Source: a virus
IMG/VR virus record: IMGVR_UViG_3300036791_000423
Location: 1-61,268 of that record
DNA: 61,268 nucleotides
Strand: one strand, 5' to 3'
This document shows positions 1 to 61,268 of this stretch, one piece after another. The notes below the pieces were generated by a model. It saw only the letters and a program-made list of their open reading frames with translations, ran no database searches and was not told the origin of the DNA. How positions within the stretch are numbered: position 1 is the first letter of the stretch; every line of letters starts with the position of its first letter. The translations under genes were made by a program, and so were the position numbers.

Positions 1-175
1 TGCCTCCGCCGGTCAGATGTTTTACCAATCCTGTTAGATCGATTACTGCAGGTCCGCTACCATAGCCGGATGACATGACCGCCAAGATATGACCGCGTGC
101 ATCATTCTCTATTGACCAGCCATCGTTGTGTTCGAAATATGCCACCAACTCAGTCAGCATTTGCGCTTCCGTCAT
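1..175 (-). CDS. Hypothetical protein, cut by left window edge
   Basis: The ORF begins with ATG at 175-173 and overlaps the stop of the upstream nuclease gene as ATGA, a sign of translational coupling. 58 residues are visible and the frame is still open at base 1. The start reads MTEAQMLTELVAYFEHNDGW; no known domain is recognised. If the window is circular, the frame continues ACG AGA ATT TAG into the right end, giving a 61-residue protein. Confidence 0.6.
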   Translation of the reverse strand, partial: MTEAQMLTELVAYFEHNDGWSIENDARGHILAVMSSGYGSGPAVIDLTGLVKHLTGGG

Positions 176-570
176 TTCAGCACCCCCGCATGATACAGAT
201 ATTCCAGCGCCTCATCGACGCTGTCGGCGCTACCCCATAAATGATCCAGCCGTAACAGTTTAGCTTTAATGCCTAGCTGCGGTGTCGTCAGCGGTCCTCC
301 CGGCTTTTTCATCTCTAGCCATGCAACAAATCCACCGGGTAAAGGGAAGACCAGATCAGGCGAACCCGGCACCAAGCCTTCTTCCTTCAGCCGCAACGCC
401 ACCAGCGGGTGCCGCAAGCCTCCGTTTGGAATTGCCATATGGAAAATGCCGGGTTTAAGCAGAGGTGGCAAGATGCCTAGCAGCTTGCTTTGTATACTGT
501 GTTCGGAAGGATCATCAGAACCATAGCCGTGTTGTTTACGCTTGGATTTTTTTGCGCGCGGTCTAGGCAT
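172..570 (-). CDS. VRR-NUC domain nuclease
   Basis: A 132-residue protein resembling stand-alone phage VRR-NUC nucleases, a PD-(D/E)XK-type fold that acts on branched or replicating DNA. The core is visible: PNGGLR, then RLKEEGLVPGSPDLVF (the acidic GxPDL motif), then WLEMKKPGGPLTTPQ (the ExK motif), then a helical end. The N-terminus is basic (PRPRAKKSKRKQ). I chose the ATG at 570 because the upstream extension lacks family similarity. Its stop overlaps the next gene. It is the first gene of the minus arm next to the divergent promoter region. The role is probably DNA recombination or Holliday-junction processing, inferred from family. Confidence 0.8.
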   Translation of the reverse strand: MPRPRAKKSKRKQHGYGSDDPSEHSIQSKLLGILPPLLKPGIFHMAIPNGGLRHPLVALRLKEEGLVPGSPDLVFPLPGGFVAWLEMKKPGGPLTTPQLGIKAKLLRLDHLWGSADSVDEALEYLYHAGVLK

Positions 571-653
571 GACGATATGGCCTTTACGCAAGGAAGGCGA
601 TGACCATGAAATGGTCAAGATGGTTGGCTTGATTTCTGGTCCAAAGGCGGGCA

Positions 654-683
654 ATGTTAGGTCCAAACATGTTTACAGGTCAA
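654..683 (-). promoter_or_regulatory. Candidate sigma70-type promoter, minus strand
   Basis: On the minus strand a TTGACC box (678-683) lies 18 nt from a TAACAT box (654-659), about 85 nt before the nuclease ATG at 570. It sits in the divergent gap 571-775. Boxes were matched by eye only. A second minus promoter (1705-1733) uses the same TTGACC box. Confidence 0.4.
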
Positions 684-775
684 GCGCTTCTTTTGGTCTT
701 TATATAGCACCAACTATTACGCGCGTTGCTCGCAGCGTTACAATTGATCTGTGCAAATTTTATACGAGGTGATTG

Positions 776-997
776 ATGACAGCAGCACCGCGCGATTTCC
801 CGCACGCGACGACGTTCGCTGAGCTGGATTTCAGCACGCGCTGTTGCTGGGTGGTCAGCGAGGAGCCGCGATTGTTCTGTGGCAATGTGCGCGATGCCAA
901 GAGACCTTATTGTCAGCATCACTGCGAGCTATCATATACGGAGGATCGCCATGGCCGACGTTATCTCCCAAGACCGCGTCAGATACGTATTCGTTGA
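776..997 (+). CDS. Small protein with GcrA-like zinc motif
   Basis: A 73-residue protein whose centre matches the C-terminal part of GcrA, the alphaproteobacterial cell-cycle transcription regulator: CW (C24), FCG (C35), YCxxH (C46, H49) with RPYCQHHCELSY. The N-terminal DNA-binding half of GcrA is absent, so it is a zinc knuckle alone. The start ATG at 776 follows GAGGTGATTG; a TTG at 773 is possible. It overlaps the next gene by 47 nt. As first gene of the plus arm it may be an early host-takeover factor that competes with GcrA; this is inference. Confidence 0.65.
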   Translation: MTAAPRDFPHATTFAELDFSTRCCWVVSEEPRLFCGNVRDAKRPYCQHHCELSYTEDRHGRRYLPRPRQIRIR

Positions 998-1190
998 TCA
1001 TGTCTTTAAGGTCGAGGAGAAACAGTTTAACGTCGGTGGCAAAAAACTTGCCGATGGCGAAGCCGAGTTGTTTGTGCAAAGCGGTGGCTGGTGGTTGACG
1101 CTTTGTAACTTCATGTCAATCCATATGGGCAACGATCAACCGACGCTAAAGGTTGGCGACAAGGTCAGGATCACGATCGAGAAAATCTAG
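951..1190 (+). CDS. Hypothetical protein
   Basis: A 79-residue protein with a clear ribosome site (GGAGG, 951 start). It looks like a small beta-rich fold (RYVFVDHVFKVEEKQF; SGGWWLTLCNF; KVGDKVRITIEKI). The ending resembles small OB-like or SH3-like proteins but I do not recognise the family. It is followed at once by a bidirectional terminator. Confidence 0.7.
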   Translation: MADVISQDRVRYVFVDHVFKVEEKQFNVGGKKLADGEAELFVQSGGWWLTLCNFMSIHMGNDQPTLKVGDKVRITIEKI

Positions 1191-1197
1191 GCAAAGA

Positions 1198-1226
1198 AAA
1201 ACCCCGGTTGGTTAGACCGGGGTTTT
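1198..1226. terminator. Bidirectional intrinsic terminator
   Basis: Perfect 10-bp stem AAAACCCCGG / CCGGGGTTTT with a 9-nt loop. A-rich sequence lies on the left and T-rich on the right, so it can end transcripts from both the plus gene at 951 and the convergent minus gene at 1230. Confidence 0.85.
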
Positions 1227-1229
1227 GTT

Positions 1230-1475
1230 TTACTTTAACATACTATATTGAGCAGCGATCTCCGTTGCAAGTCGATTGGCTTTTTTCTTTTTCATGTCGT
1301 TCATGTTGAAAACTAAAAACGCTGCATCATGCACATTTTTTATTAATTTCTCGTTTGGCGTTTCATCGATCTCGTCGGCTAATAAATGTAATTTTGATGC
1401 CAACTCTTCATCGGTCATCTTGTTTACGCTTTTAGCCAGTTCTCTCAGTTCGAATTGGATTTCAGTTTTAAACAT
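1230..1475 (-). CDS. Hypothetical small helical protein
   Basis: An 81-residue, Lys/Glu-rich, mostly helical protein (MFKTEIQFELRELAKSVNKM). The start at 1475 is chosen for the AGGAG placed 8-12 nt upstream. It is the only minus-strand gene inside the early arm and runs against its neighbours, with its own candidate promoter at 1705-1733. An isolated opposing gene in an early region could be a regulator, but no HTH is visible. Confidence 0.65.
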   Translation of the reverse strand: MFKTEIQFELRELAKSVNKMTDEELASKLHLLADEIDETPNEKLIKNVHDAAFLVFNMNDMKKKKANRLATEIAAQYSMLK

Positions 1476-1489
1476 TGTCGTTCTCCTGT

Positions 1490-1720
1490 TGCATGGGCAA
1501 AGCCAGCCCATGGCCAAAGGCCAAGGCTTGGTTTGCGGTTTGACGATATCAGACAACCCTAGCGCGGCTTGGCGCTAGCGCCAGCCAGTCAGCCCAAAAG
1601 GCCAGCCGCGCCAGCTAGGACGCTAGGCCAGCCAAAGGCCAGCCGCGCGCCCATAATAAAGGCTGGCATATTGCCTGCTTTAAAGCAAGCGGACATTAGG
1701 TTGTTAATTAACGCTGGCGC
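1490..1720. repeat. GGCTGGCC-rich low-complexity non-coding stretch
   Basis: A GC-rich tract made of overlapping GGCC, CCAGCC and CTAGCGCCA words. On the minus strand GGCTGGCC recurs three times. It would form the roughly 230-nt 5' leader of the minus gene at 1230 if the promoter at 1705-1733 is used. The non-coding stretch at 22060-22265 has the same word composition. Confidence 0.6.
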
Positions 1721-1733
1721 AACTTTAGGTCAA
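1705..1733 (-). promoter_or_regulatory. Candidate sigma70-type promoter, minus strand
   Basis: On the minus strand TTGACC (1728-1733), 17-nt spacer, TAATTA (1705-1710). It would transcribe the small gene at 1230 through the GGCC-rich tract. Confidence 0.45.
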
Positions 1734-2308
1734 TCGATCCCGGCCAGATCAAAAAAAGCAGGCAAAACAAGACCTTAACAAATATGTTGGTTTTGGCCGT
1801 TGATTGCTTTATATTAGGCCTGATCGCCAGTCTTGGCTTTAGGCTGGCAAAGCATGGTTGTCCGCGCCCCAAGGGCTGATATGCACAACCAGCGTTGTTT
1901 GACATTGTTGATCTAGATTGAAAACAGGGTAGCGCTCTACCACTGATCGTTGATGTATTGCCCCGTGTTGAGGGGAAGGTTTGTCAATCGGTCTTTGCGT
2001 CCTTATCCACAAAGCCAATGGATATACGGATAATCCCGCCAAAGTTTTGCAGCCAGTAGCCGTCACGTTGCTACAGTGCAAGCCTCCGTGCATAAGTCAA
2101 AACAAATCCCTGTAAGTAAATCCAGATTATATAGAGATAGTAGAACAACAAAGCCCTACGATATGCAGCGCAACTTAATAGCGCGTGATCATGATCACCT
2201 CCCCACCATGACCGAACAAAGTCAAAGAGGTTTGCATCTATCCATCACGCTGTTGCGGGAATCATCGGAAATCTCCCATCCTAAGTGATAGGGTCCGGGT
2301 TTTGCAGG
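1734..2308. other. Non-coding intergenic region with 14-bp palindrome
   Basis: Together with 1476-1733 this is about 0.8 kb without a convincing gene; the short ORFs here have neither ribosome sites nor protein-like composition. A perfect palindrome GTGATCATGATCAC occupies 2185-2198 and could be an operator. A TTGACA box at 1899-1904 lacks a good -10 partner. This is a reasonable place for the early plus-strand promoter and repressor sites, but none can be fixed by eye. Confidence 0.5.
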
Positions 2309-2323
2309 CACCTAGTGTGCCGA

Positions 2324-2381
2324 ATTGTTCCCGTTATGCACTGGCGTCAGAGGCCAGTGCATCGGGGAGCAATCTTGCTTC
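2324..2381 (+). promoter_or_regulatory. Bistable leader, class B copy 3
   Basis: Outer stem ATTGTTCCC (2324-2332) / GGGAGCAAT (2365-2373), 9 bp with one G-U. It encloses an inner hairpin ATGCACTGG (2336-2344) / CCAGTGCAT (2354-2362). The 3' arm also forms an alternative hairpin GGAGC-AATCTT-GCTTC (2366-2381), which ends a few bases before the AAAGGA ribosome site of the gene at 2398. The two pairings exclude one another. Copies 1 and 2 are at 4788 and 23822. Confidence 0.65.
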
Positions 2382-2397
2382 GTAAAAGGAACCAACC

Positions 2398-2871
2398 ATG
2401 ACTAAGGACCTAACACGCTTTAGGCCAGGTAGTCGCAAGCAAGCCGTTTGGGAAATCTATGCCACCAAAGGCTTGCAAGCGGCGTTCGAGTTTGGCCTGA
2501 CACAAGGCCTTGCGGCTAATACCGTCAAGGCATGGCATAGCATGTGGAAAAACTTTGGCGATGCACCCGTCGAAGCCAAGATCAAGACGCCAAGGATACC
2601 TAAGGCAGACATGCCAAAGGTCGTCTCAACCGAGACCGGCGAGGAACTGACCACCAAGGCCATGGCCAACAAGGTTTACATCAGTCAAACCAAAAAGCCG
2701 GTCAAGGTCACCTACTCCAAGCGCAAGGCCTATCTAGTCGAACAAGGCCCACAGGCCAGCATCATCATGTGGGAACATAATGGTGCCGAAGACTGCATCA
2801 GCAACGAGCATCTGGAAGGCATACCAACCGTGCGCCGTGAACCCAGAGCTGTGCGGAGGGATGACCTATGA
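2398..2871 (+). CDS. Protein with phage HTH-like N-terminal domain
   Basis: 157 residues. The first about 50 form a probable helix-turn-helix module (PGSRKQAVWEIY, then ANTVKAWHSMWKNF) that has the same layout as the C-terminal domain of the gene at 9633 (EGSIKSKAHDIF, then ETTVSSWFSTFRNV). The middle is basic and linker-like. The C-terminal part (KVTYSKRKAYLVEQGPQASI) looks like a small beta domain. It is preceded by a class B leader and overlaps the next gene as ATGA. Probably DNA-binding; target unknown. Confidence 0.75.
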   Translation: MTKDLTRFRPGSRKQAVWEIYATKGLQAAFEFGLTQGLAANTVKAWHSMWKNFGDAPVEAKIKTPRIPKADMPKVVSTETGEELTTKAMANKVYISQTKKPVKVTYSKRKAYLVEQGPQASIIMWEHNGAEDCISNEHLEGIPTVRREPRAVRRDDL

Positions 2872-3026
2872 CCGATATCGTGCAACAGACTTACCAAGAT
2901 ATCGTCAATGCCGGTTACCTCGAAGATCGTATGGAATATACGATCGACGATTTACAACTGGCTTATCCCAATCTAACGGCGGTCGAGATCATGCAGCTAT
3001 ATGACTTGATCCAAAACGCGGAGTGA
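2868..3026 (+). CDS. Small hypothetical protein
   Basis: A 52-residue acidic protein starting MTDIVQQTYQDIVNAGYLED, translationally coupled to the preceding gene by ATGA and ending 4 nt before the next start. Helical, no recognised domain. Confidence 0.65.
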   Translation: MTDIVQQTYQDIVNAGYLEDRMEYTIDDLQLAYPNLTAVEIMQLYDLIQNAE

Positions 3027-3030
3027 CAAT

Positions 3031-3276
3031 ATGCATTGGAAAATCAAGATAATCAATACCGACGGCACCTATTGGCTATGCGGCAATCAGAAATGGTCCG
3101 ATGACCATAAGGATGGCTTGGGCTTTAGTGACGAGGCCGAGGCTGACAAGCTGGTGGACATGTTTAGATCAAAGCTTACCGTCTACCGCGAGCCGTTTAA
3201 GGTCAAGGCCATTCGCTTTAAAGGTAAGGCGTCCATCAGGGACAACGTCATCACGTCCTTTCTCAACGATCAATAA
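3031..3276 (+). CDS. Hypothetical protein
   Basis: 81 residues, beta-rich at the start (MHWKIKIINTDGTYWLCGNQ), in the same operon run as its neighbours. No recognised family. Confidence 0.65.
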   Translation: MHWKIKIINTDGTYWLCGNQKWSDDHKDGLGFSDEAEADKLVDMFRSKLTVYREPFKVKAIRFKGKASIRDNVITSFLNDQ

Positions 3277-3285
3277 AGGTAGACA

Positions 3286-3480
3286 ATGACTGAACGCGTA
3301 TGGGACGGCACGGCATCACATGCCCGTGTCAAAAATGCCGAGACCAAGTATTGCGACGAGTGCGGCCATGCCTTGGACCGGCATAAGCGCAACAATGACA
3401 AAAGACTATATGTCTGTAACTTCCATGGCTGTAGCTGCAAACTGCCAAAGTTAAAGGTGCATAAAGTTGAGAAGCCTTAA
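3286..3480 (+). CDS. Small zinc-ribbon protein
   Basis: 64 residues with CDECGHALDRH and CNFHGCSC, giving paired cysteine knuckles typical of a treble-clef or ribbon. The start at 3286 follows AAAGGTAGACA. Its stop codon is the first triplet of the class A leader at 3481. Function unknown; a nucleic-acid or protein adaptor role is only inferred. Confidence 0.7.
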   Translation: MTERVWDGTASHARVKNAETKYCDECGHALDRHKRNNDKRLYVCNFHGCSCKLPKLKVHKVEKP

Positions 3481-3533
3481 GTTCATCGACGGGGCGGCAC
3501 TTGGCTTGCCGTCCAACGATGCACTTACGCATC
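3481..3533 (+). promoter_or_regulatory. Bistable leader, class A copy 1
   Basis: Begins right after a stop codon. Outer stem CATCG (3484-3488) / CGATG (3517-3521) encloses GGGCGGCA (3492-3499) / TGCCGTCC (3507-3514). The GATG of the outer stem is also the 5' arm of the hairpin GATGC-ACTTAC-GCATC (3518-3533), which sits just before the AAAAGG ribosome site of the gene at 3555. Copies are at 4278, 6862 and 22770. Confidence 0.75.
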
Positions 3534-3554
3534 ATGCAAAAGGAAAACAAACAA

Positions 3555-3920
3555 ATGGCTTATATCAAACCGCATCAAGTCGTTCATCCGGTGTCGCATC
3601 TATCCAAGTTTACGTTGATCTATGATGGCGGCGAATATCGCGCTACCGATGATCAATGGACCGGATGGGCTTTCGGTAAGGGACTATGGGACGGTGGACT
3701 ATGTTATCTCTTTCGCTGGAATTCATCTTACAGTGGCAATCCAAGCGGCGGACCTGATTATGGTTGGCCTCGTGGCTATGGTGGCGTGCCGGAGTGGTGC
3801 GTCCTTCCGCTACCGATTGGGGAAGCAATCCGTCGAACCATCCTCGCCGAGCGGCCGCAAGCGGCGCATGCCGCCAAGATACGCGATCTAAATGAAAAGG
3901 TTGTGATAGAAACCGAATAG
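3555..3920 (+). CDS. Hypothetical protein, Gly/Trp-rich centre
   Basis: 121 residues. The middle is rich in Gly, Trp and Tyr (DDQWTGWAFGKGLWDGG; GGPDYGWPRGYGG), suggesting an exposed beta or loop region, and the C-terminal third is helical. Start at 3555 chosen for the AGGAAAAC site; the upstream extension runs through the leader hairpin. No family recognised. Confidence 0.65.
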   Translation: MAYIKPHQVVHPVSHLSKFTLIYDGGEYRATDDQWTGWAFGKGLWDGGLCYLFRWNSSYSGNPSGGPDYGWPRGYGGVPEWCVLPLPIGEAIRRTILAERPQAAHAAKIRDLNEKVVIETE

Positions 3921-3940
3921 TCCCATCAGGAGAAAGAACC

Positions 3941-4273
3941 ATGGAAGTTGATATCGATAAACTACAGGCACGGGCGGCTCGTCATCCGTCCAAGCATGTC
4001 ACCCGGTTTGAACCATTGATACCAATCGTCATCGAAGCTTTGCAAAAGGCCGGTATCAAGGTCGAACGATATTATACCAATCAAGTCAAGATTGGTGATC
4101 GCTGGATGGGTAGATTCGATCACGTCAGCCGAACTGCCGATCATATCTCGCGGTTGGCCATTTATGCGGTAGGGCGGGTAGACCACGATACCCGGCCGAT
4201 CTTGGAAATCCGCAACGAGGCCGAGGCACGATTGTTTGCCAAGACGGTTGCTTTGATGAAAGATGCTTTGTGA
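3941..4273 (+). CDS. Hypothetical protein
   Basis: 110 residues with a good AGGAG site (3931). Mixed alpha/beta, with positively charged stretches (RHPSKHVTRFEP, KVERYYTNQVKIGDRW). No known family. The following class A leader begins at its stop codon. Confidence 0.65.
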   Translation: MEVDIDKLQARAARHPSKHVTRFEPLIPIVIEALQKAGIKVERYYTNQVKIGDRWMGRFDHVSRTADHISRLAIYAVGRVDHDTRPILEIRNEAEARLFAKTVALMKDAL

Positions 4274-4327
4274 AGTCTATCGACGGGGCGGCAGCTAGTC
4301 TGCCGTCCAACGATGCACTTACGCATC
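4271..4327 (+). promoter_or_regulatory. Bistable leader, class A copy 2
   Basis: Outer stem TATCG (4278-4282) / CGATG (4311-4315), one U-G pair. Inner hairpin GGGCGGCA (4286-4293) / TGCCGTCC (4301-4308) with a loop different from copy 1. Alternative hairpin GATGC-ACTTAC-GCATC (4312-4327) followed immediately by ACAGGAG, the ribosome site of the gene at 4344. Confidence 0.75.
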
Positions 4328-4343
4328 ACAGGAGAAATTGAAA

Positions 4344-4547
4344 ATGGCTAAAGCTACAACCAAAAAGACTGCTACCGTTACCCCGATCAAGGCAATGGCA
4401 ATCGAGGTCGAGATGAAACTTGACCGCGATACCAAGGGCACCTACGTCTACAAGGCCGATGGCGATGTGGCGGTGACCAGCCTTTACATCCAGCGTTCGC
4501 ATATGCCAGCCGGTGCGCCGGAAACCATTACCGTCTTGATTAAATGA
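4344..4547 (+). CDS. Hypothetical protein, conserved phage type
   Basis: 67 residues. A Lys/Thr/Ala-rich N-terminus (MAKATTKKTATVTPIKAMA) is followed by a small beta domain (EVEMKLDRDTKGTYVYKAD, then VTSLYIQRSHMP). This layout is common in phage proteins of unknown function. The start at 4344 lies 9 nt after AGGAGAAATTG. Overlaps the next gene by 4 nt. Confidence 0.7.
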   Translation: MAKATTKKTATVTPIKAMAIEVEMKLDRDTKGTYVYKADGDVAVTSLYIQRSHMPAGAPETITVLIK

Positions 4548-4780
4548 TCAGGCTGGCAATAATCGTGGTTGCCATCTGTCTGGTGTCTGCCAGCCAAGCT
4601 CAACAGCGGTCATACTATGACCGACGCGGTAGCTTTGCTGGCAGCGCCAGCCAACACGGCAACTTAACATCGGCCTATGATCGCAATGGTCATTTTGCCG
4701 GTAGCGCTATCCGTAACAGCGATGGCACCACCAGCTTTTACGATCGCAATGGCCGGTTTACCGGTTCAGCGCGAAGATAA
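4544..4780 (+). CDS. Secreted small repeat protein (YDRxGxFxGSA)
   Basis: 78 residues. A hydrophobic signal peptide (IRLAIIVVAICLVSASQAQ, probable cut after SQA) precedes three near-copies of YDRxGxFxGSA about 20 residues apart. It should be exported to the periplasm. Related short proteins occur in Rhizobiales genomes and their phages, without an assigned function. ATGA-coupled to the gene before it. An envelope-modifying or exclusion role is only a guess. Confidence 0.7.
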   Translation: MIRLAIIVVAICLVSASQAQQRSYYDRRGSFAGSASQHGNLTSAYDRNGHFAGSAIRNSDGTTSFYDRNGRFTGSARR

Positions 4781-4787
4781 AGTTGGA

Positions 4788-4841
4788 TTGTTCCAACGGT
4801 GCGCCGTCTTCGGACGGCGTACAATGGAGCAATAATGTTCC
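4788..4841 (+). promoter_or_regulatory. Bistable leader, class B copy 1
   Basis: Outer stem TTGTTCCA (4788-4795) / TGGAGCAA (4825-4832). Inner hairpin CGCCGTC / GACGGCG closed by the very stable cUUCGg tetraloop (4802-4819). Alternative hairpin GGAGC-AATAAT-GTTCC (4826-4841), followed by GCAGGAGAAAG, the ribosome site of the gene at 4869. Confidence 0.7.
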
Positions 4842-4868
4842 GCAGGAGAAAGAAAAGGAAATATAAAA

Positions 4869-5585
4869 ATGTCTACCAAAGCCAAATTAATGACAGAGTG
4901 GAAATCGGTGCTCGACAAGCATCACTTGAAATTGGAAGATGCCAAAGACCCGCTCGACTTCATCGTCGATAAGACTGCACAAAAAGGCAGCAAGGCAGGC
5001 GAGCCGGGATTTTGCACATTTGCTCGTGCATTAAAACTTCTTGGCGCTGTTGAAGTGATGTTTGGTAATCAGGTTGCCAACGTCATCATGCGTAACAAGA
5101 AAAACAAACTACGTGCATTACGTTATGTTTTGCCCAAGACAATACAAGCCATGATCTTGGCCAAAGACACTGGCGGTGAAGTCGAAGCTGGTATTTATTC
5201 ATTGATGCCACCAACCAAGGCTCGCACTTTGGTTGCGGCCGACAAAAACCGACGCGCAGCGGCTGAACGATATCGCAATTTGCCCAAGGCAGAACGGAAA
5301 GCCATCATCAAGCAACAAAAAGCCCGCAAGGAACAACGGGTACAGCGCGATGCTGAGGTAATCCAGCAATATGCCGCGCGGACAACCCGCAAAGCCGCTG
5401 CCTTAAAAGCCGCTGCTACCAAGGCAAAGGCCAAGGCTGGTGGTATTAAGGCTGGCGGTGCCCGCAAGGCCAGCGTTACCGGCAAAGCCGGTGGCCGCGT
5501 CAAGCCTGTTGCAATATCATCCATCAAGCGGGTGACATTGCAGCTCCGTGACTTTTCCGGCAACAATGGTTATCAGGCTGCCTGA
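4869..5585 (+). CDS. Basic protein with histone-like Lys/Ala tail
   Basis: 238 residues. The N-terminal about 120 residues form a globular, mostly helical region (LDKHHLKLEDAKDPLDFIVD). Residues about 125-215 are very rich in Lys, Arg and Ala (KAAALKAAATKAKAKAGG), like the tails of H1-type histones. The end becomes mixed again. It probably binds nucleic acid electrostatically, perhaps phage DNA. Preceded by a class B leader with AGGAGAAAG. Confidence 0.7.
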   Translation: MSTKAKLMTEWKSVLDKHHLKLEDAKDPLDFIVDKTAQKGSKAGEPGFCTFARALKLLGAVEVMFGNQVANVIMRNKKNKLRALRYVLPKTIQAMILAKDTGGEVEAGIYSLMPPTKARTLVAADKNRRAAAERYRNLPKAERKAIIKQQKARKEQRVQRDAEVIQQYAARTTRKAAALKAAATKAKAKAGGIKAGGARKASVTGKAGGRVKPVAISSIKRVTLQLRDFSGNNGYQAA

Positions 5586-5603
5586 TAGGCCGGGAGAAAA
5601 ACA

Positions 5604-6149
5604 ATGAAAATAAAATTGGTTTGCTCTGGCTGTGGGGCAAAAGGTGAAGGCTCGTGCAATTGTGGCTTGCCCTATATGCCAGAAAAGCAGCGACGCGCGG
5701 CCGAAGAAATTCGAATCAACCCGAATCGTACAAATAGAACTATAAGTAAAATAGTCGGCGTAAGTCATCAAACTGTTAGTCGGGCTCGATCTGTATCAGT
5801 TGGTCCAAAGAATGGACCAATTGATACGCGACGTATTGGCAAAAATGGTAGCTATCCTGTCACCAAACGCAAAGGTGTCAGGCCCTATACCAAGGACAAT
5901 GGCCGCAACGAGATCAATAATCTGATCGGCTGGTTTACTCATACCATCCGGCCAAAGATCAAGGAACGGTTTAATCGTGTCATCAAGGAAATATCGATGA
6001 CAAAAGACTTTTCCGAGCAATCGCGCGCGGTACTGGTCGATTCGATCAATTACCTACGGCAGGACATGGAAAAATGGATCGAACAACTAGATGCAATCGA
6101 TCTTGGAAAGTCTGTTAAAAGCAACGTAGTTGCAATGCATCGCAAATAG
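5604..6149 (+). CDS. HTH protein with N-terminal zinc knuckle
   Basis: 181 residues. It starts CSGCGAKGEGSCNCGLP (four or more cysteines), followed by an HTH-type stretch around residues 40-62 (NRTNRTISKIVGVSHQTVSR, which matches a resolvase/ParB-like turn). A long helical C-terminus follows (WFTHTIRPKIKERFNRVIKE, EKWIEQLDAID). Likely a DNA-binding regulator or nucleoid protein. Start supported by GGGAGAAAAAC. A two-hairpin leader follows it. Confidence 0.75.
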   Translation: MKIKLVCSGCGAKGEGSCNCGLPYMPEKQRRAAEEIRINPNRTNRTISKIVGVSHQTVSRARSVSVGPKNGPIDTRRIGKNGSYPVTKRKGVRPYTKDNGRNEINNLIGWFTHTIRPKIKERFNRVIKEISMTKDFSEQSRAVLVDSINYLRQDMEKWIEQLDAIDLGKSVKSNVVAMHRK

Positions 6150-6151
6150 GT

Positions 6152-6222
6152 TTCCGGTTGGCAGAAACTACAACCGGGAAACGGCACGGACGGTCGGAGA
6201 ATAGCCCCCTCGGCCGTCCGTG
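6152..6222 (+). promoter_or_regulatory. Two-hairpin intergenic leader
   Basis: First hairpin GTTTCCGGTTG / CAACCGGGAAAC with a one-base bulge; second hairpin CACGGACGGTCG / CGGCCGTCCGTG (12 bp, one G-U). Neither is followed by a U-tract, so it does not look like a classical terminator. It lies in the untranslated stretch before the gene at 6255. Confidence 0.55.
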
Positions 6223-6254
6223 TTCGTATTGGGGGTAACAAAAAGGAAAACATC

Positions 6255-6434
6255 ATGTTTGTAATCGTCAGGGTGCAAGGCACCAGCTACCCGCCGTCAG
6301 AAGACCGCGAGCAATTGCAAAAGATCGCGGACGAACTGAATCAGGATGCCATCGATAACATTGATACAGGTCGGTGGATCGTCGTGCCAGAGGAATTGAC
6401 AAACGAGTTTATTCCTACGCCAACGGATCACTAG
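6255..6434 (+). CDS. Small hypothetical protein
   Basis: 59 residues, starting MFVIVRVQGTSYPPSEDREQ after AAAAAGGAAAACATC. Beta strand then acidic helix. Its stop codon abuts the next ATG (TAGATG). No family recognised. Confidence 0.65.
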   Translation: MFVIVRVQGTSYPPSEDREQLQKIADELNQDAIDNIDTGRWIVVPEELTNEFIPTPTDH

Positions 6435-6638
6435 ATGCCTCGATATAATTCGGCAGACATCATCGAGTATGCAGTCATACTGCGTCGATCAATGCCAGAA
6501 GCATCTCATTATGATTTCTGTGTTGCTATGCGGGTAAAGTTTCCCGACATCACGGATTATCGTTTGCGTGAGGCATTTGCAGACGCCAAACTGTTGCTTG
6601 CTATCAAGCAGGTAATCAAGGATTTTACAGGAGACTAA
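6435..6638 (+). CDS. Small hypothetical protein
   Basis: 67 residues, helical (ADIIEYAVILRRSMPEASHY; ITDYRLREAFADAKLLLA). Starts directly after the previous stop, so it is probably translationally coupled. The fold could be a small HTH but no clear recognition helix is visible. Confidence 0.6.
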   Translation: MPRYNSADIIEYAVILRRSMPEASHYDFCVAMRVKFPDITDYRLREAFADAKLLLAIKQVIKDFTGD

Positions 6639-6639
6639 A

Positions 6640-6858
6640 ATGATCGTAAAAGGAATGACGCCAACCGACTTGATTTTCATGTCGCGTATGGTTGAACAAT
6701 ATGGCGTGACCGCGGTGCTATGCGGTATCGCTGCAATCTGCCATGACAAGGCCACCAGTCTGATCGAGACCCAAGACAAGCACCAAGCTGGCCCATGGGT
6801 CAAGGCCGGTGATGTGATCGAAGGCACGGTCAGCGCAACAGACGGATGGCCATCTTAA
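6640..6858 (+). CDS. Hypothetical protein
   Basis: 72 residues, ribosome site AGGAGACTAAA. MTPTDLIFMSRMVEQYGVTA and GIAAICHDKATSLIETQ are helical; no known domain. Its stop is the first triplet of class A leader copy 3. Confidence 0.6.
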   Translation: MIVKGMTPTDLIFMSRMVEQYGVTAVLCGIAAICHDKATSLIETQDKHQAGPWVKAGDVIEGTVSATDGWPS

Positions 6859-6911
6859 GTTCATCGACGGGGCGGCAGCGTGTCTGCCGTCCAACGATGC
6901 ACTTACGCATC
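6856..6911 (+). promoter_or_regulatory. Bistable leader, class A copy 3
   Basis: Outer stem CATCG (6862-6866) / CGATG (6895-6899); inner hairpin GGGCGGCA (6870-6877) / TGCCGTCC (6885-6892); alternative hairpin GATGC-ACTTAC-GCATC (6896-6911). It leads into the TAAGGA site of the TTG-started gene at 6929. Confidence 0.75.
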
Positions 6912-6928
6912 ATATAAGGAAACGTGTC

Positions 6929-7120
6929 TTGTTAAGCATCACAACTGAACCATCTAGCTACCATGGTCGTTATCCGCGCATCTATGCCGCGCTGAAACGC
7001 TATGGCTTCTCGCCCGCCATGGCTATTCGCATCATCATCGATGCCACCCGTGCAGATACCTATGCATGGAATGTCGTCATGCTGGCCCGACGTTACCGCA
7101 GCGCCGGCGGTGCCGCATGA
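6929..7120 (+). CDS. Small hypothetical protein, TTG start
   Basis: 63 residues. No ATG is available at the 5' end; the TTG at 6929 lies 8 nt after TAAGGA and directly downstream of a conserved leader, which decides the start. Helical (HGRYPRIYAALKRYGFSPAM, then AIRIIIDATR). Coupled by ATGA to the next gene. Confidence 0.6.
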   Translation: MLSITTEPSSYHGRYPRIYAALKRYGFSPAMAIRIIIDATRADTYAWNVVMLARRYRSAGGAA

Positions 7121-7218
7121 CGCCGGAACAGCGATACGAAATCTTAGACAAGCTTGTAGCCATGATCTTCATGGGCGTGCTTGTCTTTGTCGTCGTGATC
7201 ATCTGGTCACATTACTAA
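7117..7218 (+). CDS. Small single-pass membrane protein
   Basis: 33 residues. A short charged N-terminus (MTPEQRYEILDKL) is followed by a membrane helix (VAMIFMGVLVFVVVIIW) and SHY. ATGA overlap with the previous gene supports translation. Unknown role. Confidence 0.55.
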   Translation: MTPEQRYEILDKLVAMIFMGVLVFVVVIIWSHY

Positions 7219-7240
7219 ACAAACCAAAAGGAACCCAACC

Positions 7241-7507
7241 GTGAATAAGGAACGACGTAAACAACTGGCAAAAGCGCTTGAGCTGTTGCTGGAAGTCAGT
7301 CCCAAGCTTGACGAAGCCAAAGGTATCATCGAACAGGCTGGCACCGACGAACGCGAGTATGTGGACGCTATGTCCGACAATCTAAAGGCGGGCGACAAAG
7401 GCCAGCAGGCCGAACTCGCGGCGGATAATCTCGATGAGGTCAAGCGGTCACTTGATGACCTCGACATTGACGATTTGATCGCCAAGGTTGAGGAGGCGCA
7501 GACATGA
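7241..7507 (+). CDS. Acidic helical protein, GTG start
   Basis: 88 residues, starting at GTG (7241) after AAGGAACCCAACC. Charged heptad-like helices (KQLAKALELLLEVSPKLDEA; DLDIDDLIAKVEEAQT) suggest a coiled-coil dimer. Its stop overlaps the next gene as ATGA. Confidence 0.65.
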   Translation: MNKERRKQLAKALELLLEVSPKLDEAKGIIEQAGTDEREYVDAMSDNLKAGDKGQQAELAADNLDEVKRSLDDLDIDDLIAKVEEAQT

Positions 7508-7674
7508 TTGCTTACAAATCAAATCTGCGGATTGTCTTTGCCGCTACCAACCAAAGCGACATGATCCAGGAACAGATTGCTAGGCTAAATCGTAATCTTG
7601 CCCGTCTTGAACAGATGGACAAGCTGATGATGGAAACCAAGCGTATGTTCCAATCATTGGAACGCGATCAGTAA
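7504..7674 (+). CDS. Small coiled-coil protein
   Basis: 56 residues, ATGA-coupled. Strongly helical with Met/Leu heptads (IQEQIARLNRNLARLEQMDK). Perhaps a partner of the preceding coiled-coil protein; inference. Confidence 0.6.
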   Translation: MIAYKSNLRIVFAATNQSDMIQEQIARLNRNLARLEQMDKLMMETKRMFQSLERDQ

Positions 7675-7682
7675 ACAATAAT

Positions 7683-7711
7683 ATGGGGACCGGGTTTCGC
7701 TCGGTTCCCAT
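7683..7711 (+). promoter_or_regulatory. Strong intergenic hairpin
   Basis: 12-bp stem ATGGGGACCGGG / CTCGGTTCCCAT (two G-U pairs), loop TTTCG, 20 nt before the ATG at 7731 with AAGGAACC between. No U-tract follows, so it is more like a leader or stabiliser hairpin than a terminator. Confidence 0.6.
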
Positions 7712-7730
7712 CTACCCATAAGGAACCAAC

Positions 7731-8027
7731 ATGCCAAAGCCAATCGACTTGATACCCGGATTTGCACCGCAGCGTCGCGAATCCAAGACCGAAGACGGGT
7801 GGGCCATCTACGTGACGCCACCAGCAGTCATCGGCCCAATGCCTACAGTCATTGTCTATCTGACCAATGATCAATACCAGCGCTACCATCTATGGCGTAA
7901 CAGCGGTGGCTTGATACAGGACCGGCTCCCGGACCTAACGCCAGATCAGCGCGAGCAATTGATGAGTGGGTTGCTAAACGATGACTTTCATCGATTTACA
8001 AAGGATGATGACGATGAAGCTTCGTAA
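7731..8027 (+). CDS. Hypothetical protein
   Basis: 98 residues with an AAGGAACCAAC site. N-terminal beta-rich part (GFAPQRRESKTEDGWAIYV), helical end with an acidic tail (TKDDDDEAS). No family recognised. Overlaps the next gene by 14 nt. Confidence 0.65.
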   Translation: MPKPIDLIPGFAPQRRESKTEDGWAIYVTPPAVIGPMPTVIVYLTNDQYQRYHLWRNSGGLIQDRLPDLTPDQREQLMSGLLNDDFHRFTKDDDDEAS

Positions 8028-8478
8028 ATTCGTCGAAGAGGTCGCTGACAAGATCGACATTGTCTTTAATCACTCGTTAGAGATCGTACCGATGTGGCAT
8101 ATCATCGCTGGTGATGGCGAGGAACTGATCTTGCCATCAATAGCACCTGACAAGGATATGGCGTGCTTGTTTGCGCAGGCCTTTATGGCAGTCACCGAAG
8201 CCAAGCGTTATGTTTTCATCGATGAGGGATGGATGGCGTTTGTAAAAGACGAATCAAAAATCCCGATCAGCGGCGGAGTAAAAGAAATACCTGGCCGCAA
8301 GGAAATCGTAATGTTTATGGCCGAGGATATCGACGAAGGCACGATCATGGCCCACCGCGAGATCATCAGGCCAGAAGGCAAGCGTCCATATCTAGGCCCG
8401 ATCAAGATCAGTGACAGCGGCGGTGTCAGCGAAGGCCGTTTCTGCGGTCTACTACCCGTCAAAAAACTGCATTCATAA
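8014..8478 (+). CDS. Hypothetical protein
   Basis: 154 residues from the ATG at 8014, chosen because AAAGGA lies 8 nt upstream. Earlier in-frame ATGs at 8005 and 8008 are possible. Mixed alpha/beta (EEVADKIDIVFNHSLEIVPM; EIVMFMAEDIDEGTIMAHRE; LGPIKISDSGG). No known domain. Confidence 0.65.
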   Translation: MKLRKFVEEVADKIDIVFNHSLEIVPMWHIIAGDGEELILPSIAPDKDMACLFAQAFMAVTEAKRYVFIDEGWMAFVKDESKIPISGGVKEIPGRKEIVMFMAEDIDEGTIMAHREIIRPEGKRPYLGPIKISDSGGVSEGRFCGLLPVKKLHS

Positions 8479-8533
8479 AAACACTACGCTCGATCCAACG
8501 ACGACCAAAAACCATATGAAACAGGAGAAGTAA

Positions 8534-8890
8534 ATGTTTAGAATAGAAGCGTTCTGTGACGATAAGAATTTGCCGCGCGTGCTGCATGCTTTGACCGGCT
8601 TGCTACTTGGCACGCCAAAGATTCAGCCAGTGGCCAATGCCCAAGCCAGCAATGGCGTGATCAAGGCCAAAGTAAACGGTGATCTTGCTGCGCTGTTTGA
8701 AGCCCATGTCAAGCGGCACCGGCTGGCGACGGTTACGCCAAAGCAGCTAAAGGAATTTGCCGTCGAGCATGGCTATTCCGAAAAGTCCTATAGTAACATT
8801 TTGACAAGGATGATTGAGGCCAAGCACCTGCGTAAGAAGCAGGGGACTAAAGGCCAAAATACTCTTTATGTAGTGACGGGAGCTAAGTGA
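8534..8890 (+). CDS. Probable winged-helix protein
   Basis: 118 residues. The C-terminal half looks like a winged helix (VTPKQLKEFAVEHGYSEKSY, then LTRMIEAKHLRKKQG and TLYVVT). The N-terminal third is different (LPRVLHALTGLLLG). ACAGGAGAAG ribosome site. Likely a DNA-binding protein. Confidence 0.7.
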   Translation: MFRIEAFCDDKNLPRVLHALTGLLLGTPKIQPVANAQASNGVIKAKVNGDLAALFEAHVKRHRLATVTPKQLKEFAVEHGYSEKSYSNILTRMIEAKHLRKKQGTKGQNTLYVVTGAK

Positions 8891-9180
8891 TGGCTGCAAA
8901 AACCAAACGTGCACCGCGTGTCTATGGATCATATCTGTTCAAGGACAAGGAACCAGTGATCGACGAAACCCGGACACTGTTTGAAGATGTCTTTGGCGAA
9001 AGGATAAACAACAAGATGTTTTCCAAGATCGAAGAAGATGGTGGACCTACCACCAGTTGCATGCGTGCTTGGTTTTTTGGCGATACCAAACGACCAAAAA
9101 ACGAAACGATCGAAGCCGCTGGCCGCGCAATCGGCTACCGGCGCAAATGGGTAAAGATGACGACTACAGCCAGAAAGTAA
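8890..9180 (+). CDS. Hypothetical protein, possible HTH
   Basis: 96 residues. ATG at 8890 overlaps the previous stop by one base (TGATG); a GTG at 8887 also exists. Arg/Lys-rich, with CMRAWFFGDTKRPKNETIEA resembling the turn of a Cro-type HTH and a charged end. DNA binding is a reasonable but unproven guess. Confidence 0.6.
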   Translation: MAAKTKRAPRVYGSYLFKDKEPVIDETRTLFEDVFGERINNKMFSKIEEDGGPTTSCMRAWFFGDTKRPKNETIEAAGRAIGYRRKWVKMTTTARK

Positions 9181-9223
9181 ACTTTATTGGCAGGGGTGTC
9201 ACGTACCATAAGGAATGGAAACG

Positions 9224-9490
9224 ATGTCCACCATAAGTTACTCTACCACGGAACTAGCAATACTTGCGCTGCTGAAAAAGAAAAAACGTTTGACAGCGCA
9301 AGAACTGACCAACCTTTACTATGGTAAAGATACTGCGCCGCTTTATGCGGAACAAACAATTCGCAGCGCCTTGTCTAGACTGCAAAAGAAGATCGATTAC
9401 AATCATGAGTCATTTACGATAACGCTGGAAAAAAAGACCGGCCAAAACATTGTGTTTGTTTTCGGCCAAAAAGCTCGTATAAGGGCTTGA
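9224..9490 (+). CDS. Winged-helix DNA-binding protein
   Basis: 88 residues. TTELAILALLKKKKRLTAQE, then YAEQTIRSALSRLQKKI, then a two-strand wing (ESFTITLEKKTG, NIVFVFG) is the layout of a winged-helix domain of transcriptional-regulator type. Start at 9224 (not 9215), because AAGGAATGGA precedes it. Third likely regulator in a row. Confidence 0.7.
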   Translation: MSTISYSTTELAILALLKKKKRLTAQELTNLYYGKDTAPLYAEQTIRSALSRLQKKIDYNHESFTITLEKKTGQNIVFVFGQKARIRA

Positions 9491-9632
9491 AAACATTACC
9501 GAATAAAAATTGTTACGACATCCTCGACTTTACAACCACAGGATGCTATATCTATTTTTGTCGATGGCAAAGACGCCTCCGGCAAAAGTAATCGGACCGC
9601 AAAGCAAAACCCTCCAAAAAACAGGAGCCGCC

Positions 9633-9998
9633 ATGCGCGACGATACAGACACGGTCACTGATCAGGCATCGCCAGTTGAACCCGTGCAACCCACAGATGC
9701 CACAAAAAGGAAATCTAAAATGGCTACCACTGCAAAAAAGGCTAAATCCGCTCCCAAGGCCCGTAAGGCCGTCAAGGCCAAATCGACGGCTCGTCGCGTG
9801 ATCAAGAAGGGCGCGGCCAAGAAGGGTGTTGCGACCGGCATCAATGCCAAGGGACACCGCGAAGGTTCAATCAAGTCGAAGGCCCATGATATCTTCGACA
9901 AGGTCGGTGACAATGACAAGGCTCGGGCGCAGGTGCTCAAGCTTGGTGTCAAGGAGACCACGGTCTCGTCTTGGTTTTCGACCTTCCGTAACGTCTAA
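9633..9998 (+). CDS. Histone-like basic protein with HTH-like end
   Basis: 121 residues from the ATG at 9633 (ACAGGAG 7 nt upstream). A second good start at 9720 (AAAAGGAAATCTAAA) would give a 92-residue form without the acidic N-terminus. Middle: Lys/Ala-rich H1-like tract (AKKAKSAPKARKAVKAKST). End (residues about 70-121): EGSIKSKAHDIF and ETTVSSWFSTFRNV, the same module found at the start of the gene at 2398. Likely a DNA-compacting or silencing protein. Confidence 0.75.
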   Translation: MRDDTDTVTDQASPVEPVQPTDATKRKSKMATTAKKAKSAPKARKAVKAKSTARRVIKKGAAKKGVATGINAKGHREGSIKSKAHDIFDKVGDNDKARAQVLKLGVKETTVSSWFSTFRNV

Positions 9999-10013
9999 AA
10001 TCCGCAAACGCGA

Positions 10014-10052
10014 CCCTATGCCCGGCACCTGCAAAGGTTACCGGGCATAGGG
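10014..10052 (+). promoter_or_regulatory. Leader hairpin, class C copy 1
   Basis: Perfect 12-bp stem CCCTATGCCCGG (10014-10025) / CCGGGCATAGGG (10041-10052). Inside it is ACCT-GCAA-AGGT, a short stem with a GNRA tetraloop. The sequence CCCGGCACCTGCAAAGG recurs at 22463 before another gene. It lies between the stop at 9998 and the gene at 10087. Confidence 0.65.
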
Positions 10053-10086
10053 CATTAGGACAATCACACTCCAAAAAGGAACCATC

Positions 10087-10488
10087 ATGACTTTTGAACA
10101 AGAGGCCAGTGTGCTGGCCAATCTCGACACTATCCTTAGCGCCCCAACGCCTCCGCCGCTTCCGCTTCCTCGCCGTCGCTGGAAGCGCAAGCTCATGGCC
10201 ATCACCGCGCTCGCGGCGATCGGTTTCGGATATTATGTCTATAGCGGGGTAACCCATGTGGACACCATGGCCGAAAAAGGCTTGCGGCTTTGGGACCGCA
10301 CCGAGCTCCTGATCCAAGCTGATCCGTATCACCGTTCACCGGCCTCTTGTGATCTGGCTCGTGACGCCGCGACCAAGCTTCGGGCCTTGCAGGCTGGTGA
10401 CAAATTAGACATGTTGTCCGAGCGGATTGTGGCGCTCAATGACCTCGGCACAAACGCCAAACTCTGCGTAAGGGAGTTATCTAGATGA
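10087..10488 (+). CDS. Single-pass membrane protein
   Basis: 133 residues. A Pro-rich N-terminus (SAPTPPPLPLPRRRWKRK) and positive charges precede one membrane helix (LMAITALAAIGFGYYVYSGV, about residues 37-56). The rest is a helical domain with three cysteines, presumably periplasmic (N-in by the positive-inside rule). Good AAAAGGAACC site. Function unknown; superinfection or lysis-timing roles are possible. Confidence 0.7.
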   Translation: MTFEQEASVLANLDTILSAPTPPPLPLPRRRWKRKLMAITALAAIGFGYYVYSGVTHVDTMAEKGLRLWDRTELLIQADPYHRSPASCDLARDAATKLRALQAGDKLDMLSERIVALNDLGTNAKLCVRELSR

Positions 10489-10892
10489 AGCGTGTCTGCT
10501 TTGTCAGTTGTGGAAAAAACAAGGCCTCTGAAAAGAGGCCTTGTTCTTTTTTATATACGGGTGATTTGTTCCAAAAGTCGTTTCGGCTGGCCAAGGTCAG
10601 CTATGACGCCGTGGCGATTTTATCGGCAAAGCACGGCATGTTACAGCCCGATGACGTGATTGCACCCTATGACCTTACGCTTAAGACCATGGCCAAGCGC
10701 GAGCGTGCCTTATGGGCGCGCAAGGTCTCGGCGCAAATCATTGCGCGCTATCCACCCGAGGCTTGGCAATATGTTTACTTTGCCGGTGCCGATTATACGC
10801 AAGGCTTGCCGACGGGCGAGCACCCAATGGGTAAACTATCGTTCGGCCGTCGCTTGCAATGGCTGAACCAAAAATTACGGACGCTGGATTAG
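10485..10892 (+). CDS. DUF6884 family protein
   Basis: 135 residues. It follows the DUF6884 pattern from end to end: VCFVSCGKNK, then LYTGDLFQKS, AILSAKHGMLQPDDVIAPYD, and RERALWARKV. Members occur in phages and mobile elements and I recall them near 7-deazaguanine genes, as here; the biochemical role is not established. It overlaps the previous stop by 4 nt. A perfect terminator-like hairpin lies inside codons 12-21, without disturbing the family alignment. A separate terminator follows the gene. Confidence 0.75.
   Translation: MKRVCFVSCGKNKASEKRPCSFLYTGDLFQKSFRLAKVSYDAVAILSAKHGMLQPDDVIAPYDLTLKTMAKRERALWARKVSAQIIARYPPEAWQYVYFAGADYTQGLPTGEHPMGKLSFGRRLQWLNQKLRTLD
10518..10552 (+). terminator. 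Terminator-like hairpin inside coding sequence
   Basis: 12-bp perfect stem AACAAGGCCTCT / AGAGGCCTTGTT with a GAAA tetraloop, followed by CTTTTTT. It lies about 30 nt after the stop of the membrane-protein gene but within the 5' coding region of the DUF6884 gene. By rule it should terminate transcription; with a ribosome translating over it, it may be prevented from folding. Confidence 0.75.
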
Positions 10893-10919
10893 CCAGCGGC
10901 TTAGCTGATCGATCCAAAG

Positions 10920-10946
10920 GCCTGCCATGGTGGCAGGCTTTTTCAT
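10920..10946 (+). terminator. Intrinsic terminator
   Basis: GCCTGCCA-TGG-TGGCAGGC stem followed by TTTTTCATTTT, 28 nt after the DUF6884 stop and just before the ribosome site of the gene at 10963. It separates the DUF6884 gene from the deazaguanine operon. Confidence 0.75.
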
Positions 10947-10962
10947 TTTGGGAGGTGACAAA

Positions 10963-11121
10963 ATGTCGAACAATGATTTCATTTGCGAAGATTGCAAATA
11001 CCATGTCTACGGTTTCGGATTCAAGAGAGACGCAAAGCTTTGCGTCAATTGTCAATGGCTCAAAGATCATCCAGACGCATCAGAAGAAATCAAGGCAATC
11101 ATAAGAGGAGAACGCAAATGA
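10963..11121 (+). CDS. Small zinc-ribbon protein
   Basis: 52 residues with CEDC and CVNC pairs spaced about 18 residues apart, a four-cysteine zinc ribbon. GGGAGGTGAC site 7 nt before the ATG. First gene after a terminator and ATGA-coupled to QueC, so it heads the deazaguanine operon. It might assist DNA recognition, but that is inference. Confidence 0.7.
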   Translation: MSNNDFICEDCKYHVYGFGFKRDAKLCVNCQWLKDHPDASEEIKAIIRGERK

Positions 11122-11885
11122 CTTCAGCGCTAGTGATTCTGTCCGGTGGCCAAGACTCAACGACATGCCTTTACTGGGCCAAGCAATATTACGACAAAGT
11201 GCATGCGATCACCTTTGACTATGGCCAGCGGCACCGGCGCGAGCTTGAAGCCGCGTTTCTGATTGGCCATATGGCCAAGACTGATTCGCATGAGATTTTA
11301 CCAATAGGATCGATACTGGCAGGCAAATCACCGCTGACCGATCATTCGCAGCCACTTGAGACCTATTCCGATTACGCGTCTATGGACAAGATCATCGGTA
11401 ATCGTGTCGAGCTGACATTTGTACCAATGCGCAACGCATTGTTTCTGACACTGGCAGCCAATCGCGCTGCGGTGCTTGACATCCAAAACATCATCACAGG
11501 CGTATGCCAGCAGGACAATGCCAACTACCCTGACTGTAGATTAAGTTTTATCCGCAGCATGCAACAAACGATCAACGAGGCGCTTGGCTTGGATTACACC
11601 ATGCGTATCATCACGCCATTGATGACCTTGTCCAAGGCTGACAGTATCCGCATGGCGATGGAACTACCCGGTTGTATGGATGCCTTGGCCTATAGCCATA
11701 CTGCTTACGACAATGCGTATCCGCCCAATGGCAGGGACCATGCTTCAACACTGCGCGCCCAAGGCTTTTTGGAAGCCGGTATCCCCGATCCGCTGATAGT
11801 CCGCGCAGTGTTTGAAAACCTGATGGACCTTCCGGCAGGGACAAATTATGATGGCTTGCGCACCATCGCAGTCAAAGGGGAATAA
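11118..11885 (+). CDS. queC: QueC-like 7-cyano-7-deazaguanine synthase, zinc site lost
   Basis: 255 residues, normal length for QueC, which uses ATP and ammonia to convert 7-carboxy-7-deazaguanine (CDG) first to the amide ADG and then to the nitrile preQ0. The PP-loop is intact (SGGQDS, residues 9-14), as are DYGQRH and PMRNALFLTLA. The C-terminal zinc motif, usually Cys ... CGxCxxC, here reads A196 ... NGRDHAS (N204, D207, S210). All four cysteines are missing while LRAQGF and GIPDP around it are conserved. The enzyme may be altered or may stop at ADG. ATGA overlap with the preceding ribbon gene fixes the start. Confidence 0.85.
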   Translation: MTSALVILSGGQDSTTCLYWAKQYYDKVHAITFDYGQRHRRELEAAFLIGHMAKTDSHEILPIGSILAGKSPLTDHSQPLETYSDYASMDKIIGNRVELTFVPMRNALFLTLAANRAAVLDIQNIITGVCQQDNANYPDCRLSFIRSMQQTINEALGLDYTMRIITPLMTLSKADSIRMAMELPGCMDALAYSHTAYDNAYPPNGRDHASTLRAQGFLEAGIPDPLIVRAVFENLMDLPAGTNYDGLRTIAVKGE

Positions 11886-11888
11886 CCC

Positions 11889-12248
11889 ATGATCCAGATC
11901 ACCCGCCGCTATCACTTTGAAGCCGCGCATTTCCTGCCCAAGGTCCCTGAAGGCCATAAGTGCAAACGCATGCATGGCCACAATTATGAGATCGAAGTCA
12001 CCGTCGCCAAGCCGCTAGGTAAAGACGGCTTCCTGATGGATTTCGCGGACCTCGACAAGCTGGTACAGCCAATCATTGACAAGATTGATCACCGCACGCT
12101 CAATGACATCAAAGGTCTTGAAAATCCAACGGCTGAACTGATCGGTCAGTGGTTTATGGACAAGCTGGCCAAGCATGATGTGCATGGTATAAGAGTGTAT
12201 GAGACAAAAGATTGTTGGAGCACAATCTGGAGGCCAGCCGATGAATGA
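11889..12248 (+). CDS. queD: QueD, 6-carboxytetrahydropterin synthase
   Basis: 119 residues, full length. Converts dihydroneopterin triphosphate to 6-carboxy-5,6,7,8-tetrahydropterin, step two of 7-deazaguanine synthesis. Zinc histidines and catalytic cysteine are present: HFEAAHFLPKVPEGHKCKRM followed by HGHNY. The downstream DFADLDKL, IDHRTLNDI and GLENPTAE blocks match E. coli QueD closely. Starts 3 nt after the queC stop and overlaps folE by 8 nt. Confidence 0.9.
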   Translation: MIQITRRYHFEAAHFLPKVPEGHKCKRMHGHNYEIEVTVAKPLGKDGFLMDFADLDKLVQPIIDKIDHRTLNDIKGLENPTAELIGQWFMDKLAKHDVHGIRVYETKDCWSTIWRPADE

Positions 12249-12831
12249 ACTGGATGATGAGCGAAATCAATTCGCTATCAAAACACTGCTAAAATTTATC
12301 GGCGAAGACCCAAACCGCGAAGGCTTGCGGGATACGCCTGCTCGCGTCATGCGTGCTTGGCGCGAATGGGCCACCGGCTATACTCAAGACCCGGCAACCA
12401 TCCTTGCGCGGACCTTTGAAGATGGCGCGCAAGACTTCAACGAAATGGTGATCGTGCATAACGCACCGGTCATCAGCAAATGCGAACACCATTTGGCTGA
12501 CATCATAGGCCATGCCCATATCGGCTATATCCCAAAAGGCAAGATCGTAGGCATTTCAAAGCTGGTGCGGCTGGTGGATTGCTTTGCCCGTCGATTACAG
12601 GTCCAAGAACGGCTTACGACGCAGATTGCCGACGCGATTATGCAGCACCTCGAGCCGATTGGAGTGGGCGTGCTGGTACGAGCATCGCATGCCTGCATGT
12701 CAACGCGTGGTGTCAACATCCAGCGCTCGGTGACGACCACATCGGCCATGCGCGGTGCGCTGATGGACAAGCCGGAAGCGAGAAAAGAATTTCTGGACCT
12801 ATGTGCAATGGCGGAAAAAGAAGTTCAGTAG
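12241..12831 (+). CDS. folE: GTP cyclohydrolase I
   Basis: 196 residues. Opens the guanine ring of GTP to give dihydroneopterin triphosphate, the entry step for 7-deazaguanine. Key parts are visible: NREGLRDTPARV, the zinc/catalytic CEHH, PKGKIVGISKLVRLV, RRLQVQERLT, and the second zinc cysteine in CMSTRGV with SVTTTSAMRG. The start at 12241 follows GGAGGCCAGCCG and overlaps queD. A phage copy presumably boosts flux beyond the host folate enzyme. Confidence 0.92.
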   Translation: MNELDDERNQFAIKTLLKFIGEDPNREGLRDTPARVMRAWREWATGYTQDPATILARTFEDGAQDFNEMVIVHNAPVISKCEHHLADIIGHAHIGYIPKGKIVGISKLVRLVDCFARRLQVQERLTTQIADAIMQHLEPIGVGVLVRASHACMSTRGVNIQRSVTTTSAMRGALMDKPEARKEFLDLCAMAEKEVQ

Positions 12832-12843
12832 GGGAGTGATCAT

Positions 12844-13836
12844 ATGCGTATCTATCTGGCAGGCTGGTGGCATGTCGGCAACGCCATCGGAACCAACATC
12901 CATCAGTATAATCTGCATACCGTGCGGTATCCGTTTCATCTCGAGTCGTTCCATTACATGGACCGGCAAATCATTCAGCAGGCCCGCATGGCACAGACCA
13001 AGATGTTCTTGGACAGTGGCGCATTCAGCGCCATGACACAAGGCGTAAAGATCAACATCAAGGCTTATGCCAAGTTCATCCAAGGCAATCAGGACATCGT
13101 CGATTTCGCTTCCAATCTTGACGATACCACCAAGACCGAACAGGTAAGTTACGACAATCAAAAGTATCTGGAAGGTGCAGGCTGCCAAGTCAAGCCGGTG
13201 TTCCATTGTCGCGAAGACGAGAAATGGCTGCGCCGCTATATCGACGAAGGTTACGACTACATCCTGTTGGGCGGCATGGTCCCAGAAACCACCAAATGGC
13301 TAATCGGCTGGCTTGATCACCTTTGGCATCACTACTTTACTAAATCAGATGGTACCGCACGGTTCAAGGTTCATGGTTTTGGCTTGACCAGTCTACCGCT
13401 GATGTATCGCTATCCATGGTATAGCGTCGATTCGTCATCATGGGCACAGACCGCCAAGTTCGGCGGTGTCCTGCTTGACATCATGCAGCCTGATGGCAGC
13501 TATAAGGATTACAACATCGAGTTTTCCGACAACACCGCCAGCCGTTATAATCTGCACGGCTGGCACTATTGGAGTTTAAGCAAAGATGAGCAGCGGACAA
13601 TTGAAAACCGCTTGGCCGAGATGGAGGAAGCACGCCATAAAAATCCTGAAATCGAAGACCGCTTGGCGGTGATGATGAAATGCAAACAAGGCTTCTACCC
13701 CGAAGCTTTGGCCAAATCTTACGGCTGGCGCATGTATGCCAATCTGGAATATTTCCGCCGTGCCATGGAACGCCGCGTCACAACGTTTCGTCGTAAGCAG
13801 GATACTCTGTGGGACCACTTTGGGAGGACCGGATGA
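12844..13836 (+). CDS. dpdA: DpdA-like DNA 7-deazaguanine transglycosylase
   Basis: 330 residues of the TGT-like fold. DpdA-type enzymes swap guanine in DNA for a 7-deazaguanine base. Signature blocks: FLDSGAFSA (D57, a candidate catalytic or base-binding aspartate), SNLDDT, VFHCRED, YILLGGMVPE, FKVHGFGLTSLPLM and YSVDSSSW (D196). This matches the phage group of DpdA proteins rather than the bacterial tRNA TGT. The location right after queC-queD-folE says the pathway product goes into phage DNA, probably to block restriction. The C-terminal about 70 residues are helical and less typical. Confidence 0.88.
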   Translation: MRIYLAGWWHVGNAIGTNIHQYNLHTVRYPFHLESFHYMDRQIIQQARMAQTKMFLDSGAFSAMTQGVKINIKAYAKFIQGNQDIVDFASNLDDTTKTEQVSYDNQKYLEGAGCQVKPVFHCREDEKWLRRYIDEGYDYILLGGMVPETTKWLIGWLDHLWHHYFTKSDGTARFKVHGFGLTSLPLMYRYPWYSVDSSSWAQTAKFGGVLLDIMQPDGSYKDYNIEFSDNTASRYNLHGWHYWSLSKDEQRTIENRLAEMEEARHKNPEIEDRLAVMMKCKQGFYPEALAKSYGWRMYANLEYFRRAMERRVTTFRRKQDTLWDHFGRTG

Positions 13837-14009
13837 TGCCGGGAAGTGTAGGTCGAGCAAAGAAATCCGTCGAACAGATCATGGATCGCTTAGATGAGTT
13901 TCAAGGCAAGCACCAAGATGATATGGCCATGCTTGAACTATCAGCTATCATCAGAGAGCTTGCTTTTACACTCCAACATCTATTGGAAAGCGCGAGGGAG
14001 CCGCAATGA
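13833..14009 (+). CDS. Small hypothetical helical protein
   Basis: 58 residues from ATGATG at 13833, which overlaps the dpdA stop (ATGA), with GGGAGG upstream. Helical and amphipathic (KKSVEQIMDRLDEFQ; MLELSAIIRELAFTLQHLLE). Overlaps the next ORF by ATGA. Might serve dpdA, only by proximity. Confidence 0.6.
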   Translation: MMPGSVGRAKKSVEQIMDRLDEFQGKHQDDMAMLELSAIIRELAFTLQHLLESAREPQ

Positions 14010-14227
14010 AAGATGAAAAACAAATTGATGCTTCGATTGCACGCCAGTTATCGCGTTCAATGATGAAAAACGCCAAGCTGACTGCTCGGCTGCACGCGCT
14101 ACGGGCGGTTGTCGAAACCGTCAGAACGACTCTCCCGGATAATCTTGTTTGGGACAATCCTTTACGTGACCTTTGCACCAAGGCATTGGAAATCGATAAT
14201 ACGTTAGCCGAGAAGGAAGACCTATGA
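14006..14227 (+). CDS. Small hypothetical helical protein
   Basis: 73 residues, ATGA-coupled on both sides. Helical with a coiled-coil-like middle (NAKLTARLHALRAVVETVRT) and an acidic end. No family recognised. Confidence 0.6.
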   Translation: MKDEKQIDASIARQLSRSMMKNAKLTARLHALRAVVETVRTTLPDNLVWDNPLRDLCTKALEIDNTLAEKEDL

Positions 14228-14457
14228 TCAAGCAATGGATCGAAGATCGATGCGTGCGCTGGCTTGCATCGCGCGGCTATCACAGCATAAGAGTGGGCGT
14301 GCCATATCTGATCATGACCTATGCTACGGGTACTTTTCATGATGTTTACGATGGCACGGTTTATACGATCCACATGCCGAAAGGACATAAACGCGTGGCA
14401 TTGCTAAACACGGTGCTTGTGCCAGACAAGCCGCCACCGATGCCGAGGAAAAAATGA
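14224..14457 (+). CDS. Small hypothetical protein
   Basis: 77 residues, ATGA-coupled. Begins KQWIEDRCVRWLASRGYHSI, then beta strands, ending KPPPMPRKK. No family recognised. It leads directly into the clamp-like gene with a further ATGA-type overlap. Confidence 0.6.
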   Translation: MIKQWIEDRCVRWLASRGYHSIRVGVPYLIMTYATGTFHDVYDGTVYTIHMPKGHKRVALLNTVLVPDKPPPMPRKK

Positions 14458-15422
14458 AACAATCGCTCAAATGGATCACTGATGCGATCAGTACCAAGGA
14501 TGTGGCGCATGGCATGTCGCATTACAAGATTGCCGAGCGCCAGATACGCGCGACCAATGGCCGCTTGATTGCGGCGCACCCGTGGCCAGCCGACGGAAGC
14601 TTCGTCGTACCGGGTGATGAGTTTGAAAAGCTTGTTGGCCGCATGCCGGAAGAACCCACGATCAAAATCAATGACAACAGCATCACTGTTCGCGCCGGAC
14701 GCTACCATGGCACGATCAATACCCTTAGTCCTGATGCATGGATACAACCGGGTGTCGATGAAGCTGATTGGAAAAAACTGCCACCGCGGCTGTTGCCTGT
14801 CCTGCATGCACTACGCCCATTCGTCAGTGACAATGCCATGCAGCCATGGGCGGACTGTATCGCGCTGGAAAACAATTGGGGATACGCCACCAACAATGTG
14901 GCCTTGGCTGGCGCACATTGTCCCGGCCTCGGCAAGATCATGGCGCTACTGCCATCATGGGCGGTTGACTTTATCCTGACAAGGGAAGAAGGAATCACTG
15001 ATTGGGCTTGGACGGCAAACTATGTTGCTTTTCGCTGGCAGAACAATGCTTGGCTACGATCGACGCTGGTGATCGGACAATTTCCAGAGCGCGCGGCCGA
15101 ACTGGTGCGATCAAGTCTTGATGAAAAACCATCGCAGGAAATCAGTGATGATTTTCGCAAGGCCTTTAACAGTGTGGCGCATATGGCCGAGGACACGATC
15201 GAAGTGCATGCCGACAAGATGGTAGCACGTTTCAAGCAAGCCGAAGTCATTGCTGAGATCGAATGCGAAGTGCCCAATGGCTGCAAGTGTTCGATATGGG
15301 GAGCAACTTACCTGGTACCGGCGATTAACTCAGCAACACATTGGCAACCTAGTCTATGGCCGAAGCCTGTTCCGTTTAAAGGTGACATGGTCAGCGGCTA
15401 TGTCGTCGGCAGACGAATGTGA
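14454..15422 (+). CDS. Probable beta-type sliding clamp
   Basis: 322 residues. Weak but repeated resemblance to bacterial DnaN: SHYKIAERQIRATNGRLIAA (like the ATDGHRLA region), SFVVPGDEFEKLVGRM, INDNSITVRAG, then a second block TLVIGQFPE (like the FPD motif) and DTIEVHADKMVARF. Length is near that of a clamp subunit (about 370). It would tether the family A polymerase at 17560. Alternative: another phage protein of similar topology; a structure prediction would settle it. Confidence 0.55.
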   Translation: MKQSLKWITDAISTKDVAHGMSHYKIAERQIRATNGRLIAAHPWPADGSFVVPGDEFEKLVGRMPEEPTIKINDNSITVRAGRYHGTINTLSPDAWIQPGVDEADWKKLPPRLLPVLHALRPFVSDNAMQPWADCIALENNWGYATNNVALAGAHCPGLGKIMALLPSWAVDFILTREEGITDWAWTANYVAFRWQNNAWLRSTLVIGQFPERAAELVRSSLDEKPSQEISDDFRKAFNSVAHMAEDTIEVHADKMVARFKQAEVIAEIECEVPNGCKCSIWGATYLVPAINSATHWQPSLWPKPVPFKGDMVSGYVVGRRM

Positions 15423-15438
15423 ACACTGGTAGATGTGA

Positions 15439-15520
15439 TCAGGTTTGAGTGGTTCCTTTCCTGATTTAGTCTGCCAGCTAGGAGGCGGTGGTGGGTAAGT
15501 ACGCCGCCGCCTCCGACCTT
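15439..15520 (+). promoter_or_regulatory. Two-hairpin leader before queE
   Basis: ATCAGG ... CCTGAT (15439-15464) is followed by a stronger 11-bp stem GGAGGCGGTGG / CCGCCGCCTCC (one G-U) about 20-50 nt before the ATG at 15537. AACAGGAGAAATAAAA is the ribosome site. No U-tract. Confidence 0.5.
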
Positions 15521-15536
15521 AACAGGAGAAATAAAA

Positions 15537-16235
15537 ATGCACGGAAAAAATCATATAGAAAGAGTGAAACATGACGAGGGCATGGAATTGCATGTTGTCA
15601 AAGGTAGTCCGTTTCTCACTATCCAAGGCGAAGGGCCATATATCGGATATCCGGCTATCTTCATTAGGCTGCATGGTTGTCATCTACGTTGCGTATTTTG
15701 CGATACTGCTTTTGATGATGCCGACGACCCGACTTGGACCATCTACGATCTTGTCGGCAAAATCACCCGCATTTGTAAGCTTGCCAAACTTGTCGTCATC
15801 ACCGGCGGCGAACCCATGCGGCAAAACATCAAACCACTATGCCAACAATTATGCGGCAACGGTTTCCGCGTGCAAATAGAAACCGCCGGAACATTTTGGC
15901 TGGATGGCATCGAAAAATATGCCGATATTGTCTGTTCGCCCAAGACACCGACAATCCACAAAGAGGTATATCGTCATGCCAGAGCCTTCAAATATGTCAT
16001 CAGTACTGGACAGATTTTCGACGATAGCTACCCTGTACCAATTACAGCGACGCAACCGGAAGCGCGGCCGAACCGGCTGGCGTTGCCGCGCCGCGGTGCG
16101 GCGGTTTATCTTTCGCCGATGGACGAAGGAGATGAAACCGCCAATGCTGCCAATCGTAAACTCGTCGGCGAACTCGCCATTCGATTCGGAGTCATCGCCG
16201 GAATCCAATTGCACAAATTTATAGGTGTCGAATGA
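15537..16235 (+). CDS. queE: QueE, 7-carboxy-7-deazaguanine synthase
   Basis: 232 residues, radical SAM enzyme that turns carboxytetrahydropterin into 7-carboxy-7-deazaguanine. LTIQGEGPYIGYPAIFIRLH precedes the iron-sulfur motif CxxxCxxC (C48, C52, C55; GCHLRCVFCDTAF), then VVITGGEP and QIETAGT. All match known QueE. It is separated from queC/D and folE by the dpdA-clamp stretch and has its own leader, so it may be independently expressed. Start at 15537 is set by AGGAGAAATAAAA. ATGA overlap with the next gene. Confidence 0.92.
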   Translation: MHGKNHIERVKHDEGMELHVVKGSPFLTIQGEGPYIGYPAIFIRLHGCHLRCVFCDTAFDDADDPTWTIYDLVGKITRICKLAKLVVITGGEPMRQNIKPLCQQLCGNGFRVQIETAGTFWLDGIEKYADIVCSPKTPTIHKEVYRHARAFKYVISTGQIFDDSYPVPITATQPEARPNRLALPRRGAAVYLSPMDEGDETANAANRKLVGELAIRFGVIAGIQLHKFIGVE

Positions 16236-16546
16236 TTGGCCATGTAATTCTGCGTCATCCACGCGCAACATTGGATCACTTGGGCATCTTGCCCGAGATG
16301 TTAAATCCAGCCAATCCAAAATCAGCGCGCGAACAACTCAACGATGGTTATCGTCACGGCGGTGGCTGGCATCCGCAACCCGGCTTTAAGCTACGCGATG
16401 ATGACAGTCTCAAATATCCGGGTGATCCAGCTTTCCCGCCACTATTTGAAATGCATCTGCGCAACGAACGCATATTGGTCTATGAACATGCTTACGTTGC
16501 CATCATCCAGCCTGATCGATCCTTTGAAGTCTGTCGAATGGATTGA
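16232..16546 (+). CDS. Hypothetical protein
   Basis: 104 residues, coupled to queE by ATGA. Contains GYRHGGGWHPQPGFKLRDDD and YPGDPAFPPLFEM, a Pro/Gly/His-rich layout with a beta C-terminus (RILVYEHAYVAIIQPDRSF). No family recognised; position suggests an accessory to modification, unproven. Confidence 0.65.
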   Translation: MIGHVILRHPRATLDHLGILPEMLNPANPKSAREQLNDGYRHGGGWHPQPGFKLRDDDSLKYPGDPAFPPLFEMHLRNERILVYEHAYVAIIQPDRSFEVCRMD

Positions 16547-16550
16547 CGCC

Positions 16551-16805
16551 ATGACAATGCAAGACAACAAGTGTGATGTATGTAACATCAAGCCACCGAT
16601 AGGCGTGGCATCAACCGCCATACCGCTTAGCGTTGCGTACTGTGTCGAATGCGCAAGACGCCATGCTCAACCGCTATGCGTATTCCTGATGTGGGAAGAA
16701 GAGATACCGCCAGAACACCACGCGGCTCCCGATCAATTTTGCACGTTTGATAACGGCAGTTACATCTCTTATCGGAAATGGTATAGATTGCGTCACAAAA
16801 AGTAG
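16551..16805 (+). CDS. Small zinc-finger protein
   Basis: 84 residues from the ATG at 16551. CDVC (C8, C11) and CVEC (C31, C34) form a four-cysteine zinc site; the rest has conserved-looking aromatic residues (SYISYRKWYRLRHKK). Starts 4 nt after the preceding stop. Confidence 0.65.
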   Translation: MTMQDNKCDVCNIKPPIGVASTAIPLSVAYCVECARRHAQPLCVFLMWEEEIPPEHHAAPDQFCTFDNGSYISYRKWYRLRHKK

Positions 16806-16815
16806 GCGGTGCAGC

Positions 16816-17214
16816 ATGACACCTGGTGGACAGTTTACAAAAATCATGATGATGACAACCAGTGATAATGATCAAGAATGTCTGGTGGCCATTCGCAAAG
16901 CCAATCGTGTCCTCAAGATGGCGCAAGTGACTTGGGAAGACATGCTAAAAGCGTTAAACGCTCCTGCGGCACCGCCACCGCGGCCGGAGCCGGAGTGGCA
17001 TAATGTCAACACTGGCCAGACGGGCGGCAGTACCAAGAAAAAATATACCAACGAAAAGGAGATCAACGGCTTCTTTGATCGGATATTTAGCCGCGATATG
17101 TCTGGCGACTTCGAGGAGTTCGCCATGTCAGTGCATCTATGGTGGAAGGACAAAGGCTTCTTGACCGAGCGACAATACAACGCCATCAAGAAATCGGCCG
17201 AAGTGCGAGATTAG
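16816..17214 (+). CDS. Hypothetical protein
   Basis: 132 residues from the ATG at 16816 (AGGCGGTGCAGC upstream). Helical N-terminus, a Pro-rich linker (APAAPPPRPEPEW), and a C-terminal helical domain (GDFEEFAMSVHLWWKDKGFL, then TERQYNAIKKSAE). That end resembles the C-terminus of phage SSB-like or recombination proteins, but I cannot assign it. Confidence 0.6.
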   Translation: MTPGGQFTKIMMMTTSDNDQECLVAIRKANRVLKMAQVTWEDMLKALNAPAAPPPRPEPEWHNVNTGQTGGSTKKKYTNEKEINGFFDRIFSRDMSGDFEEFAMSVHLWWKDKGFLTERQYNAIKKSAEVRD

Positions 17215-17215
17215 G

Positions 17216-17310
17216 TTTCCGGCAGTTAGCTGTACTCTCTGTCGGGAAGCGCGGGTGGTGAGGCTAGTATACAACCCCCAGCCAACCTCATCACCCGTTG
17301 CTTAAATATA
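17216..17310 (+). promoter_or_regulatory. Two-hairpin intergenic leader
   Basis: TTCCGGCAG / CTGTCGGGAA, then GGGTGGTGAGG / CCTCATCACCC with an AC-rich 22-nt loop. The ribosome site GAGGGAGAAG of the gene at 17325 follows. Same genomic setting as the other leaders but different sequence. Confidence 0.5.
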
Positions 17311-17324
17311 TGAGGGAGAAGAAA

Positions 17325-17555
17325 ATGACAAACTCAACAAGTCATGATTTGGTAACCATTTTAAAAAGTGGCAGAAAAACACTACGTCGTATCTATAGTG
17401 ATTTTAGGCATTTAAGAAAAGACAAAATAGCGCCGACTTTTGAAGCTGAAATCCGCAATACCTTGCAAAGATGTTGCCCCGAGTCTAGTCAATTTAACGG
17501 TAAAGACAGCCTATTTAAGCATCATGGTCTAAGCGTGTGGTCACTGCGGGAGTAA
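17325..17555 (+). CDS. Small basic hypothetical protein
   Basis: 76 residues from the ATG at 17325 (GGGAGAAGAAA upstream). Basic and helical (ILKSGRKTLRRIYSDFRHLR). Ends 4 nt before the polymerase start. Confidence 0.6.
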   Translation: MTNSTSHDLVTILKSGRKTLRRIYSDFRHLRKDKIAPTFEAEIRNTLQRCCPESSQFNGKDSLFKHHGLSVWSLRE

Positions 17556-17559
17556 CAGC

Positions 17560-19491
17560 ATGCTACGCGACGATGCCTATGGACTTTTCTGGGAAGATAT
17601 ACCACCTATATCGACGCGTGGTACTGCCGGTGATAGACCTCTACCGCCTATCCCGGAGACCGGCTGGCAGATGCCAGATGACTACCCATCGCTCGAAGGC
17701 CAAGGTGCAATTGCACTTGACGTGGAAGGTTATGATCCTGATCTAAAAACTATGGGACCGGGTGCATTACGTGATGGCTATATCTGCGGCGTATCGATCG
17801 GGACCGAAGCAGGATTTAGACGCTATTATCCTGTTGCGCATCAGATGGGACCTAACCTCGACAAGGAAAAAGTATTTCGCTGGCTCAAGCGTGAGCTAAA
17901 GCGACCGGTGCCAAAGATCGGTGCCAATCTGCTTTATGATCTGATGTATTTGACTGAAGCCGGAATCGAGGTCACCGGACCTTTCTATGATGTGCAGGTG
18001 GCCGAGCCGCTGATCGATGAAAACAAGCTTTCCTATTCGCTTGAAAACATAGCCAAGGATTGGTTGGGCGAAGGCAAAAAGCAGAACGCCATGCGCGAAT
18101 GGCTGGTCGAAGCCTTTGGTGAAACCAATTACAAAGGCAATATCTATCGCGCACCGGCTAGTGTTGTCGGACCTTACGGCGAAGGTGACGTTGACTTGCC
18201 ACTTCGCGTCTTTGCATTACAGCGAGCCGAACTACAACGACAAAACCTATGGGACCTGTTCTTACTCGAATCAAGTCTGATACCGATGTTGCTGGCTATG
18301 TGGCGGCGTGGCGTCAATATCGATCTCGATAAAGCCGGACAGATATATGAAAATCTTGCCACCCGCCAAACCGCGGTGCTGCAACAGATCAAGCGCGTAT
18401 CCGGCATTGAAGTGGATATATGGTCCGCTGATAGCTTGGCCGAAGTCTTTGATTCAGCAGGCATCCCATATCTCTATACAGAAAAAACCGGCAAGCCATC
18501 GTTCCGCAAGGATTGGTTACAGGCCTGTCCGGCACCCGTTGCGCAATTGATTGTAGACGCGCGACGGCTGGACAAGTTCAAGGGAACGTTTATCCAAGGC
18601 TATTTGTTGGACGGTCACATCAATGGCTGCGTGCATTGCCAATTCCATCAGCTACGATCCGAAGGTGGCGGCACCGTCAGTGGCCGCTTTTCGTCATCTG
18701 ATCCGAATCTACAAAACATACCAATCCGAGACGAAGAGCTTGGTAACCTTATACGATCATGCTTTATTGCAGAGCATGGCAAGCGTTGGTGGAAGTTTGA
18801 CTGGAGCCAGATTGAATTTAGGTTGGCCATCCATCACGCCGCGCGGCTTAAGCTCTATGGCGCACAACAAGTGGTCGATCAGTATTGGAATGATCCGACA
18901 ACAGATTACCATAAGGTCGTGGCGGAGATCACTGGCCAGCCGCGCAAGATTGCCAAGAACATCAATTTTGGTATCATCTATGGCCTTGGTGTCGATGCCT
19001 TGGCGATCAATCTCGGTGTCGATGTTGATACTGCCTATAGGATGTATCGCGATTATTTGCGACGCGTGCCATTTGTTGGACAGTTACGTAACCGAGCCAT
19101 GGATCATGCAGCACGCACTGGCGTTATCACAACGCTTAAGGGCCGCAACCGGCATTTTGATGTTTGGGAGAAGAACGGTTATTATTTCCAGGAGTACGTC
19201 AAAGGTGCCAAGCGTGCCTTTACTCATAAGGCGCTTAACGCCAGACTACAGGGTGATGCAGCCGACATCATGAAAACCGCCATGTCGCAAAGTTGGGAAG
19301 CTGGCGTATTTGATTATATCGGCGCACCGCATCTGACAGTTCACGATGAACTTGATGGTAGTGACGACAACAGTAAGGCTAGTAATGAAGCCTTGGCCGA
19401 GCTAAAGCATATCATGGAGACTTGCGTTGAACTGCTGGTGCCGTTAAAGGCTGATGGTGGTACCGGCCCAAATTGGGGAGCGATCGAATGA
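17560..19491 (+). CDS. Family A DNA polymerase with 3'-5' exonuclease
   Basis: 643 residues, a phage-type Pol I lacking the 5' nuclease domain. Proofreading domain: Exo I ALDVEG (D54, E56), Exo II NLLYDLMYL (D127), Exo III YGEGDVD (D210). Polymerase: SGRFSSSDPNLQNIPIR (375-390), motif A KFDWSQIEFR (D414), motif B RKIAKNINFGIIYG (R462, K466, F470, Y474), motif C VHDE (H595, D596). All catalytic residues are present. The replicase of this phage. No helicase or primase is recognisable in the window, so it may use host ones. ATGA overlap with the next small gene. Confidence 0.95.
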   Translation: MLRDDAYGLFWEDIPPISTRGTAGDRPLPPIPETGWQMPDDYPSLEGQGAIALDVEGYDPDLKTMGPGALRDGYICGVSIGTEAGFRRYYPVAHQMGPNLDKEKVFRWLKRELKRPVPKIGANLLYDLMYLTEAGIEVTGPFYDVQVAEPLIDENKLSYSLENIAKDWLGEGKKQNAMREWLVEAFGETNYKGNIYRAPASVVGPYGEGDVDLPLRVFALQRAELQRQNLWDLFLLESSLIPMLLAMWRRGVNIDLDKAGQIYENLATRQTAVLQQIKRVSGIEVDIWSADSLAEVFDSAGIPYLYTEKTGKPSFRKDWLQACPAPVAQLIVDARRLDKFKGTFIQGYLLDGHINGCVHCQFHQLRSEGGGTVSGRFSSSDPNLQNIPIRDEELGNLIRSCFIAEHGKRWWKFDWSQIEFRLAIHHAARLKLYGAQQVVDQYWNDPTTDYHKVVAEITGQPRKIAKNINFGIIYGLGVDALAINLGVDVDTAYRMYRDYLRRVPFVGQLRNRAMDHAARTGVITTLKGRNRHFDVWEKNGYYFQEYVKGAKRAFTHKALNARLQGDAADIMKTAMSQSWEAGVFDYIGAPHLTVHDELDGSDDNSKASNEALAELKHIMETCVELLVPLKADGGTGPNWGAIE

Positions 19492-19619
19492 CAACAAAAG
19501 CCAAGATGCATAGGCTATTCGTAATCGAAGTTTATCTCGACTATGTCATCATGTGCGGACAGATTGTTCGCCGTCCATCCTATGTCAGTCGTTCAGATTG
19601 GCTGGCATTTTGGGAGTAA
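19488..19619 (+). CDS. Small hypothetical protein
   Basis: 43 residues (begins MTTKAKMHRLFVIEVYLDYV), ATGA-coupled to the polymerase stop and ending 4 nt before the next ATG. Too short for family recognition; the gapless position is the support. Confidence 0.5.
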   Translation: MTTKAKMHRLFVIEVYLDYVIMCGQIVRRPSYVSRSDWLAFWE

Positions 19620-19623
19620 ACAG

Positions 19624-19863
19624 ATGACGACAACGCGAGTACCGATCAGTGCTTGCAAAGCATGTGGCAAGCCAAACGACTCAGCTACCAGCATCTCTGC
19701 TGATATAAAACCGACACCAGGAGACGTATCCATATGTCTCTATTGCGGACACGTCACAGTGTTTGATGATGATTTGACATTGCGCGAACCGACATCCAAA
19801 GAAATGCATGAGATTGCGGCTAACAAAATCATGTTGGCCGCGCAGAAAGCACGCAAACCTTGA
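19624..19863 (+). CDS. Small zinc-ribbon protein
   Basis: 79 residues. CKACGKPND and CLYCGHVTVFDDD are two cysteine knuckles about 30 residues apart, the pattern of small phage zinc ribbons; a helical C-terminus follows. Start at 19624, 4 nt after the preceding stop. Confidence 0.7.
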   Translation: MTTTRVPISACKACGKPNDSATSISADIKPTPGDVSICLYCGHVTVFDDDLTLREPTSKEMHEIAANKIMLAAQKARKP

Positions 19864-20078
19864 TGCAGCGCCGCAGATTTTTAGCTAACCTTCTGGCCTT
19901 TACATTGTTTGATGCCAAGTGGCTTGACCGGGTTGAATTGCCGCTTAGTAAGATCATACCAAAGGCAGAAGAGTTTGATGAGCAACAGGCAGCGGAGGAG
20001 CGATCGAAAAAGACACCGCGACAATATCACTACCACAGACGATATCACCACAGATCAAGGAAAAAATCTGATGAATAA
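19863..20078 (+). CDS. Small protein with twin-arginine-like leader
   Basis: 71 residues. MQRRRFLANLLAFTLFDAKW looks like an Arg-rich export signal. The C-terminus is strikingly His/Arg/Tyr-rich (RQYHYHRRYHHRSRKK). It starts at ATG 19863 (overlapping the previous TGA) or TTG 19860, and overlaps the next gene by 8 nt. The His-rich tail could bind metal; unproven. Confidence 0.5.
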   Translation: MQRRRFLANLLAFTLFDAKWLDRVELPLSKIIPKAEEFDEQQAAEERSKKTPRQYHYHRRYHHRSRKKSDE

Positions 20079-20631
20079 CAGACGCACTGCGATTCCAGCG
20101 ATTCCGATGTTTCCGGAAGTCCATGCATCTCCAATCACTGGCTATGACGACAACGTCATTGCCATTGGCGATGAGATCGAAGCAGGCTTGCGCGAATTGC
20201 GCCAGCATGAGCCAGTGCATGCCAAACTACCGTTACCGGACTATGTCGAGCATGCGCCGGAAGTCAGTGACGTTGGCCGCTTGTCATCGCAAGCCTTGGC
20301 AGCAGAATACGAACGCGCCGCCAAGGAAGTCGAAGCCATGGGCGTAGCATTGGTGAAGGCCATGCAGGAATGCGAACAGGATGCCGTCGAAGCCGTAAAG
20401 GCGATGGAACGGGTACGCGAGAACACGCTCGAGGCAGTCAAGATGTGTCAGGCCACGGCCACAGCATATCGTGACGAAGCCAAAAAGCTTTTCGACCGTA
20501 TCCAAAAATCAGCACTGCTCGCCGAAGACGTGCGCCGTGTCTGCGTGCAGCTATGCCAGAATATCGAAGCTGGCGAACCTGCTGCACGCGCGGATAAGAC
20601 CGACGACGACAAGACCGAGACCACCAAGTAA
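20071..20631 (+). CDS. Hypothetical helical protein
   Basis: 186 residues from the ATG at 20071 (AAGGAAAAAATCTG upstream). Long Ala/Glu-rich helices (ALAAEYERAAKEVEAMGVAL; EQDAVEAVKAMERVRENTLE) suggest a coiled-coil. Ends with an acidic/Lys tail. No family recognised. Confidence 0.65.
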   Translation: MNNRRTAIPAIPMFPEVHASPITGYDDNVIAIGDEIEAGLRELRQHEPVHAKLPLPDYVEHAPEVSDVGRLSSQALAAEYERAAKEVEAMGVALVKAMQECEQDAVEAVKAMERVRENTLEAVKMCQATATAYRDEAKKLFDRIQKSALLAEDVRRVCVQLCQNIEAGEPAARADKTDDDKTETTK

Positions 20632-20633
20632 CC

Positions 20634-20757
20634 AAGATTGCGGGTGGTCTTGGGAGCAATCCTTGGACGGCGTAGTGCTTGGGTTTAGTTCCTTTTACCG
20701 AGTCGAACGCAGCATGTGTGCTGAACACCCGCTTTTGATTTTTGCAGGAGAAAGAAA
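20634..20757 (+). promoter_or_regulatory. Structured intergenic leader
   Basis: CCAAGATTGC ... GCAATCCTTGG (20634-20663) forms a bulged stem. GCGGGTG (20640s) can instead pair with CACCCGC about 90 nt later, so alternative folds exist. TGCAGGAGAAAG is the ribosome site of the gene at 20759. The GGGAGCAAT word is shared with class B leaders but the rest is not. Confidence 0.4.
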
Positions 20758-20758
20758 A

Positions 20759-21139
20759 ATGACAACGAAAGCTCAAACCAAGCAACAGGAATTGGAAGAT
20801 CAGATCATCAGGCTATCGCAGCAATGTAAGCTTAATAGTTGGACATCACTTATCGTCGATATAGATGTACCCATGGATATCGCGCCAGCGTTGCTGAGCG
20901 GTAGGCCTGAGCTGATCAAGATCATCCAGCCGCGCGATCTACCGGCAGCCGAAGCCGCCATCCTGTTTAACATCATCGGTAATCTGATCGAAACCAATCA
21001 GGCCTTGCAGGAGCACGCGGCGCAGTTGGCGGATTTCGTCGGACAATGGACCGATGCCTTTAAGCATCTGCGTTCGGTCGGTAACCGCATTTGTCGATTT
21101 GCGTTGTTCGATAAGCAGGAGATAGGCGATGACGAATAA
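20759..21139 (+). CDS. Hypothetical helical protein
   Basis: 126 residues from the ATG at 20759 (GCAGGAGAAAGAAAA upstream). Predominantly helical (EAAILFNIIGNLIETNQALQ; QLADFVGQWTDAFKHLRS). Overlaps the next gene by 11 nt. No family recognised. Confidence 0.65.
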   Translation: MTTKAQTKQQELEDQIIRLSQQCKLNSWTSLIVDIDVPMDIAPALLSGRPELIKIIQPRDLPAAEAAILFNIIGNLIETNQALQEHAAQLADFVGQWTDAFKHLRSVGNRICRFALFDKQEIGDDE

Positions 21140-21365
21140 GGATTTTCCATTCGATCAGATATGCGATGCTGTCCTGGAGCAGTCGCGAAAGAGAGGTCAC
21201 TTCTGCTATCAAAAATTCACGTGTTCTGGTTGCGGTGCGCGCTTGACCATGGATCAACCCAATATAATCTTTGAAACCGGAACCTGTGACAAGTGCCCTG
21301 CAATTACGGATATCAAAAAGCAGGGATGCAATTACATGCTACAAATCAAACTGGGAGCCAAGTAA
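21129..21365 (+). CDS. Small zinc-finger protein
   Basis: 78 residues. CSGCGARL and CDKCPA supply four cysteines about 25 residues apart. Begins MTNKDFPFDQICDAVLEQSR. One of at least seven tiny zinc-knuckle proteins in the early arm. Confidence 0.65.
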   Translation: MTNKDFPFDQICDAVLEQSRKRGHFCYQKFTCSGCGARLTMDQPNIIFETGTCDKCPAITDIKKQGCNYMLQIKLGAK

Positions 21366-21366
21366 A

Positions 21367-22029
21367 ATGCTGAACCAATCCATCGCGCATCTGCCAATAC
21401 CCGAGCGCATGCAGCACCTGCCGATTTCGGACAAGGGATTTCCGATCCCTTGGTTTGTCTACATCGATCGCATCACCAATGAGTCTGACTTTAGAGTGAT
21501 AGGTCCGGGTAAGCTGGTGCTAGCTTATCAAAAACATCTGTGCTGGCTTTGCGGCAAGAAGATGGGCACCTATAATTGTTTCGTCGTCGGGCCAATGTGC
21601 ACCATCAATCGCGTCAGTGCCGAACCACCATCACATCTCGGCTGTGCAACTTATGCCGTGCGCGCTTGTCCGTTCCTGACACAGCCGCGCATGCGACGCA
21701 ATGAGAAGGATCAGATTTTGGAAGCGAAGGAAGTCGGTGGCGTAATGCTAAAACGCAATCCGGGTGTCAGTGCGTTATGGTGCACCAAGAACTATGAACC
21801 ATTCCGCGTATATAATGGTGTCTTGTTTCATCTGGGAACACCGACCGAAGTGCAATGGTGGTCCGAAGGCCGAACCGCGACACTGGCCGAAGTCCAAGCT
21901 AGCATTGATAGCGGCTTGCCGTCGCTGCATGAGATGGCAAAGCTGGAAGGGCGGCGTGCCGAGCTGGCCTTGGCCGGTCAAATCGCGGCTTCGAAGCAAT
22001 GGTTGCCATCTGCGCAAGATGCAATCTAA
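21367..22029 (+). CDS. Cysteine-rich hypothetical phage protein
   Basis: 220 residues from the ATG at 21367. The middle holds CWLCGKKMG, then FVVGPMCTINRVSAEPPSHL and GCATYAVRACPFL. The CxxC plus later Cys/His residues suggest a zinc-bound core; the end is helical. I recall similar proteins in several proteobacterial phages without function. Last gene before a 350-nt non-coding stretch. Confidence 0.7.
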   Translation: MLNQSIAHLPIPERMQHLPISDKGFPIPWFVYIDRITNESDFRVIGPGKLVLAYQKHLCWLCGKKMGTYNCFVVGPMCTINRVSAEPPSHLGCATYAVRACPFLTQPRMRRNEKDQILEAKEVGGVMLKRNPGVSALWCTKNYEPFRVYNGVLFHLGTPTEVQWWSEGRTATLAEVQASIDSGLPSLHEMAKLEGRRAELALAGQIAASKQWLPSAQDAI

Positions 22030-22299
22030 GAGGTCAAAATTAGGTCAGCATTATTGCCGTTTTTAAAGCCATTGGCAGGCTTGCCCAGTGGCCTTCCGCT
22101 GGCCCTTCCCGGCCCTAGCGCCAAGGCCGGTCTAGGCCTGCCCTAGCGGCTGGCTGATGGGCCAGCTAGGGCCGCAAATCGAGGTCTTTGGGCCGGTTTG
22201 GCGCTCGGCCTAGCTGGCTTGCCGATTGAATCCGATCCGGCCGGAGTTGGGCTGGCCCAAGGCCTTGATCTGATTGGTAAACATTTTTACACTTACAGA
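22030..22299. repeat. GGCC-rich low-complexity non-coding stretch
   Basis: No gene is seen from 22030 to 22380. 22060-22265 is dense in GGCC, GGCTGG and CTAGCGCCAA, the same vocabulary as 1490-1720, and contains one GCAGGC. It lies just upstream of the promoter at 22300. Confidence 0.6.
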
Positions 22300-22328
22300 T
22301 TGCAAATCTTTACACTATAGCGTATATT
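22300..22328 (+). promoter_or_regulatory. Candidate sigma70-type promoter
   Basis: TTGCAA (22300-22305), 17-nt spacer, TATATT (22323-22328). The near-palindrome AGATTGCAAATCT overlaps the -35 box, and TTTACACT occurs twice around it, possible operator elements. A TTTACACTATTCC word recurs at 61199 near the right end. Confidence 0.5.
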
Positions 22329-22380
22329 GGCTTTGTTGGTCACGGCAATCACGCCGGTGCCAAAAGCCAAAAGGTGTAAA

Positions 22381-22452
22381 ATGTTTTTCCGCTATGTTAA
22401 CAAGTTCATTGATCGCGTTTTCCTGCCGTTTATGGAAGGCACGGTTAGATAA
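22381..22452 (+). CDS. Possible leader peptide
   Basis: 23 codons (MFFRYVNKFIDRVFLPFMEG start) preceded by AAAAGGTGTAAA, downstream of the promoter at 22300 and just before class C leader copy 2. It may be a short leader peptide or chance. Confidence 0.4.
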   Translation: MFFRYVNKFIDRVFLPFMEGTVR

Positions 22453-22454
22453 GA

Positions 22455-22497
22455 CCTTTACGCCCGGCACCTGCAAAGGTTACCGGGCTTTAGGGCA
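22455..22497 (+). promoter_or_regulatory. Leader hairpin, class C copy 2
   Basis: GCCCGG (22462-22467) / CCGGGC (22483-22488) closing the same CACCTGCAAAGGTTA loop as copy 1 at 10014, including ACCT-GCAA-AGGT. Flanks CCTTTA / TTTAGGG pair less perfectly than in copy 1. An AAAAAGGAACC site follows, as in copy 1. Confidence 0.6.
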
Positions 22498-22529
22498 TTA
22501 AGGAGTTAGGCTTTAAAAAGGAACCTGCT

Positions 22530-22766
22530 ATGTCTACGATCTACGATTACTACGAGTCGCAATTAAATGCGACATGCAAGGATGTGTCACTGCGTGACTT
22601 GCCTGTCGAGTCAGTTTGCGGCCAAGATTGCAAAGGCGTGATTGATGCCACCAAGACTTATCTCGATTACTTCGAGCTGGCCCATGGCTTGGAAGCATCA
22701 ATAACCGAAAGGCAACATATGGTCAGAAAATGTAACCATGTGATAAGCATCTTTTGGAGAGGATAA
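22530..22766 (+). CDS. Hypothetical protein
   Basis: 78 residues after AAAAAGGAACCTGCT. Four cysteines (C14, C28, C32, C71) scattered in a helical protein; VCGQDCKG hints at a metal or disulfide pair. Its stop begins class A leader copy 4. Confidence 0.6.
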   Translation: MSTIYDYYESQLNATCKDVSLRDLPVESVCGQDCKGVIDATKTYLDYFELAHGLEASITERQHMVRKCNHVISIFWRG

Positions 22767-22769
22767 GTT

Positions 22770-22818
22770 TATCTACGGACCGGCCTTTAATGGCCGGTCA
22801 AAGATGCACTTACGCATC
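22770..22818 (+). promoter_or_regulatory. Bistable leader, class A copy 4 (covarying)
   Basis: Outer stem TATCT (22770-22774) / AGATG (22802-22806) replaces CATCG / CGATG of copies 1 and 3 by a compensated change. The inner hairpin GACCGGCC (22778-22785) / GGCCGGTC (22792-22799) is fully re-paired with a different sequence. Hairpin GATGC-ACTTAC-GCATC (22803-22818) is unchanged. AAAAGGAACC follows. Confidence 0.75.
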
Positions 22819-22833
22819 AAAAGGAACCAAACC

Positions 22834-23547
22834 ATGTCAACACGAAAGGTAATAGGCGCGGCTCTGTCCGCGCTGGCTATAACGACGGGAGCGGCGCATG
22901 CCGCTAACATCACGGCAGAGCGTGATGGTTGTACCCCGAAAGACTGCTACGTCATCAAGGTTGACGGCGAGATCAAGCTTAACGATGAAAAAAAGTTTGA
23001 TGCCGTAATCAAGGCCAACAATATCAAGGTGGCCGTGGTTTATCTGGATAGTCCGGGTGGCAACATGCTGGCTGGCTTGTTAATGGGTCTATCTATCCAC
23101 GAGCACAATTTTGCAACGATGGTCTATTACGACACTCATTGCGTTAGCATGTGCTCAGCCATGTGGATGGCAGGCGGCAAGCGATATGCCACACCCACAT
23201 CCAAGATCGGTTTCCATCAGGTTTACACCTTGGATAGGCGTGGCCGGATGCATTCTGATGCAATGGGTACTGCAATGATGAAAAAATACTACGCGGAAAT
23301 TGGCGTGCCAAAACCGGCCGCAGACTTCCTCGTGGCGGCTGATCCAAACGATGTATACTGGCTCAACGGAGACCTCGCCGCTGGCTTTAAGATCGATGTG
23401 ACCACGCTCGATGACAAAAAAGAGGAGCCTAAAAAAGACCTTAGCAAGACCTGCATTCCCGGTGCGGTTGTATGTCCCGATCAAAGCGCCTCGGTCACCG
23501 TGCCCAAGGCCTTTGTCGAGAGCCTGATGACCAAGAAGCCACTCTAA
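22834..23547 (+). CDS. Secreted ClpP/SppA-fold protease-like protein
   Basis: 237 residues. A signal peptide (KVIGAALSALAITTGAAHA, predicted cut after AHA) is followed by a ClpP-crotonase-type domain like the periplasmic COG3904 group. It has VVYLDSPGGNMLAGL, then CVSMCSAMWMAGGKRYA (the usual serine nucleophile region) and KIGFHQVY (candidate histidine). The end carries a Lys/Glu linker and a disulfide-capable CIPGAVVC. It should act in the periplasm. In phages this could alter the envelope or degrade a host factor; inference. Followed by a strong terminator. Confidence 0.75.
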   Translation: MSTRKVIGAALSALAITTGAAHAANITAERDGCTPKDCYVIKVDGEIKLNDEKKFDAVIKANNIKVAVVYLDSPGGNMLAGLLMGLSIHEHNFATMVYYDTHCVSMCSAMWMAGGKRYATPTSKIGFHQVYTLDRRGRMHSDAMGTAMMKKYYAEIGVPKPAADFLVAADPNDVYWLNGDLAAGFKIDVTTLDDKKEEPKKDLSKTCIPGAVVCPDQSASVTVPKAFVESLMTKKPL

Positions 23548-23581
23548 CTTGATCTAATCAAGACACTAGATTATAAGACCC

Positions 23582-23613
23582 AAAAGGCCTCCGGATTTTC
23601 GGAGGCCTTTTTT
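23582..23613 (+). terminator. Intrinsic terminator
   Basis: 12-bp stem AAAAGGCCTCCG / CGGAGGCCTTTT with loop GATTTT and a run of six or more T. Ends the transcript of the protease-like gene. Confidence 0.9.
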
Positions 23614-23631
23614 GTTATGGGGGAGACCTAG

Positions 23632-23814
23632 TTGAAAGTCAAAATGCCAACCGACGATTTACTGATGGCCGCGCTATGCTGCGGTAACCAATGCCAGCAC
23701 CCGGATCGATGTCACCGTTATGACTTTGTGCTGGAATGCGTGCGCGTCAAGCAGTTGCTTGTCGAGATGACCAACAGTAACGGCGAACAACCCATAATCG
23801 AAAACCATCCTTGA
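23632..23814 (+). CDS. Small cysteine-rich protein, TTG start
   Basis: 60 residues. TTG at 23632 sits 7 nt after GGGGGAG and gives a better start than ATG at 23644. CCGNQCQHPDRCHRYDF includes several Cys and His, another probable zinc knuckle. Lies between a terminator and a class B leader, so it may have its own promoter. Confidence 0.55.
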   Translation: MKVKMPTDDLLMAALCCGNQCQHPDRCHRYDFVLECVRVKQLLVEMTNSNGEQPIIENHP

Positions 23815-23821
23815 CAAAGGA

Positions 23822-23875
23822 TTGTTCCCACGGAGCGGCTGATACGTCAGCCGCTTTAGGGAGCAATAATGCTCC
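23822..23875 (+). promoter_or_regulatory. Bistable leader, class B copy 2
   Basis: Outer stem TTGTTCCC (23822-23829) / GGGAGCAA (23859-23866), covarying with copy 1 (A-T to C-G at the inner pair). Inner 9-bp hairpin AGCGGCTGA / TCAGCCGCT. Alternative hairpin GGAGC-AATAAT-GCTCC (23860-23875), then AACAGGAGAAAG. Confidence 0.75.
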
Positions 23876-23890
23876 AACAGGAGAAAGAAA

Positions 23891-24265
23891 ATGAAGCATA
23901 TCGATATCCAAGAAATCATCGATGCTGTACCGCTTCGACCTGTGATGTCACGTCGTGACAAGCTATTGCGTTGGGCGCAATTGGTTGATCGGTGCCATAG
24001 CGACTTGGCGCTTTACCATGGCATCGAATATATGCGGCCATATGATCTCAACAACATCCGGCCATATGCTACCACAAGAAGTGCCTTTACGATTGCCATC
24101 ACAGACCCGACGTTCCAAGCCATGGGCCTGACGCTATCCAGCTCGTTGATTGACACCATGCGGTTCTTCGAACTATCGCAGGATCAACTTCATGGATTCT
24201 CCTGTGATTGCGGTGGCTATATCGACAATCACGAACAGGCCCGACGCATTGCGCATCTAGCCTGA
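23891..24265 (+). CDS. Hypothetical protein
   Basis: 124 residues. Helical core (RDKLLRWAQLVDRCHSDLAL; PTFQAMGLTLSSSLIDTMRF) with CDCGG near the end. No recognised domain. AGGAGAAAGAAA site. Confidence 0.65.
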   Translation: MKHIDIQEIIDAVPLRPVMSRRDKLLRWAQLVDRCHSDLALYHGIEYMRPYDLNNIRPYATTRSAFTIAITDPTFQAMGLTLSSSLIDTMRFFELSQDQLHGFSCDCGGYIDNHEQARRIAHLA

Positions 24266-24315
24266 CACTGATCCACCCATCGGCTGTCCCGATTAATTGA
24301 ACGCAGCCGACAACT

Positions 24316-24350
24316 GGCGGGAGGGCGCAAATGCCTCCCGCCGCTTTTTT
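24316..24350 (+). terminator. Intrinsic terminator
   Basis: GGCGGGAGG / CCTCCCGCC stem with loop GCGCAAATG, then GCTTTTTT. It ends about 20 nt before the ATG at 24372, so it either isolates or attenuates that gene. Confidence 0.85.
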
Positions 24351-24371
24351 GTAAACACAAAGGGAAATACC

Positions 24372-25079
24372 ATGGCACGAGCAAAGAAAACATTGTCCGC
24401 CGACGTAGTGCAGCTAACCCAAACCCAGCGAGCCGCAAAGCAAGCCGCTACACCAAAGCCTGAAACCAAGGTCGTGATCACGCCGCCCAAGCTGGCCACA
24501 GCCACTGTCACTATCATCGGCAAAGCTCCCTATCTGCAAAACCGCTTTTCATCCGACAATCGTGACAAGATGATGGAGGCGCAAAAGGCTGGTAGCGCGG
24601 CCAAGAAAACCCGCAAGGCCAAGGCACCCAAAGACTTTGAAAAGGTCTATCGCGGTTCAATGCATGTATCGCAGGATGGCTGGCACGGCATCCCTTGCAC
24701 TGCCTTACGGAACGCCATGATCGACGCGTGCCGCTTGACCGAGATGGACATGGTGCGCGCCAAGATGTGCATATTCATCGTCGAACAAGGCCGTGACAAG
24801 GAAAACCTCGAGCCGCTGGTAAAGATCGATGGTAAGCCGCAGATGCATATCGAACGTGTCAAGGTTGGTATGGGCAGCACCGACCTTGCCGCGCGTGCGA
24901 TGTTTGTCAAATGGTCCTCGACGTTTGAGATCACATGGGATGACGACGTATTCCATGCACAGGATATCATCAATCTATTGGCCCGTGCAGGCTGGCAAGT
25001 CGGCATCGGTGCCGGTAGACCATTCTCAAAAATGTCTGGTGGTACTGGCAAGGGGACCTTTGAGGTACGGCAGTCATGA
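24372..25079 (+). CDS. Conserved phage protein of unknown function
   Basis: 235 residues from the ATG at 24372 (AAAGGGAAATACC upstream). A Lys/Ala-rich N-terminus precedes beta-rich segments (ATATVTIIGKAPYLQNRF; GIPCTALRNAMIDACR; FEITWDDDVFHAQDIINLLA) and a Gly-rich end (GIGAGRPFSKMSGGTGKG). The order (strand, then PxxALRNAM helix, then glycine-rich GxGRPxS loop) reads like a conserved single domain, possibly nucleic-acid-binding, which I cannot name. It heads a four-gene overlap run to 25918. Confidence 0.7.
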   Translation: MARAKKTLSADVVQLTQTQRAAKQAATPKPETKVVITPPKLATATVTIIGKAPYLQNRFSSDNRDKMMEAQKAGSAAKKTRKAKAPKDFEKVYRGSMHVSQDGWHGIPCTALRNAMIDACRLTEMDMVRAKMCIFIVEQGRDKENLEPLVKIDGKPQMHIERVKVGMGSTDLAARAMFVKWSSTFEITWDDDVFHAQDIINLLARAGWQVGIGAGRPFSKMSGGTGKGTFEVRQS

Positions 25080-25363
25080 CCGCACACGACGAAGGCTTTA
25101 TTCCCGACGGTACGATGTGGCTGCAACCCAAAAATACGTTGCCGCGCATCGAGCAGCTATGGGCCATTGTATCGGTGGACGCCCAAGATGGTAACGAAGG
25201 CGTCTGCGCCGCCATGATCGGTGGCGTAATCATGCCGCTGATTGCCGCTGACGAAAAGCGGCTCGAACAGATTGTGCCGATTGCGAAAGAAGTCGCGGCC
25301 GAGACCGGCACAAAGTTTAAGCTGGTAAGGTTTAGCAATCGCGAGGAGGTATCGGACATATGA
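25076..25363 (+). CDS. Hypothetical protein
   Basis: 95 residues, ATGA-coupled both sides. Beta-rich with QLWAIVSVDAQDGNEGVCAA and TKFKLVRFSNREEV. No known family. Confidence 0.65.
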   Translation: MTAHDEGFIPDGTMWLQPKNTLPRIEQLWAIVSVDAQDGNEGVCAAMIGGVIMPLIAADEKRLEQIVPIAKEVAAETGTKFKLVRFSNREEVSDI

Positions 25364-25803
25364 GTATCGAAAAGGAACTACTTGGCTTGATGAACGCCGA
25401 AGGCCTGATCGTGGCCGAGGCAGCCGAAAAGTGGGCGGCGAGTCATCGGCAATCGGACCTTGCCAAACAATTGGAATGGGACAACCGGGTAGCTGGCAAG
25501 CAATACCGGATCAATCAAGTAAGGCAATTGATCGTAAGCCTAAAGATCACAATGGGCAACGGTACCAAGCGGTTCTATTCGCTGTCCATCGATCGCGGTA
25601 ACAAGAAAGGCGGTGGCTATCGCGATATCGGCGATATCATGAAGTCCAAGACACTTTACGATATATTGCTTCAGGATGCACTTAACGATTTGCAGCGCAT
25701 GCAGGAGCAGTATGAACGCTTGCGCGAGCTGCAACCGATATGGAAGGAGGCCGAGAGGATCAGGAAACGAAAAAAGACCAAGGAGGACCGCGCCAATGTT
25801 TAG
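25360..25803 (+). CDS. Hypothetical protein with basic coiled-coil end
   Basis: 147 residues. N-terminal helices, a short basic middle (RFYSLSIDRGNKKGGGYRDI), then a long coiled-coil (DALNDLQRMQEQYERLRELQ) with a Lys/Arg end (RIRKRKKTKEDR). Likely nucleic-acid-associated. Overlaps both neighbours. Confidence 0.65.
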   Translation: MSIEKELLGLMNAEGLIVAEAAEKWAASHRQSDLAKQLEWDNRVAGKQYRINQVRQLIVSLKITMGNGTKRFYSLSIDRGNKKGGGYRDIGDIMKSKTLYDILLQDALNDLQRMQEQYERLRELQPIWKEAERIRKRKKTKEDRANV

Positions 25804-25918
25804 ACGCTGGTGCTGTTTCTGGTTCCATTATCCTTTCTATCAGGTAACCAGAACCGATGTCTGCACAACGCAAATGCATTGCAGCTATTGCGATCGTAGC
25901 TGGATTGTCTTGCACTAG
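25796..25918 (+). CDS. Small Cys/Trp-rich zinc-type protein
   Basis: 40 residues (starts MFRRWCCFWFHYPFYQVTRT). Later CSYC gives a possible zinc pair with the N-terminal CC. AAGGAGG lies upstream. Last gene of the plus arm; the pentamer array begins at its stop codon. Confidence 0.6.
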   Translation: MFRRWCCFWFHYPFYQVTRTDVCTTQMHCSYCDRSWIVLH

Positions 25919-27180
25919 GCAGGCATAGCAGTTCTTTGCCGAGCTGAGCTGTGATTAGTCTAGCAAAGCGGAGCTGAACATAGCCCAGCAGGCAAAGCGG
26001 AGCAACTCAGGGCCACTCGTCACCGAGCTTAGCCTAACCCTGCTCGCCCGTACCCTGCACATCGTGTCAGCGCTTAGCAGTGCAGGCCAAGCTCTCCATA
26101 GCTAAGCCGAGCTTGGTACTGGCGGTGCGCAGTAAAGCAGGCTAAGCTAAGCGAAGCCACATGGAGCAAAGCCCAGCACAGCAGGCAAAGCCAATCAGTG
26201 CAAAGCGGAGCGGTGCGGTGTCAAGCTTGGCTTAGCGGGCAGAGCTTACCTAGGCTGACAACGGCGAAGCGGTGCAAGGCAGGCATGGCATGGCATGGCA
26301 TGGCGTAGACGGTCCTTGCGATCTATGTGCGTGGCCCGGCTAGGCAGGCCAAGCCAAGCATAGTATACCAAGCTTAGCGTAACCGAGCAGAGCAGGCCGT
26401 GCATGGCACAGCCGATCTTGTCCGTGCATAGTCGAATCAAAGCGATGACCAGCGGAACTTGGACCGGCAAAGCAGGCGCAGCAAATCCAAGCGGAGCCTG
26501 TTACATCGTAGCGAACTGAAGCCTAGCATGGCAGGCGAAACTGAACAAAGCGCAGTCCAACCCGGCGGTGCTGAGCGTCTCTGACCACAACTGAGCGCGA
26601 CACGGCACAGCAGGCAAAGCACTTTACGGCTTAGCGTAGCTTGACGTTACACTGTCCTGCCGAACCGTCCTGAGCAGAGCAGGCTATGTGATGATATGCG
26701 AAGCGTTTCGATGCGAAGCGGATCGTGGCTAAGCAGGCCAAGCGAACCACAGCAGATCGTAGCCCAAGATGCATAGTGAAGCCGCTCACTGTTAAGAACG
26801 GCCGAGCTAGGTATAGCAAGACGAAGCCAACCGCTGCGAAGCGATGCATAGCAGGCATGGCATAGCTTCACTAGTCAGAGCGTAGCGTGGCCGATCTCTG
26901 CAAGCCGGACCAAAGCAAAGCTGGCCCAGCAGAACAAGTCCCGGCCCTGTCGTGCTGATCAGTGTACTGCCCGACAAATTCGAGCGAGACCGGGCAATGC
27001 GCAGCAGGCCAAGCTAAACTTAGTAGTGCTTGATCTGGCAGTGCTTGGCAAAGCAGGCACGGCAATGCAAGGTCGCGCCGAGCCCGATCAGGCCCATCGT
27101 GGCCCAGCCTAGCTCAGCAGGCATGGCACAGCTCCGCATCCAGTACAAAGCGAAGCGAAGCTTGTCATCGCAGCGCAATG
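25919..27180. repeat. GCAG/GCNNN pentamer-phased array, left block
   Basis: No convincing gene. GCAGGC occurs exactly at 25919, 25988, 26082, 26137, 26181, 26279, 26344, 26392, 26472, 26531, 26610, 26679, 26733, 26851, 27004, 27053 and 27117. Between these markers the sequence reads as successive five-base units that mostly begin with GC (GCTAA, GCGAA, GCAAA, GCCCA ...). Each marker contributes a four-base unit GCAG that resets the phase, so spacings are typically 4+5n. A degenerate marker GCGGGC at 26235 splits the 98-nt gap into 54 and 44. GCATG is repeated four times at 26283. Confidence 0.85.
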
Positions 27181-27190
27181 CTGGCATATT
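27162..27190 (+). promoter_or_regulatory. Candidate promoter inside the array
   Basis: TTGTCA (27162-27167), 17-nt spacer, CATATT (27185-27190), 32 nt before the ATG at 27222. The spacing is good and the -10 box is weak. Confidence 0.35.
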
Positions 27191-27221
27191 AAACTTCAAG
27201 CGACCAAAGCAAGGGAGCACC

Positions 27222-27395
27222 ATGATGAAATACAAATTATTTGTCGTCTTGGCGTTGTTCTCCGCAATATGCTTGATCACTGGTTACATGCTATCACGAG
27301 ACCAAATGTCGGCGTGGGCACTGCTGGCTTTTATACTCAGCAGTTGGTTCGCGCTGTCATTTGGTTTTATGGTTGGATTGTTTGGTGCAAGGTAA
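27222..27395 (+). CDS. Small two-pass membrane protein inside the array
   Basis: 57 residues, MMKYKLFVVLALFSAICLIT as first membrane helix and ALLAFILSSWFALSFGFMVG as second, short charged turn (RDQMSA) between. AAGGGAGCACC precedes the ATG. The array repeats stop about 100 nt before it and resume 2 nt after its stop. It is the only credible gene in 25919-28520. It resembles holin-like or immunity-type small phage membrane proteins, without a specific match. Confidence 0.6.
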   Translation: MMKYKLFVVLALFSAICLITGYMLSRDQMSAWALLAFILSSWFALSFGFMVGLFGAR

Positions 27396-27396
27396 A

Positions 27397-28517
27397 GCAG
27401 GCTTGGCATAGCGGAGTGACGTTGAGCATAGTCAAGCGAAGCAGGCAATACAGTGCTAAGCTCGGCTGACTATGCTATGACCAGCGAAGCAGGCAGTGCA
27501 TAACCTAGCGACACCCGGCGTGGCAAAGCGCTATCAGCAAATCAATGCGTTGCAGGCTTAGCCTTCCAAGCCAAGCACGGATCATCACAGCGTAGTTATG
27601 CTCTGTCAAACCAAAGCAGGCCGAGCACTGCCCAGCATGCCTCGGCAAACATGGCGGTGCATATCCATGCTAAGCTGAGCAGGCTATGCGAAGCCACGTT
27701 GTTCTGTGCGGAGAGGAGCATGTCAAAGCACGGCTCGACCATGCAGGCGTAGCCCAGCTAGGCCGAGTGGAGCACGGCTTGGCGCATTCCTAGTTGAGCA
27801 AAGCTGAGCAGAGCTGGCGAGGCATTGCTAGGCTAAGCCTTGGCATCAAAGCACAGCAAGGCAATGCCTAGCAGGCCGAGCTTGGCTTAGCCGATTGGTG
27901 CGGTGCGCGGCATAGCGGAGCAGGCTAAGCTTGACAAATCCTAGCAAGACAGAGTCAAGCGGCGTCTGGTGGAGCCCAGCAAGGCAAGCAATGCGGTGCT
28001 TTCCGGAGCGCTGCAAAGCCCGATAGGTCTCAGCGATGCAGGCGAAGCGGAACGCTGCCAAGCTTTGCCAGACATTGCGACGCGTAGCAGGCACAGCCTT
28101 GCTAAGCGAATCCCGGCACTAACCAGCCTAGCACAGCAGGCCCAGCCCAGCGTACCGAATCGTTGCCCGGTGCTGCATACCAGTGTTCTGCAAAGCGAAG
28201 CTATACAAAGCAGGCATAGCCAAGTTGCACGCACCATTGCTGTGTTCAGCACACATATCGTAGCAAAGCAGGCTCCGCAGTTAAGCGCCTTCGGCATTGT
28301 AAAGCTCTGCATGACCTAATCCAAGCGGTGCAGTGCCCAGCGGAGCAGGCTAAGCCAAATCGCTCGAGACTAAGCAAAGCTTGCCGGAGCACAGATGAGC
28401 GAAGCTGTGCAGGCGTAGCGAAGCGCGATATAGTAAAGGGTGCTTTGCCGAACGGCGCAATGCCGAGCAGGCTAAGCGAAGCGTACAAAAAGCCTAGCTT
28501 AACACTGCTTAGCAGGC
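27397..28517. repeat. GCAG/GCNNN pentamer-phased array, right block
   Basis: Exact GCAGGC at 27397, 27441, 27489, 27552, 27616, 27679, 27743, 27871, 27920, 28038, 28087, 28136, 28210, 28268, 28345, 28409, 28467 and 28512. From 27489 to 27871 the markers recur every 63-65 nt, counting a degenerate GCAGAGC at 27808. 28038-28087-28136 are exactly 49 apart. Several segments are fully in phase, for example 27679-27743 (8 of 12 units begin GC) and 28038-28136 (14 of 18). Apparent ORFs here have no ribosome sites and are phase artefacts. Confidence 0.85.
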
Positions 28518-28520
28518 ACA

Positions 28521-28555
28521 AAAAAGGCGTTGGACCGGGAGGCTGGCCCAACGCC
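28521..28555 (-). terminator. Intrinsic terminator of the late operon
   Basis: On the minus strand, GGCGTTGG / CCAACGCC stem followed by TTTTTT. It ends the long minus transcript 24 nt after the last gene and immediately before the array, so late RNA should not enter the array. On the plus strand there is no U-tract, so early transcripts could pass through. Confidence 0.85.
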
Positions 28556-28578
28556 AAGTTTACAACAGGAGAAAGCTA

Positions 28579-28749
28579 CTACCGCAGCCTATCGCACTGG
28601 CGTTCAAACGAAGCAGCGTACATTTGAACACCAGCCGCGATTCCGTATAAGAAGACTGCCTGCCATTGCAGCACCGCGCGTTGCCAAGCAAGTGGTAAGC
28701 TGTCTTCGGTTATTTGATTATTACTGACAAGCTTTAGACTAGCACCCAT
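28579..28749 (-). CDS. Small membrane-associated protein
   Basis: 56 residues from the ATG at 28749 (AAAGGATGCTG upstream). LAWQRAVLQWQAVFLYGIAA is a hydrophobic, aromatic helix that could span or lie on the membrane; charged C-terminus (ASFERQCDRLR). Last gene of the late operon, next to the lysis genes, so a spanin or holin-accessory role is possible. Confidence 0.55.
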   Translation of the reverse strand: MGASLKLVSNNQITEDSLPLAWQRAVLQWQAVFLYGIAAGVQMYAASFERQCDRLR

Positions 28750-28814
28750 GTCAGCATCCTTTGCATATGTTCGGTGGTGGTGGTTCCGCCGGTGGCAGTG
28801 CAGGGAATTGGCTG

Positions 28815-29057
28815 CTATGGTCGAATGGCGTGAAAGGGAGGTCCGGCTCCTACCAGACAACCAAGTAAGCCGAAGATCAAATATACAATCATGATGGCGA
28901 CTATCGCCCACAGAATTATCATGATGATTTGACCGACAATTGGAGATACAAGACCGCTCAGAAACGGCACTAGTAGCTTGATGCAAGCAACGATTGCTCC
29001 AACTATGATCACCCAAATGATCAATTGCTCCAGAAACCCAAGAGTAAAACACGCCAT
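28815..29057 (-). CDS. Small membrane protein, holin candidate
   Basis: 80 residues with at least two membrane helices (LIIWVIIVGAIVACIKLLV; GQIIMIILWAIVAIMIVYLI) and a Gly/Pro end. GGGAGAAAAGCC before the ATG. Directly downstream of the amidase gene, the classical place for a holin. No sequence signature proves it. Confidence 0.6.
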   Translation of the reverse strand: MACFTLGFLEQLIIWVIIVGAIVACIKLLVPFLSGLVSPIVGQIIMIILWAIVAIMIVYLIFGLLGCLVGAGPPFHAIRP

Positions 29058-29068
29058 GGCTTTTCTCC

Positions 29069-30190
29069 CTATTCAAACTTCCAGTCTACTTGCCCCATGC
29101 CGTCGATATCCAAAAGCTTGGCCAGCGCTGGCGATAGATCGATACCGGCACCATTGGTTGTTTCGCCCTGCATATCGGTTCCGCTTTCTGCCTGCGGCCG
29201 TTTGCCGGTTTGCCAATATGGATCATCGGTATTCCATGGTCCAACATCTTCGATAGTTGCTAATACGCTGACGCCAGCACTGTTGAACACCCGGACATTT
29301 GGCCGCTCGCCTTCAATGCGATCAGGCAATGCGACATAGAGATCGGTGTCGTTGAGCACCTTGTTCTCGTCGTAGGCGCTGACGTTGTAGTCGCTTGCGC
29401 CGCCGAATACAGTTGCGGTTATGCCGCATTGGTTGGCGGGAATGATTGGCGCGTTGTGAAAATCCTGACCGTTGATCGAAACAGTCACATCACCTTGCAT
29501 CTTGATTTTTAGATTGATGACATTAAGACAGCGTGTATCGCCACTGATCGGCTGGCCATTGATGATGACCGATATATCGCCCCTGACTGATCCGAGGATA
29601 TCAACCCGATTGTCACCGCTTAATTCAGGTGGCGGTTCTGGCTCGACATCGGGCGGCGGGAGATCGGCTATCTCCTTACCGCTGATCACTGACGCGATAG
29701 CCGAACAAATCTCATCAAACTTCTGGCGGTATAGATCGGCATCGGTAGATGAATCGACGAAACAAGTTTCGATCAGGATTGCCGGTTCTTCAGTATTGTT
29801 TAAAAAATAAAGATCACTGCGATACTTAGGTCCGCGATCAGTCAGATTACCGGCGTTTGCGATGGCTTCAGACAATGTCTCAGCCAAGTCTCCTTGCGTG
29901 ACGTAAAGTACTTCGCAACCCATCGGTTTTGATGTAGTCTCATAGGCGTTAAAATGCACAGATATGTCGAGATCGCGTTCTTCTGAATTATGGTAATCGA
30001 CAATGGTCTCCAGATTTTCGCTTTGCGTGGTCGATATGTCATCATGAAAAGTCTTGACACCGAGGCCATGCCGCAACAGCAGATCGGCCACCGTCTCGAC
30101 GACCAATCGCGCTTCATCGACTTCATCCAGATAGCCACTAGCACCGCGGATATGTTTTCCATGTCCAGAAGAAATGACGATTTTGCTCAT
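29069..30190 (-). CDS. N-acetylmuramoyl-L-alanine amidase (endolysin)
   Basis: 373 residues. N-terminal about 170 form an Amidase_3 domain, a zinc enzyme cutting the amide bond between muramic acid and the stem peptide. SSGHGKHIRGASG (zinc His), DEARLV (acidic partner), ISVHFNAYE (zinc His), ILIETCF (catalytic Glu) are all present. A Pro-rich linker (DLPPPDVEPEPPPEL) leads to a beta-rich C-terminal region (DISVIINGQPI; VTVSINGQDF) and a RlpA/double-psi-like stretch (GPWNTDDPYWQTGKRP). The C-terminus may bind the wall. GAGGAAAGTAA site. Confidence 0.88.
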   Translation of the reverse strand: MSKIVISSGHGKHIRGASGYLDEVDEARLVVETVADLLLRHGLGVKTFHDDISTTQSENLETIVDYHNSEERDLDISVHFNAYETTSKPMGCEVLYVTQGDLAETLSEAIANAGNLTDRGPKYRSDLYFLNNTEEPAILIETCFVDSSTDADLYRQKFDEICSAIASVISGKEIADLPPPDVEPEPPPELSGDNRVDILGSVRGDISVIINGQPISGDTRCLNVINLKIKMQGDVTVSINGQDFHNAPIIPANQCGITATVFGGASDYNVSAYDENKVLNDTDLYVALPDRIEGERPNVRVFNSAGVSVLATIEDVGPWNTDDPYWQTGKRPQAESGTDMQGETTNGAGIDLSPALAKLLDIDGMGQVDWKFE

Positions 30191-30436
30191 TTACTTTCCT
30201 CTCATTTCCTTGATCCGCTTGTCGGCGATATCGCGCAACTTCTTTTCGATATCATCACATGACTCAGCGGTAGAGTAGAACTTCCCATCAACCATCGATA
30301 CAACGCACCTGACTTTATCAGTAAAGTGCTTACCCGGATCGTCTGCATCCTTGGCTTCGGCGACACTGACGATGTGGCGCGGATTGAGATCAACTATACG
30401 ACCATCCAACAGCACTAAGATCAAAAAATCCAGCAC
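30191..30436 (-). CDS. Small protein, FlbD-like pattern, GTG start
   Basis: 81 residues starting at GTG 30436. ILVLLDGRIVDLNPRHIVSV with CVVSMVDGKFYSTAESCDDI is reminiscent of the short FlbD family, but similarity is weak. It abuts the amidase start. Perhaps a lysis or fibre accessory. Confidence 0.6.
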   Translation of the reverse strand: MLDFLILVLLDGRIVDLNPRHIVSVAEAKDADDPGKHFTDKVRCVVSMVDGKFYSTAESCDDIEKKLRDIADKRIKEMRGK

Positions 30437-30438
30437 GT

Positions 30439-30678
30439 TTACCGGCTCTGCAATAACTTGGTCAGGTCTTCGATCTGTTTTTGAAGCGCAGAAAACTGCT
30501 CTAGGGTCACATATTCCTTGGCTGGTTCAGGAGCCTTTGACGGTGGATTGAGATAGGCAACGACCTCGGGATGATCGGCAGGTAACTGCTCCTCAACAAT
30601 ATCCACTTGGGCACAACCGAACACACCGCAGACATTTCCGCCAGCATTGCGTTGCACCCACACTGTTTCCGTTGCCAT
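30439..30678 (-). CDS. Small protein downstream of tail fibre
   Basis: 79 residues. Beta-rich start (WVQRNAGGNVCGVFGCAQ), Pro-rich linker, C-terminal coiled-coil (LEQFSALQKQIEDLTKLLQS). Position directly after the fibre suggests a fibre chaperone or accessory. GGGGAAGG site. Confidence 0.65.
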   Translation of the reverse strand: MATETVWVQRNAGGNVCGVFGCAQVDIVEEQLPADHPEVVAYLNPPSKAPEPAKEYVTLEQFSALQKQIEDLTKLLQSR

Positions 30679-30681
30679 CGT

Positions 30682-32172
30682 CTACCTTCCCCTGAAGTCC
30701 AGCCACCCAATGCCATCGGCGCGGAACAGCACACCGGCCGCCGCCGAGACGTTCGCGCTATAAAATTGCTGATTGTTGATTTTAAGCAGGATGTGCGCGC
30801 CACCAGCCGCCGTAGCCGCCGTGGCACCTTGGATCGAGACATAAGTACCAGTGTTGCTGTTAGACGCAGCGCTATCCGTCGCACATACGTTGCCGTAGGC
30901 CTGTGTAGTAACCCCTGCCTCACTGTCCTGCATGTAGATATTGAGGAAGCCCAGCACGGAGATGCCTGCGGGCATCGAGACCAGTGTTCTCAGGATCGTA
31001 GCCGCGCTCCCAGAGTTGACGCTGATGTCACCCACGGGAGCGACCCACCCGAAGTGGTCATAGAGATTGGTGACTGGCCTCCAAACCGATGAGGCGTTGA
31101 TGTACAGCGTCGCGATGCGGCGAGCCAGCGTCCAACCTGATTGCAGCGTCGGTGCTGTTGCCGAGAGCGAAAACGTTATGTCAACTGCAATCGGAGGTCC
31201 GAGCTTCTCGATCAGATGGATATGATACCAGGTGCTCGCAGCAATTGCACCAGTGTCCAACCCTCCATTTCCAGTGCCAGCCGCCCACGCGGCAGTGGTC
31301 TTGCTCATGGCAGCGGCAAGTATCATAAACGCGGCGTTGGTGCTGTCCGCCGCGACACCTGGCTGCATGGTGAGCGTGTTACCAGAAACAGATATTCCCA
31401 GTCCAGAGAGATAGTTTCTCAGGACGTACAGTGGGTGGACGTGGTCCTCGCGAGAGAAGTTAGTTGAGACACCCACCACCGCAGTTGGAGCATTGACCAG
31501 CGGCAGCGCGACACCCGGCGATCCCGCACCCGGAAGGCCTTGGATGCCTTGGGGACCTCTGATGTTTCCCTCGAGCGTCCATACTCCTCCAACTAGTGTA
31601 TAAACATCACCATTAGTCGTATTGAGATAATTGTCACCATTCAATTGTCCGGTGATCGTGCCTGGAGCGCCAGCGCCAGTATAAAACAGGCTGCCACGAA
31701 CGCCCTGAATACCTTGGATTCCCTGAGGACCGACTAGAGATATGCCCGTGGGCCACACCCCGGCTGCTCTTGGGCCATAGATGAAATTGGTCGAGGTATT
31801 GATATAAAAATCGCCGTCGATGCCGATCGCTCCGGTTGGTGCACCGGCACCGTAAAGAACAGAATTGCCGCGCGGTCCCTGTGGACCAACAATTGAAACC
31901 CCAACCGGCCAAGCACCAGCTTGCTTTGGGCCGAATAGAAAATGGGTGTTCGTATTGATATAGAAATCACCTTCTTGACCGACGCTTGGGAGCGGATCGG
32001 CCGTACCATACCAGATCGTGTTGCCATCTGTACCCGGAGTACCCTGCGGTCCCTGCGGACCAACTGGGCCTTGCTCCGGAACCTCTATGACCTCGAGCTC
32101 GGTGTCGGCCGTCACGATAACGGCATCGGCAGGCTCTGCCGTGATAACGATGCCTCCGCCGACATCAGTCAT
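30682..32172 (-). CDS. Tail fibre with collagen-like repeats
   Basis: 496 residues from the ATG at 32172 (ATGA overlap with the preceding gene). Residues about 35-230 hold repeats joining collagen-like GPQG tracts to GDFYINT ... YGP/AGVWP modules (three copies), followed by a coil-like break and a C-terminal receptor-type beta domain (about 270-496). That end includes TWYHIHLIEK and a Gly-rich terminus. Likely a distal host-recognition fibre; the trimer is probably nucleated by the Gly-X-Y tracts. Confidence 0.8.
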   Translation of the reverse strand: MTDVGGGIVITAEPADAVIVTADTELEVIEVPEQGPVGPQGPQGTPGTDGNTIWYGTADPLPSVGQEGDFYINTNTHFLFGPKQAGAWPVGVSIVGPQGPRGNSVLYGAGAPTGAIGIDGDFYINTSTNFIYGPRAAGVWPTGISLVGPQGIQGIQGVRGSLFYTGAGAPGTITGQLNGDNYLNTTNGDVYTLVGGVWTLEGNIRGPQGIQGLPGAGSPGVALPLVNAPTAVVGVSTNFSREDHVHPLYVLRNYLSGLGISVSGNTLTMQPGVAADSTNAAFMILAAAMSKTTAAWAAGTGNGGLDTGAIAASTWYHIHLIEKLGPPIAVDITFSLSATAPTLQSGWTLARRIATLYINASSVWRPVTNLYDHFGWVAPVGDISVNSGSAATILRTLVSMPAGISVLGFLNIYMQDSEAGVTTQAYGNVCATDSAASNSNTGTYVSIQGATAATAAGGAHILLKINNQQFYSANVSAAAGVLFRADGIGWLDFRGR

Positions 32173-32525
32173 GTGTTCGTCCCTCGGCTCGGACCGGCAT
32201 TGTTGGTCAGAGAGCCCGACCAAATCCTAAGATGCTGTTCACCATTTATACGGATCAACGAGTGCACATAATCTCCGAGAGGAAGCTGTTGGAGTTGCTC
32301 ATAAGTAATGGTCAACGTGAATGCTCCGCTTGGCGGACTGGTGATAGTCAAACCGCCGTTCTCCGTCGTGAGCAACAGGTCCTCAGTGACATCTGTCGCC
32401 TGTCGTCGGATACCCATTCGCATCGTGTTGCCACCGAGATCGATGGGCAACCCGGTTTGATCACGATAGATAAAGCCGCGCACGAAGTCGGCGTCATTCT
32501 CGCAGGTGATATCACAGATAGCCAT
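32169..32525 (-). CDS. Tail fibre-associated protein
   Basis: 118 residues. DADFVRGFIYRDQTGLPIDL, then MRMGIRRQATD, then GAFTLTITYEQLQQLPLGDY is the beta-sandwich pattern of small proteins that sit at the base of tail fibres. ATGA overlap with the fibre. Likely a connector or baseplate attachment protein. Confidence 0.65.
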   Translation of the reverse strand: MAICDITCENDADFVRGFIYRDQTGLPIDLGGNTMRMGIRRQATDVTEDLLLTTENGGLTITSPPSGAFTLTITYEQLQQLPLGDYVHSLIRINGEQHLRIWSGSLTNNAGPSRGTNT

Positions 32526-32531
32526 GTCGTG

Positions 32532-33827
32532 TCACCCGTTATATTGGCCACCACTCTCAGTGGTACCGGCGATCGTGCCGGGGTAAAAGTTCACTCCTAA
32601 ATTCAGAGCTGTGATGACGCCATTAAGATTGGCATCGAATTTCTTGCCGGTCACGTATGACGGGTTGACGAACACCACATTGCCTTGACCCGCGCCCGGA
32701 GTGCCAGCCGTAGCTCCAGCACCGGCGGAGATGAAGTCGTTGATATTGATCGGATTGGCAAACGTGTGCGTGCCGTTAAGAGTAATAAAACCACCATAGG
32801 TACTCCACACCGCCAGCAGTGCTGATGAGCCGCGATAGGTGTGGTTGTTGCTTGATATGACGCCACCCGAGGCATAGAACACACCTCCTGTCACAACGTC
32901 ACTGCCGGTGTTATTGCAGATCATGGTCGCATTGCTGCCACAAACAAAGCCACCATAGTTACCTCCGGCCCCAGAGTTGGTCACCGAGATATCATTGACC
33001 GTCATGACGTTCGGGCCACCGAGGCCGAGCGTATGGTTGGCACCGCCGTTGATCATTGTGGTCGCATTACCGGCACCTTGAATGATCAGAGACGGACCAG
33101 AATAACTTGGAGTTGCCACAGCTTCATTGTAGGTTCCGGCAGCAACATGGATAGTGATCTGGAATTGGCTCGGCGCATAATTGAACGCAGTATTGACACC
33201 TTTTTGAATTGTCTTAAATGGACCATGAACTCCACTGACCGCGGCCGTCGTGCCATCATAGAGCGTGTCGCTACCGGTCGAGGCATTGACATAGATGTCA
33301 ATGTTAGCCGTCGGTCTCGTGACAATGTTAGGTGGAATAACGGCACCAGCACCTGAAACAGTACCGGTCTGAAAGTTGACGCCGTCACATCTGAGCTGGA
33401 CAATATCGCCAATCGCCCATTCGCCTCCGGCCAACGGCACACCGCCGCTTTTGATGATCGGCGCAAATCCTATCCCGTTGAAGTTTACTGTTGAGGGTCC
33501 GGTCGGCGCATTTTTCATCTTTACGAAATAGACATTCCCGGCCTTGTATGTACCGGGATTTGGGTTAAGTGTAGCCACCACTGTGTTAGCCACGCCAGAC
33601 GTATCCACGCCATAACAAATTGCGCCGCTCTGTATGGCTTTGGCCAGTTGAACCAAATCTGAATTATTTGGCGTAAGATTACCAGCGTTGATCAGCGCAA
33701 CAATTTCACGTTGTGGATATTCGATACTAGCCGCCGGAGGGATCGATCCGGGCCTACCAACGGACGGATCACCATTGATATAACCAGCGTTTGGATCAGT
33801 GACGCCATAGGGTTGATTGTACTGCAT
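32532..33827 (-). CDS. Tail fibre / spike with beta-helix
   Basis: 431 residues. The N-terminal part resembles phage side-fibre anchors (EIVALINAGNLTPNNSDLVQ, VNFNGIGFAPIIKSGG). The middle starts IDIYVNASTGSDTLYDGTTA and HGPFKTIQKGVN, the usual start of a right-handed parallel beta-helix found in tailspikes and pectate-lyase-like proteins. It continues in Gly/Asn/Thr-rich rungs. Likely host-surface binding, perhaps with polysaccharide-degrading activity; catalytic residues not identified. Confidence 0.8.
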   Translation of the reverse strand: MQYNQPYGVTDPNAGYINGDPSVGRPGSIPPAASIEYPQREIVALINAGNLTPNNSDLVQLAKAIQSGAICYGVDTSGVANTVVATLNPNPGTYKAGNVYFVKMKNAPTGPSTVNFNGIGFAPIIKSGGVPLAGGEWAIGDIVQLRCDGVNFQTGTVSGAGAVIPPNIVTRPTANIDIYVNASTGSDTLYDGTTAAVSGVHGPFKTIQKGVNTAFNYAPSQFQITIHVAAGTYNEAVATPSYSGPSLIIQGAGNATTMINGGANHTLGLGGPNVMTVNDISVTNSGAGGNYGGFVCGSNATMICNNTGSDVVTGGVFYASGGVISSNNHTYRGSSALLAVWSTYGGFITLNGTHTFANPININDFISAGAGATAGTPGAGQGNVVFVNPSYVTGKKFDANLNGVITALNLGVNFYPGTIAGTTESGGQYNG

Positions 33828-33842
33828 GGTTTGATCCTGTCT

Positions 33843-34622
33843 TTACGGTGTCCCTGCCATGGGATCATCCGGAGTTAAGCCAGAGTAGTCATAAACAATT
33901 TCAGTATGAGCTGGTTTCCAGCGAGCCAAGATGCACTCTAGGTCCTGAGCGTGAACAATTGTCAGATGTGGATTGACACCAGTCTGACCGCCACCACTAC
34001 CACATCTGAACCAAATCAGCGGTGCTTCATGAACATGAACCGTCCAATAGTAGCGGTTCTCTGGAGGTCCCAATCCATAGTTGGGATACTCTGAAATCTC
34101 GCCACTGGCCACCCTGTCACCGTTTGGATTGCAGATTGGCAAATATCCACGAACGAACATATCGCTGAACATCGGATTTGTACCATCGCCGGTAACACGA
34201 TTATCGCCACAGCGATCCAGCCCAACCATAAACGGACGATATTCAGTAATCGATATATTGTAACCAAGCGACGCGGCAAAGTTGATATAGAACTGTCTCG
34301 ATTGAGAACCAAGCATAGTCATACGCTGAACCAATGCAGTCTGTCGTGCCCCAATAGACTGCGGAGCAGAGTAACATGGATCAGGCAATCCCCAATTTCG
34401 CTCCCAATCAGGAAGCAATTCCAACGTAATCCTTGGATCACTTTCCTGTTCTAAAAGATCAGCGGCCCTGCTGTCAACAAATCCCCAATACTCACAGAGA
34501 CCGTCACATGTCTGCCATAGCACTGCCGTGGAACGCTTTGGCCAAGCCTGACCATTGGGCAGCAGAGAAAGAAAGGCTTCCCGATAATCACTGCCCGATC
34601 TGCGGACATGACGATCACTCAT
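33843..34622 (-). CDS. Baseplate protein, Mu gp48-like (DUF2313)
   Basis: 259 residues. YREAFLSLLPNGQAWPKR, then AADLLEQESDPRITLELLPD and WERNWGLPDPC are hallmark blocks of the YmfQ/DUF2313 family, Mu gp48. The C-terminal part (NPHLTIVHAQDLECILARWK) is also typical. The ATG at 34622 overlaps the J-protein stop. Sits at the outer edge of the baseplate wedge. Confidence 0.85.
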   Translation of the reverse strand: MSDRHVRRSGSDYREAFLSLLPNGQAWPKRSTAVLWQTCDGLCEYWGFVDSRAADLLEQESDPRITLELLPDWERNWGLPDPCYSAPQSIGARQTALVQRMTMLGSQSRQFYINFAASLGYNISITEYRPFMVGLDRCGDNRVTGDGTNPMFSDMFVRGYLPICNPNGDRVASGEISEYPNYGLGPPENRYYWTVHVHEAPLIWFRCGSGGGQTGVNPHLTIVHAQDLECILARWKPAHTEIVYDYSGLTPDDPMAGTP

Positions 34623-35694
34623 AGGCAATTGTCCCCAACACTGCCATACTACCGGGATTATCCATCACAAAATCTTCGTTGGATATCAGATCAAATGATA
34701 TCACTGATGGAGCGTTCATGATCGCGTAGTTGATCCAAGATGCAAAAATGGTCTGGTCAGGTGCAGCCTTAACTAAAAGCATATTGTGCAATGAGAGTTC
34801 AATTTCAGCCTGAGCTTCTGTAGTATTGGGCACAAGACTTGCAATCGTAACATCCATAAATTGCTTGATCGGTGCGACCACATAGCAATCCTTGACCGTC
34901 ACTGGCCTCATCTTGTCGATATAATCGGCCACAGTGATTATGTCTGCGGGAGTGGGCCACCCGTCATCATCAGCCCTCAAATCATCCATCAAAAACCTTA
35001 TGGTCATGGTCCCAATACCCATTTCATTGGGACTGGACCAAGCTCGCGTAACTCCAGGTACAGCCAATGCCCACTGTTCATAATCAGTTGCATCGCCGCC
35101 CATGGGTGGTTGCTGAATGCGCCGCAAGATGCGAGTGCGCAACTCATCATCGGTCTCTGTATCCGCACCACCATCCATCGTGATCACGGTCACCTGACCA
35201 TCTACACCGGGAGGCGGGATCAAGAAGGCAAGTGAGTCTTCAGACTGCAAGTTACCGACTGTTCCGGGTACTAATGAAGTCACTGGAACTATGGTTGGAC
35301 CAGAACCTACCACCGTCATATCGGTGATTTGATAAGTCGCGTTCTGACCAGCTCCCAGAAGAGCACCGGCAGGGATAGGACTCCCATTTAAGCCAGTGGC
35401 CGTCACTGTACCAGTGGCCATGGTGGCTTGCTTCCTGCCAGTAGTCCCATCGGCATTGACTAACCAAATATTGCCGTGCCGATCCAGCCACTCTGTCTCT
35501 GCAGTATCAGGAAGCAATTGGAGCGCCAACCAATCTATATACTCAAGCGTTAAAAAACAGAGCGCGCCCTGATTGTCGCTCATGACCCGCAGCACGCTGT
35601 TCGGGATGGTCGCGTCACTGCCCGAAAGCGAACCGTGGACGCTGTCCCTTACCAGCGATCTGACTTCCCTCAGCGTAGGAGTGTTCCAAGGCAT
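34615..35694 (-). CDS. Baseplate protein J-like (Mu gp47)
   Basis: 359 residues from the ATG at 35694 (TAATG overlap with the preceding stop). N-terminal SGSDATIPNSVLRVMSDNQG, then IDWLALQLLPDTAETEWLDR and the Gly-rich middle (GTVTATGLNGSPIPAG), ETDDELRTRILRRIQQPP and PVTVKDCYVVAP follow Baseplate_J. Main wedge component of contractile tails. Confidence 0.9.
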   Translation of the reverse strand: MPWNTPTLREVRSLVRDSVHGSLSGSDATIPNSVLRVMSDNQGALCFLTLEYIDWLALQLLPDTAETEWLDRHGNIWLVNADGTTGRKQATMATGTVTATGLNGSPIPAGALLGAGQNATYQITDMTVVGSGPTIVPVTSLVPGTVGNLQSEDSLAFLIPPPGVDGQVTVITMDGGADTETDDELRTRILRRIQQPPMGGDATDYEQWALAVPGVTRAWSSPNEMGIGTMTIRFLMDDLRADDDGWPTPADIITVADYIDKMRPVTVKDCYVVAPIKQFMDVTIASLVPNTTEAQAEIELSLHNMLLVKAAPDQTIFASWINYAIMNAPSVISFDLISNEDFVMDNPGSMAVLGTIAYE

Positions 35695-36206
35695 TACGGC
35701 ATGATCCCTTGCCAAAGCATTTGATACATTAGATCGATGGCAGCGCGTGGTCCTCGATAAATCCGAACAACGCAATCCAACTGTTGCTTGCTGACTCTCA
35801 TCGAAAGAATTTGGTAACGACTGGCAATCTTTTGATCAACAAATGGCTGGATGGCATCTCTGATATAGTTCATCGCCCAGCTCTGAGTATTGCCAAACTT
35901 CGCTTGCGTCGATTCCAGCGCACTGCGTCGAAGTAACCATAGTTTTGTTCCAATTGGCCAAGCGTTCCAGATTACATCCCCGTCAAAATCACCCCACCAG
36001 CCTTCTCTGTTGGTGCTGTCCGGGTCCGGCAATCTATCATCTTCGCTTGCCAATGCATCAGTACCAAGCGCGACCACGACCGCAGTGGCTAATGCCATGC
36101 TATCGTCAAGCTCTCCATTCGGCAGCAACACCCAATCGATCGTCACCGAGTATTTTGGGAACTGGGTATTTTGAACGGTCCTGATGTCTACTGGAAGCGT
36201 GGTCAT
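35694..36206 (-). CDS. Phage GP46-like baseplate protein
   Basis: 170 residues. LATAVVVALGTDALASEDDR, REGWWGD and IGTKLWLLRR match the phage GP46 family (Mu gp46), an inner baseplate wedge protein. Overlaps both neighbours. Confidence 0.88.
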   Translation of the reverse strand: MTTLPVDIRTVQNTQFPKYSVTIDWVLLPNGELDDSMALATAVVVALGTDALASEDDRLPDPDSTNREGWWGDFDGDVIWNAWPIGTKLWLLRRSALESTQAKFGNTQSWAMNYIRDAIQPFVDQKIASRYQILSMRVSKQQLDCVVRIYRGPRAAIDLMYQMLWQGIMP

Positions 36207-37249
36207 GGTGTAGCCATCCTGCCTTCAAGCGCTGTAAGTCTTGCCTCAATGGCAGTCAATCTATCCAACAGCTCATCTACCCATGTAGGTGTCGTGACAG
36301 GTGGTGACGATAGCGCCGCTTCCTGCGGCAGAGTTACGCCTGGAGGTAATGTTACGCCTGGAGGTAGCGGTGGCATTGGCAGATTTGGGATTGACGGGAT
36401 TTGGAAGCCCAACCCTTGGATGATGCTATCTACGTAACCCTTGGTCGTCAGATGCATTGATGACGCTGGCGGAGCAGCGGTCACTTGCTTCATGAAGTAA
36501 CCCATGCCACCAGTAAACTTATCGCCGAAAATCTGGACCAGAGGTCCGCCACCGGCTTGAGGAGAAGCACTGCCGCCGCTGCTTTCTGGAGGCTGAAAGC
36601 TATGCGTGCCGGTCTTATAATTGATGGTCTGATCATGAACCAAATTATGTGCATTCTTGGTCATCTCCAGATATTGCTTACTGGATTTATCGTAGCGCTT
36701 TTTCTGGCCCATCGATGATTGACCGCCACTACCACCACTGCCGCTACCTCCACCACCACTAGCAGCAGTGGCTTGAGCACTGGGAGCGCCGCTACTTGAC
36801 GACGAGGATTGATCCTGTGGCGGATCGACCAACTGAACTTTGATCTTTTTGTCAGTGCGACCAGTAGTAAAGATACCATCATTATTCATATGAAGCTGAT
36901 GCTGAAGGTAATCGAACATCGAGACATCGCCCTTCTCCAGTTCTTTCAACCTAAAGCGACGATCATCCATATTTCCAAACACTGGGAAGCTCCGATTGCC
37001 TCCCATAAAACTAACGAAGGTCTCGGCGCTCTGTTGGATTTTTCCATCCGCGCCCTTGACTGCATCCCTCACCACGCTGGTAAAACCGTAGTTCTGCGGT
37101 GACTCGATCTTCTCTCTGGCCTCATTGGCCATGAAATTACCCTTGCTCTCTTGCATGAGCTGGGTATCGTCAACCTCTGGAACGGTGACCCGTGCACCTC
37201 CGGCTACGTATGATCGAAACGAAGAGTTGAGTGGCGTTGCCCTGTGCAT
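36203..37249 (-). CDS. Baseplate assembly/spike protein, Mu gp45-like
   Basis: 348 residues from the ATG at 37249 (GAGG six bases upstream). Residues about 80-160 include GNMDDRRFRLKELEKGDVSM and HMNNDGIFTT, like Mu gp45 (baseplate V, OB-fold spike). A Ser/Gly-rich insert (SSSSSSGAPSAQATAASGGG) and a C-terminal Pro/coiled-coil tail (LPPGVTLPQEAALSS; LTAIEARLTALEGR) extend it beyond normal length (about 200). Expected to pierce the outer membrane. Confidence 0.75.
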   Translation of the reverse strand: MHRATPLNSSFRSYVAGGARVTVPEVDDTQLMQESKGNFMANEAREKIESPQNYGFTSVVRDAVKGADGKIQQSAETFVSFMGGNRSFPVFGNMDDRRFRLKELEKGDVSMFDYLQHQLHMNNDGIFTTGRTDKKIKVQLVDPPQDQSSSSSSGAPSAQATAASGGGGSGSGGSGGQSSMGQKKRYDKSSKQYLEMTKNAHNLVHDQTINYKTGTHSFQPPESSGGSASPQAGGGPLVQIFGDKFTGGMGYFMKQVTAAPPASSMHLTTKGYVDSIIQGLGFQIPSIPNLPMPPLPPGVTLPPGVTLPQEAALSSPPVTTPTWVDELLDRLTAIEARLTALEGRMATP

Positions 37250-37257
37250 TTTTTTCC

Positions 37258-38505
37258 TCACTCGACTGCTGGAATATTTTGACCGGGAAGTACCTGACCG
37301 GGCATCATGTATGGAATGGACGGGTCTGGACTACCCACATTCATTGGCGCATTGTCCTTCAGCGCCCAAGGTTGTTTGAGGTCTAATTGGGTCTGAGTGC
37401 CAGAATTGTTATCCTGTGTAAACGTGACCGTCTGGATTTTCATCATCATGTTCAACGGACACATCGGAGAATAAACAAACACATTGTCTCCTGGCCACCA
37501 TAAATTTATATCATCCCTGAACCATCCCTGCACAATGATAGTAACATCGATCTGAGGTCCTTCGCGCCAAAGTGCCTCGTTCTTTGCTCTATCGCAAACC
37601 TCTTGCTGAGTCTTTACTGGCTGTTCCGACGGAGTAATCAACAAACTACCTGCATAGCCGGTGCCGCCCCAAGAACACTCTAGCTCACTAGCCGCTGTGC
37701 CTATCACACCGTTGCTACCGCCAGCCGTCTGAGCGACCACCTTGTATTGATTATAAACTTCTTCCTTATGAAATACGCATTGGCATTTCTTGATGTTCTC
37801 TCCCTCGATCAATTGAGTATTGATGATCGGCATATGATGATCGCCGATCCCCAAAAAATTTCCCCAACTGTCCGAGCCCAAGATAATCCCTCGAGGTCTA
37901 GCTGTTCGCTCAAGAAAATCATGGATGGTCTCTCCCGGTTGGTTCTGAAGCTTGTCAAACGGAATACTGTTTAAACTGCCAACGGGAATGATCTGCGTAT
38001 CATATGGACTGACCACTTTCTGTGCCACTTGCAACCATGTCATACCATCAAAGCTACCGCTCTTGGTATTAACGCTGCTCCTGGCTATCGGTGCCGTCCA
38101 GCTTTTACCTTGGAGCTCGATGCCATGCTGATTCGCATCATACGAAACTTGTCTAGTCTCTATGTAGCCTCTCAAGATATTTACGCCGCCCAAATTGATC
38201 TGACAAATCGATCCGGGCATAAACTGCTTGTAAACGTAGGTTCTATATGCTCCTCCTGGGCCAGTCGGGGTATCCCGCTCTACACTAGTAAATCGGAAGT
38301 ATGACCAACTATCATGCCAGCGAAGTTGAACGAACACGCTCTCCCAATCTTGAAAATCAGTTCCATCCACAATCAATGTGGCCTGCTCATATGGTACTCT
38401 TGAATTAGGATCGCGAGTTGGGATCGAATATTGATTGTCGGCCGGTTCCTGCTGGCTCGGCGTACGGTTTGGCGAGACATATAATCGCCCTCCATCACCC
38501 ATCAT
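37258..38505 (-). CDS. Baseplate hub protein, Mu gp44-like
   Basis: 415 residues from the ATG at 38505 (AAGGAGAAGA upstream). ATLIVDGTDFQDWESVFVQL, SICQINLGGVNILRGYIETR, AQKVVSPYDTQI, IHDFLERTARPRGI and LWWPGDNVFVYSPM follow the Mu gp44 / gpD-like hub. It forms the ring joining tail tube and spike. Confidence 0.85.
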   Translation of the reverse strand: MMGDGGRLYVSPNRTPSQQEPADNQYSIPTRDPNSRVPYEQATLIVDGTDFQDWESVFVQLRWHDSWSYFRFTSVERDTPTGPGGAYRTYVYKQFMPGSICQINLGGVNILRGYIETRQVSYDANQHGIELQGKSWTAPIARSSVNTKSGSFDGMTWLQVAQKVVSPYDTQIIPVGSLNSIPFDKLQNQPGETIHDFLERTARPRGIILGSDSWGNFLGIGDHHMPIINTQLIEGENIKKCQCVFHKEEVYNQYKVVAQTAGGSNGVIGTAASELECSWGGTGYAGSLLITPSEQPVKTQQEVCDRAKNEALWREGPQIDVTIIVQGWFRDDINLWWPGDNVFVYSPMCPLNMMMKIQTVTFTQDNNSGTQTQLDLKQPWALKDNAPMNVGSPDPSIPYMMPGQVLPGQNIPAVE

Positions 38506-38513
38506 TCTTCTCC

Positions 38514-39182
38514 TTAAGCCGAAAGGGCTTGACCAGTTACTGGACAAAACGCCGGATGAACAATCTTATTTTCTTGTCGTATCTCATCATAGCGACTTGC
38601 ATCTCCATAGAGTCGATGAGAGATGACCAGACTCGGTAATGGTTTAGCGAATTGATATGTCAACATGCTTGGCAAAGGTCTGGCTGTAGATACTAGATAA
38701 TTGACAATCGCCGCCCTAAGCTCAATGATACCTTGGTAATCCATTTGATCCATGGTATCCGCAGCTACTTCTTCGGCCTTGTTAAACGGGTCTTGAATTT
38801 GATAAATCAAGTCATCCACGTCTTGACGACTAACAAAAGTCATATTCGAAATTATCTTGCCTTCTTGACACAGAGCAAAATTGATGCTGCGATCCCTGAC
38901 CATGGTAGCGCCAAGCGTTACAGGTGTCTCAACATCTAATAATACTCTAACCTCATCCATATGCGGGAGATCACAACCGGCTTGCCGAACCTGATCGAAG
39001 CAAGCATCCAATGGAGTACCCAATTGATCGTAATAAAGCAACATCAGCGCATTCGCAGCCACCCAACCAATCATCATGGTAGCCTGAATGCCAGCTTGTT
39101 GCTTATCTACAATGCATCCAAGCAAGTTGGCCAGCAAACGCTGAACAATCCCCTCGGCCTCGATGGCATCAGGCTTATCCAT
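38514..39182 (-). CDS. DNA circularisation protein, C-terminal half
   Basis: 222 residues. TARPLPSMLTYQFAKPLPSL, RLYGDASRYDEIR and VHPAFCP match the C-terminal part of the Mu gp43 / DNA circulation protein family, normally one protein of about 490 residues with the domain encoded at 39182-39787. Here a TAATG stop-restart with GAGGAGATA separates the halves. Likely a tail/baseplate protein despite its historical name. Confidence 0.75.
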   Translation of the reverse strand: MDKPDAIEAEGIVQRLLANLLGCIVDKQQAGIQATMMIGWVAANALMLLYYDQLGTPLDACFDQVRQAGCDLPHMDEVRVLLDVETPVTLGATMVRDRSINFALCQEGKIISNMTFVSRQDVDDLIYQIQDPFNKAEEVAADTMDQMDYQGIIELRAAIVNYLVSTARPLPSMLTYQFAKPLPSLVISHRLYGDASRYDEIRQENKIVHPAFCPVTGQALSA

Positions 39183-39787
39183 TATCTCCTCACGCGCATG
39201 GTCTTTTGTTGAGTTGGAAAACGATTTGCGAACGTACTGTTCTCCGCCGGAGGATCAGGTCCAGCTAATCCGGCCTGCGTCTGTTGTCGCAATGTATCCG
39301 CCGCGCTGTTTAACACGGTGTTTGTGTTTTGCGATGGCGTAAGATATTGTGGCGGCAAACCAAACTCAGAAAATTCTATATCGAATGTGCAGTAGCCACC
39401 GAACCTTTCTTCTTCTGTCAATCTATATCTCGTGACAACAACGTTCTCAGACGGTCTAGTAGAAAGAATCAAGGTACCGGGTCCGGGTTGCTCCAGCGCA
39501 GTGATCAATGCATTTCTGGTGACCCGATAATCTACGTTATATAATCCATCCAAAAACGGACCTTCCATGGTGAATGGATGCGTGATGCAATAAACCCGCA
39601 GCGTAAATGTCTTGGCCTTCCTCCCCATGTCCTCGGCATAAGGCAACTCTTTCTTTGGAAATTCGTGCTCAACAATCCTGCGACCGCTATCCCTGCTATT
39701 GGCTTCGCAGAAAAACGGTGCATTCCTAAATGAAGCTGTGACCCAATCATCGCGAAATGGAAGATGGATATCTTTGATTGTGCTCAT
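39182..39787 (-). CDS. DNA circularisation protein, N-terminal half
   Basis: 201 residues. DWVTASFRNAPFFCEANSRD, SGRRIVEHEFPKKELPYAED and LEQPGPGTLILSTRP match the N-terminal domain of Mu gp43. Ends in a disordered Gln/Pro stretch (LRQQTQAGLAGPDPPAE). The partner domain is the next ORF, entered by TAATG. Overlaps the tape-measure stop. Confidence 0.82.
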   Translation of the reverse strand: MSTIKDIHLPFRDDWVTASFRNAPFFCEANSRDSGRRIVEHEFPKKELPYAEDMGRKAKTFTLRVYCITHPFTMEGPFLDGLYNVDYRVTRNALITALEQPGPGTLILSTRPSENVVVTRYRLTEEERFGGYCTFDIEFSEFGLPPQYLTPSQNTNTVLNSAADTLRQQTQAGLAGPDPPAENSTFANRFPTQQKTMRVRR

Positions 39788-42255
39788 GGGGCAATTGCCG
39801 TATCTTTGACGTTACTGGTACTGGGACCTGTCGCAGCAGTAACCATCTGAGTCTGGCGCTCCGGAGCAGTTGGCTTAAACAGCTTCTCACTACCGAGCGT
39901 GGCATCACTTCCGGCACTGGCAACATTTACCTTTACGCTACCAGTCGCATCAACCTTTACCGTCTTAATCGATTTGCGATCGACTGTAGCTCTATTGGCT
40001 TCCGCAGCAGCAGCCGCCTTTGGATCGGCGGTAGCATCCGCTTTTTCGAGCTCAGCTTGTCGCGCCTTTCTCCATTCCACTGAACCGGGATAACCCCAAT
40101 CATTAAACCGTTCTTTATTGATATTGACACCGATCCCACCGGCTTCATAATTCGGGTCACCCTTGCTGCCTTGATCTGTATAGCTCTTGATTGTATTGGC
40201 ACCGCCAAGCGCTGAGTCGATCCGCTTGTTCATCTCCGCGGCATATTTCGGATCGTTCATCTTCTGGAGGTGTTCCCCAATGTACCCATGCTTGATCGGG
40301 CCATAGAAGCTGTGACCATAAGTGCCCATCATCTGCTTGAGCGTAAGTGGCTTCAGTCCTCGCTTGGCCCGAGAGGCGTTCACCAACTCTGTCCGATTCA
40401 TCAGGCTCTCTGCAACCGCAGAACCAGCTCCAACATTTTCCGAGCTGATCACAGCACCAAGTAACTTGCGGGTCTCTGGGTCCTTCAGCTCCTCTTTAAA
40501 TCCGGCTCGCTTCCTGGCCAGCAAGGCGGCGGCTCCCTCACCTTGAACTGCATCAGTACCACCACCGCCAGTCCCCTCTCCAAATTTTTGAGCCATATTG
40601 GCAGCGGTCGCCTCTGGAGTTGTAGCGCCAAGCACTCCTCTGGCCCTCGCGCCCTTGGTGAAGGTGTCCAGCTCGGGAGCGTTTAGAGGAGCACGACCAC
40701 CGCCTGGTGCCGCAGGACCGCCACCAGCAGCGCCGCCTCCGGATGGCTGCGCTGCGCCACCGCCAGCACCCTCTCCTTCACCACCGCCACCACCTCCGCC
40801 GCCCCCTCCACCGCCGCCTCCACCGCCGCCTCCTCCACCGCCACCGCCACCGCCACCACCATTCATGCTTTGCGGCGCTGTGCCCTGCGATGCGATATTA
40901 CCACCGCCTCCGCCATCACCACCTGGAGTCGTACCGCCTCCCCTTGCTCCTGGAGCTTCGATACCAAGTTGCTGGGCCGCGAGATAATCGTTTAATCTCT
41001 TTAGCTGACCGGTGTTGTCCCTCATAATATCAGTATGAGTATCAGTAGTATCTTCCATCGTTGATAACAAATGAGTTGCGCCTCCAACGGCCGCAGCTCC
41101 AGCCTTGCCACCCTTCGCTTCTGGAATATCACCCAATCCAAGTTGATCAGCCAGACCCTTTTGACCATATTTCTTAAGAGCCTCTGCGGTCAAAGGAGAT
41201 TTACCGATTGGCCCCGATACCTCTTCTGGATGTTCTTTTCCAAAGAAATAACGATCTATGCCAGATAAAGTTTTACCAACATAGGGTATCTCACTTTCTC
41301 TTTTGAGTATTCTCTCTTCAGTTTCTCCGCCTTGAGTAGCCCCATGCAAAAATTTTACTAACCGAATAATTTCGTGAAGACCTTCTACAATCAAGCCATC
41401 CGGAGCCAGCGCGGAAGTCTTGATATCTTCCATCCAACTATCCCACTCCTGTTTCAGAATAGTGGTCTGCTTATAGTAGTCAGCAGTTGCCGCAGAACGC
41501 TCGGTCATCAATCTCTTTTCTTCGTCACTGACCTCATGCAGATGTTGGATTAAAGCAAATGTCGGATCAATCCCCCACGCAGCCAAATATTCTTTAGTAA
41601 ACTCGGTCGCGTCAACAACATTATTGTTGGTCTCCTTTAAGCGATTGTTGTAGACGTTTTGCGCCTGAGCTAAAACTTCGTTGATCCTAGAGACCTCCGT
41701 ACGCTGATAGAGAATCGTCTGGATACCAGCTTCCATTTCCCTGCCATAGTGTCCAGCATCTTGCACAAGCTTAAAGTGCTCTGCACTACCGACACGGCCC
41801 ATCTTGGCATAGGCATCATTAAACTTGGCTACGTTTTGATCAGCCTGATCCGCACCCACTCCGATTTGAGCCAATTGCTCTTCTATACTTTTCAATACGG
41901 CCGGATGGACACCAATCACTTTCGCCTTGTTATTGAGCTCCACGATCTTGCTGGAAAATTCATTCAGACCTTTAATCCCTTCGGCCAAGACTAAGCTAAA
42001 TGCAGACACTGCTGCACCGGCCAATCCGAATTTACCGATGAAGCCAATCATGGCCTTTTCGCCACCAGTGACGAGCTCTTGCATCTCCTTTATCTGCTTG
42101 GCCATCTCATTGTGGCTTCGCTTGAAGCGCTCGATATGGCCTTGAGTAGCTCCGCCGCTCAATTGCTCGGATGCTTGGCGCAATTTTTCTATGCCACCGG
42201 ACGCATTGTCCGTTAGCGTGATGACAAGCCTTAGTTCTTCAACTTCAGTTGGCAT
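39784..42255 (-). CDS. Tape measure protein 2 with hydrolase-like domain
   Basis: 823 residues. The N-terminal about 320 (LRLVITLTDNASGGIEKLRQ; GFIGKFGLAGAAVSAFSLVL; QEWDSWMEDIKTSALAPDG) is paralogous to the next protein. A very long poly-Gly/Ala/Pro stretch (about residues 440-530; coding 40640-40930) follows. Residues about 575-740 look like a wall-hydrolase domain (LLGAVISSENVGAGSAVAES, YGHSFYGPIKHGY). The C-terminus repeats KTVKVDATGSVKVNVAS. Likely a length-determining, peptidoglycan-cutting tail component. Starts at TAATG. Confidence 0.8.
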   Translation of the reverse strand: MPTEVEELRLVITLTDNASGGIEKLRQASEQLSGGATQGHIERFKRSHNEMAKQIKEMQELVTGGEKAMIGFIGKFGLAGAAVSAFSLVLAEGIKGLNEFSSKIVELNNKAKVIGVHPAVLKSIEEQLAQIGVGADQADQNVAKFNDAYAKMGRVGSAEHFKLVQDAGHYGREMEAGIQTILYQRTEVSRINEVLAQAQNVYNNRLKETNNNVVDATEFTKEYLAAWGIDPTFALIQHLHEVSDEEKRLMTERSAATADYYKQTTILKQEWDSWMEDIKTSALAPDGLIVEGLHEIIRLVKFLHGATQGGETEERILKRESEIPYVGKTLSGIDRYFFGKEHPEEVSGPIGKSPLTAEALKKYGQKGLADQLGLGDIPEAKGGKAGAAAVGGATHLLSTMEDTTDTHTDIMRDNTGQLKRLNDYLAAQQLGIEAPGARGGGTTPGGDGGGGGNIASQGTAPQSMNGGGGGGGGGGGGGGGGGGGGGGGGGGGEGEGAGGGAAQPSGGGAAGGGPAAPGGGRAPLNAPELDTFTKGARARGVLGATTPEATAANMAQKFGEGTGGGGTDAVQGEGAAALLARKRAGFKEELKDPETRKLLGAVISSENVGAGSAVAESLMNRTELVNASRAKRGLKPLTLKQMMGTYGHSFYGPIKHGYIGEHLQKMNDPKYAAEMNKRIDSALGGANTIKSYTDQGSKGDPNYEAGGIGVNINKERFNDWGYPGSVEWRKARQAELEKADATADPKAAAAAEANRATVDRKSIKTVKVDATGSVKVNVASAGSDATLGSEKLFKPTAPERQTQMVTAATGPSTSNVKDTAIAP

Positions 42256-44567
42256 TATTGCAACGGCATTGTTCTATTGGTTTCAGTTTTATTAAACGCT
42301 CCTCCGCCCTCGACCTTGACTTCCGAGCCAGCCGGAGCGTTTACGTCTGCGGTCAACTTGCCGCCAGTCTCAACCTTTACTGTTCTGACTTGCTTATCCG
42401 CTGAGGCTTGGTCAATGGTCTTGCGATCATCATCGTTCGCTGGCTTTACAATCTCGTGGCGAATTTGATACTCACCCGGACGACTACCTATACGGAGTGG
42501 AATGCTTGTGATAACATCACGACCATATTGGCCAACGCCGGATACTCCTTGTTTGCCTTGGTTGACTCCTACGCCACGAAATCCGATGACCTTGCCACTA
42601 TCGTCGGTGATAGGAACGGCAGACGTGACGTGAGCTCCAGTAGACCCAGTGCTAGTACCCTGCTTGACCGCAATATTAATCGCATTAGGATCGGCGGAAT
42701 ATCCAGCACCTTGCACGCCACCAAACGTATTCCAATTCGAAGCAACGGCTGGATTTTTAGGCGGTACTCCTCCATGTTCCTTAACCACTGATGACATGAA
42801 TTGCCCGCACGTCGCCTCGCTAAGATTGATCCCATGTTGAAGCATATAAGCGTGAATGTTGTGCGGCTTGGCACCGGCTAAAGTCATAGCCGTAAGATCA
42901 GATACAAAGCGCTGTGGAACAGAAGTTGATGCACTAGCCGGATTGGATTGTTCAACTGGACTGGCGCTGCTCTCCTCACTTGTCCCTCCTCCCTTCGCAG
43001 TAGTCGGAGGGCTGTCTCCAGCTCCCTTCCCATCTCCACTACCAACATCACTGCCATTTGGCGCGGTCGGAGCCGGAGCAGTCCAACCACTAGTCGCTCC
43101 GCCACCTCCATACGTTCCTCCGGCAATATTCCTTCCACCACTATCGAATCCTGGAAGACCGCCAAGACCTTTCAGTACGGCTTCTCCTCGATCAAGTAAC
43201 TTGAAATTATCATTCAGTCTTTTTGTTTCTGCAGTATTGGCCTTGATGAAATCTACATATTCGTCGCCCTGTCTTAAACTGTTATCGACTTGTCTACGAT
43301 CTTCTATGTCATTGGATTTCCGCATCCACTCCCAGCCCTTGCTGATGCCAGGAATTTGGTCATCTCCGGTATAGCTACCCATTGGTCCAGAAAGCAGACC
43401 AGCCGGTTTCGAATAATTCGGAGCAGCTCTCTCGATACCAAGCTTCTTGAGCTTTTCTGCAAAGTCTCCTTGTGCATTTGGAGCTTGGGTCTGACCAAAC
43501 CTTTGCCCAAAGGTTGCACCCGGTTCATCGGTGATCTGATTATGATAACCAAGTGCGCCTCTGACTAAATCAAATGCAGTTGGAACAACTCCTCTAGTGA
43601 TTAAAGATTTGATCGTGCGACCAGCAGTACCGACCCATGGTTGATTCCAAATCTCGTGTAGCTCCTTGACCAGATCAGTTGCCATCTTCAGACCAGTGAC
43701 AATTGCTCCATCCGAGGTCAACATGCTGGCCTTAATGTCATCCATCCAGCTATCCCACTCTTGACCAAGAATGGTGACTTGCTTCTTATAGTCTTTCGTT
43801 ACCTTATCGCGTTCTTCTTGTCGCTTCTTCTCTTCCTCTGTTACTCTCTCAATATTTTCAAGTGTTCTCATTGATGGATCAAGACCCCAAAGCTTCAAAT
43901 AGTCATTGACGCTCTTGGTCGCATCCGCAACGTTACCCTTGGTTTCAGCCAATCTATTATCATATACATTTTGAGCTTGAATCATAATTACATTTAACTT
44001 ACCAGCCCAAGTCGTCTGAGCTTCTACGCGTTCTATACCTTTCTCCATCACCTGACCGAACTGACCAGCGGCTTCGACCATCTCCATTCGCTTAGTGCCA
44101 CCGATCCGATTTATTTCGGCGATCGTAGTGGAAAAGCCTGCCATGCTTTGCTCGACCACTCCAGCAGAAATACCAAGCTTCTCGTACTGCTCGATGATGC
44201 TTTTTAACTCTGCCGGATGCATTCCGATGACCTTGGCCTTATTGGTCAAGTCAACGACCTTATCGGCAAACTCTTTTAGATTACCCAAACCCAGCAGAAT
44301 CGTTGCAGCAAATCCAGACATAGCAGCACCGGCAGCTCCGAACTTGCCGATGTAACCGATCATTGCTTCGCCACCACCAGTAGCGAGTTCGCCTAACTCC
44401 TTGACTTGTTTTCCTAGCTCTGCCTGTTCTTCTTTAAGCTTCTCCATCGCTCGCTTGCCCGAGCCCTCAGAGAGTTGGCCAAGTTGTTCTTTAATTTTGC
44501 CAATACCCTCGGAAGCCTCATTGATCAGGCTAACGCGAAGCTGTAGCTCTTGAAGCTCAGTAGGCAA
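42255..44567 (-). CDS. Tape measure protein 1 with NlpC/P60-like domain
   Basis: 770 residues. The N-terminus (LQLRVSLINEASEGIGKIKE; GYIGKFGAAGAAMSGFAATI; QEWDSWMDDIKASMLTSDG) aligns with the next protein over about 320 residues. The C-terminal region (about 560-700) has LSEATCGQFMSSVVKEHGG (Cys), SNWNTFGG, GSTGAHVTS (His) and VGVNQGKQG, the order of an NlpC/P60-type cysteine peptidase (TIGR02594-like). Ends KTV-type VRTVKVETGGKLTADVNAP as in its paralogue. Tail length ruler plus wall endopeptidase. Confidence 0.82.
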   Translation of the reverse strand: MPTELQELQLRVSLINEASEGIGKIKEQLGQLSEGSGKRAMEKLKEEQAELGKQVKELGELATGGGEAMIGYIGKFGAAGAAMSGFAATILLGLGNLKEFADKVVDLTNKAKVIGMHPAELKSIIEQYEKLGISAGVVEQSMAGFSTTIAEINRIGGTKRMEMVEAAGQFGQVMEKGIERVEAQTTWAGKLNVIMIQAQNVYDNRLAETKGNVADATKSVNDYLKLWGLDPSMRTLENIERVTEEEKKRQEERDKVTKDYKKQVTILGQEWDSWMDDIKASMLTSDGAIVTGLKMATDLVKELHEIWNQPWVGTAGRTIKSLITRGVVPTAFDLVRGALGYHNQITDEPGATFGQRFGQTQAPNAQGDFAEKLKKLGIERAAPNYSKPAGLLSGPMGSYTGDDQIPGISKGWEWMRKSNDIEDRRQVDNSLRQGDEYVDFIKANTAETKRLNDNFKLLDRGEAVLKGLGGLPGFDSGGRNIAGGTYGGGGATSGWTAPAPTAPNGSDVGSGDGKGAGDSPPTTAKGGGTSEESSASPVEQSNPASASTSVPQRFVSDLTAMTLAGAKPHNIHAYMLQHGINLSEATCGQFMSSVVKEHGGVPPKNPAVASNWNTFGGVQGAGYSADPNAINIAVKQGTSTGSTGAHVTSAVPITDDSGKVIGFRGVGVNQGKQGVSGVGQYGRDVITSIPLRIGSRPGEYQIRHEIVKPANDDDRKTIDQASADKQVRTVKVETGGKLTADVNAPAGSEVKVEGGGAFNKTETNRTMPLQ

Positions 44568-44570
44568 AAT

Positions 44571-45238
44571 TTAGTCTCCGCTTTCAATAGCGCGCGTCCT
44601 CTCGAGCTGAGCGGTCCTACTTAAATGAAGCCTGACCTCGCTGATAGACATCTCGAGGAACATCCGAGGATCAAGATGGTAATAACTAGCCAATCGATAG
44701 CAATCAATGATCATGCTGTCGTCGATGACGGTAGTTACCACGCCCGCAGATCGGGTAAAAAAAACTTGCGTAAACGATAGGCGCAACTATTCCAGTCACG
44801 CGGGTCCATCGCCTCAAGCAGAGGCGGAAGGATGCCACAAAGCGCACCCATGATGTAGGTCATCTTGCGCTCCTCGATGATGATCTCACCATCCCAGAGC
44901 ATACGAGTTGGATTGCCAATCCGGTTGATCTCACTGGCGCGAGGCTCCCTGAAAGTCAGGTTCCAGACCTCCTCGCCCTTGTCGTTCTTTACCGGGCGAT
45001 AAAGCAACTGGACCGTGATCGGCCAATCCTCCGCGCTGTCCCTGATGTCCTTTCTGATTCGTTCCGTCTCGCTGACCACAGGCTCTGGCTTAGGAGCTTC
45101 TGGCTTGATTTGCGAGGGAAGCGGTTCCTGAGGAGCGGCCGAAAGCGGCTCACCAGAAAGCGGTTGAGGTATATCAGGAGAAGTCGGCATGATAAAGCCT
45201 TCCCTGATTGGACCATTAGTCCTTGGTTGTTCTGCCAT
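44571..45238 (-). CDS. Tail assembly chaperone fusion by -1 frameshift
   Basis: Predicted extended product of 222 residues. Ribosomes read the 167-residue frame from 45238 to an octa-U tract (44757-44764; AAG UUU UUU UUA), slip back one base and continue FTRSAGVVTT to the stop at 44571. The extension has no own plausible start: its nominal ATG lacks a ribosome site and lies inside the chaperone. This is the classical G/GT arrangement just upstream of the tape measure. Confidence 0.75.
44735..45238 (-). CDS. Tail assembly chaperone (short form)
   Basis: 167 residues. A long Pro-rich N-terminus (QEPLPSQIKPEAPKPEPVVS) precedes a folded core (WNLTFREPRASEINRIGNPT; TYIMGALCGILPPLLEAMDP). Its placement between tube protein and tape measure and the slippery U8 at its end identify it. 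ATG 45238 follows GAGGTGACAT. Confidence 0.8.
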   Translation of the reverse strand: MAEQPRTNGPIREGFIMPTSPDIPQPLSGEPLSAAPQEPLPSQIKPEAPKPEPVVSETERIRKDIRDSAEDWPITVQLLYRPVKNDKGEEVWNLTFREPRASEINRIGNPTRMLWDGEIIIEERKMTYIMGALCGILPPLLEAMDPRDWNSCAYRLRKFFLPDLRAW

Positions 45239-45246
45239 ATGTCACC

Positions 45247-45615
45247 TCATGCGATCGAAATTTCCTGGCAGGCCAAGCCCTCCCAGCGGACTCTGACTTG
45301 ACCGTCTCGAGTATTATTCTCGAATCCGGCCTTACATGTCCCACCAGTGAGCGTGTACTGCATACCGTTTGCCAATTGGGCAATCACTGTCACATCCGTC
45401 TCTGCCTCGAGGTCCTCGAGGAGAAGACCTGGAACAGTGGATAGGTCTCCCTCTATGTACGGAACTCGCGGTAATTCTTGATAGCCGTGAACGCCATCTT
45501 GACCGGCGATCATGGTGCGCTCAACTGCGCTTGGACTTACGGTAAAATTACCACGGAGGGCCAACTGAGTGCCATCCACGGTTAGAAATGCGATGCCAGC
45601 AAATCGCTGTGCCAT
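45247..45615 (-). CDS. Tail tube protein
   Basis: 122 residues. GIAFLTVDGTQLALRGNFTV, then GVHGYQELPRVPYIEGDLST and GGTCKAGFENN match the Mu gp40-type tail tube family (PF10618). Hexamer rings stack inside the sheath. Single downstream spacing of 8 nt to the chaperone. Confidence 0.9.
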   Translation of the reverse strand: MAQRFAGIAFLTVDGTQLALRGNFTVSPSAVERTMIAGQDGVHGYQELPRVPYIEGDLSTVPGLLLEDLEAETDVTVIAQLANGMQYTLTGGTCKAGFENNTRDGQVRVRWEGLACQEISIA

Positions 45616-45651
45616 AGTCTAGGTCTCCTTTCTTTGAAGTTGATCGAAGTG

Positions 45652-45996
45652 TCAATCCGTCTCGATCGCTATCGCGAATTTGCATGGGTCTGGACTCTGC
45701 TTGGTCGCGGCCGATCGTTTACCCGACCTGAACTTGATATATGGAAGCGACTTCACCCAGTTATCTTGTAAGACAATCCCAGTATCAGGATGAGCCACGA
45801 TCTCGATTTCATTGCCCTGTGCGTCGTAAAGATCATTGAACATCTTGCCATCGGTCGAGACCTGAAACGTCAGAGTCTGCCCGCTAAACTCATGCGGTAC
45901 GGTGATTCGGATCATCTTTCCGGAGGCACAATTAGCTGCATCCGAAAGAGACTCACCAGCAAGGATGGTTGGTCCATCTACGATAGCGAAAGGCAT
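45652..45996 (-). CDS. Hypothetical tail/head decoration protein
   Basis: 114 residues, beta-rich (FSGQTLTFQVSTDGKMFNDL; GKMIRITVPHEF; WVKSLPYIKFRSGKR). This 'expected-versus-actual' beta-sandwich pattern is seen in small phage structural proteins of unknown place. It lies between sheath and tube, where Mu has none, so it is an inserted structural gene. Confidence 0.65.
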   Translation of the reverse strand: MPFAIVDGPTILAGESLSDAANCASGKMIRITVPHEFSGQTLTFQVSTDGKMFNDLYDAQGNEIEIVAHPDTGIVLQDNWVKSLPYIKFRSGKRSAATKQSPDPCKFAIAIETD

Positions 45997-46023
45997 AGGT
46001 TCATCTCCCTTGATTTAGAAATT

Positions 46024-47607
46024 TCAAGCTCCAGACGAAGCTTGATATGGAGCTGGCGCTTGACCGATAATCGCAGTATCAATCCCGCGATCATACTGAA
46101 GACGAAACTGCGCCAACACGGCAAAGATGCGAAGCTGATTGATCAGATCAGGCGGATAGAGCACATTGACCCTATTGGGATCATTAGGGTCACGCTCTAC
46201 GATTAGATTGGCCTTAAACGCTTTGAGATTTTCGACCAACCCGTTCCACATGTCCATCTGATACTCGTTGACCAACTCAGCCTTGATGATACCGGGTGTC
46301 ACGATAGCCTGACCCGGTCCAAACTTGGTCCCATCATCGGCTAATTTGTGCCTCGGGAATTTGCTTGTAATGGCATACTTCTGATTTCGCAGAAGTTTCG
46401 CAAGCGTAGCCAAGGTAGTCACAAGCTCGTATGCATCGTCACCCATCCCATAGAGGTTGAGCTGGTATGTGGTCTGCTCCCGCAAGATCATGGGTTGATT
46501 GTCACTGCCGATTTCCTGGATAGCCAGACCATTGGAAGCGATACTGTTAAGCTCTGGGAAATCAAACCGATCCTGAAGCGGACATCCCTTGATCTTGTTC
46601 AGTGCGAGGGTCTGGAGTGGCCTCGCCGGATCATTGATCAAAGCACGCTGAGCCTTGGCCGTATACGCAGCAACGCATTCGAACATCGGAGACGGAGTAG
46701 TCGTCTCAAACGCCATAATGCTCTCAACACCACTATTAAGCGTATCTCCGAATGCGATCAACCCGGCATAGGTCCCTCGCTTAGCGCTGAACACATGACC
46801 GAACTGTTGTCGCTGCCATCCCCAGCGACCTTGATCCGTAAAACCATACTCCTGATCCCAAACAAACAGAGAGTCGGTATCGTTGTATGGCAACGCAACA
46901 TATTCGAAATCTTTTTTCTGGATATTCGAGATCGCTGTTGCGAAGTCCGGAGTACCAACACCGCCTGAGAGTAGGCCGTTGGCAGGCAACGTAATGCCAA
47001 GACCAACCGGAGTTGTCTCAGACCCGATCGGGCCATAATAGTTCATAGTGACCGTGATCTCATTGCCGTTAACGCCTTTGAACAGCGAAGTCAGCGCCAC
47101 TGTGCCAGTGGTCGCATTTGCAGTAACCGGAAGAGCGACGTTTCCGATAACATCAGTAAAAGTATTGATCGCACTTGCGATTGCATCCCCGATGTTATCG
47201 ATCGTATCCGTAGACATGATATTGATCGGAACATGAGTTCCGGCAATATAGAGATGAACCGTTCCGGCTTCTGTTGGAGGTGCGGTGATCACAATATCGC
47301 CAGAGGCGGCAACCGAAGCTGGAGGCTCAGCCACAGGAAGGCCCCAAACTTCGTTAGCGAAATTGTTCGCATAGAAAGCCTGGAACATCCGAGAAAGCTC
47401 AGAACCCGGACCAAAATGTGCATCAGCCTGAGCCTGACTACCAATCGGAATCGGAATATCAGGAGGAACATCTCCGTCTGCGGTCATGATCCCAACAATC
47501 AACGATTTAAGATTGATCGTCGTAAGACCAGCCATAGATGGATCGACTTCGACCCAATACAGTGGAACTTTGATATTGGCAGGAATGTTGGCAAAACTGA
47601 TCGGCAT
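46024..47607 (-). CDS. Contractile tail sheath protein
   Basis: 527 residues, Mu gpL-like. N-terminal FANIPANIKVPLYWVEVDPS, GSQAQADAHFGPGSELSRMF and EVWGLPV are the standard start; DFEYVALPYNDTDSLFVWDQ and GRWGWQRQQFGHVFSAKRGT the central part; LLRNQKYAITSKFPRHKLAD and RIFAVLAQFRLQYDRGID the C-terminal extension. It proves contractile tail morphology. Confidence 0.95.
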   Translation of the reverse strand: MPISFANIPANIKVPLYWVEVDPSMAGLTTINLKSLIVGIMTADGDVPPDIPIPIGSQAQADAHFGPGSELSRMFQAFYANNFANEVWGLPVAEPPASVAASGDIVITAPPTEAGTVHLYIAGTHVPINIMSTDTIDNIGDAIASAINTFTDVIGNVALPVTANATTGTVALTSLFKGVNGNEITVTMNYYGPIGSETTPVGLGITLPANGLLSGGVGTPDFATAISNIQKKDFEYVALPYNDTDSLFVWDQEYGFTDQGRWGWQRQQFGHVFSAKRGTYAGLIAFGDTLNSGVESIMAFETTTPSPMFECVAAYTAKAQRALINDPARPLQTLALNKIKGCPLQDRFDFPELNSIASNGLAIQEIGSDNQPMILREQTTYQLNLYGMGDDAYELVTTLATLAKLLRNQKYAITSKFPRHKLADDGTKFGPGQAIVTPGIIKAELVNEYQMDMWNGLVENLKAFKANLIVERDPNDPNRVNVLYPPDLINQLRIFAVLAQFRLQYDRGIDTAIIGQAPAPYQASSGA

Positions 47608-47613
47608 GGGTGA

Positions 47614-47931
47614 TTACTCCTCTTGCTGGACCGCAGCATGACGAGACCGACCTCGCTCGCCTTCCTGCTTCTTCTGCTCGACCAGTTTGATCGAGCCCTC
47701 TCTCAACCTTCGTTTCGTGAAGGTATCATTGGGCCACTCGATGTCTCCACTGCTGCGGAAACCTCCGGCACTGGGATGCTTAAGCAGGCGGCGCATCTGC
47801 TCTTCTGTAAATCCTTCGCCGCTATTCGGGAGCACGCGCACCCCTTCTACCTTCTTCATATCCTTTACCCGCTGAAGCCGCGCCTTCATGCGCTGTCCAG
47901 GAGTTTGAACTTCCGTCTTTACGTCAACCAT
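47614..47931 (-). CDS. DUF2635-like tail protein
   Basis: 105 residues. VRVLPNSGEGFTEEQMRRLL ... TFTKRRLREGSIKLVEQ carries the VxPxxG ... xRRLxxGxv pattern of DUF2635 (Mu gp38). Lys/Arg/Glu-rich ends. Always next to the sheath gene in Mu-like tails. Confidence 0.7.
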   Translation of the reverse strand: MVDVKTEVQTPGQRMKARLQRVKDMKKVEGVRVLPNSGEGFTEEQMRRLLKHPSAGGFRSSGDIEWPNDTFTKRRLREGSIKLVEQKKQEGERGRSRHAAVQQEE

Positions 47932-47933
47932 GG

Positions 47934-48551
47934 CTAACTCCTCCTTGCTTCTCTCAACACATCGAGCATGTATTTAATTGTGATAGGCTGCACCGCGTTG
48001 ATATCAACATTATTGACAGCAACGGTCACATCAATTTCGTTTAGATCATCGGTGATATCTGGATACCACTCGCTGCGGCTAAAGCAATTAACTTCATACT
48101 GGAGCTCTGCAAACGGTGTCTCATTGTTAAGTCCAGTAGACCCAAAAAGATGCTTTCTTGATCCTCTGACCAAACTCTCTATACCTACGCCTTCTGGATT
48201 ATTGTTGTGCAACACATTCATCAATTTGATATCCGTCCAAAGCAGACTCATGATCTTCAGATAAGCGGCATCGATCCCCTGCTCCAATGCCACTGGATCA
48301 TTGTTGGCTTGGACCACTGAAAAACCGATTCGAGAAGTATGATTAAACCTAATACACCCAGCATTGGCATCTCCGTCCGGCACCATGATCTCATCAACAA
48401 TATAAACACCAAGATATGGAATAAGAGCTACTTGGACCGGAAACATCTTGGTTTTTCGAAATGTATAACCAGCAAAATAAGGATCGACTGTCACGACATT
48501 ATACATCGCGTCGCGAATATCCAAGGCGAATGTCTGAGTTTCAGTAATCAT
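47934..48551 (-). CDS. Tail terminator / Mu gp37-like protein
   Basis: 205 residues. FRKTKMFPVQVALIPYLGVY, RIGFSVVQANNDPVALEQGI and FAELQYEVNCFSRSEWYPD fit a tail-completion protein; the place between head joining and sheath agrees. Family name is by position and pattern. Confidence 0.65.
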   Translation of the reverse strand: MITETQTFALDIRDAMYNVVTVDPYFAGYTFRKTKMFPVQVALIPYLGVYIVDEIMVPDGDANAGCIRFNHTSRIGFSVVQANNDPVALEQGIDAAYLKIMSLLWTDIKLMNVLHNNNPEGVGIESLVRGSRKHLFGSTGLNNETPFAELQYEVNCFSRSEWYPDITDDLNEIDVTVAVNNVDINAVQPITIKYMLDVLREARRS

Positions 48552-48895
48552 ACCATCGCCTTTAAAGATAACGTGACCTCTCCACCGCCGTTGTGAAAGA
48601 CATCTGTGATCATGAAACTTCCGACTGGTGGAAGACCGGAAATAGGCTCTGCTGGAATATCGATCACGTCACCTTGTACCGGCAGCACGCCGAACTCGCT
48701 TGTTCTAATATCCAAGATAGTCTGCTGATCTGACAAGATACTACCATCTTCTAATAAAACGTTCAAAGAACGACTGTCGTAAATGCCTCTGTTCATCCCA
48801 GAATAAGAATTACCCAGCGTGGATGTAAAGCTGACCGGCCGACCAAATACCTCTTGGCACGGCATGTAGACAAACGTGGACATATTTACCGCCAT
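48548..48895 (-). CDS. Head-tail joining protein
   Basis: 115 residues. FVYMPCQEVFGRPVSFTSTL, SLNVLLEDGSILSDQQTILD and FGVLPVQGDVIDIPAEP show the all-beta pattern of small head-closure proteins (gpFII-like). Overlaps both neighbours. Confidence 0.65.
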   Translation of the reverse strand: MAVNMSTFVYMPCQEVFGRPVSFTSTLGNSYSGMNRGIYDSRSLNVLLEDGSILSDQQTILDIRTSEFGVLPVQGDVIDIPAEPISGLPPVGSFMITDVFHNGGGEVTLSLKAMV

Positions 48896-49254
48896 GTCAA
48901 ATCCTTTGCCATCAGCTCATCCATCCTCGCAACCAACTTGTCATAAAGCTCGGGTCTAAGGATCGGTCTCGTACTTCCTGACCTCTTGACCGTACCAATC
49001 ATGTTTGAACTTTTACGAGCTTTGATTATCTTATTGATCTTCTTTTGATCTCGCTCTACCACTCTAGAAGTCGGCCAAATCTCAGTAGACACCGCATTCT
49101 CTTCAGTCTCAGTATTTGGATAACGACGGCGCATGTCTTCCGTCTGCCAAGCAGTCAATTCATCGGCCATTTGCTTAGGAAATTCCTCGAGCTTCTTGGA
49201 CATGTCTTCAAGTCGCGCTATTAATCCGCCCATATCCAACGTGATGTATAGCAT
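48886..49254 (-). CDS. HK97 gp10-like head-tail protein
   Basis: 122 residues. MGGLIARLEDMSKKLEEFPK, a basic middle (ERDQKKINKIIKARKSSN) and PELYDKLVARMDELM resemble tail-completion proteins of the gp10/Mu gpG type. Starts at the last base of the previous stop. Assignment mainly by context. Confidence 0.6.
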   Translation of the reverse strand: MLYITLDMGGLIARLEDMSKKLEEFPKQMADELTAWQTEDMRRRYPNTETEENAVSTEIWPTSRVVERDQKKINKIIKARKSSNMIGTVKRSGSTRPILRPELYDKLVARMDELMAKDLTWR

Positions 49255-49910
49255 CAGACCTCGAACCTCACATAGTGCATCAACAGATTGTTCAATGCGT
49301 CATTAAGCACTCCGGCCGCCGATACTTTTCCAAGTGGAGCCTTGACAGCAGAGCTATCAAAATACATCACTCGACTATCCTTGTGCGAAATGCTTCTGAT
49401 CCCGCTCACTGCCAATCGGTTCATAAGCGACTGACCTTCCCTTACCAATAATGTAGTTGCCTGCTTTAAGGCTGGTGGTGCCTCATCCGGCAGATTATAC
49501 CCGCCCCAATAAGTCACAAAAATAGGTTCAGCATAAGTCTGAAGTAACTCGATCTTGCCAGACCTCTCTTCAATTGCGTAAGTGGATGGATCAAGTGCAG
49601 AGCCCGTTGGGCTCTCGATCGTGACAGTTTCTTCAGTAGTGTCAATAGGCCAATGGCTCAAGAACAATCTAGTCATGGCGTTATTATCGTCATGCTCCAC
49701 GCATCGCCAAATCTCTGTGACTTCTTCGTAGGCAAATACCCTGTTGCAAAGCGTGGCCACTATATCCGAATACTGGGTAATATATTCTTGCAGCGTGGCG
49801 TCTTGGCTTGTATCCGTAGATGGTACACCGATCAAAAGTTTTAATTCATCAAGCGAGACAAGATCAAAAACTGTTGCCGGAGTGAGTATTTTGATGACCC
49901 GGTCAGCCAC
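49254..49910 (-). CDS. Head-tail connector, gp6-like
   Basis: 218 residues from GTG 49910, chosen because GAGGAG stands 8 nt upstream; an ATG at 49976 would overlap the fibre gene by 74 nt. VSLDELKLLIGVPSTDTSQD, YITQYSDIVATLCNR and YAIEERSGKIELLQTYAEPI with VTYWGGYNLPDEAPPALKQA are typical of gp6-like adaptor proteins that sit under the portal. Confidence 0.8.
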   Translation of the reverse strand: MADRVIKILTPATVFDLVSLDELKLLIGVPSTDTSQDATLQEYITQYSDIVATLCNRVFAYEEVTEIWRCVEHDDNNAMTRLFLSHWPIDTTEETVTIESPTGSALDPSTYAIEERSGKIELLQTYAEPIFVTYWGGYNLPDEAPPALKQATTLLVREGQSLMNRLAVSGIRSISHKDSRVMYFDSSAVKAPLGKVSAAGVLNDALNNLLMHYVRFEV

Positions 49911-51213
49911 GGCCAGTCTCCTCGTTGTATTGCTCGAATAGCGATCTGATACAAACCGGCTCGGCTTCTTCTCCATTGGATAAAACAGGCGTGATCGTAT
50001 AAGTATGTCTGTTCAATTTCCATGTCTTGATGGTCAACCCATCCCTACCCGGTAAACCAATGCCGCTTGATCCACGCTCTCCTTGTTCACCTCTTGGTCC
50101 CGGCTTACCTGGCTTACCTGCACTTGCAATCAATTGCCAACCATCTCCAGGACAAACTCCTGGATCATTATACTTGGCAATGAAGCTTGATCCATTTAGC
50201 GCCACGATATTCAAAAAATTATAACCAATATCCTTGTCATCTTTCCATGTACCCTTGATTTGCGGCACAACAGCATCAGCGCCAGCAGCAGCGACACAAA
50301 TCCAATCATCGTGCGGAGGCAATCGAGCCGTATCGCACATCGCTTGATACGTGCTGCCCTTATGCGTCACCACATCCCCGTGATAATTGACTCGACCTTC
50401 CACGAGCCGCCTGATCTCTCTCATCGAGCCTGGAGCGCCATCTTTACCAGATTGGCCGCCTTTACCCTCGATACCTTGATCACCCTTCTCGCCTCTCTCG
50501 CCTTGATCGCCTCGATCTCCTTTCTCTCCCTTCTCGCCTTGCGTGCCGATCTCGCCTCGATCACCTCTCTCGCCAGACTCACCGCGTTCACCTTGGGCAC
50601 CAATATCACCCTTCTCTCCCCGCTCCCCTTTGGCCCCTTGGGCACCAATATCGCCAGCGAGCCCGATAGGTCCTTGGTCTCCTTTCTCACCCTTCTCGCC
50701 ACGTTCTCCGTTGAGCCCATCTTTTCCGGGCTCTCCCTTGTCACCATTCTGGCCGGAGTCGCCCTTTTGTCCTGTCTCGCCCTTTTCTCCGGTAACTCCT
50801 GGTTCGCCTTTTTCACCCGGTTCGCCGCGACCACCTTCCTCTCCGCGATCACCTTTATCTCCGGGCTCACCCTTGGGACCTTGCTCACCGAGTTCTCCTT
50901 TTTCTCCAATAGGTCCCTGTTCGCCGCGATCTCCCTGTGGACCAACCGGACCTTGCGCACCATCTTTCCCGTCCTTCAGCTCAGCCAGACGAGCAGTAAT
51001 CAATCCAGTAAGCGTTGCATTCTGCGCCTCGAGCTTAGCAATAATCGCACTCGACTGAGCTTCCATCAATCTGCAGTGACGCTGCCATTCATCATCCTTG
51101 CGGTCGAGTATCTCGGCGAGTGCTATACGCCAAACATCAAGCAGAATTTCTTCGCCGTTGTCCAACTCGCTCGGTGAGGCGGAGAAGGTTTCTAACTTCC
51201 CGTTGGATGTCAT
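49903..51213 (-). CDS. Collagen-like head fibre with carbohydrate-binding repeat
   Basis: 436 residues. N-terminal coiled-coil (about 1-80; MEAQSSAIIAKLEAQNATLT), then about 60 Gly-X-Y triplets (residues 83-268) with many GEKGDRGE words. Next comes a compact module GRVNYHGDVVTHKGSTYQAM ... PPHDDWICVA like a chitin-binding CBM5/12 fold, a second similar module (GTWKDDKDIGYNFLNIVALN), a second short collagen run and a beta end. Encoded inside the head module (overlaps portal by 77 nt), it should be a capsid- or neck-borne adhesion fibre. Confidence 0.8.
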   Translation of the reverse strand: MTSNGKLETFSASPSELDNGEEILLDVWRIALAEILDRKDDEWQRHCRLMEAQSSAIIAKLEAQNATLTGLITARLAELKDGKDGAQGPVGPQGDRGEQGPIGEKGELGEQGPKGEPGDKGDRGEEGGRGEPGEKGEPGVTGEKGETGQKGDSGQNGDKGEPGKDGLNGERGEKGEKGDQGPIGLAGDIGAQGAKGERGEKGDIGAQGERGESGERGDRGEIGTQGEKGEKGDRGDQGERGEKGDQGIEGKGGQSGKDGAPGSMREIRRLVEGRVNYHGDVVTHKGSTYQAMCDTARLPPHDDWICVAAAGADAVVPQIKGTWKDDKDIGYNFLNIVALNGSSFIAKYNDPGVCPGDGWQLIASAGKPGKPGPRGEQGERGSSGIGLPGRDGLTIKTWKLNRHTYTITPVLSNGEEAEPVCIRSLFEQYNEETGRG

Positions 51214-52576
51214 CTTGGTTACCCTTCGGTGGAGTTGGTTTATCGTCTCCAGGAGGCGGTGGTAGCTTCGGCTGATCAGATGGACCAGAAGAAGGAGGAG
51301 AAGGAGGCGCTGGAGGAGCCGCAGGAATATTTCCAGCAGCGCTTAACGGAACAACCTGTTGCTGCACCCTTGGCTCATCTCCGAATGGGACTTTTGGAAG
51401 GTCTTCTGTATTGCGAGCCTCATTGGGCGCGTAGATACCGCCTTGAACCGCTTTTGCCAGACCATCGATTCGGTCCTTGAAGGCTGATCTAAGCAATGCC
51501 TTGGTATCAAATTCTACGTACTCGTCCGGCTGACCCTTTAGCTGGAACAGCAAACCAAATGCCTCTTCAACATGGTTGAGGCAAAAGCCAAGACCGCTGG
51601 CAATCCAACTCTGCATCAGGAGCTCGGCGGACCCAAGGGGAACGCCACCGATACCTAAGATTTGAAGCGGTACCCGGAAAGCAAGAGCGATGTGCTCATT
51701 GGTCAATTTCATCATCTCAGCCGTCGCGGCATCCTTACCACCAAAGGCCCACGGCTGGACCTTCAAGCCAGCCGTCAAGATCGGGGTACCGCCTTGATTA
51801 ATGCCTTGCACTTGCTCATTCCATCTGTCTCGCAAGGCTTGAACTTGATCCTTGTCCAATACGAGATCAGTAGATAAAACCGCAGACGGTCTTGCTTCAT
51901 TCATATAAAACGATTGCTGTTGTTTTGAAATCGCCCCGGCAATCGCCATGTCACCATAAGCCGCCAAGATTGGACTCTCGCCAACCAGAGGATTCGGAAA
52001 GCGACGATTCACGTGAAGCTTGATATGCAGCACGTCGCGCATTGGCACAACGAGATACTCTTCTTTAAACCTTTTAGCCACTATGTCATTTCCCGCTAGC
52101 CAATAAAATACGTCTCCAGTTTCGGCCAAGCGAGGATAAGACATTTCCGGATGCATCGGGTGAAGCTCATTGATCTCAAAGCGATCACTGCGGAGTGCCA
52201 ATGCATATGCATTGCCGGTCAAATAAAGCTGGCGTACTATGTTTAAAATGAAATCACTGATTGACTGATAATCATTTGGGTGTCGCAAAATGCGGGCGAG
52301 CGCAGAGTTTTTTACTCTGTCTCGTCCGCCTTTGTCGTTCGATCGCCAATGATCACCGGGACACATGGCAACTGTCTGAGCGTAAGCTGAGACACATGCC
52401 TCAACCATAGCCGAGCAAGTCGTCATAAATAGAGGATCGTAACCCTGTTGCCACCAATTTATCCCCGCACCGTTTGGCAACCATCCACCCGTAATAGGAA
52501 GATAGTATGGACCCGGACGGAAGCCGCCCTCGACAGCTTTCAGGATAGACCTGAACTTGGCGATCAATCCGGCCAT
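51137..52576 (-). CDS. Portal protein, HK97 type
   Basis: 479 residues. WQQGYDPLFMTTCSAMVEAC, LARILRHPNDYQSISDFILN, LYLTGNAYALALRSDRFEIN, VLHIKLHV and GESPILAAYGDMAIAGAISK follow the HK97-like portal family; the C-terminal Pro-rich tail (AAPPAPPSPPSSGPSDQPK) is extra. It lies downstream of the capsid gene rather than upstream, an inverted order relative to most HK97-type heads. Confidence 0.92.
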   Translation of the reverse strand: MAGLIAKFRSILKAVEGGFRPGPYYLPITGGWLPNGAGINWWQQGYDPLFMTTCSAMVEACVSAYAQTVAMCPGDHWRSNDKGGRDRVKNSALARILRHPNDYQSISDFILNIVRQLYLTGNAYALALRSDRFEINELHPMHPEMSYPRLAETGDVFYWLAGNDIVAKRFKEEYLVVPMRDVLHIKLHVNRRFPNPLVGESPILAAYGDMAIAGAISKQQQSFYMNEARPSAVLSTDLVLDKDQVQALRDRWNEQVQGINQGGTPILTAGLKVQPWAFGGKDAATAEMMKLTNEHIALAFRVPLQILGIGGVPLGSAELLMQSWIASGLGFCLNHVEEAFGLLFQLKGQPDEYVEFDTKALLRSAFKDRIDGLAKAVQGGIYAPNEARNTEDLPKVPFGDEPRVQQQVVPLSAAGNIPAAPPAPPSPPSSGPSDQPKLPPPPGDDKPTPPKGNQDDIQREVRNLLRLTERVGQRRRNSA

Positions 52577-52579
52577 TGG

Positions 52580-52882
52580 TTACTCTGACTTGGGGCTGTG
52601 AGAACTGTGCTGTTGTCTAGTCTGATAGCTAGCAGGTTTACCAGCTTCCATATGCCGAGTATTGGTCTCATGCCTGATGTTTGGATCAGGATCGCTTCCG
52701 TCCTCATCGTGCTCAAGAATATGCGCACCGAGAGCGGTCATATTTAGTTCTTCTTGGGTTGGTGTTGGTTTACCCTTGGAACGCGAAGCATAATCGGATC
52801 GAGACTTTTCAGTGACCTTATGTCCCTCGGCGAGAACTTTTCTGGCATTTTCCGTCGCTTCATCATCTGCGAATTTAGTCAT
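52580..52882 (-). CDS. Small structural-region protein, PTPTQEE family
   Basis: 100 residues, acidic and Lys/His-rich, with GKPTPTQEELNMTALGAHIL and HDEDGSDPDPN. The gene upstream (52892) has a near copy of this motif, so they are paralogues. Possibly a head decoration or scaffold-type protein; inference. Confidence 0.6.
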   Translation of the reverse strand: MTKFADDEATENARKVLAEGHKVTEKSRSDYASRSKGKPTPTQEELNMTALGAHILEHDEDGSDPDPNIRHETNTRHMEAGKPASYQTRQQHSSHSPKSE

Positions 52883-52891
52883 GCATATCTC

Positions 52892-53098
52892 CTATTCTCT
52901 CTTCTTTGATCGTTGCGATATTCGTTGTTCAACTTCAGGCGGTGGCGGCTCCTGTTGTGGCGGCAAATCCTGTTCGACTTCAGGCGGTGGCGGCGTATCC
53001 GGGTCTTCATATTCACTGCCATCATGTTCCTTGACCATGACGATGACACCCATCGCAGCCAAATCATTTTCTTCTTGGGTAGGTGTTGGTTTCGGCAT
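52892..53098 (-). CDS. Small structural-region protein, PTPTQEE family
   Basis: 68 residues. PKPTPTQEENDLAAMGVIVM with KEHDGSEYEDPDTPPPPEVE, then two PPPPEVEQ repeats and a basic end (SKKRE). Paralogous to the 52580 gene. A hairpin CCTCGATC / GATCGAGG lies upstream (53127-53162), between this gene and the capsid stop. Confidence 0.6.
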   Translation of the reverse strand: MPKPTPTQEENDLAAMGVIVMVKEHDGSEYEDPDTPPPPEVEQDLPPQQEPPPPEVEQRISQRSKKRE

Positions 53099-53210
53099 GA
53101 TCTCCTCCTATTCGAATGCGGCCCCTCGATCTCACCGGCGTCATCGGATCATCGATCGAGGTCCGCTTGCTTTCCCTGTAACGCCCCACCAAAGTGGGCA
53201 GGTTATGCAA

Positions 53211-55337
53211 CTACCAGCTAACGGCCGTAGTATAAGCAACAGTGCCAGCTCGGCGCTGAAGCCAATTCAACGGAAGCACCATTCGCAGAGCAAGCGAATC
53301 GGTCTGGAACAGCGAACGCTGTGGCGCAGCAACCGTGCTCGGAGACGCAACCAACTCTTGCGGATTGGTATCCTCCATATGGAGCGTAGCCTGATCAGAC
53401 ATCTCCATCCTCGGAGTATCGCCGCCAACTACAACGAAATCAGCCGCGTCCATCAAGATCATCGTTTTTGCCGGAACAGTGGCGCTGTCGATGAACGGGA
53501 TGGTGGCCAAAGTACCGCCGCGAATTTCATCGCGGAACGGGAAAATTCCGGTATTAGCGGCGGAGAGCAGAGACGCCCGAAGCATATCGGTTTGATTGAC
53601 CAGCCAAACCAAATTTCGCACGTTGCCGTAAGTAGCTGCGCTAATCGCATTGATCAACGCCACGATATCACCAACAAGAGCCGTGATGCCGCCGCCAGCA
53701 GTCGCACCGGTCGCCACAACACCATTGAGGAGGCCTGCTGGCCTGATCACAGTTGCCGGATTGGCATCGATCAACACGCTATCGATTGCCACGCTAGTGT
53801 CCTGCTGAATAGCTTCGCGCAGGAGACCTTCGATCGCGGGGATGGAGTGCTCATCCATCTCTTTCGTCCAAGTCGTGATCACTGCCATTTTCTTCGGAGT
53901 AAGCGTCTGACTGGTGAACGCACCCTGCCTGACCGGGATAGCCAGACCTTCGCCAACAAACGAGCCAGCGAGGCTAGGCGTGCGAGAACGAGTGGGAATG
54001 ACAATCTTGCCAGTAGCTCCGAAGCTTAAGGTCAAGCCCTTCGGCGCAAGCCGGGTAAGAATGGCCTTCGGCATCAGTAGTGGCATCAGCGGCGCAAATG
54101 TAGTCTGCACCAGTTCCTGAGCCCAACCGGCAACGTTGGTCATCGCCGGTGCCGAAGCCGAGCGGAGCACGATATCCGCAATCAGCTTTACCGCGTCATC
54201 CTTATAATCTGGATAACGCTCGGCGATCTTGGCTCGAGTGTCCTCGAGCGTACGGCCCCAACCTTTGCAGAAATACGCTAGAGTACCAGCTTTGACAAAC
54301 AGGTCAAGCGGATCGTAACTGTCCTTAGTGCGATTATGAATCACCGAAGGTGAAGCAATACGATCATGTCCACTTGAAGGAACAAGTGAACGACTGCGAG
54401 GCGTAGGCTCTTGACTCGTAGTAGATTTTGCCAACAGCTTTTCGCTGTCAACAAGTGCATCGTGAGTTCGCTCAAGCTGAACAAGGTCTTCCTTGAGCTT
54501 CTGAACGATTTCCAGATCAGCATTGCTGACGTTCGAATCATCCATCTTATCGACATGATCTTGAAGAGCATCACGCTTGGAGGTGATCTGAGCCTCCAAA
54601 TTTATGATGCGTTGTGCTAGGCTAGACATTTGTCCGCCCTTTCTATTGCCACGATTATCTCTGGCTTGCCCGCCGTTGAGCCCGCGACGCTTGATTTTGT
54701 CTTCTTTGCCTTGCCCGGCGAAAACAAAATTTATCGTCTCGGACGAAATCTTTAAACTCTTGGCCACAGCCAACGCATTTGGGTTTGCAGGAACTGCAAC
54801 TACGCTGGTCTCGATCAATTCGCACTTTATAAATACCGTGCCCCAATCTGTGTTTTCCCGATCTTTCGCCTCGATCGGCTTAAAGCCGACGGATACAGCC
54901 CTGAGAACATCGGCATCGATCAATCTCCTGATCTCGTCGATTCTCTGACTGGTGCCTTCCGGCGCCATCTCGAGCCGTCCCTTTAATTGTTTTCCTTCGA
55001 CGCGAACATCGGCCCACGTCCCGATTGGAAAAGTGCTGTTGTGCCCAAATAGAGCGATTGGATTTCTTTTGAAAGCGCGAAGGTCCCATCCATCACTCAT
55101 GATCACATCATCAAGGCGATCAGGCGTCTCGTCGGAGAGAATAAACTCCATGCCACTTACTTTATCGGCATGAGTCTTATATTTTACTTCTCCGGCCGAA
55201 CGATCTTCCCATAGCATCTGACAAACGTCCTCATTGCCGATCTCATCGACACAATCGGACATGAACCCATCCTCATCGTCATCATCATAATCTGACGGGT
55301 CAGGTACCTGCTTGCCATGTTTGCGTTTCATAAGCAT
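53211..55337 (-). CDS. Prohead protease fused to major capsid protein
   Basis: 708 residues from the ATG at 55337 (GAGGAGATC upstream). Residues about 65-200 form an HK97-type prohead protease: IALFGHNSTFPIG (H99), LRAVSVGF (S149), ELIETSVVAVPANPNA. A basic/Gly linker (QARDNRGNRKGGQ) leads to a coiled-coil delta region (about 240-310), then the HK97-fold capsid (ALFGA-type core; VGEGLAIPVRQGAFTSQTLT, KKMAVITTWTKEM, QRSLFQTDSLALRMVLPLNW). An internal ATG at 54629 with AAAGGGCGG upstream could give a separate capsid precursor of 472 residues. Confidence 0.88.
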   Translation of the reverse strand: MLMKRKHGKQVPDPSDYDDDDEDGFMSDCVDEIGNEDVCQMLWEDRSAGEVKYKTHADKVSGMEFILSDETPDRLDDVIMSDGWDLRAFKRNPIALFGHNSTFPIGTWADVRVEGKQLKGRLEMAPEGTSQRIDEIRRLIDADVLRAVSVGFKPIEAKDRENTDWGTVFIKCELIETSVVAVPANPNALAVAKSLKISSETINFVFAGQGKEDKIKRRGLNGGQARDNRGNRKGGQMSSLAQRIINLEAQITSKRDALQDHVDKMDDSNVSNADLEIVQKLKEDLVQLERTHDALVDSEKLLAKSTTSQEPTPRSRSLVPSSGHDRIASPSVIHNRTKDSYDPLDLFVKAGTLAYFCKGWGRTLEDTRAKIAERYPDYKDDAVKLIADIVLRSASAPAMTNVAGWAQELVQTTFAPLMPLLMPKAILTRLAPKGLTLSFGATGKIVIPTRSRTPSLAGSFVGEGLAIPVRQGAFTSQTLTPKKMAVITTWTKEMDEHSIPAIEGLLREAIQQDTSVAIDSVLIDANPATVIRPAGLLNGVVATGATAGGGITALVGDIVALINAISAATYGNVRNLVWLVNQTDMLRASLLSAANTGIFPFRDEIRGGTLATIPFIDSATVPAKTMILMDAADFVVVGGDTPRMEMSDQATLHMEDTNPQELVASPSTVAAPQRSLFQTDSLALRMVLPLNWLQRRAGTVAYTTAVSW

Positions 55338-55897
55338 TGTGCTGATCTCCTCATGAAAGCCAACCAAGAGTTTCTTACGCTCACTATTGGCCAACCCTGT
55401 GCATAGAAGCTTACTAATGCCTCGGTAACTTCCACAGATGGGTTCTGAAAATCATGCCAGACGATGATACCACCGGGCCTGACCAAATCTCTGGCAATCA
55501 GGCTTTCATGAGTCACCGCTGGAAAACTGTGATCGCCATCTATGAATACAGCATCGCAAGGCTCGAGGTCACTGGCCTCAAGCTCCTGGGTAGGAGCGGT
55601 CAAAAGACTAAAGCGAGGATCATTGGCATAACACCCAGCACTCTGTGGGACCTCTTCAAGCTGGCATATTAACGTGGTCATATGATCAGGAGGCACATCG
55701 ATCCCGATATATCTCTCGAGCGTAGGCACGTTCTCGAGTACCCGCTTGGCTGTGATCCCAAGATTACAACCAAACTCAATCATCACTCTAGGTCTTACGC
55801 TCTTGACCAGATCAATTAAAATAGAACACTCATTGGCCCCGAGATATCGAGAAAATGGCCCGACCACTTGCGGAACAGATATATTCTCTGTCATCAT
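55328..55897 (-). CDS. SAM-dependent methyltransferase-like protein
   Basis: 189 residues, Methyltransf_24-type. VMIEFGCNLGITAKRVLE is the SAM-binding glycine loop, YIGIDVPP the acidic strand, CDAVFIDGDHSFPAVTHESL and GGIIVWHDFQNP the later motifs. Close to cephalosporin-hydroxylase-like and glycan methyltransferases. It lies between two capsid genes and beside a glycosyltransferase-like gene, suggesting a glycan or virion modification pair; inference. Confidence 0.75.
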   Translation of the reverse strand: MMTENISVPQVVGPFSRYLGANECSILIDLVKSVRPRVMIEFGCNLGITAKRVLENVPTLERYIGIDVPPDHMTTLICQLEEVPQSAGCYANDPRFSLLTAPTQELEASDLEPCDAVFIDGDHSFPAVTHESLIARDLVRPGGIIVWHDFQNPSVEVTEALVSFYAQGWPIVSVRNSWLAFMRRSAQCL

Positions 55898-57078
55898 CTC
55901 TGAGCCAGCGCGCTAGTCCAATCACCGTCAACCGATTGCCTGAGTAGCTTGACGTTGTCATACCATCTGGCCTGCCATCTCCAGCTTGCCCAAGAAGAAA
56001 GAAGTCCGGTAACGCATGGATGACCTATCGCACCAGCCAAATGCAGCGCCGCGGTATCCACGCTAATAATCTCATCCATGTTCATCATGAAAGCAGCGCA
56101 ATCGGCCATATCGTCAAACTCGTGAGAAAAAATGCGCCGATCTTTTACCCATCTTGGAGCGTCTTGGACCTGAACGCTATGAAGTTGCGCATCTCCTGGA
56201 AGATGATTGACAAGTAACTCGAGATCGATCTCTCTTGGATAATCGCCATCACTGGGTTTGCCTATGCTCCAGGCGATACCTATTCGTTTGCCCATCTTTA
56301 TGCCAAGATCGCTTCGCTCTTTCTCCTTGATCAATTGAGACGAAATACTGAGATATGGCTCGCCGGACACCTTGAGCGGATCAATGTTAAGCATGTACAA
56401 GAGATGGAGCATCGGGGCAAAAAAATCACAATCGACTAGATCGGCTTCAACTTCGCCGCATTGAATGGCCAGCTCGTGCAACTCCAGCGGCATCACCATA
56501 ACCGCATTCTTGATCCTGTGGACATAACGCAACGTCATGATCGTATCGCCGAGACCGTGAGCATGAAGCAAAAGCAACCGCTTTCCGGTCAATGGTTCAC
56601 CCTTCCATGGTCGAAGACCAAGCGAAAGCGCTTGTTCGACTTGAGGCCTCCTAAACGGCCTATCTTGCTCGCAATCCCAATACTCGTAAAGACCTTCTTT
56701 CCACCGTCCTGCCGCCAACAGGATCATGGCTCTGTTAAACTTGGCTCTCATTGTAGGCGCGGCTCTGAAAGTCAGATCAGCCTCGATGAGTGCATCGTTG
56801 ATCCGATTGATCTTATAAAGCTGAACTGCTCGATTGAAATGCAACAGATAATCGTCAATATCGACCTTCCAGTCATTGGTGACTTTTCGCCTACCAATAG
56901 GCTTGCCTCCAGCAAACACTGTTATTGAATCTGGTATATAGATTTTCTGGCCATCTTGACCTCTGACCTCATAGACTTCACCTTGTCCGGTCAAGCCTCG
57001 CCAGCCATAATCAGTTTCTTCATAGAACACGATTGGGTCCATGTCCTGAAGATCATCCAAAAAAGCTTCTTGCTTCAT
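55894..57078 (-). CDS. TPR plus heptosyltransferase-like (GT9) protein
   Basis: 394 residues from the ATG at 57078 (GGAAGTAAA upstream). Residues about 75-165 carry TPR-like helices (LHFNRAVQLYKINRINDALI; FNRAMILLAAGRWKEGLYEY). Then LLLLHAHGLGDTIMTLRYVH and KRIGIAWSIGKPSDGDYPRE, DMADCAAFMMNMDEIISVDT and AALHLAGAIGHP match GT9/GT41-like glycosyltransferase ends found in TPR proteins. Predicted to transfer a sugar, perhaps to a virion protein. Overlaps the methyltransferase. Confidence 0.72.
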   Translation of the reverse strand: MKQEAFLDDLQDMDPIVFYEETDYGWRGLTGQGEVYEVRGQDGQKIYIPDSITVFAGGKPIGRRKVTNDWKVDIDDYLLHFNRAVQLYKINRINDALIEADLTFRAAPTMRAKFNRAMILLAAGRWKEGLYEYWDCEQDRPFRRPQVEQALSLGLRPWKGEPLTGKRLLLLHAHGLGDTIMTLRYVHRIKNAVMVMPLELHELAIQCGEVEADLVDCDFFAPMLHLLYMLNIDPLKVSGEPYLSISSQLIKEKERSDLGIKMGKRIGIAWSIGKPSDGDYPREIDLELLVNHLPGDAQLHSVQVQDAPRWVKDRRIFSHEFDDMADCAAFMMNMDEIISVDTAALHLAGAIGHPCVTGLLSSWASWRWQARWYDNVKLLRQSVDGDWTSALAQR

Positions 57079-57079
57079 T

Positions 57080-58165
57080 TTACTTCCATGCAGGAGTAAG
57101 CCAAGCCACACCAGCCGGATTACGCAATACCCAAGACGCGGGCCATCTCATCTTAAGCGCAATGCTGTCGGTCTGGAACAGACTGCGTTCCGGGCCAGTC
57201 GATCCTAATGCACCGGTAGGAACTGAATCCATCAGCAATGCACCAGTATTGGCGGATTCCATCTCCGGAGTCGGACTGATCGCGGCTGCAAGAGCCTGTG
57301 GAGCTATCACAACAACATCGGCACCAACTGCGGCAGAAGCCACCGGGATAATCATCGCATCAGTGCCCTCGGCCTTGAGGCTACCATATCGCCCACTGGC
57401 ACTAGCCAGACGACCGATCGACGAAACAATGAAGAAAGGCCCATTGCCGCCAACCGCACCAACTGCGTTAAGCAGCGTAGACATATCTTCGAAGAATGCC
57501 CCGAATGCATCAGCATTACCACTGGCCGCGAGTGCATTGATCCCGTTACGGATGCCAGCCGGTGCAGCGGCTGTAGCCGCAGTGTTACCGAACAACACTG
57601 CATCCAAAGCCAGACCTGCTGACCTGATCAGTGTATCTCCGACGATTGCCTCCGCATTGCTGCTATCGATCATCTCTCTTGTTAGCACGGCTATCGAAGC
57701 CAGCTTGTGCGGGAGCAATGTCTGTGATGAATCAGGAAACTGGCGAACCGGGATAGGATCACCATCCGCTACAAATCCGCCATTGGCGGCAGAGGCCACA
57801 AAACCCGGCACGCCGATTGCCCCGGCACCATCCCACATGAGCAACAGGCTACGACCCAAGACTTGCGCTCCAGATGAAGCAGCGCCAAGTGCTTGTACGA
57901 TATCCGCGGTAACCTTATGACTGAGCTCCATAGCCCACCCGGGCACCGCGATCATTGCGGGATTTGAAGCCGCCTTGACCACTGCCGCCAGTTCTCTGTC
58001 ACTAGGCCAAAGCTCAGCAACCACATCTTCGAACCTTGACTTTCTTACTACGGCTACTGCCTTGGCAGTCAGCATCCGTCTGAACAGATTACCGCGAGGC
58101 AAATCAAGCGGTGGTTCGCTTTTGCGAAAAGCCGTTGGTTGGGTAGGCTTGATCATCTCATTCAT
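57080..58165 (-). CDS. Second HK97-fold capsid protein
   Basis: 361 residues from the ATG at 58165 (AGGAGCCACC). LLPHKLASIAVLTREMIDSS, GDTLIRSAGLALDAVLFGN and ERSLFQTDSIALKMRWPASW are HK97 capsid blocks. The ending aligns with the end of the protease-capsid fusion at 53211 (QRSLFQTDSLALRM). It has no protease and a short N-terminus. Either a minor capsid component or the product of capsid-gene duplication. Confidence 0.8.
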   Translation of the reverse strand: MNEMIKPTQPTAFRKSEPPLDLPRGNLFRRMLTAKAVAVVRKSRFEDVVAELWPSDRELAAVVKAASNPAMIAVPGWAMELSHKVTADIVQALGAASSGAQVLGRSLLLMWDGAGAIGVPGFVASAANGGFVADGDPIPVRQFPDSSQTLLPHKLASIAVLTREMIDSSNAEAIVGDTLIRSAGLALDAVLFGNTAATAAAPAGIRNGINALAASGNADAFGAFFEDMSTLLNAVGAVGGNGPFFIVSSIGRLASASGRYGSLKAEGTDAMIIPVASAAVGADVVVIAPQALAAAISPTPEMESANTGALLMDSVPTGALGSTGPERSLFQTDSIALKMRWPASWVLRNPAGVAWLTPAWK

Positions 58166-58328
58166 GGTGGCTCCTATGCGCAAAAGATTTTAGATGCTTG
58201 GAAGCGGTCGCAAATTTCTTTGCGATTTTCTGCCTCCTGGCCTGACAATTAGCACAAGCCAAAAGCCGCTGCCAATTCAGTCTAGCTGTTTTTTCTGCCA
58301 ACAGAAAAGATCGACGAAACGGCCTCAC
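58158..58328 (-). CDS. Small basic protein, GTG start, coupled
   Basis: 56 codons from GTG 58328 (GTGA overlap with the Ig-like stop) to a TGA that overlaps the next ATGAATGA. RPFRRSFLLAEKTARLNWQR, then CANCQARRQKIAKKFATAS: very basic, with a CxxC. The couplings at both ends and the absence of a gap favour translation, but it could be a spacer. Confidence 0.45.
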   Translation of the reverse strand: MRPFRRSFLLAEKTARLNWQRLLACANCQARRQKIAKKFATASKHLKSFAHRSHHE

Positions 58329-58810
58329 GCCCTTGGTTCAGCGTGCGGCGCAATCGGTTGTGCCTCACCGAGCGGCTGAACGCTACCCGCAACCGCTTCA
58401 CCAGCCACGACTTCGATATCACAGATGGTGACAAGACTGCGCACGCCGCTACCAAGATCAGCATCAGCGGTTGCCGTCACCTGACACTGGCCAGCCTTGC
58501 CAACCGGCACAACAGTACAAATAGCACTGTCCTGACCATCAACCCTGACTGTTACAATATCGGTATCAGACGAACTCCAGCTTACCGCACCGTCAACCTC
58601 GGCCGGATTGTTGTTAGCATCCACATAAGTCACTTCCATATTAACTTGGTGATCCACTGGCAGATTATACATCACGTGATCTCCCTCAACGATGATTGAA
58701 AACTGTTCATATTCTATCGTCAACAATTGCTTGCCGATTGACGGCTCTTCGACTTCTTCAACAATCCGGAGCGGATTGGTAAAAACAATTTCAAGCCGTT
58801 GTTCATTCAT
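58325..58810 (-). CDS. Ig-like (BIG2-type) structural protein
   Basis: 161 residues from the ATG at 58810. VDHQVNMEVTYVDANNNPAE, VSWSSSDTDIVTVRVDG and GQCQVTATADADLGSG have the bacterial Ig-like fold seen on phage virions, where it helps surface attachment. Its C-terminal tail (GSVQPLGEAQPIAPHAE) is Pro/Ala-rich. Probably a head decoration. Confidence 0.7.
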   Translation of the reverse strand: MNEQRLEIVFTNPLRIVEEVEEPSIGKQLLTIEYEQFSIIVEGDHVMYNLPVDHQVNMEVTYVDANNNPAEVDGAVSWSSSDTDIVTVRVDGQDSAICTVVPVGKAGQCQVTATADADLGSGVRSLVTICDIEVVAGEAVAGSVQPLGEAQPIAPHAEPRA

Positions 58811-58905
58811 TGCGCCATCCACGCAATCAACATCAGCAATATCAACATGGCACCAATACCAAACCAAACCCAAAGCTTGACGTTATCCAACGGACCGAAA
58901 CGCAT
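58807..58905 (-). CDS. Small membrane peptide
   Basis: 32 residues, one membrane helix (VWFGIGAMLILLMLIAWMAQ). AGGGGTAGGGCA upstream and ATGA overlap with the Ig-like gene support translation. Placed between terminase and head genes; function unknown. Confidence 0.55.
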   Translation of the reverse strand: MRFGPLDNVKLWVWFGIGAMLILLMLIAWMAQ

Positions 58906-58923
58906 TGCCCTACCCCTTTTATT

Positions 58924-60525
58924 CTACCCAATCAATGCTGAGATATCAATGATGTTGCTTTGCATCGGTGCAACGGAAAATGCATCCGCCAGCGCCACCA
59001 ATCCGTCAATCCGCCCATTCGATCGTTGCTTCGACAATTTGCGTGCACTGTCATTGCCCTCGACCACTGCACAAGCCGCGCACATCGCCATCACAGGATG
59101 ATTACCGTGCGCAATATTCCGATCAATGATAGCCTGTTCCATGTCACGCAATGCAGGTGTCATGGTCAAGGTGCCTTGCCCGACCTCGACAAATTTTTCG
59201 GCAATCACCGCATCAGTGAATCCGGCCTGCTTTAGCCACGGCGTAAGATATTTCATACCCCATCGGTCAAACGCCAGCTTCTTGATCGAATACTCCTTGA
59301 AAAATTCGAACAGCCGTTGCGCGACATATTCATAGGATATCGATGCACCGGGTGTGGTCTCGAGAAAACCCTGATCATGCCAAAGATCGTACGGCACATG
59401 GTCACGCTGCGCTTTCTCGCGCAATCCTTCAGACGGCAGCCAAAACCAAGGCTGCACCTGCCACACCTTGTCAACGCGGCCCATGATTACAAACGCGGTA
59501 AGGTCCTGCACCGATGACAGATCAAGACCGGCATAGACCTCGATGCCGTGCAAATCCTTGACCGGCGAGCCACACAGCCGCCACGTGGTCGCGGACACGA
59601 ATGGATTACTGGCTTCGACGCGACGGTTCAGCACAAGATTTTCATATTCAGCCTGACGTGCTGGCATCCGCCTTGCGTTCTCGGCCATTGCGATCACTTC
59701 AGAGCAATTCATAAAAATATCAAAGCTTGGATTGGCAGCCCGGATCGCCGCCTCGGTAAACGGGTCCTCGAATTCCTTGCCTGCCGTGTTCAGCCGCAAT
59801 ACTGTTTTCGGATCATGACCACCCGCCGCATCGTCAATCAGTACTGATAACAGATCATTGTCGTTAGGTGCCTGCGTGCTGATGATGATCGACAACGGGT
59901 CTTCCTGTGCCGCGGTGGCCGTCTCCAGCGCCTCGTATAATGTCGATCGCGGCCCACGCACTTGCCCCAGCTCATCATGCATGATCAAGGCCGGTGACAG
60001 GCCAAAGGCCGTTGTGGCTTCTGCCGCCAAGGCCCGATAGGTAATGCCCAGCGAATCGCAGATCAATGTCTTTACTGACTCCTTGATAGTGATAAAGTTA
60101 TATAGTGCACCGTTGAGCCGGATCATCTTTACCGCTAGGCTAAAGATCAATGCGGCTTGATCCCGCGATGTAGCCGATGAATAAAGCTGGCTGTTCTTGC
60201 GGTATTCAGGCCCTACCAGATGTAACAACAGGATCATCGCCGCTTCGGTGGTCTTGGCGTTCTTGCGTCCACGAGACAAGATCGCGCGCCGTGTCCCATG
60301 TGGATTATCATAGATCGCCCGGAAATCCTCTTTCATAAACTCGGCCATCACCAAAGGCTGTCCGACAAACTTACCTTCTGGTATCTTGATATATTTCTCG
60401 CACCATAGGATATTGCGTTCGGCGCGCGAAAGTAAGATCGGCTGCGGTGGTGCAGCCTTGCTGGCCAACGGCTTGACAACCGGCTTGACCTTCTTCTGAA
60501 CCTTCTTGACCGCCTTACGAACCAT
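58924..60525 (-). CDS. terL: Terminase large subunit
   Basis: 533 residues. Packaging ATPase: SRGRKNAKT (Walker A, residues 84-92), LSPALIMHDELGQ (Walker B, D185 E186), ISTQAPNDND coupling motif. Nuclease domain: YAGLDLSSVQDLTAF (D336, D342) and AFDRWGM. A Lys-rich N-terminus (KAVKKVQKKVKPVVK) precedes. HK97-like TerL clade by pattern. Preceded 2 nt away by the small subunit. Confidence 0.93.
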   Translation of the reverse strand: MVRKAVKKVQKKVKPVVKPLASKAAPPQPILLSRAERNILWCEKYIKIPEGKFVGQPLVMAEFMKEDFRAIYDNPHGTRRAILSRGRKNAKTTEAAMILLLHLVGPEYRKNSQLYSSATSRDQAALIFSLAVKMIRLNGALYNFITIKESVKTLICDSLGITYRALAAEATTAFGLSPALIMHDELGQVRGPRSTLYEALETATAAQEDPLSIIISTQAPNDNDLLSVLIDDAAGGHDPKTVLRLNTAGKEFEDPFTEAAIRAANPSFDIFMNCSEVIAMAENARRMPARQAEYENLVLNRRVEASNPFVSATTWRLCGSPVKDLHGIEVYAGLDLSSVQDLTAFVIMGRVDKVWQVQPWFWLPSEGLREKAQRDHVPYDLWHDQGFLETTPGASISYEYVAQRLFEFFKEYSIKKLAFDRWGMKYLTPWLKQAGFTDAVIAEKFVEVGQGTLTMTPALRDMEQAIIDRNIAHGNHPVMAMCAACAVVEGNDSARKLSKQRSNGRIDGLVALADAFSVAPMQSNIIDISALIG

Positions 60526-60527
60526 GG

Positions 60528-61079
60528 TTATCCAATCGCCTCCCTAGCCGCACCGCGCTTATCCCATGGTGCACCGGCTGGTGCCTGATCTTCACTGGTA
60601 TAATCCACCGCTAGATTGGTATCATTCCACGGGCTCGCGTGCTGGATCGTTGGCATATTGCGCTCAACATCCCTGCGTATCGCCGCTTTCATATCCTTGT
60701 TTAACGCCATTACTTTGTGTCGGGTTGTCGTATTGGCCCGTGATGCTATACTTAAAGTAGTCGCCAGCTTTTTGACCTGATCGGTAATCTTACGTTGTTC
60801 GATGGACATGAACCGCGCGTTATACCAATCTTTGGCTTTCTTTAGTTCTTTGACAGATTGTTGAAAATCGCGTGATCGCACCACAGCTCTGACATATTCA
60901 GCAAGTATACCAAAAGACTCGCGGGCAAACCAGTTTGGTGGTAATGCACCGACAACCGACTCCCATTCAGCGTTTTCTTCTGCCGTCAATTTATAGTGCA
61001 CTGGTGCCTTTGGGCGCGGTATCTGCGCCAGCATGTCTTCTTCGGTTTGCAACGCTGCATGGGTTAGTTTGCTAGGCAT
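60528..61079 (-). CDS. terS: Terminase small subunit, P27-like
   Basis: 183 residues. HYKLTAEENAEWESVVGALP, then WFARESFGILAEYVRAVVRS and KKLATTLSIASRANTTTRHK resemble P27-type small terminases that bind the packaging start site. Start at 61079 near a candidate upstream control region. Confidence 0.8.
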   Translation of the reverse strand: MPSKLTHAALQTEEDMLAQIPRPKAPVHYKLTAEENAEWESVVGALPPNWFARESFGILAEYVRAVVRSRDFQQSVKELKKAKDWYNARFMSIEQRKITDQVKKLATTLSIASRANTTTRHKVMALNKDMKAAIRRDVERNMPTIQHASPWNDTNLAVDYTSEDQAPAGAPWDKRGAAREAIG

Positions 61080-61268
61080 AATTACTTCCGATTTTCCTTA
61101 CAGTGGATTAGGGTCCGATTAGGTCCGATCTGGACTAGGACCGATCTGGCCCTATCATAGGAAATTTTCCTACTTTTGGGATGTCAAGCTAATTCCTTTA
61201 CACTATTCCGATTTTCGGTACGCTAAGTCCTTACGATTATTCGTAAATTCACGATGACTAAATTCTCG
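61080..61268 (-). promoter_or_regulatory. Upstream control region of the late operon
   Basis: 189 nt without a gene. The word TCCGAT recurs several times (for example 61115, 61124 and 61142). TAGGAAATTTTCCTA (61158-61172) is an inverted repeat with 7-bp arms. On the minus strand a TTGACA is present but 22 nt from TATGAT, too long for a standard promoter. TTTACACTATTCC (61199) resembles the word at 22310. A late-gene activator or repressor site is likely here. Confidence 0.5.

Follow-up and report, generated by a model that had tools for sequence, protein, structure and literature searches.

A viral gene for a DUF6884 protein (PF21818; 135 aa; positions 10485..10892, plus strand) contains, just inside its start, a hairpin (T1; 10518..10545, plus strand) that is likely an intrinsic terminator. 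The gene lies in the window analyzed here, a 61,268-base IMG/VR contig. The hairpin is non-random, and its bases simultaneously form the hairpin and specify codons of the protein, such that the dual coding is real. By analogy with terminator tR2 of phage lambda, T1 is probably a leaky mid-operon terminator that acts for the most part independently of translation and throttles the expression of DUF6884 and of the 7-deazaguanine genes that follow.

T1 comprises a 12-bp perfect stem, 6 pairs of which are G-C, closed by a GAAA loop (AACAAGGCCTCT-GAAA-AGAGGCCTTGTT). A single C separates the stem from a tract of six T (10547..10552, plus strand) in which a 3' end would be expected, and the best 8-nt window comprises 7 T. 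In the register of the DUF6884 gene, the hairpin extends from codon 12 (10518-10520) to codon 21 (10545-10547). Folded alone, it has a free energy of -22.5 kcal/mol (z = -6.9) that was equaled by none of 200 shuffled sequences (a separate calculation for the hairpin gave -20.2 kcal/mol), and its stem had a pairing probability of 0.98-0.99 in all five contexts evaluated (87 to 470 nt). Thus, T1 combines two hallmarks of intrinsic terminators: a stable, G+C-containing hairpin and a U-tract after the stem. Terminator scores, calculated with a formula that we take to be of the d'Aubenton-Carafa type, placed T1 (3.58) at the top of the five plus-strand candidates scored (0.43, -14.4, -18.5, and -34.5 for the others). 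A tract of six A that precedes and overlaps the stem (10514..10519, plus strand) makes T1 partly two-way (minus-strand score of 4.49). A preliminary description of this sequence had reported the perfect 12-bp stem, the GAAA loop, the six U, and the location in codons 12-21, all of which are confirmed by reading positions 10518-10552; the distance that it gave from the upstream stop codon (30 nt) compares with 29 nt measured here between stop and stem. Its view of the hairpin as terminator-like is borne out by the fold, the T-tract, and the recoding statistics given below, and its view that the protein fits its family through the hairpin is borne out by the PF21818 match and by the lack of gaps in this stretch relative to the family.

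That match spans residues 4-129 of the translation and 135 of 135 profile positions (E = 5.3e-34; 117.7 bits versus a cut-off of 30). The translation contains the CxxxK and LSAxxG motifs, which the available part of one article (PMC11701544) names as DUF6884 motifs while describing the family as YaaA-like; the same part of that article makes no mention of a terminator in connection with DUF6884. The predicted fold (mean pLDDT of 96.1) places residues 14-17 in a loop that is followed by a short helix (residues 20-23). A misannotated start codon was considered and rejected, as the first strand of the family and the CxxxK motif are already encoded before the hairpin.

The ATG of the DUF6884 gene overlaps the TGA of an upstream gene (10087..10488, plus strand; 133 aa) as ATGA, and a GGAG within the upstream gene (10471..10474, plus strand) is, judging from its sequence, the likely Shine-Dalgarno site. 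The upstream gene had no family match and no relative in the viral contigs searched. A second terminator-like hairpin (T2; 10916..10942, plus strand; z = -2.8, score -18.5) begins 23 nt past the DUF6884 stop codon. Behind T1 and T2 are genes for QueC, a QueD-like protein, FolE, and a queuine-tRNA-ribosyltransferase-like (DpdA-like) protein (11118..13836, plus strand), with a QueE-like gene farther along (15537-16235). Genes for the tail sheath, portal, and terminase are on the minus strand. A promoter scan restricted to the sigma-70 consensus listed no plus-strand candidate from 9558 to 11584. Other gene-end terminators of the window, at 1198, 10916, and 23582, begin approximately 7, 23, and 34 nt past stop codons.

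Three different phages have DUF6884 in the company of queuosine/7-deazaguanine genes: that of locus L229 (record G025), phage phiFN37 (locus L009), and that of the window (10485-13836). This gene neighborhood suggests that DUF6884 has a role in a 7-deazaguanine DNA-modification pathway. Among 27 records with relatives of QueC or DpdA, chosen from 46 loci, a single record encoded DUF6884; there it adjoined QueC and its gene had no perfect stem of at least 7 bp. DUF6884 was absent from all 14 records with related terminases, and relatives of the upstream gene or of the DpdA-like protein were not detected in 10 of these 14 in searches run without a positive control.

To describe how readily such a hairpin arises by chance, codons 8-27 were recoded synonymously, and a perfect stem of at least 12 bp appeared in 22 of 200,000 recodings. 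In a version extended to 87 mechanically chosen phage ORFs (53,397 nt), a stem of at least 10 bp with at least five T in 8 appeared in none of 400 recoded sets, and a 12-bp stem irrespective of the T-tract appeared in 9 of 400. All of these figures are descriptive, given that T1 was singled out by eye among many windows and 61 kb of sequence. Codon usage in codons 12-24 was ordinary, at the 25th percentile among stretches of 13 codons, and this argues against a simple codon-bias signature; a rare-codon signature was likewise looked for in these codons and not seen.

Homologs of the DUF6884 protein were identified by tblastn in 176 of 227 loci, and codons 9-29 are spanned by 173 aligned rows, two of which are the window's own copies and a few of which are duplicates. 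The nearest homologs found are approximately 40% identical (44% in one row). The hairpin stretch is free of gaps in 8 of 8 rows of one alignment and in 136 of the 173 tblastn rows; with no extra residues relative to most homologs, an inserted palindromic element was rejected as the origin of T1. None of the 171 rows other than the window copies has a perfect stem of at least 8 bp in codons 10-24. At position 20, where the window has cysteine, alanine is found in 158 of 173 rows and in 36 of 37 rows of a selected alignment; placing alanine at this codon shortens the stem to 8 bp. Position 22 is aspartate or glutamate in 124 of 173 rows and phenylalanine (F22) in the window, an unusual residue that the T-tract requires. 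None of 167 homolog peptides could encode a stem of at least 10 bp together with a T-tract through synonymous choice (the best reached 9 bp, in three peptides), although 7 of the 167 could encode a stem of at least 12 bp if the T-tract was ignored. These observations are suggestive only of a departure of the protein itself, beyond codon choice, from its family at the hairpin, because the window protein also diverges at other conserved positions (e.g., 35 and 52). A more elaborate scenario would seem very unlikely, namely that the terminator reshaped the protein, with an alanine that is nearly invariant and a residue that is usually acidic both replaced so as to preserve the stem and the U-tract, and that the element, coupled to the ATGA junction, senses translation and thereby sets when 7-deazaguanine modification of the DNA begins.

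The same data bear on two readings in which T1 does not terminate transcription. A neutral accident of this lineage, devoid of effect, would fit a hairpin that is unconserved, codon usage that is ordinary, and a protein that has diverged elsewhere (positions 35 and 52). The chance figures nonetheless make it extremely improbable, even when it is considered that the site was selected by eye from 61 kb. Alternatively, T1 might have a post-transcriptional or DNA-level role (e.g., an RNase barrier, an mRNA stability element, or a protein site) to which the T-tract is incidental. A stable hairpin just behind a stop codon is compatible with such a role, as is the presence at another gene boundary (10014-10053) of a strong hairpin that lacks a T-tract; however, this role is rendered highly improbable by the failure of all 400 recoded sets to combine stem and T-tract and by the dependence of the T-tract on F22, where most homologs have D or E.

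The distribution of terminator-like hairpins was surveyed in 194 loci (1.06 Mb) with mechanically called ORFs, which remained from 236 loci after removal of duplicates; seven loci were dropped by hand (two copies of the window, lambda, and four duplicates). This survey recovered 24 strong terminator-like hairpins, 13 of which were outside single ORFs and 6 of which were antisense. The remaining 5 were in the sense orientation within ORFs that encode no more than 69-77 aa. None of the 24 was in a sense ORF of at least 100 aa. The pattern of the hairpin core matched five other viral stretches.

The preliminary description had argued that transcription of DUF6884 requires readthrough of T1, with which we agree, and had interpreted the arrangement as a switch coupled to translation. 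In such a switch, the 5' arm of the stem would be covered by a ribosome once it had re-initiated at the ATGA junction and entered codons 9-10, and polymerase would pass only during translation of DUF6884. Coverage to approximately 10526 is needed to abolish the hairpin (-0.7 kcal/mol left), the ATGA overlap and the likely Shine-Dalgarno site would favor quick re-initiation, and intrinsic terminators such as that of pyrL can be suppressed by ribosomes according to the available text of PMC5021804. Against the switch are data for lambda tR2 in Escherichia coli, as given in the available sections of Li et al. (2015; PMC4824070): when located 30 bp past an AUG, tR2 kept most of its activity, with translation costing approximately 10%, a weak effect that was ascribed to the 1-2 s needed for initiation, and a ribosome at a stop codon repressed tR2 only within 27 nt. 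With 29 nt free before the T1 stem, a ribosome that waits at the stop codon of the upstream gene is too distant to mask it. Furthermore, the longest T-run between the DUF6884 ATG and the stem is 3, leaving no U-rich stretch for a pause like that in pyrBI. By our reading of the same sections of PMC4824070, the ORF in the tR2 test construct began in a spacer behind the upstream stop codon with no ATGA junction. Coupling through ATGA could thus raise the effect of ribosomes relative to that construct, and for this reason we regard the switch as unlikely rather than remote.

Control of T1 through RNA pairing or recoding was also considered. Upstream complements of the hairpin exist (AGAGGCC and GGCCTCTT), but at 7 and 8 nt they are no better than background, with 120 and 43 of 385 other segments matching equally well, and an antiterminator formed by them was rejected. 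Likewise, no Rfam family for a riboswitch or other known RNA reached its cut-off, and three sub-threshold matches fell far short (24.5 versus 105, 22.4 versus 43, and 15 versus 233 bits). The heptamer A AAA AAC at 10514-10520, which we take to be of the slippery-site type, is in phase; a -1 frameshift was rejected because the spacing is wrong, with the stem beginning inside the heptamer, and because the -1 frame stops almost immediately, at 10529-10531. Collectively, the terminator-like character of T1 and its sharing of bases with a protein gene stand from the preliminary description, and T1 is non-random; masking by ribosomes is disfavored by the 29-nt distance (versus 27 nt), by the behavior of tR2, and by the lack of antiterminator pairing, a riboswitch, or an excess of boxA sites in our searches.

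In lambda, the N protein acts at tR1 and tR2. An analogous gate, in which T1 and T2 would shut the operon early and antitermination by the phage or host would open it later, appears decidedly unlikely. Two terminator-like hairpins within 425 nt at the head of a deazaguanine/replication block would suit such a gate, and the repeated structured intergenic RNAs that are found only in the early region could be antitermination elements. Conversely, boxA-like sites show no excess (8 observed versus 11.7 expected), no known antiterminator was recognized among the 20 early genes scanned (0 of 10 in one set had any PHROG match, and the other set gave no match to an antiterminator), and no Rfam match was obtained.

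Several elements of the window were recorded in their own right. The early region contains four copies of a structured element, all on the plus strand (3479-3543, 4273-4337, 6857-6921, and about 22763-22819), which comprises a stem-loop followed by AACGATGCACTTACGCATCA or a near match, ahead of likely Shine-Dalgarno sites. The fourth copy has a different stem in which pairing is kept, and the element has no Rfam match. A second structured intergenic element occurs at 4785-4841 and 23819-23875, and pairing is kept in the inner stems of both copies (z = -5.5 and -6.0) even though their sequences differ. Two copies of a stem-loop closed by GCAA, at 10017-10046 and 22459-22488, are 97% alike and are upstream of ORFs at 10087 and 22530. 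The stretch between the early and late blocks (25914-28522; approximately 2.6 kb) consists of degenerate AGCAGGC-AAGC-type repeats and has few convincing ORFs, and a strong terminator-like hairpin with six T is near the border of these blocks (28526-28555, minus strand). An ORF with a 9-base repeat pattern (50421-50963, minus strand; 30 repeat copies listed) looks collagen-like, presumably encoding Gly-X-Y.

Returning to the favored reading, T1 would be a Rho-independent terminator that works, although incompletely, midway along an early plus-strand operon. The transcript of the upstream gene would end at T1, approximately 64 nt past its stop codon, and would contain the whole of that gene and a normal 3' end. 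The polymerases reading through T1 would transcribe DUF6884, then meet the weaker T2, and then continue into the 7-deazaguanine and replication genes, such that expression would step down along the operon. Readthrough would be set mainly by the strength of the terminator, perhaps aided by an antitermination factor, and ribosomes would probably mask T1 only weakly at its distance from the start and stop codons. T1 may reside inside the start of DUF6884 because the two genes overlap and because the protein has a variable loop, between its strand 1 and helix 1, that could bend to fit. A terminator is favored by the anatomy of T1, its non-randomness, its top score, the ungapped homologs, the gene-end-like spacing, and the tR2-like layout, tR2 itself having been active in E. 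coli at 30 bp into an ORF. Counting against it are the C between the stem and the six T, a score of 3.58 that is well below that of tR2 (17.54), the ordinary codon usage in codons 12-24, and the hairpin being unconserved in the 171 other rows, such that evolutionary proof of function is absent.

Provided that termination at T1 occurs in vivo, a single stretch of sequence would clearly double as a transcription stop and as codons of a conserved protein, with amino acids for which no homolog examined has an equivalent attainable through synonymous codons. Intragenic terminators are a known kind in bacteria: the coding regions of E. coli are predicted to contain thousands, which can function when they fall within the first 100 bp (available sections of PMC4824070), while Term-seq has detected 3' ends internal to ORFs (available text of PMC7815308). 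T1 differs from these in that the protein departs from its family at the T-tract. The pyrBI (pyrL) attenuator of E. coli is alike in having a hairpin within a translated frame that ribosomes can suppress (per the portions available of PMC5021804 and PMC4824070), but it involves a short leader peptide and programmed pausing, whereas T1 is in a full DUF6884 gene with no U-rich pause stretch and no known signal.

Judged by layout, with no homology claimed, the closest known arrangement is that of lambda tR2 in ninA, between ren and ninB, where an intrinsic terminator in a phage early operon is likewise embedded in an ORF beginning with an ATGA overlap. The tR2 stem (40596-40619) is within an ORF at 40567-40647, named ninA after the available text of PMC4824070, the ATG of which overlaps the ren stop codon (40570). 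The stem begins 29 nt after the ATG in tR2 and 33 nt after it in T1, and 25 and 29 nt, respectively, after the stop codon. Given these near-equal distances and the behavior of tR2, T1 would be expected to act mostly regardless of translation, although the efficiencies of tR2 were measured in E. coli and the host polymerase of this phage may behave otherwise. The two differ in that ninA is a 26-aa ORF that merely bridges its terminator, whereas T1 is within a conserved 135-aa Pfam protein gene. Should T1 terminate in vivo, an unrelated phage would thus have the tR2/ninA layout built around a real gene, and a simple reporter could be used to examine what ribosomes do at sites of this type.

Follow-up and report, generated by a model that had tools for sequence, protein, structure and literature searches.

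A VIPR-type guide array in a contractile-tailed phage, with RNA-guided repression of immunity genes as its likely purpose

VIPR (Viral Interference Programmable Repeat) is a phage system that works through RNA guides and was presented in a preprint of 2026 (PMC13142463), according to whose main text a phage RAMP protein binds vrRNAs built of YNNGG pentamers. In these, NN alone pairs with DNA and one target base is skipped, usually the codon wobble position. The traits given there are a single-RRM RAMP protein named Vipr, a GGY constant triplet, hypervariable NN, 9–16 repeats per vrRNA and a DNA-related vap gene; an invariable structured 3' tail is described for the SUSP1 clade, and array architecture varies by VIPR type (PMC13142463). 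Natural targets reported in the main text are satellites, prophages, phages and other VIPRs but no host defence genes, and the terms "CBASS" and "anti-defense" are absent from it (PMC13142463). Class 1 CRISPR-Cas effectors with their Cas7/Csm3 backbone share with the locus presented here a RAMP fold, a G-rich loop and a presumed periodic protein–RNA filament; in our locus, however, the period is 5 nt and not 6 nt, direct repeats are absent and guide information is broken every 5 nt. Phage-encoded RNA or protein acting against host immunity, as the present array may do, is also represented by RNA anti-CRISPRs (Racrs, PMC10651486) and protein anti-defence factors. Racrs are described as mimics of CRISPR repeats (PMC10651486), whereas the array would address many immune genes by sequence.

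The locus is located in a 61,268 nt stretch of viral DNA (IMG/VR record IMGVR_UViG_3300036791_000423), hereafter the window, and comprises the following features.

24372–25079, + strand: gene A, predicted Vipr-like RAMP protein of 235 aa from ATG, phrog_4652, with the C-terminal G-rich loop VGIGAGRPFSKMSGGTGKG
25076–25363, + strand: small ORF of 95 aa between genes A and B, found by tblastn only in the closest relatives, L058 and L072
25360–25803, + strand: gene B, candidate accessory protein (vap) of 147 aa, phrog_15946
25919–28517, + strand: putative vrRNA-type guide array of GCNNA pentamers, with 35 GCAGGC delimiters and ~30 guides
27222–27395, + strand: hydrophobic ORF of 57 aa inside the array, read directly, with a homologous stretch in L058
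28526–28555, - strand: intrinsic terminator of the leftward arm, an 11-bp stem followed by TTTTTT, at the right edge of the array

The array is almost certainly a vrRNA array of a VIPR system. As in the type II VIPR of Escherichia phage SUSP1, a RAMP (Vipr) gene, an accessory gene and a tandem pentamer array lie on the same strand, a constant triplet alternates with NN, targets fit a 1-nt wobble skip and the Vipr proteins are related in sequence. Differences concern the constant triplet, AGC/AGY in the window versus GGY in SUSP1 and in the published consensus, and the number of guides (~30 versus four in the SUSP1 VIPR). Guides in the window follow one another head to tail, separated by nothing but GCAGGC, whereas SUSP1 vrRNAs carry a structured 3' tail; no such tail was seen in the window array, where GCAGGC alone follows each guide. 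Targets identified for the window are bacterial immune or conflict genes, in contrast to the phage and satellite targets in the main text of the VIPR preprint. Judged by that main text, two things appear to be new: the AGY form, in which GCAGGC stands bare as a delimiter, and, most of all, a target class made up of conserved immune-gene motifs.

A recount of GCAGGC between positions 25919 and 28517 gave 35 copies on the + strand, exactly as the original prediction had stated, and 0 on the - strand, while 20 copies are present outside the array in the rest of the window. The copies are separated by 34 spacings, not 33 as previously given, and 17 of these are 4 modulo 5 and 11 are 3 modulo 5, as claimed; five more are 0 and one is 2. 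The proposed 5-nt phase is evident in autocorrelation, with identities of 0.415, 0.364 and 0.366 at lags 5, 10 and 15 versus 0.19–0.28 at off-period lags (1–4, 6–9 and 11–13); in the rest of the left arm identity is 0.22–0.27 at all lags. The phase-aligned unit is GCNNA (G.74, C.85, A.57) with near-uniform NN, that is, constant AGC alternates with two free bases. Phase resets at GCAG, also part of the prediction, could be assigned to the 4-nt AGGC step within each GCAGGC, which closes a block or guide.

No long ORF fits the array, consistent with its description as non-coding, except that the 57-aa ORF (27222–27395, +) interrupts it. This ORF gave no PHROG match. It has a possible ribosome-binding site and is also found in the close relative L058. 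TRF and a nucleotide BLAST search returned nothing for the array, because its unit content varies. Near-identical direct repeats with spacers were observed neither by TRF nor by eye, and the array is neither CRISPR nor a simple microsatellite, as the prediction had held. An assembly artefact was considered and ruled out, since about 90 arrays with the same GCAGGC delimiter, of which some are overlapping loci of one contig, were found in IMG/VR and isolate phages.

The module architecture is directly visible in the sequence. Gene A is situated ~0.8 kb upstream of the array, which lies directly downstream of two conserved + strand genes, A and B, and stops at the - strand terminator (28555–28526). 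The array therefore reads as the 3' part of a rightward operon. This corrects its earlier placement at the convergence of two transcription arms, in so far as a neutral zone between them was implied.

Sequence comparison and the modelled fold indicate that gene A encodes a Vipr-like RAMP protein. Its profile matches PDB 36pp, the SUSP1 Vipr protein, with E 9e-5 (E 0.048 for the single sequence, without a profile). The AlphaFold model (pLDDT 73.6) was compared by Foldseek, and every one of its best PDB matches is a RAMP subunit of the Cas7/Csm3/Cmr kind or a related protein of type III/VII (TM 0.3–0.45, probability 1.0, E 6e-5). Gene B has a weakly winged-helix-like fold, with no Foldseek match below E 0.1, and among the contigs checked by tblastn its homologues adjoin the array in 13 array-bearing ones.

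Scanning IMG/VR with the DNA pattern AGCAGGC(NNAGC)3 disclosed periodic arrays in ~20 contigs. Where a contig had sufficient flanking sequence, genes A and B almost always adjoin the array and share its orientation. Often the array fills the stretch from the stop codon of gene A or gene B to a point directly ahead of the following gene's ribosome-binding site. When the gene A protein alone was used as a query, 80 IMG/VR loci were retrieved, and a same-strand 5-nt array was present in 79 of them; in the single arrayless locus the sequence ends ~100 bases past the gene. GGC is the constant triplet in most arrays obtained in this way, and AGC in relatives of the window. Nearly all arrays use GCAGGC, with 845 same-strand and 16 reverse-strand copies in 79.8 kb. 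The GGC form was also found in the isolate phages Cy-LDV1, Ecliptus and Donkeykong.

Arrays of different phages were further compared with regard to the two free bases. In homologous sectors of the window and L058, aligned unit by unit, constant positions differ at 97 of 462 and NN positions at 30 of 308 (p 3e-5), a contrast exaggerated by the choice of sectors through NN similarity of at least 75%. Identical NN strings recur across arrays with AGC and GGC constants. For example, the sector at window 26613 and a GGC array in L130 have 16 consecutive NN bases in common, with constant positions only 48% identical. Several recurrent NN groups are distributed among the window, L058, L072, L042, L073, L128 and L130, and differences among copies are such as a protein motif would tolerate (e.g. 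TT/CT, both Leu). When NN strings were tested for their codon strand, the best fit came from the wobble frame, which hardly stood apart from a frame that skips codon position 1. We conclude from these sequence patterns that each unit's pair of free bases is most consistently read as guide sequence. The original prediction, in noting that unit content varies, missed that the varying bases would be the functional guide part and the RAMP gene the likely partner.

Guides were decoded by reading NN with the published 1-nt skip in the target. At least five of ~30 window guides gave matches in bacterial antiviral or conflict genes, some perfect and most short by 1–5 bases; about 25 guides of the window have no target assigned to them. 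The genomes with matches were sampled from a single bacterial order and do not represent the phage's own host. The five guides and their candidate targets are listed below.

26535–26609, + strand: guide of 15 NN, Bil-type JAB protease, antisense VVA[QH]V[QH]T[QH]PGGA[LF][QH]S
26683–26732, + strand: guide of 10 NN, CBASS CD-NTase active site, sense Y[DE]Y[DE]V[DE][DE]GVY
27683–27742, + strand: guide of 12 NN, MBL-type gene, antisense [CW][DE]V[LF][IM]PP[HQ][HQ][CW]SY
27988–28037, + strand: guide of 10 NN, Nmad2, antisense S[DE]LG[LF]AP[NK]P[LF], 18–19/20 bases
28140–28209, + strand: guide of 14 NN, CBASS CapV phospholipase, antisense [LF]YS[LF][DE]L[IM]AGTSTGG

Each of the five, with 10–15 NN, ends exactly at GCAGGC, so that one sector corresponds to one guide. 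Other sectors contain ~8 to 18 NN, some of them outside the 9–16 repeats of VIPR. Four of the five window targets are antisense to the gene, as are most identified targets.

The guide at 28140 decodes to FDLIAGTSTGG, the CapV patatin site. Among 199 genomes, which represent the order of an Afipia genome, it has four matches, all in patatin-like phospholipases, with 0 for the reversed-pattern control. Its exact match (22/22 bases over 11 NN, 23/28 over the whole guide) is inside a phospholipase–cyclase–E2 CBASS operon (PADLOC E 4e-97, 8e-129 and 3e-67). The guide at 26683 matches 18/20 bases at skip 1 and 14/20 at other skips in a gene adjoining CapV in L389; the target reads KDYDIDDGVY, and motif and neighbour together suggest a CD-NTase active site. 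The guide at 26535 decodes to VVAHVHTHPGGAFHS, a JAB motif, and its single match in 199 genomes is in a BilC-like JAB gene adjoining a BilD-like E1 (26/30 bases at skip 1, 20–21/30 at other skips). This target family is present in 7 of 259 genomes.

The guide at 27683 matches 21/24 bases, and its L058 copy 23/24, with 0 for the reversed control. Searched as WDVFxxPHHCSY, it gave three matches in 327 genomes, all in the MBL-type gene, and 0 for the control. In L386, the copy examined, an E2-E1-JAB protein and a patatin are encoded in the same operon as this gene; in L387 the gene adjoins HmaA/HmaB. Exact patterns of the MBL and JAB guides had 0 matches in IMG/VR, and a relaxed MBL pattern had seven there, which are chance-like.

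The recurrent guide at 27988 follows the antisense pattern x-[DE]-[LF]-G-F-A-P-N-P-F. A GTDB scan with it resulted in 70 matches, with ~4 expected by chance (an estimate), and 68 of the 70 carry the Nmad2 motif, the skipped base being the wobble base. Pfam assigns two virus examples to Nmad2 (E 1e-59 and 3e-40), and the L058 version of the guide is perfect (20/20) in 23 genomes. TerL was also considered as a target of this guide, as its window version has 20/20 matches in 13 marine TerL contigs; these were put down to chance, given that Nmad2 is indicated by the guide versions of L058, L042 and L128 as well as by 68 of the 70 genome matches. Nmad2 is grouped here with conflict and modification genes and is at most a candidate defence gene.

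Matching of guides was compared among skips, shuffles and DNA pools. In defence islands (30 stretches, 451 kb), 20, 13 and 10 guides scored at least 16, 17 and 18 at skip 1, against 0.8, 0.2 and 0 for ten shuffles of the guides and at most 3, 0 and 0 for skips 0, 2 and 3. Control DNA (20 stretches from the same genomes) gave 2, 2 and 1. Part of the defence pool was chosen through decoded guides, and part of this excess is therefore by design. Matches independent of the choice appeared for window 26683, L034, L128 and L072: a sense guide of L034 and an antisense guide of L128 match CapV DGGVWANNP, and L072 guides match the E1 motif GLGNLGQAY and the C5-methyltransferase motif QVGNAVPPL. A non-circular comparison used only BilC, CapV and Nmad2 loci retrieved as HMM families, without the decoded guides. 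Matches of 18/18 were found at skip 1 only, in BilC loci (window 26535, L072 9816), CapV loci (window 28140, GGC-type L124) and Nmad2 loci (window 27983, L042), with a maximum of 17 for shuffled guides and other skips. A target search through 0.8–1.5 Mb of mostly related phage DNA revealed no excess over shuffled guides, and targets are thus not mainly in close relatives.

We infer from the sequence that the array would be transcribed, processed, bound by Vipr and used for repression, with targets in the phage's own host rather than in rival elements. It would be read rightward behind vipr and gene B, and cutting or starting at GCAGGC would yield ~30 guide RNAs. Along each, the Cas7-like RAMP Vipr would assemble with one subunit per 5 nt, which would grip the constant [A/G]G[C/T] and leave NN exposed; successive NN pairs would touch target DNA on either side of one skipped target base. 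With the skip on the wobble base of the codon, synonymous change need not prevent a guide from recognising a conserved protein motif. Guides would be aimed at CBASS CapV and CD-NTase, a Bil-type JAB protease, the MBL gene of an E1/E2/JAB operon and Nmad2. The array is very probably a VIPR-type guide store in a contractile-tailed phage, and as the matched genes are antiviral or conflict genes, its likely purpose is RNA-guided repression of immunity genes during infection. To the fuller reading, a multiplexed anti-immunity system whose wobble-skipping guides are tuned to catalytic motifs conserved in CBASS, Bil and further defence proteins, we assign a probability of about 0.7.

It is rather unlikely that such a VIPR array is truly aimed at rival phages, satellites or prophages and that the matched immune genes are those carried by such elements. 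Defence genes often ride on mobile elements, and the target genes occur also on prophages and other mobile elements; the BilC-like target adjoins a resolvase-like gene, and an IMG/VR virus contig contains one Nmad2 match. The preprint's main text, moreover, names satellites, prophages and other VIPRs as targets (PMC13142463). Against this, 1.5 Mb of related phage DNA gave no match excess, and the identified motifs are those of immune or modification genes, with no phage structural or lysogeny gene among them apart from the marine TerL contigs judged to be chance. Action of a VIPR-derived array on mRNA instead of DNA would explain why antisense orientation to the gene, and thus complementarity of guide and mRNA, prevails among targets (four of five in the window). 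Sense-strand targets nevertheless exist (window 26683, L034 2575, L072 6935), and SUSP1 Vipr is reported to bind double-stranded DNA (PMC13142463). Since both strands are represented, DNA targeting fits better, and we consider the mRNA alternative improbable.

A structural or regulatory pentamer repeat without guide content, be it a TRAP-like leader, a packaging or replication element or a decayed microsatellite, would agree with the strict 5-nt phase and the fixed GCAGGC, and is nonetheless scarcely credible. It is NN strings, not constant bases, that are conserved and common to several phages; they match defence genes in excess at the 1-nt skip only, and the RAMP gene adjoins the array in 79 of the 80 loci retrieved by that gene. 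TRAP-bound leader RNA has about 11 (G/U)AG triplets at 4–5 nt spacing, whereas in the array AAGC (76) is commoner than GAGC (37) and TAGC (33) and units number in the hundreds. Of the roles suggested originally, an RNA whose reader protein covers 5 nt with each subunit is probably right, with the neighbouring RAMP gene product as the likely reader in place of a TRAP-like ring. A DNA packaging scaffold and a replication terminus are wrong or unsupported, given the conserved NN strings and the RAMP gene adjoining arrays.

If the multiplexed anti-immunity reading is true, this would be programmable anti-defence, in which a guide library against immune genes replaces one inhibitor protein per system. 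One phage could then repress many defence systems across hosts, and guide sets would recur, as observed, among phages with different constant triplets. Recognition at the level of protein motifs also suggests a reason for skipping codon position 3, and the arrays, with another constant triplet, allow the VIPR code to be checked independently on natural sequences. Decoding could in addition lead to immune genes that phages address and biologists have yet to name (e.g. VPFGRTTL, R-G-V-T-N-T-N-V).

Further guides recurring among phages are located at window 26855 and 26614, L072 7497 and 7052, L042 1181 and 1797, L073 6867 and 7466, and L130 4682. Their readings include VP[FV][GD]RTTLxxII, RGVT[NK]T[NK]V and [KN][PS][ST][LF]L[IVT][DE]V[IM]. 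All of these may target unnamed immune genes; the VPFGRTTL guide (G5) had 0 matches in 327 genomes. Decoded only, L072 8950 reads as the DEAH-box motif IDEAHELLSW. L072 6935 corresponds to the C5-methyltransferase motif QVGNAVPP and L124 6733 to the HTH motif GMSRASIANIE. These readings suggest that the target range may extend past CBASS and Bil.

Near-identical phage contigs from many metagenomes (L138–L152 and L106–L123) carry partly different arrays and lend themselves to measurements of guide gain and loss. Further arrays with a 5-nt or otherwise short period (C-rich, lacking GCAGGC; GGGCCAGGC-like) are present in L046 (6600–7600) and L053 (12200–13019); with their different composition they are possibly other VIPR-like types. 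Elsewhere in the window, predicted genes include a QueC-like gene (10983–11885), a GTP cyclohydrolase gene (12199–12831), a queuine tRNA-ribosyltransferase-like gene (12844–13836) and a QueE-like gene (15537–16235), and with these four the phage probably makes a 7-deazaguanine DNA modification.

Follow-up and report, generated by a model that had tools for sequence, protein, structure and literature searches.

The DNA analysed here (the window) is a stretch of 61,268 nt, the viral record IMGVR_UViG_3300036791_000423, and its gene content includes tail-sheath, portal, terminase, DNA polymerase and queuosine-pathway genes. The last of these, queC-, GTP cyclohydrolase-, queuine-transferase (DpdA)- and queE-like genes at 10983-16235, probably provide a 7-deazaguanine DNA modification, carried by the phage as a separate anti-restriction trait. 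When 30 window ORFs were scanned against PHROGs, no cas gene appeared. The subject of this study is a plus-strand region from 24372 to 28520 that holds a gene for a RAMP-like protein, a small ORF, a conserved partner gene and a long array of pentamers.

Genes and array at the locus

The first gene (24372-25079) encodes a 235-aa protein that its family profile and the fold matches of its AlphaFold2 model place with the RAMP/Cas7-like proteins. We call it vipr after VIPR (Viral Interference Programmable Repeat), described only in 2026 (bioRxiv 2026.04.26.720920; PMC13142463), a phage system that silences genes by means of a RAMP protein, an accessory protein and RNAs made up of 9-16 YNNGG repeats (PMC13142463). 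The profile of its family (A1, 77 sequences) matches PDB entry 36pp_D, 'SUSP1 Vipr protein', with an E-value of 1e-14; all 77 members match phrog_4652, and G207, G211, R216 and G228 are invariant among them. With the AlphaFold2 model of the window protein (pLDDT 91.4) as the Foldseek query, all 50 matches listed were chains of CRISPR RAMP complexes (Csm3/Cas7-type subunits), and structural comparison gave a VIA Z of up to 12.2. Entry 36pp was absent from the fold-search matches, so the Csm3/Cas7 result is independent of it. A Pfam search gave nothing usable for this protein or for its partner. The model predicts a single RAMP with a Csm3-like fold, in keeping with VIPR, whose Vipr protein is a single RAMP that has an RRM core and a glycine-rich loop. 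The ORF is open from 24297, and its start was set at the ATG that follows a terminator hairpin and a ribosome-site-like stretch. That hairpin (24316-24350), read from the sequence as strong, GC-rich and followed by a T-run, lies immediately before the start codon, where it might separate vipr from the operon 5′ of it or attenuate vipr within that operon.

A small ORF of about 95 aa (25076-25363, plus strand) shares ATGA overlaps with both of its neighbors, vipr and a 147-aa partner gene (25360-25803, plus strand), and these overlaps suggest that the three form a translationally coupled operon. The partner protein is phrog_15946-like and mostly helical; its AlphaFold2 model has a pLDDT of 93.8, and a fold search of the PDB returned no match with E below 4. 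Searching the phage protein collection with the window sequence found no homolog, and a relative's partner gene served as the query of that collection instead. As a conserved gene that adjoins vipr, present in 83 of the 120 listed array-pattern loci, it is a candidate vap (vipr-accessory) gene; the published accessory genes are vap1-6 (PMC13142463). A 40-codon ORF lies 3′ of it, and the array starts directly after that ORF.

The array, which we regard as a vrRNA (guide) array, occupies 25918-28520 on the plus strand and consists of 2.6 kb of GCNNN pentamers, with the 4-mer GCAG opening each cassette. Thirty-five GCAGGC markers, with none on the opposite strand, open cassettes built from (A/G)GC-NN units. 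The 5-nt phasing far exceeds chance: a second GC stands exactly 5 nt after the first in 178 of 373 cases, whereas the flanking sequences on either side give 195 of 2169 and 189 of 2374 (8-9%), and the GC autocorrelation remains in phase past 120 nt. The scaffold is loose. Among 194 in-phase units, 119 start with GC (61%), 60 keep one of the two bases and 15 keep neither, and 17 of 34 cassettes are out of 5-nt phase end to end. Only the GCAG marker, 4-6 nt long, recurs between cassettes, with no invariant 3′ tail visible. Tandem Repeats Finder reported no array at 25.9-28.5 kb, Rfam had no match, and at the DNA level neither the array nor the structural region had a homolog in the phage collection. 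Within the array, at 27222-27395, is a 57-aa ORF that looks membrane-like and has a separate ribosome site, found at the same place in a close relative (L002); array units start again at its stop codon. A hairpin at 28526-28555 (fold -22 kcal/mol, T-run on the minus strand) closes the array. It is common to the array end and the leftward lysis and structural operon, and is the terminator of that operon, possibly a bidirectional one.

A search pattern of 18 fixed bases, taken from array DNA alone, matched at least 120 viral stretches. Ninety-nine of the 120 listed loci encode a member of the vipr family (93), of the partner family (83) or of both, on the array's strand in 99 of 99 and at a distance below 1 kb in 98 of 99. 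Among 211 control loci fetched with unrelated patterns, the vipr family occurred in 1 and the partner family in 0. Neither gene is found in 21 of the 120 listed loci, some of which are contig ends or may be chance matches. The units of many listed loci are almost perfect GCNNG or GCNNA, and many relatives have GGC-NN units at 90-100%. Named carriers of the gene pair with arrays are Gordonia phage Ecliptus, Cyanophage Cy-LDV1, Mycobacterium phage Brocalys and a Rhodoplanes serenus phage-plasmid. Their neighborhoods differ: in Ecliptus the array and genes lie among tail genes, and in Cy-LDV1 and Brocalys an excisionase gene follows them.

Some of the fetched loci have features of their own. In Mycobacterium phage Gorge (L125, 3173-4390) both families match a single annotated ORF of 405 aa, gp54, and the stretch between the two matches looks out of frame, perhaps through a frameshift or an annotation artefact. 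At L009 (5832-5965) the unit GCACC ends each cassette just before GCAG, which suggests that in some systems the unit at the 3′ end is fixed. Pentamer arrays at L044 (850-1950) and L085 (7850-8650) came with no Vipr or partner gene detected in the fetched stretch; the L044 array is nearly perfect and, with its repeated blocks, may be a different kind of repeat.

Decoded guides and their matches

The NN pairs of VIPR guides read DNA with one base skipped, usually the third base of a codon (PMC13142463). We decoded the window by the rule NNxNNx, in which the NN of each pentamer pairs with DNA and a single base of the target is left unread, and the scans of large collections were done at this one-base skip. 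Six window guides were scanned, and two gave convincing matches, one was ambiguous and three had no target.

The first convincing guide (28136-28209, plus strand) has 14 NN units. Read antisense, the first 12 give S[FL][DE]L[IM]AGTSTGG; the full decode on the opposite strand is [FL]YS[FL][DE]L[IM]AGTSTGG. We take G.S.GG, here GTSTGG, to be the active-site motif of patatin-like phospholipases. Scanning with a core of 16 fixed bases gave 60 viral matches, 31 of them with G.S.GG at the site. These 60 matches alone are no proof, because other 16-base scans gave 2, 11, 12, 28 and 98. Stronger evidence comes from the genome scan with the first 12 units (24 fixed bases), which returned 7 matches where base counting expects about 0.002 in 257 Gb, and all 7 exact matches fall in SFDLIAGTSTGG of patatin genes. 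A scan with 13 units gave no match, and no perfect match over the full length was found. With 11 units and at most one mismatch, 1 of 149 genomes of one phylum matched, the one already known. PADLOC matched 9 of 9 tested patatins to CBASS phospholipase effectors, and the patatin of L253, an exact match to the first 11 units, adjoins a CBASS cyclase (E 1.6e-116). This cyclase and phospholipase pair (L253, 8601-12057) lies on a viral contig, with a nearby HTH gene that weakly matches capH. The L002 counterpart of the guide begins one unit earlier, and the extra unit reads [IM], Ile being the residue after GTSTGG in many matches. The counterpart mismatches at the codon for serine, and for leucine it takes the alternative codon box.

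The second convincing guide (26610-26678, plus strand) has 13 NN units and a sense decode of [NK]TT[FL]V[FL]VTPRR[CW]. Among its 11 core matches, one, in a PD-Lambda-4-like gene of L334, fits all of the first 12 units over 12 consecutive codons (KTTFVFVTPRRW), when only about 2e-4 of the 11 would be expected to have 8 further matching bases. The last unit fails, and there is no perfect full-length match with all 13. The target gene encodes 1358 aa with an HTH and matches PADLOC PD-Lambda-4_A (E 1.1e-7 over about 110 residues). In its vicinity are a type II pair of methyltransferase and restriction enzyme and also a type IV enzyme, and relatives of the gene occur in L329 and L328. Both convincing matches are in frame, with the skipped base at the third codon position. 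Because both begin at the first unit after GCAG, we infer that GCAG is a guide boundary.

Guide 26472 (26472-26530, plus strand, 11 NN units) has one exact 22/22 match, in L164 (AKHGLTVDDLM), and is ambiguous because the motif is common, with 98 core matches of which one is exact. Guides 26531, 25919 and 25988 gave chance matches only (12, 28 and 2 core matches in the 16-base scans). The decode of guide 26531, VVA[HQ]V[HQ]T[HQ]PGGA[FL][HQ]S, resembles a JAB/MPN motif; its match to 30 JAB genes was no better than that of controls, and 148 genomes of another phylum contained no match at up to 3 mismatches. As a control on skip length, 431 clean guides, 386 of them unique with at least 7 units, were scanned against 1.2 Mb. 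At 10 or more units and 3 mismatches there were 15 matches at skip 1, compared with 2, 3, 6 and 4 at skips 0, 2, 3 and 4; a stricter threshold left 2 at skip 1 and 0-1 at other skips, with up to 3 for reversed guides. A further skip scan was dominated by loci fetched with the guides' own patterns and was left out as evidence.

The most economical reading of these two guides is that the phage would silence immune genes carried by the host or by prophages resident in it, here those for a CBASS-type phospholipase and a PD-Lambda-4-like protein. An alternative that keeps VIPR, and is compatible with it as the main explanation, holds that the true targets are competing prophages or satellites and that the immune genes are incidental cargo or chance. 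We consider this an even bet. Satellites and prophages are reported as VIPR targets (PMC13142463), phage tail-like genes lie upstream of the target gene in L334, 31 patatin sites are in viral contigs, and the 22/22 match of guide 26472 is in a short L164 ORF that looks by eye like a tail-assembly gene. On the other hand, both convincing targets score as defense genes (PADLOC CBASS phospholipase and PD-Lambda-4_A), and one stands beside a type II restriction-modification pair while the other, in L253, stands beside a CBASS cyclase.

Cassette lengths and inheritance

An earlier note on this DNA had drawn attention to 27489-27871 and proposed a selected 64-nt repeat of GCAG plus twelve pentamers. 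The plus-strand GCAGGC markers at 27489, 27552, 27616, 27679, 27743 and 27871 are indeed there, giving cassettes of 63, 64, 63, 64 and 128 nt, and the further spacings it listed at 26279-26344 (65), 27053-27117 (64) and 28345-28409 (64) are correct. Its division of the final interval into 65 and 63 nt depends on position 27808, which is not GCAGGC but a look-alike, GCAGAGC. A 64-nt period did not hold up. Only 7 of the 34 marker intervals are 63-65 nt; the 34 range from 44 to 153 nt, apart from one of 280 nt with the small gene inside. The run of four 63-65 nt intervals is weakly unusual (permutation p = 0.021, or 0.033 for any length, both post hoc), and the evidence for a 64-nt higher order is weak. 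Across all parsed arrays, under a lenient parse that took in some false arrays, complete cassettes most often contain 9 pentamers (49 nt), next 10 and then 8, and cassettes of 12 (64 nt) rank sixth. In the homologous stretch of L002 a 63 has become 69, one 64 has become 44 through a 20-nt loss, and single-base indels are present; such spacing-destroying indels in relatives were what the earlier note itself had said would refute the repeat. Since cassette lengths vary and the L002 stretch is spaced otherwise, a spacing of 64 nt simply reflects the size of a guide with 12 pentamers and no selected period or twelve-unit cycle.

Two further suggestions of that note survive in part. Phase and length are kept while content differs, as it had argued, but the content is guide information and is not free, because it is shared between relatives and matches conserved gene motifs. 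An oligomeric binder was also anticipated, and the array appears to serve such a protein, a Cas7-like one being encoded next to it; it does not, however, come with a twelve-unit cycle, as cassette lengths vary.

The arrays of the window and L002 are homologous but rearranged. Common blocks are about 82-98% identical and mostly bounded by AGCAGGC at their start or end, and other blocks are unique. Cassette 27679 has NN counterparts in L002 (1453) and in L025 (5120), whose Vipr is 86% identical. Guides common with L025 keep 17/18 to 22/24 NN bases with a scaffold at about 57-61%, and between L002 2487 and L025 5253 the NN agree at 18/18 and the scaffold at 16/27; these cases were chosen on their NN. 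When blocks were chosen by total identity, NN conservation was not clearly above that of the scaffold, which was equal or higher in wide blocks. Under neutral choice NN exceeded the scaffold in the better blocks only, with the scaffold aided by its fixed consensus. The first syntenic comparison had found no excess NN conservation (p = 0.26).

Three explanations that dispense with guides were weighed, and each struck us as very improbable. TRAP sites, iterons, microsatellite decay and a replication terminus had all been dropped as candidates once the RAMP gene appeared. An iteron or centromere-like array acting at the DNA level, bound by the neighboring protein for partition or replication, would fit the many short phased repeats between two convergent modules and a cumulative GC skew that peaks about at the array. 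That peak also tracks gene orientation, however, the arrays and genes occupy different genome neighborhoods (Ecliptus, Cy-LDV1, Brocalys), and the decoded NN match coding motifs, all of which leaves little room for it. Equally slim is the chance that the binder is a ring protein, TRAP-like or otherwise, that takes up twelve pentamers in every 64-nt cycle. It would account for the pentamer phasing and the local run of 63-64 nt intervals, but cassettes run from 44 to 153 nt with a mode of 9 units across systems, and the neighboring protein is a RAMP by profile and fold. TRAP sites have a KAGNN signature, and the base before GC in the array is most often A (177/373). A functionless, decayed pentanucleotide microsatellite would suit the 61% retention of GC in in-phase units and the first NN test (p = 0.26), but is hardly credible given that the same two genes are linked to 99 of the 120 listed loci, that GC is retained above other dinucleotides between the window and L002 (0.874), and that relatives carry the same NN on a different scaffold, with decoded gene motifs.

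A probable VIPR system and a possible programmable counter-immunity

We conclude, with a probability of roughly 0.92, that this region is an array of guide RNAs belonging to a VIPR system that the phage encodes. The tandem pentamers with a constant triplet and variable NN are present as (A/G)GC-NN units, loosely kept in the window, and targets consistent with a one-base skip are seen for 2 of the 6 scanned guides. Counted against this reading are the 4 of 6 guides without a clear target, the loose scaffold compared with a strict GGY, the 17 of 34 cassettes out of phase and the 21 of 120 listed loci without either gene.

The closest known relative is VIPR type II of SUSP1 and Pseudomonas fulva, which likewise combines a RAMP protein and pentamer guide RNAs with variable NN in a phage, has an accessory gene to which the partner gene may correspond, and shares the one-base-skip code, the skip at the wobble position and targets on both strands. 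In contrast to the strict GGY/NN of type II, the window scaffold is AGC/NN and loose; its cassettes, about 34 in one array, run head to tail and are set off only by GCAG; and the structured invariant 3′ tail that follows each repeat tract in type II was not found in the window. Because it has no invariant tail, we do not file the array under type II. Seven types of VIPR are distinguished, and for some of them 'staggered arrays with overlapping vrRNAs' or 'a related consensus' is described (PMC13142463); these descriptions may cover the architecture seen here. Targets given in PMC13142463 are satellites, prophages and viral sequences, whereas the apparent targets of the window are immune genes, which as VIPR targets are found neither in the main text of PMC13142463 nor in the literature searched. 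Relative to that main text, the loose AGC/NN scaffold, the GCAG-delimited cassettes without a tail and the apparent immune-gene targets are new.

More distant systems share single features. The window Vipr has the predicted fold of the Class 1 CRISPR subunits Cas7 and Csm3. Class 1 effectors form a filament on the guide RNA in which bases are skipped regularly, and by analogy with VIPR (PMC13142463) the window protein may do the same. Unlike Class 1 CRISPR, the window has a 5-nt period with only two bases read per unit, and no identical direct repeats with unique spacers. TIGR-Tas also has phage-associated arrays of short tandem guides, but it reportedly uses a Nop-type protein and contiguous paired spacers, and the window protein has a RAMP fold.

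Following the VIPR preprint, we propose that the array would be transcribed and processed into guides, presumably at the GCAG boundary, that Vipr subunits would coat each guide, one per pentamer, and that the NN pairs would bind double-stranded DNA and silence the bound genes. We further speculate, at somewhat less than even odds, that the VIPR array serves as programmable counter-immunity. Its guides would be aimed at conserved catalytic codons of anti-phage effectors (the GTSTGG of CBASS CapV-type phospholipases, the PD-Lambda-4-like protein and perhaps a JAB protease), and one guide could cover many alleles because synonymous third positions are skipped. As part of the same tentative proposal, guides would be inherited by their NN content while the scaffold drifts, and swapped as GCAG-delimited cassettes.

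Raw sequence is enough to read the one-skip code, even when the AGC/NN array is loose, and a simple DNA signature finds VIPR loci in large numbers. The apparent natural targets named here, CBASS and a PD-Lambda-4-like protein, belong to bacterial immunity. If confirmed, this would mean that phages carry a reprogrammable system for silencing host defenses, and that reading their arrays may show which defenses matter in nature.
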